Source: Clostridia bacterium (GTDB taxonomy: Bacteria; Bacillota; Clostridia; Christensenellales; CAG-1252). Taken from it: a stretch of DNA of 35,464 nt. The position numbers were made by a program, and so were the translations under genes. Below, piece after piece: positions 1 to 35,464 of the stretch; position 1 is the stretch's first letter, and each line of letters begins with the position of its first letter. The stretch covers positions 1 through 35,464 of the forward strand of contig JAGCXI010000054.1 of the NCBI GenBank assembly GCA_017961365.1, read 5' to 3'. The notes under the pieces were generated by a model that saw only the letters and a program-made list of their open reading frames with translations, ran no database searches and was not told where the DNA came from.

Positions 1-2
1 TC

Positions 3-1050
3 TGTGACACATGCGAAGCGATCGATGAGCGGATCATTCCCGCATTGGGTCATGCGCTCATCTCTTATGTCGGAAAAGCGGCGACCTGTACCGAAGCCGG
101 ATGGAACGACTACGACACTTGCGCCCGCTGTGACTATACGACATATCAGGCAATCGACGCATTGGAACATCAGTATCTAGCGTCCGTCATAGCGCCGACT
201 TGTCTCAATCAAGGTTATACGATCCATAGCTGTTCCCGCTGTCCGAGCGTCTATATCGACACCTATGTGACGGCGCTTGGACATGATCTGTCCCACCACG
301 ACGCGAAAGCACCTACCTGCACCAAAGTCGGATACAAAGAATACGACACCTGTTCCCGCTGTGATTATACGACATATCAAAAAGTCGCCGCCTTGGGACA
401 CGACTATCAGGAGACGGTCATTGCCCCCACCTGCCTCGCGCAAGGCTACACGGAGCACACCTGTTCCCGCTGTCAAAACAGCTATGCCGACACCTACGTA
501 AATGCGCTCGGACACGACATTACGCACCATAATGCGCAAGCGCCCACTTGCATCGCAGTCGGCTGGGAAAGTTATGACACTTGCTCCCGTTGCGACTACA
601 CAACGTATCAAGAGATCCCTCCCTCGGGACACACTCCCGTGATCGACGCCGGCATCGCAGCCACCTGCACCCAAGCGGGACTGACGGAGGGAAGCCATTG
701 TTCGGTTTGCCATGCGATACTCGTCGAACAGCAAATCATCGCGCAAGGAGAGCACGTCGCAGCAGCTCCGACCCAAGAGGATCTCCTCTCCCCCACATGC
801 CTGACGGCAGGCGCTTATAACGCGGTCGTATATTGCTCCCTTTGCAGCGTCAAGCTCTCTTCGTCCGAGGTCATCCTCCCCGCGCTCGGACACGATTACC
901 TCGCCACGCACCATGCCGCCGACTGCATTCGTTATGAGCGCAATGAATGGGCGTGTTCCCGCTGCGACGCCGCTTACACCGAGACTTTGAGCCATACGCT
1001 CATGCCCCATCAATACATGGCATACACTTGCAGCGTTTGTCAACGCGACG
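3..1050 (+). repeat. Cys-rich tandem repeats inside the surface protein gene (231-bp double unit)
   Basis: Two related units of about 38 and 39 codons alternate. A-type cysteine codons at 87, 318 and 549 and B-type at 201 and 432 give a period of exactly 231 bases. Units after about base 630 are more diverged (GSHCSVC, VYCSLC, WACSRC, YTCSVC) but keep the C-x-x-C spacing. The first complete repeat boundary lies outside the window. Confidence 0.8.
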
Positions 1051-2336
1051 AAATGTCGGATTATACGGAGCGCTTCGAATCGGGCGAGGTCGTGACGCTG
1101 ACATCCATCCGCGAAATCGCCATCTTGATCGATTACTTAATCTTTTATCACAATACGGCGGGCATTCGCTTTATGATGGAAGGGATGACGACCGAGAACT
1201 ATAATTCCTACATCTCGCAAGCGAATAAAATGTGCACGAATACAAACTGGGCGCTCCAATTCTCCGCTACGACAAAAGCGGGCGTTTTGCAATCCGTGCG
1301 CCTCTTCTGCGCGCAAAACTACGACTTTGACCTCGTGGCGACCATCACCCCGGAAAGCGGCGATTACAGCCCCACGCATTATCAACAACAAGACTTCCTC
1401 AGCATTCAAAACGCCGCGGAGCGCGCTTCGGACTACGACGATTTCCCCTATCAAACCCGCCTTTATCCTTTGGAAGTCTCCACGAGCGATCAACTCTTCT
1501 TTGCTTTCGAGCATGGATACCGCCCCATCCCCGTCCCCGACAGCACGGCGGAGCGCATGCTCAACAGCGCGAAGGCGGTCAATCGGGAAATCTTGAACGA
1601 CGACATGACGGATCGTGACAAGGTGTACCGCGTGATGCAATGGCTTGTGGAAAACGTAAGCTATGATTACGGAGCCGCCGGCAATACTTCCATCAATCAT
1701 TTTTACGCTTCCGCTTACTATTTGGAAGGCGCCTTCGACTATCGTTTGGCAGTATGCGACGCTTATGCCAAAGCGATCTGCGTGATGCTCGGGCTGGAGG
1801 ACATCAAATGCGTGCGCGTGACGGGCAATCAGCACGCTTGGAATCGCGTCTATATCGACCTGAACGGAGACGGCAGCAAAGAATGGTACGTGGTGGACGC
1901 GACGCACGCCGATTGCGGCGTCAGCGACGCAAACGCCGAGGTCTTATCCCTCAAGCAATTTCTGATCAGCGACAGCCAAAAAACGGACTTGGGCTATACT
2001 GCCAATAATTATCAAGATGAAAACGCTTTGGCGATCACAGAGAACAATCCTTTCGCCTTATGCTATTACGGAAACGAAGGGACTTCGGCGGATTACGTCA
2101 TCACAAATAAAAGCGAAATGAAAACATTATTCAGCGCCGTTTCCGCACAGCTCTCTGCCGGCACGACCGACTACTTTACCGTCAATATCTTTGTGCCCAA
2201 AAGTTACTGCTCCACGAGCTCCTCGCTCATCAGCACCTTGCAGAAATACGTCCCCCGCACCTTCGCATACATCAATCACGAGGTCACCTACAACGGCGTT
2301 TCGGGCTGGAATTCGATCATCCTGCTATATCAATGA
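3..2336 (+). CDS. Cys-rich-repeat surface protein with transglutaminase-like domain (5' partial)
   Basis: The reading frame is open to the left edge, so the true start and any signal peptide lie upstream; a TTG at base 45 is an internal Leu codon, not the start. The N-terminal half is an array of repeats of roughly 38-39 residues with three cysteines each (PTC...C-x-RC...ALGHD). Two unit types alternate, giving a double repeat of exactly 231 bp (cysteine codons at 87, 318 and 549; and at 201 and 432). The C-terminal part has a transglutaminase/protease-like core: Cys in AVCDAYAK (codon at 1755), His in NQHAWN (1833) and Asp in VVDATHAD (1896), the Cys-His-Asp triad order of the family. The repeats resemble those of clostridial cell-surface proteins. 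I infer an extracellular protein whose repeats space or anchor a peptide-modifying domain. Whether it cross-links or cleaves is not visible. Confidence 0.85.
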   Translation, partial: CDTCEAIDERIIPALGHALISYVGKAATCTEAGWNDYDTCARCDYTTYQAIDALEHQYLASVIAPTCLNQGYTIHSCSRCPSVYIDTYVTALGHDLSHHDAKAPTCTKVGYKEYDTCSRCDYTTYQKVAALGHDYQETVIAPTCLAQGYTEHTCSRCQNSYADTYVNALGHDITHHNAQAPTCIAVGWESYDTCSRCDYTTYQEIPPSGHTPVIDAGIAATCTQAGLTEGSHCSVCHAILVEQQIIAQGEHVAAAPTQEDLLSPTCLTAGAYNAVVYCSLCSVKLSSSEVILPALGHDYLATHHAADCIRYERNEWACSRCDAAYTETLSHTLMPHQYMAYTCSVCQRDEMSDYTERFESGEVVTLTSIREIAILIDYLIFYHNTAGIRFMMEGMTTENYNSYISQANKMCTNTNWALQFSATTKAGVLQSVRLFCAQNYDFDLVATITPESGDYSPTHYQQQDFLSIQNAAERASDYDDFPYQTRLYPLEVSTSDQLFFAFEHGYRPIPVPDSTAERMLNSAKAVNREILNDDMTDRDKVYRVMQWLVENVSYDYGAAGNTSINHFYASAYYLEGAFDYRLAVCDAYAKAICVMLGLEDIKCVRVTGNQHAWNRVYIDLNGDGSKEWYVVDATHADCGVSDANAEVLSLKQFLISDSQKTDLGYTANNYQDENALAITENNPFALCYYGNEGTSADYVITNKSEMKTLFSAVSAQLSAGTTDYFTVNIFVPKSYCSTSSSLISTLQKYVPRTFAYINHEVTYNGVSGWNSIILLYQ

Positions 2337-2414
2337 CCGATTCGGACAATCACTTTTGCAACGTTGCCCGCTCGTCCTTCTTCCCTTCTTTGGACATTAA
2401 AATCATTTTGATAT

Positions 2415-2440
2415 AAAAAACAGAGGCTCCGAAAGACCTC
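2415..2440 (-). terminator. Terminator after the XRE gene at 2452
   Basis: On the minus strand GAGG(T)CT-TTCGG-AGCCTC forms a short hairpin with one bulged T, followed by TGTTTTTT. It sits 12 bases past the XRE stop. The plus strand could also fold for the convergent surface-protein gene, but its T run is weaker. Confidence 0.6.
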
Positions 2441-2451
2441 ATTTTGCACGA

Positions 2452-2676
2452 TCAATCAACGCGTCCCAATAAATAATCCGTAGGAACATCAAAATAGGAT
2501 GCGAGCTTCACGATCGCGGAAGCAGTCGGCTCCTGCTTTGCATTCTCCCAATAACTGATGCTGGCATTGGAAAGACCGAGATCGGCGGCGAGCTTATTCT
2601 GCCCCACGCCCTTCTCCAGGCGCAAATCGCGAAGCCTCTCAGCAAATACTTGCGGATCAAAATCTTTGCATTCCAT
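2452..2676 (-). CDS. Short XRE-family HTH repressor
   Basis: A 74-residue protein that is almost entirely a Cro/C1-type helix-turn-helix: RLRDLRLEKGVGQNKLAADLG, then NASISYWENAKQEPTASAIVKLASYFDVPTDYLLG, the usual end of the fold. There is no extra ligand or multimerisation domain. It is divergent from the gene at 2773, and the 96-base gap holds a strong promoter for that gene with two inverted repeats built on CTAA/TTAG, the likely operators. I infer an autoregulating local repressor of the divergent gene. No toxin, phage or integrase gene is next to it, so a phage origin is not supported. Confidence 0.85.
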   Translation of the reverse strand: MECKDFDPQVFAERLRDLRLEKGVGQNKLAADLGLSNASISYWENAKQEPTASAIVKLASYFDVPTDYLLGRVD

Positions 2677-2732
2677 ATGACCATTCTAACAATAATTAGT
2701 TAGAAAGTATTGACATCTAATTATAGTTAGAG
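2677..2732. promoter_or_regulatory. Divergent operator region with two inverted repeats
   Basis: Two symmetric sequences lie between the XRE gene and the 2773 gene: CTAACAATAATTAGTTAG at about 2686-2703, and TCTAATTATAGTTAGA at 2716-2731. Both use the half site TCTAA or CTAA(C). The second lies exactly between the -35 and -10 boxes of the plus-strand promoter, where a bound XRE dimer would block RNA polymerase. The role is inferred. Confidence 0.6.
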
Positions 2733-2738
2733 TAAACT
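2710..2738 (+). promoter_or_regulatory. Promoter for the gene at 2773
   Basis: TTGACA at 2710-2715, a 17-base spacer and TAAACT at 2733-2738. It lies 35 bases upstream of the ATG at 2773, which has AAAGGAGGA just before it. Confidence 0.7.
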
Positions 2739-2772
2739 GTAATCATCATTGATTCAAAGGAGGACTCACCTT

Positions 2773-3510
2773 ATGAAAACAACCGCCCATTACAAATGCA
2801 CTGCGCTCTTCACCGCAGACGATCTTTTTACCGAATTTTGGAACAAAGTGAAATTGGATCGTTTCGGTTCCAATCCCAAAAAAGTATTAGCAAAAAAGCG
2901 CCCGGTCTCAATAGAAATGAAAATGCATAGGCTCTATCTTGTCGAAGCGCACTTTTGCGGCACCTTCCACTATCTCTTAAAGCCCTTCAACACTCCGTTA
3001 AACGATAAAATCGACCAAGGTTTTATTACAGAGGTCAAAGAGGATTCCACCGGATATATAAGTAACAATTATTATACAGCCGAAGAAGAGCTACTCCCCA
3101 TTCTAAAAGATGCGGAAGCCGGCACAAACTTCGAAAAGGTGGAAAATATTGAATTCGACGAAAACAAATTCATAGAACAACTAAAAAAATGTTTAGAGTG
3201 GATGGCGTCGACAGAATCCTATAATATCAGCTCTGATGGGCAAAGATGTGAAGGTGACTTTACCTTCAAAAGGGTCATTGCCTTCGATTGTCCGATCGCT
3301 TCGCTCAAATATGACGCAGAAAGCAGATATGACAAAGGAAAATATTATACCGAACAAGTTTCTCTGATCTATCCACATGACAAACCCGGAGAGCTTGTTT
3401 TGGATAAAGGATACTATTCAACAGGATTCTTCAACAAGAGAAAATTTCCGAAAGTCCTGGAAGGCTTCAAAAAAGAATATTATCGCTTACTATCGGAATC
3501 CACAAAATAG
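2773..3510 (+). CDS. Hypothetical protein, 245 residues, under XRE control
   Basis: I do not recognise this family. The ATG at 2773 is chosen because AAAGGAGGA lies 8-9 bases upstream; an in-frame TTG at 2749 lies before that site and is rejected. The protein is soluble, with no signal peptide or membrane segment, rich in Lys, Glu, Phe and Tyr, and has a mixed beta/alpha look (alternating hydrophobics in KRVIAFDCPIASLKYD and EQVSLIYPHDKPGELVLD, a helical KVLEGFKKEYYRLL end). The sequence is clearly more AT-rich than its neighbours, which hints at recent acquisition. It forms a self-contained cassette with the divergent XRE gene and its own terminator. Confidence 0.75.
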   Translation: MKTTAHYKCTALFTADDLFTEFWNKVKLDRFGSNPKKVLAKKRPVSIEMKMHRLYLVEAHFCGTFHYLLKPFNTPLNDKIDQGFITEVKEDSTGYISNNYYTAEEELLPILKDAEAGTNFEKVENIEFDENKFIEQLKKCLEWMASTESYNISSDGQRCEGDFTFKRVIAFDCPIASLKYDAESRYDKGKYYTEQVSLIYPHDKPGELVLDKGYYSTGFFNKRKFPKVLEGFKKEYYRLLSESTK

Positions 3511-3523
3511 AAGAAACAAAAAA

Positions 3524-3553
3524 CAGAGGTCTTGCGTAAGACCTCTGCTTTTT
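3524..3553 (+). terminator. Terminator after the 245-residue gene
   Basis: A perfect 10-bp stem, CAGAGGTCTT / AAGACCTCTG, with loop GCGT, then CTTTTT. It begins 13 bases after the stop codon. Confidence 0.9.
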
Positions 3554-3693
3554 ATCCTTGTTTGTAAACCATATCGAGCGCGAAGAGTGGTGTTTAGCAA
3601 ACGCTCCGCGAGTGAGCGGATAGGCGCGCCTTGTACGTAACTGTCCGTGAGCGAGTGGTAGAGCAGCATAAGCGCCGCTATACGCGCTCGTTC

Positions 3694-4239
3694 TTATTTG
3701 AAGTAACGATCCAAAAGCCCTTTGAACGCCTTGCCGTGTCTCGCTTCGTCGCGAGCCATCTCGTGCACGGCGTCGTGGATGGCGTCGAGGTCCAAAGCCT
3801 TTGCCTTCTTGGCAAGAGCGGTCTTGCCGGCGCAAGCGCCGTTCTCCGCGGCAACGCGCATCTCAAGGTTCTTCTTGGTGGAGTCGGTCAGCACTTCGCC
3901 GACGAGCTCCGCGAACTTGGCGGCGTGCTCAGCCTCTTCGAAGGCTGCTTTCTCAAAATAGGCACCGATCTCGGCATAGCCCTCACGGCAGGCAACGCGC
4001 GCCATAGCCAGGTACATACCCACCTCGGTGCACTCACCCGTGAAGTCCGCCTTCAAGCCCGCCATGATATCCTCGGGACAACCCTTGGCAACACCCAAAA
4101 CGTGCTCCGCCGCCCAAGTGAGGCTTTCCGCCTCCTGCTTGGTGAACTTACTGCCGGGGACCTTGCAGACCGGGCAGAACTCGGGGGCGGCATCCCCCTC
4201 ATGAACGTAACCGCATACGGGACAGATCCATTTAGCCAT
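3694..4239 (-). CDS. Reverse rubrerythrin (rubredoxin domain N-terminal)
   Basis: Peroxide-detoxifying diiron protein of anaerobes; 181 residues. The rubredoxin iron centre comes first (CPVCGY at 6-11 and CPVC at 22-25, i.e. Cys 6, 9, 22, 25), followed by a four-helix ferritin-like domain with diiron ligands in GECTE (69-72), EEAEH (101-105), a Glu near 132 and DEARH (164-168). This order is the reverse of classical rubrerythrin and matches the clostridial enzyme that reduces H2O2 and O2 with electrons from NADH-rubredoxin systems. The start is supported by AAGGAG upstream. It has its own promoter and is monocistronic. Cytoplasmic oxidative-stress defence is the likely role. Confidence 0.92.
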
Positions 4240-4315
4240 AATACATTTCTCCTTCTGATTATTCCGTTTTCCGCGAGCGAAAAGCTCGAACGCATTTCTT
4301 GAAAACGCTTTTATT

Positions 4316-4345
4316 ATTATACAATAAAAGCCCGCCTTTCGTCAA
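4316..4345 (-). promoter_or_regulatory. Promoter of the reverse rubrerythrin gene
   Basis: Minus strand: TTGACG (4345-4340), 18-base spacer, TATAAT (4321-4316). The -35 box lies inside the loop of the terminator hairpin of the upstream EEP gene, so terminator and promoter share DNA. Confidence 0.7.
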
Positions 4346-4365
4346 TAAAGAATCAAAGCGGGTTT
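4322..4365 (-). terminator. Terminator after the EEP gene at 4385
   Basis: On the minus strand AAACCCGC and GCGGGCTT pair around a 22-base loop, followed by TTTATTGT. It starts 19 bases past the stop codon and overlaps the next gene's promoter. Confidence 0.65.
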
Positions 4366-4384
4366 CAGATTTTTTCTCTGCGGC

Positions 4385-5203
4385 TCAGAACTTGACTTTT
4401 GCCCAAATGGGATAATGATCGGAAGGGTACACGCCGTTATAAAGCGTTTTGTCGATGCCCGTATCAAGGAAGACGCAATCCTTCGGCAAATAGATGAAGT
4501 CGATCCATTCCTCGGGCTTCTCGCCGAATCCATTAAAGGTGGCGCCGAAGACGTCGCCCCTAAAGTCCTTGCTGTCCTTCAACATCGTCTCGAAAGGCTC
4601 CAAGCTCTTCTCTCCTTTCACCGCATTGAAATCGCCCGTGATGACGACATTCCCTTCCGTCTTTTCCACGCGATCCGCAAGCACGCGGAGCTGACGAATG
4701 CGCACGTCCTCGATGCGATAATCGGGATGGACGTTATAGACGGTGAAGACAGAGCCGTCCTTATCTTGCAATTTCACAAAAGTGGAGATGCGATAATGCC
4801 ACGAATCCTCAAATTTACTTTTCACATCGGGGGTATCGGAGAGCCAAAAGGTGCCGCTATCCAGAAGGGTGAAACGCTCGGCGTTATAAAAGATGGGGCA
4901 AGCCTCGCTATGCACTCCCCTCTCTTCGCGGTAACCGATCTCCGCATCATAATGAGCAAGGTGCTTTTTAAGGTAATCGAACTGCGGCGGATGGACTTCC
5001 TGCAGGCAGAGGACATCGGGCTGCAGCTTCTCTATCTCGCGAAGAACGTACTTGGCGCGGACGTACCAATGACGCTTTCCGTGATCCGCCTTATGATTGA
5101 AATAACGAATGTTATAACTGACGACCGTCACGTCCTCGCGAGGAGCGGGCGCCGCGACCTTTTTATCGGACAAAGAATAAGCTATGTAAGAGAAAAGTCT
5201 CAT
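4385..5203 (-). CDS. Endonuclease/exonuclease/phosphatase-fold protein (intact copy)
   Basis: A 272-residue EEP-fold hydrolase of the DNase I / sphingomyelinase superfamily. The catalytic set is complete: Asn31 (SYNIRYF), Glu69 (LQEV), His159 (NVHPDY), Asp191 and Asn193 (GDFNA), Asp235 (WIDFIYL), Asp262-His263 (SDHYP). The start is placed at the ATG at 5203, with AAGAAGG seven bases upstream; a longer frame to 5239 would run back into the upstream gene. It has no membrane anchor, whereas its upstream paralogue does; the N-terminus (LFSYIAYS...VAAPA) resembles the region just after the paralogue's helix, as if the anchor was lost in the duplication. The substrate cannot be read from sequence: phosphodiester or phosphomonoester hydrolysis is expected. 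Confidence 0.85.
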   Translation of the reverse strand: MRLFSYIAYSLSDKKVAAPAPREDVTVVSYNIRYFNHKADHGKRHWYVRAKYVLREIEKLQPDVLCLQEVHPPQFDYLKKHLAHYDAEIGYREERGVHSEACPIFYNAERFTLLDSGTFWLSDTPDVKSKFEDSWHYRISTFVKLQDKDGSVFTVYNVHPDYRIEDVRIRQLRVLADRVEKTEGNVVITGDFNAVKGEKSLEPFETMLKDSKDFRGDVFGATFNGFGEKPEEWIDFIYLPKDCVFLDTGIDKTLYNGVYPSDHYPIWAKVKF

Positions 5204-5217
5204 CGTTCGGCGCCTTC

Positions 5218-6180
5218 TTAAAACTTCACTTTCGCCCAAATGGGGAAATGGTCGGAGGGATAGACGCCGTCATATACGGTGTCCACTTTGCCGAGGTCAA
5301 GGACGGAGGCGTCCTTCGGCAATTAGTTGTAATCCAAGCCCGCCTGCGGATCATCGGGATCGATGACGCCGTAATTATTGAAGGTGATGCCGTAATAGCG
5401 ATTCGCAAGATCTTTGCTATCCGCCAAGATCGCCTCGATGGAGGCGAGCGCCGCCATGCCCGCGCCGTCCGGCTCTTCCTTATACGTATTGAGATCACCG
5501 AGCAGAACGACCTTGTCCGCTGCGGTCATCGCCTCGCCCACTTTCTCGGCAAGCACTTGGAGCTCTTGGTCACGTCCTTCCTTCACCTTCCACTCGGGAT
5601 GGGCGTTGAAGACGGCGATCACAAGCCCCGTGACCTTATCTTTGAGGCGTACGTACGTGGTGATGCGATACTCCTTCGCGCCCCAGCTCTTGCTCATCAC
5701 GTCGGGGGTCTCGGAGAGCCAATACGTGCCGCTGCCGAGAAGCTCGAAACGCGCCTCGTTATAAAAGATGGGGCAGGACTCGGAGCGCGCGCCTTTTTCA
5801 TCGCGATACGTGACCACGCCGGCATATCCTTCCAGGTGCTCCATAAGGAACTCGTACTGCGCCTGCTGGACTTCCTGCGCGCCGAGGATATCCGGGCGAA
5901 CCGCTTCGATATTCGCGAGATAATACTCCGCTCTCTTGTACCAACGATGATCCCCGAGGTCCATCTTATTCCTCGAGGTCCATTTCTCCTTCCTGCGGAT
6001 ATTCGCGCTCATAAAAACGATGGAGGCATCCTCCGAGACCGCGGGCGCCGCGATCGTCGTATCGATCTTTTTATATGAAAAATAACCGAATGCGCCCAAA
6101 AGCGAGAGGGCGATGATCCCCGCCGTGACGACGAGCGCAACGACGGAAACGCAGATGATGGTGAGCAGCTTCTTTTTCAT
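5218..6180 (-). pseudogene. Membrane-anchored EEP-fold protein with in-frame TAA (probably broken)
   Basis: From the ATG at 6180 (GGAGG upstream) the frame encodes an N-terminal hydrophobic anchor (IICVSVVALVVTAGIIALSL) and an EEP domain (SANIRR, AQEVQQ, FNAHPEW, GDLNTY, GLDYN), then meets TAA at 5323-5325. Beyond the stop the same frame continues as LPKDASVLDLG...GVYPSDHFPIWAKVKF and ends at a second TAA (5218-5220), closely matching the end of the intact neighbour (LPKDCVFLDTG...GVYPSDHYPIWAKVKF). The stop replaces the codon aligned with Tyr in the neighbour's IYLPKD, so one base change explains it. The 285-residue product would lack the SDH motif holding the catalytic His. It is probably a recent pseudogene, unless the stop is read through. 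Confidence 0.85.
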
Positions 6181-6209
6181 GGATAAAGCCTCCGATCTTT
6201 TATTTTTCC

Positions 6210-6238
6210 ATTATAGGCTTCTCGCGCGCGCAAGTCAA
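6210..6238 (-). promoter_or_regulatory. Promoter of the EEP tandem pair
   Basis: Minus strand: TTGACT (6238-6233), 17-base spacer, TATAAT (6215-6210), 30 bases before the ATG at 6180. Only 14 bases separate the two EEP frames, so both are probably transcribed from here. Confidence 0.75.
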
Positions 6239-6256
6239 GTTTCTTGCGCGGAAAAG

Positions 6257-6988
6257 CTAAGAGAGGAGCTTCGCCGCGATCTTGCGATTGCGCGGGCGCT
6301 GAAGCTCGAAATCTACGAATTTCTCGAAGTCCGATTTGGAGAGGAAAAGATCCAAGATCCCTTCGTGGGAAACGGTGGAGAGGATGGTCTCTCCCCCTTC
6401 CGAGACCTCGAGATCCTCATAAGAAAGCGGCGTCTCGCCGAGATAAAAAGCGCCGAAATCATAGCCCTCCTCGGGGATATCGCCGAGAGAAGAATCCAAA
6501 AGGGCGTCTTTCACTTCGCGGGTGAGCGAAAAAGCGCAGGCTTCGTGGAGCTCATTGCCGTCCCCGAAAGTTACGCGCGGCGAAAGGCTCTTATGAAAAG
6601 CGGCGTCCGCCTCGCTGAGATAAGCATAATCCACCGTGACGTGATAAGAACGGCGGAGCATCTTCTTCACTTCCTCTTCCTGTCGGATGAGATCCGCGAC
6701 GTATTTGCCATAAGCCTCGGGGGTGGCGCTCCCGCCGAGATAGCTCCGAAGCGCTTCGCCCGCCTTAGCGGGGTCGAAAGTCTTCACGCTCTCGACATAA
6801 GCCCTCTCCCGCTTCTCGATCTCCTGCTCCTTCTCGCGGAAAGCCGCCTCCAAAAGCGACTCCTCAAAGGGACGGAGAAGGCAATTCGTGCGACATTTCG
6901 CCTCCGCTCCGATCTCGATGGCAAAGCGGATCACCACAGCGCGCTCCTCCGCCGTCAAACTTCCCGTAAACCGTATATTTCTTTTCAT
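6257..6988 (-). CDS. Hypothetical protein, 243 residues
   Basis: I do not recognise the family. GGAAGGAG five bases before the ATG supports the start. The protein is soluble, with no signal or membrane segment. A long charged helical section (EESLLEAAFREKEQEIEKRERAY, about 42-65) could form a coiled coil. The C-terminal half looks alpha/beta with many acidic residues (FGDGNELHEACAFSLTREV, then YDFGAFYLGETPLSYEDLEV). Base composition matches its neighbours. It has its own promoter, so it is probably monocistronic. No function is proposed. Confidence 0.75.
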   Translation of the reverse strand: MKRNIRFTGSLTAEERAVVIRFAIEIGAEAKCRTNCLLRPFEESLLEAAFREKEQEIEKRERAYVESVKTFDPAKAGEALRSYLGGSATPEAYGKYVADLIRQEEEVKKMLRRSYHVTVDYAYLSEADAAFHKSLSPRVTFGDGNELHEACAFSLTREVKDALLDSSLGDIPEEGYDFGAFYLGETPLSYEDLEVSEGGETILSTVSHEGILDLFLSKSDFEKFVDFELQRPRNRKIAAKLLS

Positions 6989-7083
6989 ATCGCTCCTTCC
7001 ATGCGCGCCGAAAAGGTATATTCCTCGGCAAAACCGTCCAAGATCATACCGTCACGGGCGCGAAAATACGTGTGCTGAAAGAT

Positions 7084-7112
7084 ATTATACTCTATTTTGC
7101 GCGAAAACACAA
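7084..7112 (-). promoter_or_regulatory. Promoter for the 243-residue gene
   Basis: Minus strand: TTGTGT (7112-7107), 17-base spacer, TATAAT (7089-7084). It is back to back with the HU promoter on the other strand. Confidence 0.55.
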
Positions 7113-7133
7113 TATTTAGCGCAAAACCCACTA

Positions 7134-7162
7134 TTGACACGCAAGATTTGGTATGATACAAT
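7134..7162 (+). promoter_or_regulatory. Promoter of the HU gene
   Basis: TTGACA at 7134-7139, 17-base spacer, TACAAT at 7157-7162. AAGGGAGG at 7184-7191 precedes the ATG at 7201. The near-consensus boxes fit a highly expressed gene. Confidence 0.85.
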
Positions 7163-7200
7163 ATGTGTGACATCAATTTGTCCAAGGGAGGTATTTTCAA

Positions 7201-7476
7201 ATGACAAAGAACGATTTAGTAAAAGCGATCGCCGGAAAGGCCGAGCTCACCGGCGCTCAGGCAGCAAAGGCGCTTGACGCATTCATCGAGGCGGTCACCG
7301 ACGCTCTCAAGGCAGGCGAGAAAGTGAGTCTCGTCGGCTTCGGCAATTTCGAGCTGAAGGACGTCCCCGCGAAGGAAGGCATCAATCCCGCTACCGGCGA
7401 AAAGATCAAGATCGCGGCGAGCAAGAAGCCCGTTTTGAAATTCGGCAAAGCCTTTAAGGACGGTTTCAACGCGTAA
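7201..7476 (+). CDS. hup: HU-family DNA-binding protein
   Basis: A 91-residue histone-like protein that bends and compacts DNA as a dimer. The fold is complete: N-terminal helices (TKNDLVKAIAGKAELT), the GFGNFEL turn (47-53), and the DNA-binding arm, here EGINPATGEKIKIAASKKPVLKFGK where most family members have RNPxTG. The Arg at the arm tip is replaced by Ile-Asn, a small departure from consensus. A strong promoter, a consensus ribosome site and its own terminator mark it as monocistronic. It is the only plus-strand gene between 3554 and 26900. Confidence 0.96.
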   Translation: MTKNDLVKAIAGKAELTGAQAAKALDAFIEAVTDALKAGEKVSLVGFGNFELKDVPAKEGINPATGEKIKIAASKKPVLKFGKAFKDGFNA

Positions 7477-7501
7477 GCCAAGCAAAAAAAAGCTAAATCA
7501 A

Positions 7502-7527
7502 AAAGTCGGCGAGGAGCCGACTTTTTT
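7502..7527. terminator. Bidirectional terminator between HU and pyrR
   Basis: GTCGGC / GCCGAC with loop GAGGA, flanked by A-rich and T-rich runs on both sides (AAAA before, TTTTTT after). It can serve HU on the plus strand and pyrR on the minus strand. Confidence 0.85.
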
Positions 7528-7566
7528 CTTTATCTATTCCTTTGAAATGGCAATCCCAAGAAGCAG

Positions 7567-8921
<1,355 letters not shown>

Positions 8922-8953
8922 ATGCCACCTCACAAGCTGAAATAATATTATTC

Positions 8954-8982
8954 ATAGTAGCATAAACGAGAAAAAAAGTCAA
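8954..8982 (-). promoter_or_regulatory. Promoter of mrp-pyrR
   Basis: Minus strand: TTGACT (8982-8977), 17-base spacer, TACTAT (8959-8954), 33 bases before the mrp ATG. Confidence 0.65.
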
Positions 8983-9006
8983 CTTCGGATTCTTCTGCGA
9001 TCTCTG

Positions 9007-10893
9007 TTATTTCAGGCAGCGCATGGCGTTCAAGATGGCGAGCATCGCGACCCCGACGTCCGCGAAAACAGCCAGCCACATCGAAAGAGCGCCGAGCACG
9101 CCGAACGCCGTCAAAGCAAGGACCGCGACCTTCACGCCGAGCGCCAGCCCGATATTCTCCCTGACGATGCGCATCGTGCGTCGCGCATTCCGCTTCGCCG
9201 TGGGAATGGCGGAAAGGTCATCATGCAAAAGAACGATGTCGGACGCTTCGATCGCGGCGTCGCTGCCGATGCCTCCCATCGATATGCCGACGTCCGCCAG
9301 GGCAAGCACCGGGGCGTCATTGATCCCGTCTCCCACGAAACAAACGCCTTTCTTTTCCTCTTTCCGCGCGGCAAGAAGCGCCTCCATATACGCCACTTTA
9401 TCCTGCGGAAGCAGTCCCGCATGGTATTCATCCACGCCGACTCGCTCCGCGACCGCGCGCGCAACGCTTTCCGCGTCGCCCGTCAACATCACGGTGCGGC
9501 ATCCCTCCGAATGAAGGGAACCTATCACCTCCGCGGCATTCTCCTTGGGCAGATCGGACACGACGATGGCGCCGAGATATTTCCCGCCGCGGGCGACGTA
9601 AAGCACCGTTCCCGCTTTTTCAAGCGGGCTGTATTCGACAAGGCGCTCTTCGAGGAGCTTTCCGTTCCCGACGAGGATCTCTTCCTCCCCGACCGCGATC
9701 ACGCCACGTCCCGCGATCTCTCGGATCTCATAGCCGCTGTGATCCGTAGCGGGCGCGTACGCCATGACCGAGCGCGCGATGGGATGATTGGAGGCGCTCT
9801 CCGCGATAGCCGCCGCGGCAAGGATCTCCTCCCTGCGCTCCGCGGGATAAACTTCCGAGACCTCAAAAGAGCCTTTCGTGATCGTCCCCGTCTTATCAAA
9901 AAGGAATGTGTCCACCTTCGCAAGGCGTTCCAGCGCGCCGCCGCCCTTGATCAAGACCCCGCGCTTTGAAGCGCCGCCGATCCCTCCGAAAAAGGAGAGC
10001 GGCACCGAGATGACAAGCGCGCAAGGACAGGATACGACCAAAAAGGTCAGCGCGCGATTGATCCAGTCCTTCCATTCTCCGAGAAAAATGGGCGGGATGA
10101 CCGCGAGAAGAAGCGCCGCGCCCACGACGATCGGCGTGTAATAACGAGCGAATTTCGTGATGTAATTCTCTGCTTTCGCCTTACGCGTCGCCGCATTCTC
10201 CACGAGATCGAGGATCTTCGCGACCGTGGAATCCGCATAAGCTTTCGTCGCGCGGATCTTGATCTCACCTTCGAGATTGATCGCGCCGCTGAGCGCTTCG
10301 TCGCCCACTTCGAAAGCAAACGGCAAGGATTCCCCCGTCAAGGAGGACACGTCGAAAGAGCCTTGCCCTTCCGTCACCACGCCGTCCAGCGGGACGCGCT
10401 CCCCCGCGCGAAGGATCAAGACGTCGCCGACAGCCACCTCTTCGGGCGCAAGGATCACTTCCTCGCCCTCGCGAAGCACGCGCGCCGTCTCGGGACGGAT
10501 GTCCATCAAAGCCGCGATGGAACGGCGAGACTTCCCCACCGCATAGCGCTGAAAGAGCTCTCCGACTTGATAAAAAAGCATCACGCCGCAAGCTTCCGGC
10601 AAATCGAGCAATGCGATGGCGCCGAAGGTGGCGACCACCATCAGAAAATTCTCGTCGAGGAATCTGCCGCGCACGACCCCGCGCGCCGCCTTATACACCA
10701 CGTCGTACCCGACGATGGCGTACGCGACGAGAAAAGGAACCGCATAAAGATAAAAAAGCGGATCGGCGACATGCCAACCCTTCGCCGCCTCCGCGACGCT
10801 TTTCAGCGGCGTCAAATGAAAGCTGACTGCCGCCGCAAGAAAAATGACAAACGCCGAAAGGATACGGATCAGCGCCTTTCTTTCACGTCTCAT
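9007..10893 (-). CDS. cadA: P1B-type heavy-metal-exporting ATPase (Cd/Zn/Pb class)
   Basis: A 628-residue metal-pumping ATPase with the membrane segments and cytoplasmic domains of the class: actuator TGES (186-189), transmembrane metal site CPC (289-291), phosphorylation motif DKTGT (333-337), nucleotide-binding SNHP (368-371) and hinge GDGINDAP (521-528). The CPC with the following SVPLSFFGG and an ArsR-type regulator in the same operon point to Cd/Zn/Pb rather than copper export. The usual N-terminal HMA domain is absent; an HMA protein is encoded by the gene six bases upstream. The protein starts directly with MRRERKALIRI and then a hydrophobic segment, so the domain appears to have split into its own gene. 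Inner-membrane efflux of toxic divalent metals is the expected role. Confidence 0.92.
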   Translation of the reverse strand: MRRERKALIRILSAFVIFLAAAVSFHLTPLKSVAEAAKGWHVADPLFYLYAVPFLVAYAIVGYDVVYKAARGVVRGRFLDENFLMVVATFGAIALLDLPEACGVMLFYQVGELFQRYAVGKSRRSIAALMDIRPETARVLREGEEVILAPEEVAVGDVLILRAGERVPLDGVVTEGQGSFDVSSLTGESLPFAFEVGDEALSGAINLEGEIKIRATKAYADSTVAKILDLVENAATRKAKAENYITKFARYYTPIVVGAALLLAVIPPIFLGEWKDWINRALTFLVVSCPCALVISVPLSFFGGIGGASKRGVLIKGGGALERLAKVDTFLFDKTGTITKGSFEVSEVYPAERREEILAAAAIAESASNHPIARSVMAYAPATDHSGYEIREIAGRGVIAVGEEEILVGNGKLLEERLVEYSPLEKAGTVLYVARGGKYLGAIVVSDLPKENAAEVIGSLHSEGCRTVMLTGDAESVARAVAERVGVDEYHAGLLPQDKVAYMEALLAARKEEKKGVCFVGDGINDAPVLALADVGISMGGIGSDAAIEASDIVLLHDDLSAIPTAKRNARRTMRIVRENIGLALGVKVAVLALTAFGVLGALSMWLAVFADVGVAMLAILNAMRCLK

Positions 10894-10899
10894 GATCGA

Positions 10900-11127
10900 T
10901 CAATGCGCCTCTATCATGTCGCAATCGGGCTCGACGCGGCGAACAAGCTTTTCCACCTTCTTGACGACCGCTTCGGCATCCGCCCCGTCCTCGATCTCGA
11001 GGATCAATTTCTGCGCGATGAAATTCACGCTTGCATCCGCCACGCCCTTCGCCTTGCGCACGTCGCGTTCGATCTCGGCGGCGCAATTCGCACAACACAA
11101 ATCAGTGAGCTTATAGACCTTTCTCAT
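10900..11127 (-). CDS. Stand-alone HMA-domain metallochaperone
   Basis: A 75-residue ferredoxin-like heavy-metal-associated domain with metal-binding LCCANCAAE (10-18; C-x-x-C preceded by an additional Cys) and the conserved G-V near 28-29. The C-terminus (VEPDCDMIEAH) carries an extra Cys and acidic/His residues that could add ligands. It lies between the ArsR gene (9-base gap) and the ATPase gene (6-base gap). Its position and the ATPase's missing N-terminal domain suggest it delivers metal to the pump in trans, replacing the covalent domain. Confidence 0.9.
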   Translation of the reverse strand: MRKVYKLTDLCCANCAAEIERDVRKAKGVADASVNFIAQKLILEIEDGADAEAVVKKVEKLVRRVEPDCDMIEAH

Positions 11128-11136
11128 ATATGCCTC

Positions 11137-11508
11137 CTATTTCTCCTCGGCAAGATGCTCGAGCGCCATTTTATAAATGCGGGAAATATGGTCGTCATCC
11201 AAAGAATAATAGACCTCTTTCCCCTGCTTGCGGTTTTTCACGACTTTGGTCTGACGAAGGATGCGCAACTGATGCGACACGGCGGACTTGGTCATCCCGA
11301 GCAAGCTCGCGATATCGCAAACGCAAAGCTCCGCCTCGAAAAGCGCGGATAAGATGCGCGTCCGCGTGCTGTCTCCGAACACTTTAAAAAGCTCCGCCAC
11401 GTCCGCAAGGGTGTCTTCATCGGGAAGCGCCGCGCGGACAGAGGCAACGACGCTCTCATGTACGACGTCCGACTCGCAAATGTCAACGTTCTTTTCCGAC
11501 TCTTGCAT
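11137..11508 (-). CDS. ArsR/SmtB-family metal-sensing repressor (CadC-like)
   Basis: A 123-residue winged-helix repressor. ELCVCD (60-65, Cys62 and Cys64) is the alpha-3 thiolate site of CadC-type Cd/Pb sensors, with an N-terminal Cys11 that may complete it. DNA-recognition helix: MTKSAVSHQLRILRQ. The C-terminal helix has D105-x-H107-x10-H118-x2-E121, the complete alpha-5 zinc site of SmtB/CadC relatives. Both sites therefore look intact. The ATG at 11508 follows GGAGG; a TTG at 11520 lies before that site and is rejected. A 20-base palindrome sits just upstream. Metal binding should release it and induce the HMA protein and the pump. Confidence 0.93.
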   Translation of the reverse strand: MQESEKNVDICESDVVHESVVASVRAALPDEDTLADVAELFKVFGDSTRTRILSALFEAELCVCDIASLLGMTKSAVSHQLRILRQTKVVKNRKQGKEVYYSLDDDHISRIYKMALEHLAEEK

Positions 11509-11528
11509 ACTTACCTCCAAAGTTGAAC

Positions 11529-11583
11529 AGTTGAATACTTATTCAACTATCATCATTATAAACCTTCGTATGCTATGCGTCAA
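11529..11583 (-). promoter_or_regulatory. Promoter and operator of the metal-export operon
   Basis: Minus strand: TTGACG (11583-11578), 17-base spacer, TATAAT (11560-11555), then the perfect palindrome AGTTGAATACTTATTCAACT (11529-11548; 9-bp arms, 2-base centre) immediately downstream of the -10 box. Its TGAATA..TATTCA core matches the known ArsR/SmtB operator pattern. Confidence 0.85.
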
Positions 11584-11620
11584 GGGAAAACATAAAAAAA
11601 TCAAAAAAAAGCGCTCAGGC

Positions 11621-11652
11621 AAAAAGAAACGGACCACATCGTGATCCGTTTC
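11621..11652 (-). terminator. Terminator after upp
   Basis: On the minus strand GAAACGGATCAC / GTGGTCCGTTTC forms a stem of about 12 bp (one mismatch) with a three-base loop, followed by TTTTTG. It starts 30 bases past the upp stop. Confidence 0.9.
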
Positions 11653-11682
11653 AAAGTCCGAGTAAGTCTTCTTCGAAGAGAA

Positions 11683-12321
11683 TTATTTGGTGCCGAAAAG
11701 ACGATCCCCCGCGTCGCCGAGACCGGGAAGGATGTAGCCATTCTCATTCAGCTGTCTATCCACCGTAGCGACATAAATCTGCACGTCGGGATGCGCTTTC
11801 GCAAGGGTCTCCACGCCGATGGGAGCGGCGATGATGGACATCTGCTTAATGGTCTTGCAACCGCGCGCTTTCAGCATATTGATCGCCGCGACGGCGCTTC
11901 CGCCCGTGGCAAGCATCGGATCGAGCACGATGACCGTCTTATTCTCGATGCCGTCGGGAAGCTTGCAATAATACTCGCAGGGCTCCAAAGTCTCTTCATT
12001 TCTGTAAAGACCGATGTGTCCGACCTTCGCCGTGGGGAGAAGCGTATGGATGCCATTCACCATGCCGAGGCCTGCGCGAAGCACGGGCACGACCACGACG
12101 CTCTTCTCTTGTACGACGGTCTGACGGCAGAGCTCAAGCGGGGTCTGCACGTCCACTTCGGTGGTGGGGATATCTTTCAAGCTCTCGAAAGCCATCAAGG
12201 TGGTGATCTCTTCCACGAGCTCGCGGAACTCTTTCATACCGGTGGCTTCATTGCGAAGGATGGCGATCTTATGATTGATCAAAGGATGATTAAATACCGT
12301 AACGTTCTTGGGAAAATTCAT
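11683..12321 (-). CDS. upp: Uracil phosphoribosyltransferase
   Basis: A 212-residue cytoplasmic enzyme that makes UMP from uracil and PRPP. The PRPP loop is [15 protein letters not shown] (129-143); [11 protein letters not shown] (78-88) and the uracil-recognition C-terminus [23 protein letters not shown] are typical of bacterial Upp. AAAAGGAG precedes the ATG. It follows the uracil permease by 69 bases in the same direction, so import and conversion are co-expressed. PyrR, 3.5 kb away, is a second, weak enzyme of the same activity. Confidence 0.95.
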
Positions 12322-12343
12322 TGTATACTCCTTTTAACAGCAG

Positions 12344-12369
12344 TATGGGAGACCGCGAAGTCTCCCATA
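12344..12369 (-). other. Intergenic hairpin between uraA and upp
   Basis: TATGGGAGAC / GTCTCCCATA is a perfect 10-bp inverted repeat with a six-base loop. On the transcribed strand it has no U run, so it is not a classic terminator. It may set mRNA stability or the uraA:upp ratio. Confidence 0.6.
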
Positions 12370-12390
12370 AAGGTTTTATATTTTTCGAGA

Positions 12391-14043
12391 TTATTCTTTG
12401 CTTTCCGCAGCGTCCTCAGCCGCTTCTTCGGCGACTTCTTCACCCTTGAGCTCAAAGCTCGCATTGGGAGCCACAGCGCCCGCAACCAAGCTTTCGGGAG
12501 CTTCGGCATCGCCCTCTTCGGGAGCGATCTCCGCGTTCTTCTTCTCGAGAGCATTCATGATCGCATAGACACAGATGCCGAGGATGAGCGCCGTCGCGAT
12601 CGCCGTAATCGTGATAACTTTTTCAGGCTGACCGGCAAGAGCGGAGAAGAGTTGATTTCCGTCTTTATCATAGAGGAAGATCTTGTTGCCGAGCGCATCG
12701 TACGCCGTCGAAGCAACGTTCTCCTTATGAATCATATAGGGGATCTGGACGGAGAGACCGCCGATACCCGCGATAAGGATCGCGCTGACCGTGAAGAGAT
12801 TCTTGTTCTCACCGAGGTCGATGTCTTTGAACATCTTGAGACCGCTGACTGCGATGAAGCCATAGAGGGTCAAACACACGCCGCCCATGACGCAGCTCGG
12901 GATGGTCTGGAGAAGCGCCATGATCGGGCTGAGGAAGGAAAGGACGATGCACATGATCGCCGCGACGAAGATCGTACGAACGGAAGCGTTCTTCGTGATC
13001 GCCACGCAACCGACGGACTCACCGTACGTCGTATTCGGGCAGATACCGAAGATGGTGCCCGCGATGGAGCCTACGCCGTCGCCGAGGAGCGTCTTCTCGA
13101 GACCCGGCTCGCCTTCGACGAGGTCACGTCCGATGATGGAACCGAGATTCTTGTGATCCGCGATGTGCTCCGCGAAGACCACGAGCGCCACAGGGATGAA
13201 GGCAAGCGCCACTTCACCGACGCCTGCGCCGGTGAGGATGCTGGCGCCGTCAATGCCCGCCTTGCCCGTCGCCATTTCTTTGATCGCTTCAATAAGACCA
13301 AAGCGCGGATAATTGAGGAAAGCGGTGATGCCCTGGAACTTACCGTCCACGACGAAGTTATTTACAAGCGGAGTCCAGTTGATGATCTTGAGGTAATCCA
13401 CCTTGAGGGCATAACCGAAGATGGAGAAGATCGCCGCGCAGACATAGCCCGCGCCGATACCGATGATGAAGGGGATGAGCTTCATCGTCTTGAACTTCTT
13501 CTGCGAAGAGCAGATGACGATGGTGATAAAAGCGACGAGACCGCAGAGGAGACCGACAAGGTTATAAGAGCCGTTAACGCTCGCGCCGCTCGCCTTAACA
13601 ATGTCGCCCATTGCGCTGCCCGCAAGGGAGAGACCGATCAAGGCAACCGTCGGCCCGATGATGACGGGAGGCATCAGCTTGCTGACCCATTTCGTACCGG
13701 CGAAGTGGATCACGACCGCGATGATGACATAGACGAGACCCGCGAAGATGGAACCTACCAAGACGCCGCAATAACCATACATCGTAGCGACAAATAAGGA
13801 GCTCAGGAACGCGAAGGAACTTCCGAGGAAGACCGGGCTCTTAAACTTCGTAAAAAGCAAGTACACGATGGTACCGACGCCTGCGCCGAGGATCGCCGCA
13901 GGGATCTGCGTGGGCAAGCCGATAATGGTCGGGACCGCGATGGTCGCCGCCATAATGGCGAGCACCTGTTGAAAGGCAAAGATGATCAATTTACTGATCT
14001 TAGGCTTGTCTTCAACGTCATAGATAAGGCCGTTTTTATTCAT
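12391..14043 (-). CDS. uraA: NCS2-family uracil (or xanthine) permease
   Basis: A 550-residue integral membrane nucleobase transporter. NCS2 signatures: QQVLAIMAATIAVPTI near the N-terminus, VVFAEHIADHKNLG and CPNTTYGESVGCVAITKNAS in the core. About 12-14 membrane segments are evident. Two departures from the family are a hydrophilic insertion (about 475-500, DALGNKIFLYDKDGNQ) before the last helix and a 40-residue Ala/Glu-rich cytoplasmic tail. GGGAGG lies just before the ATG at 14043; an ATG at 14058 comes before this site. Location upstream of upp favours uracil as substrate. A leader with a terminator hairpin precedes it. Confidence 0.92.
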   Translation of the reverse strand: MNKNGLIYDVEDKPKISKLIIFAFQQVLAIMAATIAVPTIIGLPTQIPAAILGAGVGTIVYLLFTKFKSPVFLGSSFAFLSSLFVATMYGYCGVLVGSIFAGLVYVIIAVVIHFAGTKWVSKLMPPVIIGPTVALIGLSLAGSAMGDIVKASGASVNGSYNLVGLLCGLVAFITIVICSSQKKFKTMKLIPFIIGIGAGYVCAAIFSIFGYALKVDYLKIINWTPLVNNFVVDGKFQGITAFLNYPRFGLIEAIKEMATGKAGIDGASILTGAGVGEVALAFIPVALVVFAEHIADHKNLGSIIGRDLVEGEPGLEKTLLGDGVGSIAGTIFGICPNTTYGESVGCVAITKNASVRTIFVAAIMCIVLSFLSPIMALLQTIPSCVMGGVCLTLYGFIAVSGLKMFKDIDLGENKNLFTVSAILIAGIGGLSVQIPYMIHKENVASTAYDALGNKIFLYDKDGNQLFSALAGQPEKVITITAIATALILGICVYAIMNALEKKNAEIAPEEGDAEAPESLVAGAVAPNASFELKGEEVAEEAAEDAAESKE

Positions 14044-14073
14044 ATGAATACCTCCCATAATAAAATCCTTTTA

Positions 14074-14140
14074 TAAAAAAACCTCGTCTGCGCAGAGCAC
14101 GACAAGGTCATAAGCAAAAAGTATTCACCCAATCTTGTCG
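14074..14140 (-). promoter_or_regulatory. Candidate transcription attenuator in the uraA leader
   Basis: In the minus-strand leader, ACCTTGTC (14108-14101) pairs with GACGAGGT (14088-14081) as a hairpin followed by seven T (14080-14074), 30 bases before the uraA start. The 5' arm can instead pair with CGACAAG (14140-14134), a perfect 7-bp alternative with CTTGTCG (14106-14100). The two structures exclude each other, the layout of an antiterminator/terminator switch. A small hairpin CGATA-CGAGA-TATCG lies further upstream. I could not match a known riboswitch or a PyrR-binding loop. Confidence 0.65.
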
Positions 14141-14176
14141 ATATCTCGTATCGCTCTTAAAGATTTCTTTACGTTA

Positions 14177-14205
14177 ATGTTATCACAGCGCGAATAGACC
14201 GTCAA
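14177..14205 (-). promoter_or_regulatory. Promoter of uraA-upp
   Basis: Minus strand: TTGACG (14205-14200), 17-base spacer, TAACAT (14182-14177). It gives a leader of about 130 bases, long enough for the attenuator. Confidence 0.6.
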
Positions 14206-14286
14206 GCATTTTCAGAGAAAAAGCGACAAAATTTTGCGTCTTTTTCGGAAGGCGAAGACGACACCCCGCTCCCCTCTTCTCTTTTA

Positions 14287-14328
14287 CAAAAAAAAGCTCC
14301 GTTCGGAAGACGCCGACGAAGCCTTTTT
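14287..14328 (-). terminator. Terminator after the YwaF-like gene
   Basis: On the minus strand GCTTCGTCGG / CCGAACGGAGC pair imperfectly (one or two mismatches), preceded by AAAAAG and followed by TTTTTTTTG. It begins eight bases past the stop codon. Confidence 0.75.
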
Positions 14329-14335
14329 GCTTGAT

Positions 14336-15187
14336 TTATGCTTTTTGCGCTTGCCCTTCGGCTTTCTTCGTGCGGAGATGATCGATCAAGCGGAAGATGC
14401 CGAAATAAATCATATAAATGATAAACGCCAAAACCGTCAGCGCGCCGATATAGAAGAAGATGACGGCGAGCCAATGCATTCTCTGGAAGGCGTCATTGAC
14501 CGCCGTAATGGGCACGGTCTTTCTGAAATACGGGCTGATATAGCACATATTGATCTCCATCCCCGGGACCGCGGCATGCGCAGCCACATTGAAGATCGTC
14601 GCCGCAATGACGAAGCAAACGAAGACAGGCGTCCCTTTGAGGAAGAAAAGCCCGCTCTCTTTAAACGCCACGCCGATCTTCTCGCGATTATGCACGGCGA
14701 TGAGGACGCAAGACGCGATCTGCAAGCCGTGATGGGTCATGGTCTGCACGTTGACGTACGCGCTTGTGCCGAAAGTCGTCTGCGGGAAGCAATACGTCGC
14801 CAAGCCGCCCAAAAGAACGTACGTGGACATATACGCGATGATCATATTGCGCAGCTTTCCCTCCTTCAGACAGGCGGTGGGCAAAAGGAACCAAAGCGGA
14901 GAATCACAAAGCTGGAGCGGGAAAGTGGACCAATTATACGCCCAATAAAGCGATCCGTCGCTCGTGAAATGCGCCGCTTCTTCCACCTGCTTGATCGCTT
15001 CCATCGTGAACATGACCGCCCAGATGATGATCAAAACGAGGCGAAAAACATTGTTATTCGCATTGCGAAAGAAAAGACAAAGCAAAAAGGTGACGATAAT
15101 AACCAATGCGATCGCAACCAAGTGGAAAGCGCCCCAAGCGGGAGGCACATCCATCGTCGATTTAAAAAAATGCAACACTTTTTCCAT
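14336..15187 (-). CDS. YwaF/TIGR02206-type integral membrane protein
   Basis: A 283-residue polytopic protein with about seven hydrophobic segments. It resembles the TIGR02206 / YwaF family: aromatic-rich N-terminus, HLVAIALVIIVTFLLCLFF first helix, a conserved STFPLQLCDSPLWFLLP segment with polar residues inside the membrane region, and THHGLQI. No enzymatic residues can be assigned and the family has no firm function. It is monocistronic, with a near-perfect promoter and its own terminator. The name rests on my recollection of the family pattern. Confidence 0.75.
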   Translation of the reverse strand: MEKVLHFFKSTMDVPPAWGAFHLVAIALVIIVTFLLCLFFRNANNNVFRLVLIIIWAVMFTMEAIKQVEEAAHFTSDGSLYWAYNWSTFPLQLCDSPLWFLLPTACLKEGKLRNMIIAYMSTYVLLGGLATYCFPQTTFGTSAYVNVQTMTHHGLQIASCVLIAVHNREKIGVAFKESGLFFLKGTPVFVCFVIAATIFNVAAHAAVPGMEINMCYISPYFRKTVPITAVNDAFQRMHWLAVIFFYIGALTVLAFIIYMIYFGIFRLIDHLRTKKAEGQAQKA

Positions 15188-15213
15188 AAAATTATCCTTT
15201 GTACCTTGCTATC

Positions 15214-15242
15214 ATTATATGCCGTCTATCCCCTTTTGTCAA
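15214..15242 (-). promoter_or_regulatory. Promoter of the YwaF-like gene
   Basis: Minus strand: TTGACA (15242-15237), 17-base spacer, TATAAT (15219-15214). Both boxes are full consensus. Confidence 0.88.
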
Positions 15243-15311
15243 GCGAACGCAGTGACAAGGAGACGAGGGGCGAAACAAGGCCGACAATGCCGCTTGCGGC
15301 TCATCTCTATC

Positions 15312-15917
15312 TTATTCAAAAGGGCGTATCCGATAGAACGCGCCGACGGAACGAGCGATCTCGGCGCAACGCGCTTCCTCCTCTGCCGTCAAAGTCGTGG
15401 CGACTGTAGAGAGCACCACTTTGGGCACGTACTTCACGCATTCTTTCGCAAAGGACAGCATCGCCGCAAAAGACCCTTCTCCGAAAGCGGGGCGGACATT
15501 CTCCATATAACGCGCCTCGTTCGGCGTATTCAAGCTGATCGAGACCGTATCCACCTTCCCCGCGAGGAGCGGCGCGATATTTTTTCCGTTCACGAGATCT
15601 CCGAGTCCGTTCGTATTCAAGCGAATGGGCTTATGATATCTCTCCTTCACGAAAGCCGCGATCTCTAAAAGCGCGTCCAGACGCTCCGTGGGCTCGCCGA
15701 AACCGCAAAAGACCACTTCCTCGTATTTCGCGAGGTCGCGCGCCTCAAAGAGGCGTTTCACTTCCTCGACCGTGGGCTCCTTGTCCAGCCAAAGCGAATC
15801 CGAATTTCCCACGTGATCCGTCGTATTGCGCAAACAAAAGACGCAGGCGCAGGGACAGCGATTCGTCAGATTGACATAGAGATTGTTATGTACTTCATAA
15901 AGAATACTATTATTCAT
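15312..15917 (-). CDS. Small radical SAM protein (TatD-associated type)
   Basis: A 201-residue radical S-adenosylmethionine protein. Cluster motif CPCACVFC (Cys 21, 25, 28; C-x3-C-x2-C), then FCGFGEPTERL (SAM GGE-like motif), RLNTNGLGDLVNG and VSISLNTPNEARY, which fit a compact radical SAM barrel. The length, the N-terminus NLYVNLTNRC and the ending resemble the TIGR04038 proteins often found beside or fused to TatD nucleases, but no tatD gene is next to it here. There is no extra C-terminal domain. Only a weak AGGT precedes the ATG. It lies 71 bases downstream of pckA with a hairpin between, so read-through from pckA is possible. The substrate is unknown. Confidence 0.82.
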   Translation of the reverse strand: MNNSILYEVHNNLYVNLTNRCPCACVFCLRNTTDHVGNSDSLWLDKEPTVEEVKRLFEARDLAKYEEVVFCGFGEPTERLDALLEIAAFVKERYHKPIRLNTNGLGDLVNGKNIAPLLAGKVDTVSISLNTPNEARYMENVRPAFGEGSFAAMLSFAKECVKYVPKVVLSTVATTLTAEEEARCAEIARSVGAFYRIRPFE

Positions 15918-15933
15918 ACCTATTTAATATAGA

Positions 15934-15959
15934 AGGTAGAGAAGCAAGCTCCTCTACCT
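15934..15959 (-). terminator. Hairpin after pckA (possible weak terminator)
   Basis: AGGTAGAG / CTCTACCT is an 8-bp stem continued by AGC / GCT. On the minus strand it is followed by TCTATATT rather than a U run, so termination may be partial, allowing read-through into the radical SAM gene. Confidence 0.55.
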
Positions 15960-15988
15960 CATTTCATACCTTTTCGCTTTCGGGATCT

Positions 15989-17596
15989 TTATTTTACGAC
16001 GGGTCCCGCTTTCACGAGAGCCTCGCCCTTCTCATTCGACGTATACTTTACGAAGTTCTTGACGAATCTCGCCGCGAGATCCTCCGCCTTCGCTTCCCAC
16101 TGCGAAGCATCCGCATACGTATCTCTCGGATCGAGGATCTTGGTGTCCACGCCCGGGAGCTCGGTGGGGACTTCGAGATTAAAATAAGGAATGGTCTTCG
16201 TGGGCGCCTTATTGATGTCTCCGGAGAGGATGGCGTCGATGATGCCGCGGGTGTCCTTAATGGAGATACGCTTGCCCGTGCCGTTCCAGCCCGTATTCAC
16301 GAGATACGCCTTCGCGCCGCTCTTCTCCATCTTCTTCACAAGCTCCTCCGCGTATTTCGTGGGATGGAGCTCAAGGAAGGCTTGCCCGAAGCAAGCGGAG
16401 AAGGTCGGGGTGGGCTCGGTGATACCGCGCTCGGTGCCGGCGAGCTTCGCCGTGAATCCGGAAAGGAAATAATACTGCGTCTGTTCCGGCGTCAGAATGG
16501 AGACGGGAGGCAAGACGCCGAAGGCATCCGCGGAAAGGAAGATGACGCTCTTCGCCGCGGGGGCGCTGGAGATGGGACGCACGATATTCTTGATATGGCT
16601 GATGGGATAAGAAACGCGGGTATTCTCCGTGACGGACTTATCCGCAAAGTCGATCTTGCCGTCCGCGTCAAGGGTGACATTCTCAAGGAGGGCATTCTTC
16701 TTGATGGCGTTATAAATATCCGGCTCGGAATCCTTGTCAAGATTGATGACCTTCGCATAGCAGCCACCCTCGAAATTAAAGACGCCGTTATCGTCCCAGC
16801 CATGCTCGTCATCGCCGATGAGGAGTCTCTTCGGATCGGTGGAAAGCGTGGTCTTGCCCGTGCCGGAGAGGCCGAAGAAGATGGCGGTATTCTGCCCTTC
16901 CATATCGGTATTCGCCGAGCAATGCATGGAGGCGATGCCCTTCAAGGGGAGATAATAATTCATCATGGAGAACATACCCTTCTTCATCTCGCCGCCGTAC
17001 CAGGTATTGATGATGACCTGCTCGCGGGTCGTGATGTTGAAGGCGACGCAAGTCTCGCTATTCAAGCCGAGCGCCTTAAAGTCATCCACCTTCGCCTTGG
17101 AGGCATTGTAAACGATGAAGTCTGGCTTGAAAGAAGCAAGCTCCGCTTCCGTAGGCTGGATGAACATATTCTTGATGAAATGCGCCTGCCACGCCACTTC
17201 CACGATGAAACGGACCGCCATGCGGGTGTCCGCATTCGCGCCGCAGAAAGCGTCCACGACGTAAAGATCCTTGCCGGAGAGCTCTTTCAAAGCGATGTCC
17301 TTCACCTTCGCCCAAACGTCTTCCGACATCGGGTGATTGTCATTCTTATAGCCTTCCGACGTCCACCAAACGGTGTCCTTGGAATTCGCGTCCATCACGA
17401 TGTACTTATCTTTGGGCGAACGACCGGTATAGATCCCCGTCATGACGTTCACCGCGCCGAGCTCGGACACCTGCCCTTTCTCATAACCGGTGAGAGCGGG
17501 ATCGATCTCCGCCTCGTAAAGTGCGTCGTAAGAGGGATTATACGTCACCTTTCCGACATTCGCGATACCGTATTTTTCCAAATCTGCATTTTTCAT
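15989..17596 (-). CDS. pckA: Phosphoenolpyruvate carboxykinase (ATP)
   Basis: A 535-residue cytoplasmic enzyme interconverting oxaloacetate + ATP and PEP + CO2 + ADP. Substrate loop [14 protein letters not shown] (54-67), kinase-1 P-loop GLSGTGKT (242-249), kinase-2 / metal site GDDEHGWDD (261-269), and the active-site lid region around [14 protein letters not shown] are those of the ATP family. Length is normal. In anaerobic Clostridia it often runs toward oxaloacetate, capturing CO2 and energy, or supports gluconeogenesis. AAGGGG precedes the ATG. An inverted repeat lies in the leader. Confidence 0.96.
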
Positions 17597-17603
17597 AATC
17601 CAT

Positions 17604-17632
17604 GCCCCTTTATATAATATCGATTTTCAAAT
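17604..17632 (-). other. Inverted repeat in the pckA leader
   Basis: On the minus strand the segment reads ATATCGCCGATTT, GA, AAATCGATAT: GATTT/AAATC and ATATC/GATAT can pair with a three-base bulge. It ends just before the AAGGGG ribosome site, so it could affect translation or be an operator. The limits are approximate. Confidence 0.4.
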
Positions 17633-17661
17633 CGGCGATATCTAACGATATAACCAATATA

Positions 17662-17690
17662 ATTTAATCGTATTTAGCGTATTTTGTCAA
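17662..17690 (-). promoter_or_regulatory. Probable pckA promoter
   Basis: Minus strand: TTGACA (17690-17685), 17-base spacer and TTAAAT (17667-17662). The -35 is consensus and the -10 is weak; the surrounding DNA is AT-rich. Confidence 0.5.
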
Positions 17691-17756
17691 ACAAGTGGAG
17701 GCTCTTTCCGTTTATTTTTAAGAAAAAAATAAAAAAGCGGAGTTTTTTCCCCGCTT

Positions 17757-18062
17757 TCAGTCTTGCGCTTCGAGAAGGAAGCTCACCGGTCGGAATCCGT
17801 CGTTGCAGGAGACCATCGCGCTATGTTTGTTTTTCATCCATACGCCGTAAAAATCGCCGCCGCCCTCGGCAAGCGTTTTCACGAAAGGATAAAGCGTTTC
17901 GCGCCAAGCGATCTCGCAAAGTCCTTCGGGGCGCTCCGCATTCTCGGAATAATACACCGAGCCGACTTTGGTGCGACAAGGCGCTGTGGCGGGGTCCTCG
18001 TATTTTTTGATGAGATCCGCATAGGACGCTCGGCGGATCACCGTTATTTTGACTCTCTTCAT
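17757..18062 (-). CDS. TIGR04076-family small protein
   Basis: A 101-residue cytoplasmic protein. It starts KRVKITVIRRASYADLIKKY and ends CNDGFRPVSFLLEA, with PEGLCEIAW in the middle; the three conserved-looking cysteines are Cys29, 49 and 86. This pattern fits the TIGR04076 family of anaerobes, whose function is not established; the cysteines suggest a metal or redox role. The ATG at 18062 follows GGGAGGTG and overlaps the stop of the upstream membrane-protein gene by four bases. An extended frame to 18200 is a shadow of that gene. Confidence 0.8.
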   Translation of the reverse strand: MKRVKITVIRRASYADLIKKYEDPATAPCRTKVGSVYYSENAERPEGLCEIAWRETLYPFVKTLAEGGGDFYGVWMKNKHSAMVSCNDGFRPVSFLLEAQD

Positions 18063-18703
18063 TTCCTCACCTCCCAAGGAATTTTGCGCGCGGGCTTTTG
18101 CAGAGCGCGGAGGGCAAGCCCCATCCCCCAAGCAAGGGCGCAGATCACGACGAAGAACGCCGCGCCGCCGCCATAGCCCCACGTGAGAAAGCCGTACCAA
18201 TCATTCGTGGCATACCCTTCTCCGATCCCATTCGCGAGACAGTTCGCGAGATAACCGACGCCGTAAAGCGCGGGTGGCAACGCCGCGAAAAAGCTCTCCT
18301 TGAAAGAGACGTCCTCCCCGAAGATCGCTTCCTCCGCGATGGCAAAAATCGGAATGAGGAGATGAAAATAAAGGTTCGAACCGCTATACATCCATTTATA
18401 GCCGTAAAAGGGACCGAGGAAAAGAAGCACGACGGAGAAGGTCACGAAGACCGCCACCGCGGAAACGTACTTCAAGACGGAAAGCCAATGGGGCACGGCG
18501 CGCGTCACGGCGAACGTAATGAGCCAAACGACGGCGACGATCCCTACGAGCAGATTGGACTGAACGGTGAAAAATTTCAAATCCTCCCAACCATTCACGG
18601 AAAGCGCGGCATCCCCTCTCCAAAGGAAAAAGCTCAAGATCCATATCGTAAAGACCAAGACCGCCAAAAGGACATTAACCATGATTTGCACTTTCTTTTT
18701 CAT
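18059..18703 (-). CDS. Pr6Pr-like integral membrane protein
   Basis: A 214-residue protein with about six hydrophobic helices. FFTVQSNLLVGIVAVVWL and SGSNLYFHLLIPIFAIAEE resemble the Pr6Pr / FAR-17a-AIG1-like membrane family (conserved Q-S-N after the first loop and an HL..P motif), some of whose eukaryotic members hydrolyse lipids. I am only moderately sure of the family. The ATG at 18703 is preferred (AAAGGAG seven bases upstream); upstream ATGs crowd or precede the ribosome site. It overlaps the TIGR04076 gene by four bases and follows another membrane-protein gene by 30 bases. Confidence 0.65.
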   Translation of the reverse strand: MKKKVQIMVNVLLAVLVFTIWILSFFLWRGDAALSVNGWEDLKFFTVQSNLLVGIVAVVWLITFAVTRAVPHWLSVLKYVSAVAVFVTFSVVLLFLGPFYGYKWMYSGSNLYFHLLIPIFAIAEEAIFGEDVSFKESFFAALPPALYGVGYLANCLANGIGEGYATNDWYGFLTWGYGGGAAFFVVICALAWGMGLALRALQKPARKIPWEVRK

Positions 18704-18733
18704 TTGCATTCTCCTTTTTTCATGACCGCACAT

Positions 18734-19516
18734 TCAGCCCTGCTGGTTAATCTTGCGCCGCGCGACGATGCCGAAAGCGAGATAGAAAATCGCCGTCGCC
18801 GAAGCAAAGATCAAAACAAACCAATTGATCTTCTCCTGCCATTGCAAAGCGACGGTAGCGCCAGATAAGACAGCCATCGTCACGGGGATGCAAAGCGCAA
18901 AAGAGGTCCTCCCCGTCTTCATCAGCCGAGAGAGCATCAAGCCGAAGCTCGGGACAAGCAGAAAGACCGCCGCATACTCCGCCGCAAAGAACAGCCCGCG
19001 CAAAGGCATCTCCATAAACGAGATGTAACAAACGGGAATGCTCATCGAAAAGAGTGTCAAATAAAGAAGAGAGACGACGGGAAGATATTTTTCCTCCCCC
19101 GAGAGGCAGGACTCCGCGCATCTCACCGCCATCGCCGAGATGAGAAAACCGTACGCCGCGAACTGCACCCCCGCGAGGGTGAACCCCGTATGCATCATTC
19201 CGCCGAAAAGCAACGCCGCCGAAGCGAACGCCCATTCATGCGCGTGGTCATCGAAAAGGTAAGTCTCTTTCGCCGCAAGCGCCTTGCCAAGCCCGATAAA
19301 GACCCGCCCGAAAAGCACGGCGCCCGCCGCGAGACTCAACGCCGTAATGGGATACGCGATGAAATTAAAGACGTTCCCCGAGGTCAGGGCGTACGCATCG
19401 CCGCGCCGCACGCTGAGGATCAGAGCCAGCGTCCTTTCGACAAACAAAATTAAAAAATAAAGTGAAAATCCTATGATCTTCAAGGCATTCGTGACGCCTT
19501 TGCTTTTCTCGGTCAT
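18734..19516 (-). CDS. Seven-helix membrane protein, unknown
   Basis: I do not recognise the family. The 260 residues contain about seven or eight hydrophobic segments, beginning with IIGFSLYFLILFVERTLALIL and ending with WFVLIFASATAIFYLAFGIVARRK. A loop near 85-92 (YLFDDHAHEW) and GGMMHTGFTL hold His and Asp residues that could bind metal or act in catalysis. GGAGGAAGGT precedes the ATG. It is the first gene of a probable three-gene operon (this protein, the Pr6Pr-like protein, the TIGR04076 protein) with its own promoter. Confidence 0.75.
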   Translation of the reverse strand: MTEKSKGVTNALKIIGFSLYFLILFVERTLALILSVRRGDAYALTSGNVFNFIAYPITALSLAAGAVLFGRVFIGLGKALAAKETYLFDDHAHEWAFASAALLFGGMMHTGFTLAGVQFAAYGFLISAMAVRCAESCLSGEEKYLPVVSLLYLTLFSMSIPVCYISFMEMPLRGLFFAAEYAAVFLLVPSFGLMLSRLMKTGRTSFALCIPVTMAVLSGATVALQWQEKINWFVLIFASATAIFYLAFGIVARRKINQQG

Positions 19517-19534
19517 ACCTTCCTCCGTGCGAAT

Positions 19535-19563
19535 ATTTTACCATATCGAGCGGAAAAAGGCAA
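19535..19563 (-). promoter_or_regulatory. Promoter of the three-gene membrane operon
   Basis: Minus strand: TTGCCT (19563-19558), 17-base spacer, TAAAAT (19540-19535), 18 bases before the ATG at 19516. The short distance implies a very short leader. Confidence 0.6.
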
Positions 19564-19640
19564 GCTCTCCCCTTCGGCGCCTTCCTTTTTTAAAACGATC
19601 TTTTTCGCTCTTATAAGATTTTTTTTGCGTTGCGCGTCCT

Positions 19641-20348
19641 TCAGCGCTCCGACAACCGTGCCGAGGGAAGACTCAATCTCCTTAAAGCCGCTTTGTGCTC
19701 GGGGGAAATGCGGAAGCTCTCCAAGGCTTTCCGAATGGCTTTATTATGCGTCCACGGGTCGAGGCTCTTCCTTTCGAGATAAGGCAGCGCGGCATCGTAC
19801 TGCTTGGCAAGCGCGGTAGCGAAATACCAAGCGACCATCATCTTTACGTAATACTCTTCCGAGCGGACCGCCGCCGCTTTTTCGAGAAAAACGGGGGAGA
19901 AATCCTCGTCCAAGAAATGCGTCATCAACATTCCGAGCGCAAAGCGAACGGTATACGTCCTTTCGGAAAGGAGCCAGCGATCGATCGCCGCGAGGAGCTC
20001 TTTTTTATGCTTTTTAAAGACTTTCGGGGACATCTGGTCGCAAGTCGCCCAATTATTCACGTAAGGCAAAAAGCGTTCCGTTTCCGCGAGGCAACGATCG
20101 AAATCTTTGATCTCGGAGATCAAAAAGGCGTGAAGCTGATCTTCGTCGAAATATGCATGCGGCAAATCGGTGAGAAACGCGGAAACATCCCCGCTTTTCG
20201 AGAGGGATTTCGCCAAGAGGCGAAGCGCGGGCGTGCGCACGCCGATAAACGCCTCTCTCTTCACCGTGGGGATCAATGCGCTTTGAAAATCACGATAAGA
20301 TTCATCCCTCCGCGCTCGCAATTCATTGACGATCTCTTCGCTTGTCAT
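19641..20348 (-). CDS. AlkD-like DNA alkylation repair protein
   Basis: A 235-residue all-helical HEAT-like-repeat DNA glycosylase. The residues that define AlkD activity have counterparts: Trp100 and Asp104 in NNWATCDQM (the W-x3-D pair), Arg135 in YTVRFALG and Trp174 in MVAWYFATA. The family excises bulky or cationic alkylated bases without flipping them. The start overlaps the end of the yitT-like gene by four bases, so translation is probably coupled. The C-terminus runs to a Ser/Arg-rich tail with no added domain. Confidence 0.9.
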   Translation of the reverse strand: MTSEEIVNELRARRDESYRDFQSALIPTVKREAFIGVRTPALRLLAKSLSKSGDVSAFLTDLPHAYFDEDQLHAFLISEIKDFDRCLAETERFLPYVNNWATCDQMSPKVFKKHKKELLAAIDRWLLSERTYTVRFALGMLMTHFLDEDFSPVFLEKAAAVRSEEYYVKMMVAWYFATALAKQYDAALPYLERKSLDPWTHNKAIRKALESFRISPEHKAALRRLSLPSARLSER

Positions 20349-21262
20349 GCTCCGCGCTCCTTCGATTTTTTGACGATATCCGAAACGTCCTGCAAGGTAA
20401 TGAACGCCTTATCGTCGATCCCCGTAACGATCATTTTGAGCTTATTGATCTGAAAACGATTCACGATGAAATAAATGATCTGCTTCTCGTCTTTGGAATA
20501 ACCGCCGATGGCGTCCACGATGGTGCCGCCCGCTTTGAAATGTTCCGAAAGCGCGGAGGATATCTCTTCCGCCTTATTCGTAACGATCATCGCGCACATG
20601 GATCGATCGAAGCCTTCCACGATAAAGTCCACGGTCTTTGAACCGACGAAATAAGTAACGATCGAATACAGCGGCAATATCCAACTGTGAATAACGATGC
20701 CGCAAACGATATAAAGCAATGTGTTAAACACCATTACAAATGCCCCGATCGAGATGCCTATCTTCTTGGCAAAGACCACAGAGAGGACGTCCATGCCGTC
20801 TATGGCGCCGCCGAATCGAATGGTCAAACCGCTGCCGACGCCCGAAATGAGACCGCCGAAGACTGCGCAGAGCAAAAGATCAGAGCCCGCCAGCGGCGAA
20901 ACAAAATTCAAATCGATGGGAAAGACATGCATGATCAAATAAGAGGTCAAAGCGTATATCCCTACAACGAAGATGGAATAAATGGTGAAAGTCAAGCCCT
21001 GTTTCTTAAGCCCGAAGACGAAAATCGGCACATTCAAGATCAAAAGGAAAAGAGAAAAATTCAGATAAGAGGGCGTTACTTGATCAAGGAGCATAGAAAG
21101 ACCCGATATCCCGCTGTCATATAGTTTTACGGGGAAAAGAAAAAGTGTCACGCCGAATGCGTTTATGATGCCCGCGATCGCCAAAAAGACGAAGTTTATC
21201 ACTCGCAGATCTTTTAAGTCTCTTTTCATATCCGTCCATTTTTCTTTTATTCTTTCTTTCAT
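20345..21262 (-). CDS. YitT-family membrane protein (DUF161 + DUF2179)
   Basis: A 305-residue protein. About six membrane helices (first INFVFLAIAGIINAFGVTLFLFP; signature GSGLTIRFGGAIDGMDVLS, where the family usually has GGSTGGxD) are followed by a cytoplasmic DUF2179 domain (SMCAMIVTNKAEEISSALSEHFKAGGTIVDAIGGYSKDEKQIIYFIVNRFQI). The architecture is that of YitT/YvjA proteins; a transport function is often proposed but not proved. GGGAGA precedes the ATG. It overlaps the alkylation-repair gene by four bases, and 63 bases separate it from the GNAT gene upstream. Confidence 0.92.
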   Translation of the reverse strand: MKERIKEKWTDMKRDLKDLRVINFVFLAIAGIINAFGVTLFLFPVKLYDSGISGLSMLLDQVTPSYLNFSLFLLILNVPIFVFGLKKQGLTFTIYSIFVVGIYALTSYLIMHVFPIDLNFVSPLAGSDLLLCAVFGGLISGVGSGLTIRFGGAIDGMDVLSVVFAKKIGISIGAFVMVFNTLLYIVCGIVIHSWILPLYSIVTYFVGSKTVDFIVEGFDRSMCAMIVTNKAEEISSALSEHFKAGGTIVDAIGGYSKDEKQIIYFIVNRFQINKLKMIVTGIDDKAFITLQDVSDIVKKSKERGA

Positions 21263-21325
21263 TTCATTCTCCCGCTCGCAAGGCGTCCTTCTTTCGATAA
21301 GCGACCCCTATGCCTTTTTCTTTTT

Positions 21326-21871
21326 CTATTCCCGATCCCTGCGAAGCGCCGCATAACAGATCACTTCCACGCTGCCGCGATGATTCACCGCAATGTCACG
21401 ACCCACCTCACGCATGCCGACCTTTTGCATCACACGACCCGACTTTGGGTTCCGGACGTCATGCTTCGCCGTGATCCGCTCCGCCGAGACTTCCTCGAAA
21501 AGAAAATTCATCACCGCCGTGAGCGCTTCGGGCATAATGCCCTGCCCCCAATACGCGCGGCTCATACAGTACCCCACCTCCACGGCGGAGATGCTTTCAT
21601 CGAAGTTCACCACGCCGATGCTTCCGACGGGCTCGCCGATCTCTTTGAGCTCGATCGCCCATTGGAAAAAGTCCCCTTCTCCGTAATGTGCGAGCCAATC
21701 CGAGAGGATCGCTTTGCTATCCTCCGTGCTCTTATGCGTCTCCCAAGTGAGATATTTCGTGACCTCGGGATCGGACGCCCAATTCCGATACATCGCCTCG
21801 GCGTCCTCCGCCTCGAAGGGTCGAAGGATCAGGCGCTCCGTCTCTATTCTTTTCGTTCCGAGCTTATTCAT
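21326..21871 (-). CDS. GNAT-family N-acetyltransferase (RimJ/RimL-like)
   Basis: A 181-residue acetyl-CoA-dependent acetyltransferase. It opens with IETERLILRPF, typical of the ribosomal-protein acetyltransferase branch; the acetyl-CoA pyrophosphate loop is in RAYWGQGIMPEA (105-116); the C-terminal VRNPKSGRVMQKVGM matches the usual N..S..VxEKxGF motif. The acceptor could be a protein N-terminus or an amine and cannot be told. The start overlaps the stop of the MaoC-like gene by four bases. Confidence 0.9.
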   Translation of the reverse strand: MNKLGTKRIETERLILRPFEAEDAEAMYRNWASDPEVTKYLTWETHKSTEDSKAILSDWLAHYGEGDFFQWAIELKEIGEPVGSIGVVNFDESISAVEVGYCMSRAYWGQGIMPEALTAVMNFLFEEVSAERITAKHDVRNPKSGRVMQKVGMREVGRDIAVNHRGSVEVICYAALRRDRE

Positions 21872-22317
21872 CTTGCTCCTTCACTTTTCGCCTCTTTACA
21901 TTTCACGATGGCTTCCGTCACGCCCGTCAAAACGAGCTCGCCTTTTTGGTTATACGCCCGGATGGTGACTTCGGCGATCCCGTTTCTCTCATTTCGGCGG
22001 ACGAGGCTTGTGATCTCCGCCTTCCCCGTCAGGACGTCCCCCGCGAAAACGGGCTTCATCCATTCGATCTTCGTGGACTTCCCCGCAAGGAGCTCCTCCC
22101 CGAAAAAGTCCACTTCGAGATATTTCGCCCACACCGCCATAAAAGACATCACGCCCGGGGCGATGAGCTTGCCGAAAAAGGTGGTCTTGGCATATTCCTC
22201 GTCGGTGTGAAGGGGGACGTCGTCATATTCGCGCGCGAAAGCGAGCATCTTTTCCTTCTCAATCACCGCGGGAGCTATTTCCGCCGTCATGCCGAGCTTT
22301 AATTCGTCAAAATACAT
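21868..22317 (-). CDS. MaoC-like hot-dog-fold protein
   Basis: A 149-residue single hot-dog domain of the (R)-specific enoyl-CoA hydratase type. The D-x-N-P-x-H active-site motif appears as D32-D-V-P-L-H37: catalytic Asp and His are kept but the Asn is Val, so hydratase activity is plausible but not assured. LIAPGVMSFMAVWAKYL and IEWMKPVFAGDVLTGKAEIT match the second half of the fold. GGAGGG precedes the ATG. No fatty-acid or PHA genes are nearby; the neighbours are a small membrane protein and a GNAT enzyme. Confidence 0.87.
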   Translation of the reverse strand: MYFDELKLGMTAEIAPAVIEKEKMLAFAREYDDVPLHTDEEYAKTTFFGKLIAPGVMSFMAVWAKYLEVDFFGEELLAGKSTKIEWMKPVFAGDVLTGKAEITSLVRRNERNGIAEVTIRAYNQKGELVLTGVTEAIVKCKEAKSEGAR

Positions 22318-22334
22318 ATTCCCTCCTATTCGGC

Positions 22335-22646
22335 TTAGAACACCGATCCGTTATACTTCTTCTGCGTGACGTAAAAGAGAATGCCGCCGAGAAGAAATCC
22401 CGCCACGACGGGAACCCACCACAGCGTGGAATAAAAGAGATCGAGCACGCCCGAGACGGATATGCCGAGCCCGATAAGGATCAGCGAGATCCCGATGACG
22501 CGCGCATAGGCGGGGATGTCTTCCTGTTTCACGTTTTTATAATGATAAGAATGGATGAGGGAGACTTTTTTCTTGATCCAAATCACAAGCCCGAGCACAA
22601 GGCAAAGCGCTCCGACCGCTTCTTTTATAATCACTCCGCCGATCAT
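22335..22646 (-). CDS. Small two- or three-helix membrane protein (DUF3784-like)
   Basis: A 103-residue protein with hydrophobic segments at about 8-24, 49-68 and 74-92. The cytoplasmic loop after the first helix (KKKVSLIHSYHYKNVKQEDIPAY) recalls DUF3784 proteins, but the assignment is uncertain. AAAGGAGGAAAT gives a consensus ribosome site. It is first in a tight run with the MaoC-like and GNAT genes (17-base gap, then a 4-base overlap). Confidence 0.6.
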   Translation of the reverse strand: MIGGVIIKEAVGALCLVLGLVIWIKKKVSLIHSYHYKNVKQEDIPAYARVIGISLILIGLGISVSGVLDLFYSTLWWVPVVAGFLLGGILFYVTQKKYNGSVF

Positions 22647-22729
22647 ATTTCCTCCTTTGCCTCTCTCCGAAAAACGGACGTCATCCCCGTCGAACCTCGT
22701 CAGTCATGGCAATATTTGTTCCTCTAGCG

Positions 22730-22800
22730 CCTTGTGGCGCAAACTTTACTGCAAAACTTCACTTGCCTCGCAAACTTCACTCACCGTTAGGTGAACTTCG
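22730..22800. repeat. Intergenic GTGAAGTTTGC-type short repeat cluster
   Basis: Read on the minus strand, this stretch has three imperfect copies of GTGAAGTTTGC (one as GTGAAGTTTTGC, one as GTAAAGTTTGC) plus a GAAGTTCACC at the edge. Two small hairpins flank or interrupt them: GCGCC-ttgt-GGCGC near 22728-22741 and TCACC-gtta-GGTGA near 22782-22795. There is no open frame with a start. I take it for a member of a dispersed intergenic repeat family, from my recollection of similar sequences in clostridial genomes. Confidence 0.55.
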
Positions 22801-24150
22801 TTATCGAAACTGCCGTTTCAATCGGACGGCAGTTTCAATATGCGGCGTTTGCGGGAACATATCGTAAAGCTTCACCTCTTCGATGCGATACGCTGCGCCG
22901 AGGCGGGCGACGTCGCGCGTCAACGTGGCGGGAGAGCAAGAGACATAGACGATGCGCTCGGGCGGATAGCGGAGGATGGTCTCCACCACCTTTTCATCCA
23001 ATCCCGCGCGCGGCGGGTCCACCACGAGGGTATATGTATCGATCTCGGCGACCACCTCGGGCAAGAGGCGCTCCACCTCACCGCAGAGATGCTTTACCTT
23101 CTCTTCCACCCCGAAACGGGCGGCATTCCGCGCGGCATTCTCCGTGGCGGCGCGGATAATTTCGATCCCGACGACCTTCTTCGCTTTTTCGGCGAGGAGG
23201 GCGCTCATAATGCCCGTGCCCGAATATGCGTCCAAGACGACGTCGCTTTCGGAAACGGTGCCGACAACGTCTTGATAGATGCGCTCCGCCACGGGAAAAT
23301 TCACCTGCAAGAAAGAAAGCGGAGAGACTTCCCACGTCCCGCCGCACAGCTCGGTGAGGAGGGTCTCTTCCCCGCCGAGGCGCCTGATCTCGGGGGTCAG
23401 AATGACGTTATTCTTCATCACATTGCGACAAAAGAAGACGCTCGTCTCCCCTTCCCATACCGCAGAAAGGCGAGCGACGAATTCCTTCTCGAAGGGGAGG
23501 CTCTCCCCATTTCCCACGACCACGACGCTATAACGATACCCGCCGCAAAAAGGCAGGCGACGCGCCACAAGATGCCTTAAAAGTCCCTTGCCGCTCCCTT
23601 CGTCATAGACCGAGATCTTTTTCTCCCGAACGAAAGAAAGGACGGCGGAAAGAAGAGACTCCACCCACATTCCATGCAGAGGGCAAGCAGAAAGCGGAAG
23701 CACTTTATGCGTGCCGCGCTTATACATCCCGAGGACGGCTTCGCCATTCTCAACGCCGAAAGGAAGAGCGATCTTATTACGATACCCATCCTCCGCTGAG
23801 AAGAAGACGGGGGCGTCCGCGAGATCTATCCCCGCATTCTTATGAAAGAGCGAAAGCACGTTTCTTTTCTTGATCTCGATCTGCTTCTCATAGGGCAGAT
23901 GACGAAGAGCGCAGCCGCCGCACTTCCCGAAAAGAGGACAAGCGGGCTCTCTGCGAAGAGGAGAAGCGGAGATCATCTTGATGATATGCGCGAAGACGAC
24001 CTTTCCCTTCACGCGATCCACCGCCGCTTTCACCTTCTCCCCTTCCGCAGCGAAAGGCACGAAGACAGTATAGCCGTCCGCATGTGCGACGCCCTCTCCT
24101 TCCATGCCGTAGCCCTCTATCGTGAGTTCCAAAATGTCTTTCGCTTTCAT
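22801..24150 (-). CDS. rlmD: 23S rRNA (uracil-5-)-methyltransferase, RlmD type
   Basis: A 449-residue SAM-dependent enzyme making 5-methyluridine in 23S rRNA. Order: N-terminal TRAM domain (about 1-60), Fe-S cluster cysteines C71, C77, C80 and C156 (ACPLFGKCGGC and SACPLH), then the methyltransferase domain with VVLDAYSGTGIMS (SAM), VVDPPRAGLD and the catalytic Cys in VYVSCSPATLTRD; the base Glu is in PQTPHIETAV near the end. RlmD and the dual-specificity RlmCD of Firmicutes cannot be told apart by eye. AAAGG sits unusually close to the ATG. The last codons form a 10-bp hairpin. Confidence 0.92.
   Translation of the reverse strand: MKAKDILELTIEGYGMEGEGVAHADGYTVFVPFAAEGEKVKAAVDRVKGKVVFAHIIKMISASPLRREPACPLFGKCGGCALRHLPYEKQIEIKKRNVLSLFHKNAGIDLADAPVFFSAEDGYRNKIALPFGVENGEAVLGMYKRGTHKVLPLSACPLHGMWVESLLSAVLSFVREKKISVYDEGSGKGLLRHLVARRLPFCGGYRYSVVVVGNGESLPFEKEFVARLSAVWEGETSVFFCRNVMKNNVILTPEIRRLGGEETLLTELCGGTWEVSPLSFLQVNFPVAERIYQDVVGTVSESDVVLDAYSGTGIMSALLAEKAKKVVGIEIIRAATENAARNAARFGVEEKVKHLCGEVERLLPEVVAEIDTYTLVVDPPRAGLDEKVVETILRYPPERIVYVSCSPATLTRDVARLGAAYRIEEVKLYDMFPQTPHIETAVRLKRQFR
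22806..22836 (-). other. Hairpin within the last codons of the RlmD gene
   Basis: GAAACTGCCG and CGGCAGTTTC form a perfect 10-bp stem around an 11-base loop, covering the codons for the conserved HIETAVRLKRQF end. No U run follows on the coding strand, so it is not a standard terminator. Confidence 0.55.
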
Positions 24151-24162
24151 CCTTTATAAATG

Positions 24163-24191
24163 CGGGCGCACCGAATACACAAGTGCGCCCG
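24163..24191. other. Strong hairpin between the PPi-phosphofructokinase and RlmD genes
   Basis: CGGGCGCAC / GTGCGCCCG is a perfect 9-bp GC-rich stem with an 11-base loop. The T run (TTTTCCTTTTTC) follows it on the plus strand, where no gene needs terminating. On the transcribed minus strand it ends 12 bases before the RlmD start, so it may act as a weak terminator or hide the ribosome site. Confidence 0.6.
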
Positions 24192-24223
24192 TTTTCCTTT
24201 TTCTTATTATACTTTCACGAGAA

Positions 24224-25465
24224 TTACTTCACGAGGATTTTTTTGAGCTTCGCGAAGCGGGGAAGTCCATCCTCCAAAGGCGCTTTGCAGTCGCCCTGAA
24301 TGAGGGGGAGCGCATAGTCCACATAATCCTGCGTAAGACCTTTGCCCGCAGGGAGAATCCAGCTCTCGGGGATCTTCTTCTCGGTGTTCGCCGCAAGAGC
24401 GACGTCCATAAGCTCGGGCACGCAGACATAATCCTTGCCCTCTTTCCTCACGAGACAGACCATCTTGTCCGTCACGCCGCTGACCGCCGCCTGCACAGCC
24501 TTGGAACCGCAGGCGAAAGCCTCTTCGACGTCCGTCTTGCTGGCGAGATGCGCCGCGCAACGCTGCAAAAGGCTGAACTCGATGGCGCGCGTCTTCACGC
24601 CGAGCTTCTCTTTCACGAGACCCGCGAGCATCGCGCCCACGCCGCCGAGCTGCGCATGACCGAAGAGGTCGGTCTTGCTGGCGGTGAATTCGCCCACGTA
24701 CGTGCCGTCCTTGGTCTTGATGCCTTCGGAGACGACGACCATACACTTATTCTCGTTCTTCGCGCAGACATCTATCACGCTCTCGATGAATTCGTCGATG
24801 TCGAAGGGAGTCTCGGGGAGATAAATGAGATCCGCGCCGAGCCCTTTATAAGAAGCAAGCTGCGCCGCCGCGGTGAGCCAGCCGGCATTTCTGCCCATGA
24901 CTTCCACCACGCAGACCATACCGGTATTATACACCGTGGAGTCGAGTTTGAGCTCCATGATGGAGGTGGCGACATATTTCGCCGCGCTGCCGTAGCCGGG
25001 GCAATGGTCCGTGCCGAAAAGGTCATTGTCGATGGTCTTGGGCACGCCCATCACACGGCACTCATAGCCGGACTGTTGCATATATTTGCTGACCTTATTG
25101 CAAGTGTCCATGCTGTCATTACCGCCGTTATAAAGGAAGTAACGAATGTTATACTTCTTAAAGACTTCGAGAAGTCTCTTATAATCGGTCTCGTCCACAT
25201 CCGCGCTCTTGAGCTTATAACGAACGCTGCCGAGAGCGGAAGACGGGGTGTTCTTCAGAAGCTCGAGCTCCTTCATATCCTCCTCGCCGATGTCATAAAA
25301 CTGCTCGTCCAAGATGCCCTTGATGCCATGCGCCGCGCCATACACCTTCGTGATGACGTCACTATGCTTGAGCGCCTCGATGAAGACGCCCGCCGCGCTG
25401 GAATTGATGACAGACGAGGGACCGCCCGATTGACCGAAGATCAACGCGCCTTTTAATTCTTTCAT
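24224..25465 (-). CDS. Pyrophosphate-type 6-phosphofructokinase
   Basis: A 413-residue phosphofructokinase of the PPi-dependent class, catalysing reversible phosphorylation of fructose 6-phosphate. GGNDS (114-118) stands in place of ATP-type GGDGS, and PKTIDND (142-148) in place of PGTIDND; these changes mark PPi use. Length is greater than ATP-type enzymes (about 320). VVEVMGRNAGWL and ADLIYLPETPF are typical. A TTAGGAGG site precedes the ATG. It lies 87 bases downstream of pfkA but has its own promoter, so the two can be expressed separately. Confidence 0.93.
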   Translation of the reverse strand: MKELKGALIFGQSGGPSSVINSSAAGVFIEALKHSDVITKVYGAAHGIKGILDEQFYDIGEEDMKELELLKNTPSSALGSVRYKLKSADVDETDYKRLLEVFKKYNIRYFLYNGGNDSMDTCNKVSKYMQQSGYECRVMGVPKTIDNDLFGTDHCPGYGSAAKYVATSIMELKLDSTVYNTGMVCVVEVMGRNAGWLTAAAQLASYKGLGADLIYLPETPFDIDEFIESVIDVCAKNENKCMVVVSEGIKTKDGTYVGEFTASKTDLFGHAQLGGVGAMLAGLVKEKLGVKTRAIEFSLLQRCAAHLASKTDVEEAFACGSKAVQAAVSGVTDKMVCLVRKEGKDYVCVPELMDVALAANTEKKIPESWILPAGKGLTQDYVDYALPLIQGDCKAPLEDGLPRFAKLKKILVK

Positions 25466-25510
25466 GATAATCCTCCTAAAAATGGCTTTCGCCCGTATTT
25501 CCTATATAGT

Positions 25511-25539
25511 ATTCTACTATAACCGCCGCGATATCGCAA
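25511..25539 (-). promoter_or_regulatory. Promoter of the PPi-phosphofructokinase gene
   Basis: Minus strand: TTGCGA (25539-25534), 17-base spacer, TAGAAT (25516-25511). The -35 box overlaps a GCGATATCGC palindrome (about 25528-25537), a possible operator. Confidence 0.6.
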
Positions 25540-25552
25540 ACGTTTTTACGCC

Positions 25553-26515
25553 CTACAGACTGAGCATTTTCGCCTGCTCGTAAAGCGCCTCGTCGAAAGC
25601 GGGCTTAACGGCAAGCGCCTCGGCGATGGGCATCTCGATGACGTCATCCCCTTTCGAGCCGACGACGACGCCTCCTTTATTCTCCTTCAAGAGCTGAACG
25701 GCGCGGATGCCGAGCTTACTTGCGAGCACCCGATCCGCCATCGTGGGCGAGCCGCCGCGCTGGATATAGCCGAGGACAGTGCTTCGAAGCGAAAGCCCCG
25801 TGCGCGTCTTGATCTCCGTCATCGCCTCCTCCAAAGGACAAGCGCCTTCGGCGAGCACGACGATGCCGCTCGTCTTGCCCACTGCCGTGCCGCGATTTAA
25901 GACGGAAGCCACGTCGTCGAAATCCACCGTATGCTCGGGCACGAGGATGACCTCCGCGCCGCCCGCAAGCCCCGCATGGAGCGCGATCTGCCCACTATGC
26001 CGCCCCATCACCTGCACGATGACCACGCGCTCGTGAGAGCTCATCGTGTCACGGAGATTATTGATGGCGTTCAGTGCGGTATTCACCGCCGTATCGAATC
26101 CGATGGTGCGATCCGTATAGCCGAGATCATTGTCGATCGTCCCGGGGATGCCCACCGTCTTCACGCCGAAGTCATTATAAAAGTCATTCGCGCCGCGGAA
26201 AGAGCCGTCTCCGCCGATGACCACGAGCCCTTCGATATTTCGATTCGCAAGGGACTCCGCTGCCTTTTTCCTGCCCTCATAGGTATTAAATTCCGGGCAA
26301 CGCGCCGTCCTCAAGATGGTGCCGCCGCGCTGAATGGTGTCGGAGACATTTCTGCGCGACATCATATGAAGATCACCCTCGATGAGCCCCATATAGCCGC
26401 GCTCCACGCCGTACACTTCGATATTATAATAACTCGCCGCCCTGACCACCGCGCGAATGGCGGCATTCATGCCCGGGGCGTCCCCGCCCGACGTTAAAAC
26501 TGCGATACGTTTCAT
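25553..26515 (-). CDS. pfkA: ATP-dependent 6-phosphofructokinase
   Basis: A 320-residue enzyme, the usual length of bacterial PfkA. TSGGDAPGMNAAIRA (8-22), GGDGS (101-105, ATP type), PGTIDND (124-130, catalytic Asp) and VQVMGRHSGQIA are all present, as are the C-terminal effector-site regions (YIQRGGSP). The ATG at 26515 is chosen because TGAGG precedes it and the family begins MKRIAVLTSGG; the longer open frame to 26686 is not homologous. It commits fructose 6-phosphate to glycolysis irreversibly, in contrast to the reversible PPi enzyme next door. Confidence 0.96.
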   Translation of the reverse strand: MKRIAVLTSGGDAPGMNAAIRAVVRAASYYNIEVYGVERGYMGLIEGDLHMMSRRNVSDTIQRGGTILRTARCPEFNTYEGRKKAAESLANRNIEGLVVIGGDGSFRGANDFYNDFGVKTVGIPGTIDNDLGYTDRTIGFDTAVNTALNAINNLRDTMSSHERVVIVQVMGRHSGQIALHAGLAGGAEVILVPEHTVDFDDVASVLNRGTAVGKTSGIVVLAEGACPLEEAMTEIKTRTGLSLRSTVLGYIQRGGSPTMADRVLASKLGIRAVQLLKENKGGVVVGSKGDDVIEMPIAEALAVKPAFDEALYEQAKMLSL

Positions 26516-26543
26516 ATATACCTCACAAAAAAAGGATACTTGT

Positions 26544-26573
26544 ATTATAGCATTGCGCAAGGAGTCCTTACAA
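26544..26573 (-). promoter_or_regulatory. Promoter of pfkA
   Basis: Minus strand: TTGTAA (26573-26568), 18-base spacer, TATAAT (26549-26544), just downstream of the XRE gene's stop. Confidence 0.6.
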
Positions 26574-26603
26574 ATACTATTTGGAAAACAAAGCCCCCGC
26601 AGA

Positions 26604-26834
26604 CTATTGTTTTTTTCTTCCCGAATAATCCGTAATGCCGAGAATATAATCGGCGCTGACGTCAAGCAACAGACAGAGCTTGGCAAGGGTGTCTAAAGCA
26701 GGAGCACTTCTGCCGCTCAAGTATTGCGTGATCGCGGTCGGATGCACATTGATCGCCTTCGCTATCTCGCATTGTTTCAATCCGCTCGTCTCGATCTCTT
26801 TCGCGATCCTTCCCTTAATCTCCTTTATATCCAT
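26604..26834 (-). CDS. Short XRE-family HTH repressor (second copy of this design)
   Basis: A 76-residue Cro/C1-type HTH protein: EIETSGLKQCEIAKAIN, HPTAITQYLSGRSAPALDTLAKLCLLLDVSADYILG, with a short basic tail. GGAGGTGGG precedes the ATG. It resembles the repressor at 2452 in size and layout but is not a close copy. It is divergent from the repeat lipoprotein; the 102-base gap contains that gene's promoter with two direct repeats, the probable binding sites. It is likely an autoregulatory switch for the lipoprotein. Confidence 0.86.
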   Translation of the reverse strand: MDIKEIKGRIAKEIETSGLKQCEIAKAINVHPTAITQYLSGRSAPALDTLAKLCLLLDVSADYILGITDYSGRKKQ

Positions 26835-26870
26835 AGCCCACCTCCATTTCCTTCATTATGAGAAATATTT

Positions 26871-26910
26871 AGCATTGCTCTTGACAAAATAGAGTATTGC
26901 TCTATATAAT
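26871..26910 (+). promoter_or_regulatory. Promoter of the repeat lipoprotein, with paired direct repeats
   Basis: TTGACA at 26881-26886, 18-base spacer, TATAAT at 26905-26910. AGCATTGCTCT (26871-26881) and AGTATTGCTCT (26893-26903) are direct repeats 22 bases apart, about two helical turns, one touching the -35 and one inside the spacer. They are candidate repressor sites. Confidence 0.7.
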
Positions 26911-26936
26911 CAAATAAAATACAATCGGAGGAAAGT

Positions 26937-29276
26937 ATGAAAAAGAAACTACTGATTATAACATTTGCGTGCGTAGCATCCTTGCTCGTCTTGACCCTTG
27001 TGGGCTGTGGATTATTCGGCAGCAGTTCAAACAATTCATCAAGCAATAATTCCGTAAATGAAGTCGAGCAAGAACCCACCTATGAGAAAATCGCCACCGC
27101 CGCAGAGCTTGCTGATTTAGCAAATAAGGGCGGACGCTACCAACTGGCAAACGATATCGATCTCAGCGACGAAGAATGGTCACCGATCGACGCTTTCACC
27201 GGCGAATTAAACGGTGACGGGAAAACGATTCGGGGATTGAACATTTCGGGGAACAAAGAAAACATCGGATTATTCTCAACGCTGAAAGGAACGGTAAAAA
27301 ACTTGAGCCTCGCTGACGTCAACATCACGATGACCGGTAACGCAGGAACGGCGGGCGCACTCTGCGGAACGAATGAAGGAAAGATCGAAGACGTGACGGT
27401 TGGCGGCAGAATAAATGCCCCATATTATAATTTGGTCGGAGGAATCGCCGGCAAATCTACAAATACAAACATCAGCAATTGCCAAAATCAAATCCAAATA
27501 ACGGCATATGATACGGTCGGCGGGATCGTTGGGAATTTAATTGCCGCAAAAAAATCGACCTTTGGAAGCAATAAAAATTCCGCTATCGTCAACGGAAATG
27601 ACAATGTGGGCGGGATCATAGGATCTTTAACCGTAACAACCGATTGGAACAATTGGGAAGTAAGCATTAGTGATAACGGAAATAATGGGCAAGTCATCGG
27701 AAGCGGCGACTATATCGGAGGCATCATAGGCAAGGCGGTGGGCTGGAGCTATAGCTCGTACACTCATACGATCGCGATATCCGACTGCTCTAATAAAAAA
27801 GAAATCAGCGGCAGAGATTACGTCGCCGGCATTATCGGCTACGGATCATATATCAATGAAATCAGCACATGCGGCAATGCTGCCGATGTCTCCGGTAATA
27901 ATTATGTTGGCGGATATGCCGGCTATACCGGAACAAGAACAAGCATACAGCTTGCCGAGAATAATAATATCATTTCCGGAAAAGCATATATCGGCGGAAT
28001 TGCGGGAAGTACAGGAACGTTGATCAATTGTACAAACAACGGCGAGATCATTTCTTCCGGCGTAGTCATAGAGTCCTCAAACCGCATCGCATGCGTCGGC
28101 GGTATCGCAGGATGTGCAAAATCGCTGGAAAAATGCACAAATAATCGGGACATAAACGTTACGACGCAAGGCTATTATATCGCAGGCGTCGTCGGTTTGT
28201 TGAATCCGGAGAAAGGATCTTCGGTAAAACAATGTAAAAACGACAGTTCTGTCATCGGCAATTATTATGTAGGCGGCATTATCGGTTCGCTGAAAATCAA
28301 AGCGGACGATTGGAACAATTGGGATGTAAGCGTCAGCGACAACGAAAATAACGGCGAAATATCCGGCAGTGGAAATTATGTCGGGGGTATTTTCGGAAGT
28401 GCCGTAGGCTGGAGCTACAGTTCCTACACTCATACGATCACGCTATCCAGCTGCAACAATAAAAAAGAAATCAGCGGAAACGATTATACGGGCGGCATAG
28501 TCGGTTACGGAGAATACATTGACGAGATCAGCGCCTGCAACAATACTGCCGATGTCTCCGGAAACAATTACGTTGGCGGATATGCCGGCTATACCGGAAC
28601 AAGAACAAGTATACAGCTTGCCGAAAATAATAATACCATTTCCGGAAAAGCATATATCGGCGGAATTGCGGGAAGTACCGGTTCCCTGACGCTTTGCACG
28701 AACAACGGCGAGATCATTTCTTCCGGAGTCATCATAGAGTCAACCACTGGTATCGCGTGCGTCGGCGGAATCGCAGGATATGCAAAATCCTTAGAAAAAT
28801 GCACCAACAATACAGATATAACCGTTACGACGCAGGGCTATTATGTCGCGGGCATTGTCGGTTTGATGAATCCAGACAAGAAATCTTCGATAAGGCAATG
28901 TAAAAACTACGGTTCTATCAGTGGCAATTATTATGTAGGCGGCATTATCGGTTCGCTGAAAATCAAAGCGGACGATTGGAACAATTGGGATGTAAATGTC
29001 AGCGACAACGAAAACCATGGCGACATAATCGGCAGCGGACAATACGTCGGTGGCATTGTGGGAAGTGCGATAGGATGGAAATACAGCTCCTACACTCACA
29101 CGATTACCATATCAAACTGCATTAATAATAAAGAGATCGACGGATCCGTTTATTGCGGAGGCATCATCGGATATGGCGAATATGTGCCAAAAACCGATGC
29201 GATTTGGGAAACGAACACAAGCACGGGTGCCGTTTCCGGCAGCTACAGCGGCGCAAAATACGGATACTTAAAATAA
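26937..29276 (+). CDS. GLUG-repeat lipoprotein
   Basis: A 779-residue predicted lipoprotein: a KKK start, a hydrophobic signal and lipobox LVGC (lipidated Cys24), then a Ser/Asn linker. The body is made of short Gly-rich strands such as YVGGIIGS, YIGGIAGS and VGGIAGYA alternating with NNGEI or NNKEI turns, the GLUG motif pattern expected to form a right-handed beta-helix. A 222-residue block is repeated in tandem. GGAGG lies seven bases before the ATG. Composition is AT-rich compared with the neighbourhood. Surface adhesion or binding is the usual guess for such proteins; nothing in the sequence proves it. No catalytic domain is seen. Confidence 0.88.
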   Translation: MKKKLLIITFACVASLLVLTLVGCGLFGSSSNNSSSNNSVNEVEQEPTYEKIATAAELADLANKGGRYQLANDIDLSDEEWSPIDAFTGELNGDGKTIRGLNISGNKENIGLFSTLKGTVKNLSLADVNITMTGNAGTAGALCGTNEGKIEDVTVGGRINAPYYNLVGGIAGKSTNTNISNCQNQIQITAYDTVGGIVGNLIAAKKSTFGSNKNSAIVNGNDNVGGIIGSLTVTTDWNNWEVSISDNGNNGQVIGSGDYIGGIIGKAVGWSYSSYTHTIAISDCSNKKEISGRDYVAGIIGYGSYINEISTCGNAADVSGNNYVGGYAGYTGTRTSIQLAENNNIISGKAYIGGIAGSTGTLINCTNNGEIISSGVVIESSNRIACVGGIAGCAKSLEKCTNNRDINVTTQGYYIAGVVGLLNPEKGSSVKQCKNDSSVIGNYYVGGIIGSLKIKADDWNNWDVSVSDNENNGEISGSGNYVGGIFGSAVGWSYSSYTHTITLSSCNNKKEISGNDYTGGIVGYGEYIDEISACNNTADVSGNNYVGGYAGYTGTRTSIQLAENNNTISGKAYIGGIAGSTGSLTLCTNNGEIISSGVIIESTTGIACVGGIAGYAKSLEKCTNNTDITVTTQGYYVAGIVGLMNPDKKSSIRQCKNYGSISGNYYVGGIIGSLKIKADDWNNWDVNVSDNENHGDIIGSGQYVGGIVGSAIGWKYSSYTHTITISNCINNKEIDGSVYCGGIIGYGEYVPKTDAIWETNTSTGAVSGSYSGAKYGYLK
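27600..29220 (+). repeat. 666-bp tandem repeats in the lipoprotein gene
   Basis: The marker DWNNW falls at bases 27642, 28308 and 28974, exactly 666 bases (222 codons) apart each time. Copies 1 and 2 are complete and copy 3 is partial (about 80 codons). Long stretches are identical at the protein level (for example NNYVGGYAGYTGTRTS in both full copies), so the duplication is recent or kept uniform by gene conversion. The outer limits are approximate. Confidence 0.88.
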
Positions 29277-29297
29277 TCGATTTATTCAATAATGAAA

Positions 29298-29336
29298 AAC
29301 GGCGTTGTGCTTTCTCGGGCGCAACGTCGTTTTTTA
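29298..29336. terminator. Bidirectional terminator between the lipoprotein gene and dnaE
   Basis: AACGGCGTTGTGC / GCGCAACGTCGTT is a 13-bp stem (two G-T pairs) with an eight-base loop, followed by TTTTTT on the plus strand and TTTTTC on the minus strand. It ends both converging transcripts. Confidence 0.87.
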
Positions 29337-29379
29337 TTATCATCACATTTGAATGCCGAAAAGCCAATGCAGATCCCGA

Positions 29380-32300
29380 TCACCTTTTCCGCTCTTTGAT
29401 GATGAAATTCTCCGGTCCGACGAGACCATACATCTCCGCCACGAAGCCTTCGCTGTCCGCGACGGTCTTATCATGGAGATAATACTTGCCGCCCGAGAAG
29501 AAATAAAGCTGGACGCCGCCTTTATGCGCGGCGCAGATCTCCTTCGCCTTTTCATAAAGTGAAGCGTAATTCGAGGGAAGATTCACCACGTAAACGATGT
29601 TTCTTTCGGGCTTCGCCTCTTCCGTCGCAGTCACTGCCCAAGAACGGACATTGCGGATATTCAAGCTGTACTTGCCGTTTCTTTCCTTTAAGCTGCCGTC
29701 GAGGATGACGATATTTCCGGATTTCAAGAGGTCCTTTCCGCGGGCGAAGGCGCCGCCATACGCCACGCATTCAATGGTGCCGTCGAGGTCTTGGAGCTTC
29801 ATGATCGCCATCTCGTTTCCTTTCTTATCCGCCTTTTTCACGACGTCGAGCAACATGCCCGCCGCAAGGACGTTCTTCCCGTCCAGATCCGGCAGATCCA
29901 CGACGGCTTCCTCGGACTCCGCGGCGGCGAGGATCGCCTCCTCCGCTTCCGCCACCTGTCCCGTAGAGAAGGAAAGATCCTTATACGCGGCGGCATAATC
30001 TTCGAGCGGATGCCCCGAGAGATAGAGGGAGAGCACCTCGAATTCATTGTCGAGGAGCTGTCGCCTGCCGAGCTCTTTCAGCCGCACGATATCCACGTCG
30101 GTACTAAGGCTCTCGATCTCGTCGAAGAGGGAGAACTGCCCCGACATCTTCCTTTTATTATCTTCCGCGGTGGCGCTCATCACCTGCTCATAATTCGCGA
30201 TAAGGGTGGCGCGCGTCTCGCCGAGACAGTCGAAGGCGCCCGCTTTGATGAGATTCTCGATCATCGCGCGATTCGGCATGGAGGTCTGACGGCGGAAGAA
30301 ATCCGAGAGGCTCTTATACTTCCCGCCGCGCTTTCTCTCCTCGATGACGTGCCGCGCCGCGTCCTCCCCCACCGCTTTGACGGCGACGAGTCCGAAGCGA
30401 ACGGTCTTGCCGTCCGTCGTAAAGAAGACGTCTCCTTCATTGATATCGGGACGAAGCACTTGATAGCCTTTCTTGCGGAGATAATTCACGTATTTCGCCA
30501 CTTCTTTCGGATTCGTGATGCGGTCATTGATGACGGCGGCGATAAATTCCGGCGTGTAATACTTCTTCAAATACGCCGTTTCGTAAGAAAGGACGGCGTA
30601 CGCCGCCGCGTGCGATTTATTGAAAGCGTACTTTGCGAAATTCGTCATCTCGTCGAAGAGCTTGGTGGCGACTTCCTCCGTGGCGCCGCGCTTCAAAGCA
30701 CCCTCCACCGCGGTGAGATTCGCCTTGTGATAGACGGGACAGCCATGGAAGAAGATCTTCTTTTGCTCGTCCATCAGCTTGGCTTTCTTCTTGCTCATAA
30801 TGCGGCGCAGGATGTCCGCTCTGCCGTAGCTATAGCCCGCGATCTCACGCGCGATCTGCATGACCTGCTCTTGATAGACCAAGCAGCCGTAAGTCATCTC
30901 GAGGATGGGACGGAGACGCTCGTCAAGATACGTGATCTTTTCCGGATTATTCTTATTCTCGACATAGGTGTCGATGCTGTCCATCGGACCCGGGCGATAA
31001 AGCGAGATGCCTGCGATGATATCTTCCATCGAGGTGGGGCGAAGCTGGGTCATAAAGCGTTTCATCCCGCCGCTTTCAAGCTGGAAGACCGAGTCCGTAT
31101 CACCGGAGGCGATGAGCTTATAGACTTCGGGGTTCTCATAGCCGAGCTCGTGGAAATCGATGTCCACGCCGTGATTCGCTTTGATATATTGCTTCGCTTT
31201 ATTGACGTCGGTCAAGGTAACGAGCCCCAAGAAGTCCATCTTGAGCATGCCGAGGGCTTCCACCTGATCTTTGGGGTACTGCGTGGTGACGACCTCTCCG
31301 TTTCTTTGCAGCGGAACGAAATCGCCCACGACTTCTTTACAGATGACGACGCCCGCCGCGTGCATGCCCGTATTTCGCGGCATACCCTCGACTTTGAGCG
31401 CCATATCCAAGACTTTGCGTATCGTGGGATCGCTTTCATAAAGCTGGATGACGTCGGGACTGCGCTGATCGTTATGCTTCTCATCCCTGCCGAGGATGCC
31501 CTTGATACTCATCTTTCCATTCGCTTCGGGGAGCATCTTCACGAGCTTGTCCACGTCCGCGTAGGGCACTCGATACACCCTCGCGACGTCCTTGATGGCT
31601 TGCTTGGCGGCAAGGGTACCGAAGGTGATGATCCTCGTCACGCGCTCGGGGCCGTATTTTTCACGGACGTACTGAATGACCTGCTCTCTGCCTTCCATGC
31701 AGAAGTCGATATCGAAATCGGGGTTCGAGACCCTTTCTTTATTCAGGAAGCGCTCGAAAATGAGGTTAAAACGCAGGGGGTCGACATTCGTGATCCCGAT
31801 GGCATAAGCAATGATGCTGCCCACGCCGCTGCCACGTCCCGCGCCGACGGGGATGCCGTTTCGGCGAGCATAATCGATGAAATCCCAGACGATGAGATAA
31901 TACTCCGCGAAGCCCATGTCGATGATGACGGAAAGCTCGTACTCCATTCTCTCCTTGATCTCGTCCGTGATCTCGGGATAACGCTTCACGATGCCTTCAT
32001 ACGCCAAGCGGCGCAGATAGTCTCCCGCGGTCTCCCCCGTCGGCGGGATATAAGGCGGGAAAAGCGGCATCTTGAACTTGATATCCACATTGCATTTCTC
32101 GGCGATCTCGAGGGTGGTGTCCAAGGCTTCCGGGACGTTCGGGAAAAGCTCGAGCATCTCGTCATAGGTCTTGAAATAATAATAAGGACCGTTCATCCGC
32201 ATACGGGTCTCGTCGTCGATATAATGCGCCGTGCCGATACAGATCAAGACGTCCTGCATCTCGGCGTCTTCTTTCTCCACGTAATGGACGTCATTCGTGG

Positions 32301-33012
32301 CGACCACCTTGATGCCGAGCTCTTTGCTCATCTTTAAGAGATTCACCGTGACTTTCTTCTCGAGGGGGATGTCATGGTTTTGGATCTCGAAATAATAATC
32401 GTCGCCGAAGACTTCCTTAAACCAGAGCGCGAGGGAACGCGCCTTCTCGAAATCATCGTTCTGTATGGCGCGCGGCAAAATGCCCGCAATACAGGCGGAG
32501 AGGCAAACGAGCCCTTCGGAATGTGCCTTCAAGGTCTCGAAATCGATCCTCGGATGGGTGTAAAATCCATCCACCCAAGCGATGGTATTCAGCTTGCAAA
32601 GATTATAATACCCCACTTCGTTCTTCGCGAGCAGGATGAGGTGATACGTGGCGCTCGTGCGCTCTTTCACCTTAAGATCCTCGCACATATAAAATTCACA
32701 GCCGATGATGGGCTTGATGCGGAGGTGTTTCAAACGCGCGTAATCGTCCTTGGTGGGGACGACGTCGTCGAAAGCGATCTCCTCACCCGCCGCCTTCTTC
32801 TCCTCGAAGACTACGTTCTTGACCTGCTTCTCGAAATCCGCTTGCGCGGCATTATAAAAATCCACCGCGCCGTACATATTCCCGTGATCGGTGATGGCGA
32901 TGGCGGGCATATTCAAACTGCGCGCTTTGGCGAAAAGACGGTCTATCCTCGCGGCGCCGTCCAAAAGGCTGTATTCCGTGTGTAAATGCAGATGTACGAA
33001 TGGTTTGCTCAT
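29380..33012 (-). CDS. dnaE: DNA polymerase III alpha subunit, DnaE type
   Basis: A 1210-residue replicative polymerase subunit. An N-terminal PHP domain (FVHLHLHTEYSLLDG, AITDHGNMYG, VATNDVHYVE) is followed by the C-family polymerase core with the catalytic Asp pair in NPDFDIDFCMEGRE (near residue 430) and YRPGPMDSID, the helix-hairpin-helix region around 880-900 and a C-terminal OB fold (MAIMKLQDLDGTIECVAYGGAF). There is no internal exonuclease, so it is DnaE, not PolC. AGGGG precedes the ATG. It is the last gene of the hprK-murB-whiA-HPr cluster, 22 bases after the HPr-like gene. Confidence 0.96.
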   Translation of the reverse strand: MSKPFVHLHLHTEYSLLDGAARIDRLFAKARSLNMPAIAITDHGNMYGAVDFYNAAQADFEKQVKNVVFEEKKAAGEEIAFDDVVPTKDDYARLKHLRIKPIIGCEFYMCEDLKVKERTSATYHLILLAKNEVGYYNLCKLNTIAWVDGFYTHPRIDFETLKAHSEGLVCLSACIAGILPRAIQNDDFEKARSLALWFKEVFGDDYYFEIQNHDIPLEKKVTVNLLKMSKELGIKVVATNDVHYVEKEDAEMQDVLICIGTAHYIDDETRMRMNGPYYYFKTYDEMLELFPNVPEALDTTLEIAEKCNVDIKFKMPLFPPYIPPTGETAGDYLRRLAYEGIVKRYPEITDEIKERMEYELSVIIDMGFAEYYLIVWDFIDYARRNGIPVGAGRGSGVGSIIAYAIGITNVDPLRFNLIFERFLNKERVSNPDFDIDFCMEGREQVIQYVREKYGPERVTRIITFGTLAAKQAIKDVARVYRVPYADVDKLVKMLPEANGKMSIKGILGRDEKHNDQRSPDVIQLYESDPTIRKVLDMALKVEGMPRNTGMHAAGVVICKEVVGDFVPLQRNGEVVTTQYPKDQVEALGMLKMDFLGLVTLTDVNKAKQYIKANHGVDIDFHELGYENPEVYKLIASGDTDSVFQLESGGMKRFMTQLRPTSMEDIIAGISLYRPGPMDSIDTYVENKNNPEKITYLDERLRPILEMTYGCLVYQEQVMQIAREIAGYSYGRADILRRIMSKKKAKLMDEQKKIFFHGCPVYHKANLTAVEGALKRGATEEVATKLFDEMTNFAKYAFNKSHAAAYAVLSYETAYLKKYYTPEFIAAVINDRITNPKEVAKYVNYLRKKGYQVLRPDINEGDVFFTTDGKTVRFGLVAVKAVGEDAARHVIEERKRGGKYKSLSDFFRRQTSMPNRAMIENLIKAGAFDCLGETRATLIANYEQVMSATAEDNKRKMSGQFSLFDEIESLSTDVDIVRLKELGRRQLLDNEFEVLSLYLSGHPLEDYAAAYKDLSFSTGQVAEAEEAILAAAESEEAVVDLPDLDGKNVLAAGMLLDVVKKADKKGNEMAIMKLQDLDGTIECVAYGGAFARGKDLLKSGNIVILDGSLKERNGKYSLNIRNVRSWAVTATEEAKPERNIVYVVNLPSNYASLYEKAKEICAAHKGGVQLYFFSGGKYYLHDKTVADSEGFVAEMYGLVGPENFIIKERKR

Positions 33013-33034
33013 CTTTTGTCCCCTATCTTTTGCT

Positions 33035-33271
33035 TTATATCAATGCGCGTAAGCGTTCCGCCGCTTTCTCCGCGTCCTTCCCCTCCGTAACGAGAGTGAG
33101 CGCGCTCCCCTTCTTATAGGAAAGAGAGATAAGCCCCATAAGGCTCTTGACATTCGCGCCTTTGTCTTTATATAAAAGCCGCACGTCGGCGCGCGTCTCG
33201 GAAGCCACCTCGGCAAGGCGCTTCGCGAGAGGAAGCGTCAGATCGGTCTTCGCCGTCAGCACAAGTTTCAT
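33035..33271 (-). CDS. HPr-like protein lacking the catalytic histidine (Crh-like)
   Basis: A 78-residue HPr-fold protein. Aligned with HPr, the PEP-phosphorylated His15 position is Thr12 (TDLTLPLAKRL), and the Arg17 position is also lost. The regulatory serine region is kept: NVKSLMGLISL with Ser43, exactly 31 residues after Thr12, as Ser46 follows His15 in HPr. This is the pattern of Crh, which cannot take part in sugar transport but is a substrate of HPr kinase and partners CcpA. hprK lies 1.9 kb upstream in the same cluster. The start overlaps the whiA stop by four bases. A regulatory role is inferred. Confidence 0.85.
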   Translation of the reverse strand: MKLVLTAKTDLTLPLAKRLAEVASETRADVRLLYKDKGANVKSLMGLISLSYKKGSALTLVTEGKDAEKAAERLRALI

Positions 33272-34209
33272 TCTTCTTTCTCCCTGATCTCATTCGCGAT
33301 CTCCGCGAGTTTCTCGAAACGATGATACAGCCCGCTTTTCGAGATGGGTTCGGGCAATGATTCGCGCAAAGCCTCCAGCGAAAGATCGGGATTCGCCAGC
33401 CTCGCTTCCGCCACAGACGCCAGCTCGGACGGAAGAGTCAGGAAAGAGCGACGCTCCTTGATGAGAAGGACGTCGTTATATTGCTTGACCGCCGCGATCA
33501 TCGACTTATCGAGATTCGCCACGTTGAGCTGTTCGGCGCGCCTTATCTTATTTCGCGCTTCGCTTTTCACGATCATATCCTGCATGGACAGCACGCTCTT
33601 CGTGGCGCCGATCAAGGCGAAGAGATCACTGATCGCCTGCGCCTTCCTCGTGCTGAGAAAGTACTTCCCATCTTTCTCCTGCTTTTTCATTTCGATCTCT
33701 TGCCGCAGGAGAAACTGCATGAAAGCGTCCGCAGCGTCCTCGAGCTCAAAGGTCAAAGTCACGCGCAAACTCCCCGAAGCGCGGCTTGTACTGCCCACGG
33801 AGAGAAAGACGCCGCGCGCATATTCCGAAGCTTCCTTTTGCGAAGAGATGCGGGATCTTACGCCGTTATCGAGCGAGAGCACGACGCCGTCCTGCGCCTT
33901 CACTTTCCCGAGATCCGTCAGAATGCGCAAAGCATATCGGCCGCGCACTTCCACGGAAAAAAGCTTATGGCGACGCTTGTCCTTCGGACGAATGATCCCC
34001 ACCTCGACGGCGTAAGAATACTCTTTTTTGACGTACTCCGCGAATTCGAGCGCGAGACGATAATCCGGCGTGGAATAAAAAAGATAGTACCCCTTATCAT
34101 CCCTGCCGAGCTCCCCTCCGAAAGTCAAGAGCGCGGCGACATAACCGTCCCCGACCCCGCCTTCCGCGAGCGAATGCAATTCGTCTTTGACCGCTTGATC
34201 CGTCAGCAT
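33268..34209 (-). CDS. whiA: WhiA-family DNA-binding protein
   Basis: A 313-residue protein with an N-terminal degenerate LAGLIDADG homing-endonuclease-like region (SEYARGVFLSVGSTSRASGSLRVTLTFELEDAADAF) and a C-terminal HTH (NPDLSLEALRESLPEPISKSGLYHRFEKL). NKIRRAEQLNVANLDKS matches the family's N-R-x-x-N-x-x-x-A-N segment. In Gram-positive bacteria WhiA influences cell division and chromosome segregation. Its start overlaps murB by seven bases and its stop overlaps the HPr-like gene by four bases. RapZ and YvcK, its common upstream neighbours, are absent here. Confidence 0.93.
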   Translation of the reverse strand: MLTDQAVKDELHSLAEGGVGDGYVAALLTFGGELGRDDKGYYLFYSTPDYRLALEFAEYVKKEYSYAVEVGIIRPKDKRRHKLFSVEVRGRYALRILTDLGKVKAQDGVVLSLDNGVRSRISSQKEASEYARGVFLSVGSTSRASGSLRVTLTFELEDAADAFMQFLLRQEIEMKKQEKDGKYFLSTRKAQAISDLFALIGATKSVLSMQDMIVKSEARNKIRRAEQLNVANLDKSMIAAVKQYNDVLLIKERRSFLTLPSELASVAEARLANPDLSLEALRESLPEPISKSGLYHRFEKLAEIANEIREKEE

Positions 34210-35090
34210 AAGATCCTCTCCGTTTCGTATTCGAGCGTGACGCCCGTCCTCTCTTTCACCGCGCGCCGCACTTCTTCCGCGAGGACAAAAAAGTCCTCTG
34301 TCTTCGCGCCGCCGCGATTCACGATAAAATTACAATGTTTGGTCGAGAGCTCCGCGCCGCCGACCACCCTGCCTTTCAGCCCCGTTTCTTCGATATAAAG
34401 CGCGGCGGGCTTCTCCCCCACACGGCGGAAGACGCTTCCCGCCGACTTGCCGAAGGGCTGCGTGGCGGCTCTTTTTCTTGCGAGCTCCCGCATCTTCTCG
34501 GCGATGCGCCCCGCTTCACCTTTTCGAAGATCGAAGGTGGCGGACAAGATCAAAGCGCCCGCGGGGATCCCTCCCCTATGATACTCCGTCTTGAGCGCGG
34601 AAGAAGGCAAGGTCTGCTCTTTCCCATCGAGGATGACATCCACGCTCCGAAGCGCGTCCGAGACGCCCATTCCGAAAGCCGAGGCATTCATATACACCGC
34701 GCCGCCGATCTTCCCGGGGATCCCTTCCGCGTATTCCGCGCCGGACAGCGCCGCTTCTCGACATTTTCGCGAGAAGACCGCCATCGGGAGCCCTGCGCCC
34801 ACCGTGACGGAAACGCCGTTGACCGAGAATGTCTTCAGCCGATCCAAGCGCAGGATGACGCCGTCATATCCTTCGTCCGGAAAGAGCACGTTGCTCCCCG
34901 CGCCGAGCACGCGATACGCCACGCCTTCTTCCCCGAAAAGGGAGAGGAGGCTTTTCACTTCCTCGACGCTCGAGGGATAGGCGACGACCGCCGCGTCCCC
35001 TCCGCTTCCGAAAGTGGTCAGAGAGGCACCCGCCACATCCGTCCTACATAAAACGCCCGATCGGGCAAGCCGCTTTTTCACGCTTTGCAT
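34203..35090 (-). CDS. murB: UDP-N-acetylenolpyruvoylglucosamine reductase
   Basis: A 295-residue FAD enzyme that makes UDP-N-acetylmuramate from the enolpyruvyl intermediate, an early cytoplasmic step of peptidoglycan synthesis. FAD-binding GAGSN (63-67), GIPGKIGGAVYMNASAFG (123-140), the catalytic Ser219 in KSAGSVFRR and GAELSTKHCNFIVN are those of the short type II MurB of Firmicutes. CGGAGG precedes the ATG. It lies 57 bases after hprK and overlaps whiA by seven bases. Confidence 0.95.
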   Translation of the reverse strand: MQSVKKRLARSGVLCRTDVAGASLTTFGSGGDAAVVAYPSSVEEVKSLLSLFGEEGVAYRVLGAGSNVLFPDEGYDGVILRLDRLKTFSVNGVSVTVGAGLPMAVFSRKCREAALSGAEYAEGIPGKIGGAVYMNASAFGMGVSDALRSVDVILDGKEQTLPSSALKTEYHRGGIPAGALILSATFDLRKGEAGRIAEKMRELARKRAATQPFGKSAGSVFRRVGEKPAALYIEETGLKGRVVGGAELSTKHCNFIVNRGGAKTEDFFVLAEEVRRAVKERTGVTLEYETERILC

Positions 35091-35147
35091 ATCCTATCCT
35101 CCGAAAAAAATCGGTATAGTATATGGCGCGCGAAGCGTAAATATCCT

Positions 35148-35464
35148 TTAATCGCTCTGCTTTTTCAGCCTTTCTTCCAGCTCCTGCGGCGCGCTGTACC
35201 CCATCTCCTTGAGACGAAGAGACGCCACCGCCGCCTCGATGACCGCGAAAAGATTTCTGCCCGCTTTCACGGGGATCTCGAGCTTCGGCAGACTTACGCC
35301 GAGGATCTCCTCGCGAAGGTCCTCCGTGCCGAGACGCTCATACGTCTTTCCCTCTTCCCAAGCGACGAGCTCGAAGACCGCGTCCACGGACTTATTCACA
35401 CGCACGGCGACCGAGCCGAACATCCGCTCCACATTGATGATCCCCACGCCGCGGATCTCGAGCA
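35148..35464 (-). CDS. hprK: HPr kinase/phosphorylase, C-terminal part (5' partial)
   Basis: The frame is open to the right edge; only the last 105 or so residues are in the window. It begins LEIRGVGIINVERMFG, the HprK signature, and continues with VAWEEGKTYERLG and the conserved LPKLEIPVKAGRNLFAVIEAAV end. The P-loop lies outside. HprK phosphorylates HPr and Crh on the regulatory Ser when glycolytic intermediates are high. A GTG at 35447 is internal, not the start. It is first in the cluster leading to the Crh-like gene. Confidence 0.93.
   Translation of the reverse strand, partial: LEIRGVGIINVERMFGSVAVRVNKSVDAVFELVAWEEGKTYERLGTEDLREEILGVSLPKLEIPVKAGRNLFAVIEAAVASLRLKEMGYSAPQELEERLKKQSD

Follow-up and report, generated by a model that had tools for sequence, protein, structure and literature searches.

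The pairing of HprK with a serine-bearing substrate of the HPr type is normally explained by control of the PTS and by CcpA. The locus described here raises the question of what such a pair would do in bacteria in which these two explanations are not at hand. The window analysed (the whole stretch of DNA, 35,464 nucleotides) comes from a clostridial genome, G000, and carries a tightly packed run of genes on the reverse strand, hprK–murB–whiA–crh-like–dnaE (Table 1).

Gene organization

Table 1. Features of the gene run, with positions in the window
Feature	Position	Strand	Description
crh-like gene	33035..33271	(-)	78 aa, ATG start; Thr12 (codon ACG) at the His15 site, Ser43 (codon AGC) at the Ser46 site
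ATGA overlap, whiA stop/crh-like start	33268..33271	(-)	present in 13/13 genus members
whiA	33268..34209	(-)	313 aa; TIGR00647 144 bits versus a 44-bit cut-off; PF02650 and PF14527
murB	34203..35090	(-)	295 aa; profile matches
hprK, C-terminal domain alone	35148..35464	(-)	PF07475 105 bits; TIGR00679 matched at 198–299 of 300
dnaE	29380..33012	(-)	1210 aa; start 22 bases past the crh-like stop

In the initial annotation the crh-like gene was placed in one cluster with hprK, whiA and dnaE. Profile matches support these neighbours and add murB, but the window does not hold a complete hprK: the gene is truncated where the contig stops, and the missing N-terminal segment, in which the Walker A motif (GSSGIGKS) is intact, is found at the beginning of contig C60. 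Translation of the crh-like gene is likely to be coupled to that of whiA through the ATGA overlap. On the opposite strand lies a 779-residue ORF (26937–29276) whose start (LLVLTLVGCG) resembles that of a lipoprotein and whose long GLUG-like repeats fall into two near-identical halves; judged by eye, it probably encodes a surface protein.

An HPr fold without the PTS phosphorylation site

The crh-like protein matches the Pfam PTS-HPr family (PF00381) at 57.3 bits (cut-off 23; E = 1.6e-15). In an alignment with B. subtilis HPr and Crh, Thr12 occupies the His15 site and Ser43 the Ser46 site, without gaps across the relevant region, in agreement with the original description of a Crh-like HPr that lacks His15 and keeps Ser46 at the HPr spacing. 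In the same alignment A16-R17-P18 of the HPr loop is replaced by LPL (residues 13–15). An AlphaFold2 model of the protein (mean pLDDT 95.9) has the strand and helix order of HPr, with Thr12 directly N-terminal of helix A and Ser43 directly N-terminal of helix B, as are His15 and Ser46 in HPr. The closest PDB structures are HPr and Crh, with TM-scores of up to 0.94 for HPr and 0.92 for B. subtilis Crh (PDB entry 1zvv); the first fold match is a phosphocarrier from R. cellulolyticum (PDB entry 7ff5).

The profile score above the curated cut-off together with the fold places the protein in the HPr superfamily. It is not a PTS phosphocarrier, which carries His15 in a GxHARP loop. Two features of Crh are present, namely the loss of His15 with retention of Ser46 and the neighbouring whiA. 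The protein scores 45.7 bits with NF010354 (PRK13782), below the cut-off of 123; we take this model to be the Crh equivalog, its table name being only 'HPr family phosphocarrier protein'.

Conservation within the genus

The comparison covered 13 members of the genus, all of them incomplete MAGs (71–97%), so that single absences carry little weight. The crh-like gene lies beside whiA in the same run in all 13 and is intact in each. Position 12 is Thr, Ser or Asp and in no case His, the residue whose occurrence in close relatives would have spoken against the initial annotation, while Ser43 is invariant (13/13). The median pairwise dN/dS is 0.18 for the genus pairs with usable dS. The fixed place, the invariant serine and this ratio together argue that the gene is not a chance occurrence. 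hprK is likewise present in all 13 members; each of the 12 complete copies retains intact motifs, as does that of G000 across its two pieces. Neither HPr nor HprK was found in the sister genera g2 and g3. A scan of named genomes matched only close relatives with the same kind of locus and one unrelated HPr.

A second HPr in the same genome

A search of the genome for a true HPr with His15, as suggested by the initial annotation, located one elsewhere, next to ptsI. Among the 13 genus members such a PTS HPr occurs only in G000 and G009, where it adjoins a ptsI frame of 548 codons and a fructose-type EII (IIBC). Both copies read IHARPA around His15 and LKRIIAVM around position 46, and thus have His15 together with Arg in place of Ser46. 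By its sequence this second HPr would not be open to seryl phosphorylation at position 46, which leaves the crh-like protein as the only HPr-type HprK substrate found in the genome. The His15 and Ser46 functions, joint on B. subtilis HPr, are divided here between two proteins. The crh-like protein shares with PTS HPr the fold and the Ser46 region but lacks His15 and does not adjoin ptsI.

The combination of His15 with Arg or Lys at position 46 marks one clade of PTS HPrs from several Clostridia, many of them encoded beside ptsI, and judging from this residue the whole clade should escape control by HprK. Examples are found at loci L001 and L003 (match at 1501–1740) and at L048, L056, L062, L213, L217, L230 and others. 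Arg46 was also considered as an adaptation to the loss of HprK, which we reject because it is a property of this one, largely ptsI-linked clade both with and without HprK. We likewise reject an origin of the crh-like gene by recent duplication of the PTS HPr: in the HPr tree, which has few alignment columns and rough support, the window gene groups with whiA-linked homologues, apart from the PTS HPr in its R/K46 clade.

Search for PTS components, CcpA and MgsA

Neither a PTS HPr nor a clear EI was found in 11 of the 13 genus members. An EI of normal length is confined to G000 and G009, the remaining PEP-utiliser matches in the genus being frames of some 900 codons, fragments or weaker hits. 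When G000, G002 and G010 were searched with the N-terminal family specific to EI, it was found in G000 only.

The two best-known partners of Crh are CcpA, to which its P-Ser form binds, and MgsA, which its unmodified form inhibits. CcpA (TIGR01481) was found in none of the 13 genus members, 12 of which have no match at E ≤ 0.001; in the remaining one (G003) a weak LacI-type match scores 61 bits against a cut-off of 442. The same cut-off, which may be tuned to Bacilli, is passed by none of the 121 genomes surveyed in the order. MgsA was not found in any of 20 genomes of the family. Both families were detected in control genomes. CcpA as the output in the genus and MgsA as the output are therefore rejected, and the route through CcpA put forward in the initial annotation is unlikely.

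These absences bear directly on whether the protein is a classical Crh of the Bacillus subtilis kind, mediating carbon catabolite repression as the corepressor of CcpA. The fold, the serine, the lost histidine and the whiA neighbour are all shared with that protein, and for other clostridial Crh-like proteins a joint action with CcpA-like LacI regulators has been proposed (PMC3656788, PMC3526391). Besides the missing CcpA, the position of Arg17, a CcpA contact, is occupied by Pro in the window protein. On these grounds we consider a classical Crh very unlikely. Across the whiA-linked copies of the order, residue 17 is Arg or Lys in 18 of the 37 whose genomes have LacI-family matches and in 2 of the 22 whose genomes have none; this association is confounded by ancestry and was set aside.

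Since the NF010354 cut-off is not reached and the defining partners of Crh are missing, we regard the protein as a variant of Crh rather than Crh proper. It resembles B. subtilis Crh (operon glmR-whiA-crh) in its fold, in the loss of His15 and retention of Ser46, in the adjacent whiA and in the presence of hprK in the genome; it differs in being only 36% identical and seven residues shorter, in the replacement of residues 16–18 and in having hprK in the same gene run. Crh-like proteins have also been reported in Clostridia, namely Ccel_0806 of Clostridium cellulolyticum (PMC3656788) and Crh of Thermoanaerobacterium saccharolyticum (PMC3526391), and C. cellulolyticum is likewise reported to be without an HPr orthologue and a cognate EII (PMC3656788). 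In contrast to the present genus, in which none was found, both are discussed alongside CcpA-like regulators.

Distribution across the order and class

In the 121 genomes of the order, HPr-like proteins were sorted into three groups. Group A consists of His15 HPrs, mostly near ptsI. Group B is whiA-linked and comprises 59 proteins including those of the 13 genus members: Ser46 is present in 59/59 and His15 is lost in 58/59. Only Ser46, Gly49 and Gly67 are invariant in this group, while position 15 is taken by 13 different residues. The single copy with His at position 15 belongs to G132 (L083, ORF 1545–1850; DGLHPKTS), where Arg17 is replaced by Lys. Proteins of group C are about 76 residues long, lack the His15 loop, have the motif DAKSILGIF with Ser46 in 44/44, and are not whiA-linked. 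The family (VVDAKSILGIFSLDLS) occurs in 43 genomes, every one with HprK (loci L107–L150, L181, L182, L185, L188, L189); in the GTDB family f6 the gene lies about 1.7–4.6 kb from hprK. Group C is possibly a second, as yet undescribed HprK substrate.

Of the 121 genomes, 72 contain both a Ser46-bearing HPr-like protein and HprK, and 42 contain neither; the discordant classes hold one genome and six. The association (Fisher p = 8e-25) is uncorrected for ancestry and reflects shared ancestry in part. The GTDB families f1, f3, f14, f22 and f29 hold both states, and within them a genome mostly has either both genes or neither. In three of the six genomes with HprK only, a weaker group C gene that had fallen below the first threshold lies near hprK; the other three are without a detected Ser46 protein. 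The whiA-linked protein of G092 (L052) is the only one in the order sample with Ser46 and no detected HprK, which may reflect an assembly gap. EI is found in 15 of the 121 genomes and HprK in 78, nine of these with EI; HprK and a serine substrate without EI is thus the usual state of the order.

In HPr genes sampled across the class, His15 is kept in five of 16 whiA-linked copies and lost in the rest, and all have Ser46. The simplest history would be an HPr gene beside whiA that repeatedly lost its His15, although the alignment is too short to prove it. Another reading is a decaying relic of the whiA-linked HPr after loss of the PTS, devoid of a function of its own. The lost and variable His loop would fit a relic, as would the persistence of the gene in several PTS-less genomes; the five copies with His15 in other Clostridia suggest an ancestral HPr at that place. 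A relic is nevertheless extremely improbable, given the dN/dS of about 0.18 and the intact frames in the genus and the retention of Ser46 throughout group B, with loss and retention tracking hprK: the serine alone would not survive in a relic.

A proposed signalling role

We consider it quite probable that the protein is a Crh-type signalling protein under the control of HprK, with an output other than CcpA or MgsA. The HPr fold would have been retained and the PTS phosphorylation site lost, leaving a signal carrier only, co-translated with WhiA. HprK would, like its characterised counterparts, respond to glycolytic status, with fructose-1,6-bisphosphate and ATP on one side and phosphate on the other, by phosphorylating or dephosphorylating Ser43. 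The case for this draws on the residues, on their conservation and on the co-occurrence with an HprK whose motifs are intact. In G000 and G009, PTS duty would fall to the second HPr (His15, Arg46) encoded with ptsI and the fructose-type EII.

The output is inferred by elimination, being neither the PTS nor CcpA nor MgsA. With neither CcpA nor MgsA at hand, we propose that P-Ser or unmodified Crh most likely binds another protein directly, which may be a GAPDH-like glycolytic enzyme, the ATPase of an ABC sugar transporter, another regulator or possibly WhiA. GapA is named as a CcpA-independent partner of Crh/HPr in work cited in PMC8004850 (Pompeo et al., 2007).

The neighbourhood itself invites a more specific reading, in which the protein is a partner of WhiA (or of wall control of the MurB/GlmR type) and its phosphorylation acts as a switch that ties division to carbon status. 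The gene order and ATGA overlap are fixed throughout the genus, and whiA is the neighbour of all 59 order-level copies. The whiA-crh neighbourhood is already known: in B. subtilis the two genes form an operon with glmR, and WhiA has a link with carbon metabolism (PMC10714963). However, gene order alone is weak evidence, no fusion was seen, and the division defect on WhiA depletion in B. subtilis reportedly does not stem from reduced crh (PMC10714963). A WhiA partner is accordingly unlikely. The suggestion in the initial annotation of a link between carbon status and division or replication had gene order as its only basis, and this order does not set the lineage apart: many Clostridia have whiA beside a gene of the HPr type, and it is also found in Bacillus.

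What appears to be new is the combination of features, i.e. the retention of the pair without PTS, CcpA and MgsA together with the distribution of His15 and Ser46 between two separate proteins of the same genome. In open-licence papers, nothing more specific on a PTS-free HprK/Crh was found. Conservation of HprK and its serine substrate where neither PTS nor CcpA is found suggests that the pair is kept for another purpose. We lean towards an HprK–Crh switch that is independent of the PTS and of CcpA/MgsA and directly controls an undescribed target, with the roles of His15 and Ser46 divided in this genome. This raises the question of the binding partner of P-Ser-Crh where both CcpA and MgsA are missing. 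Rumen metagenomes are the source of several close relatives, so that an answer may be relevant to the sensing of sugar supply by PTS-poor gut bacteria.
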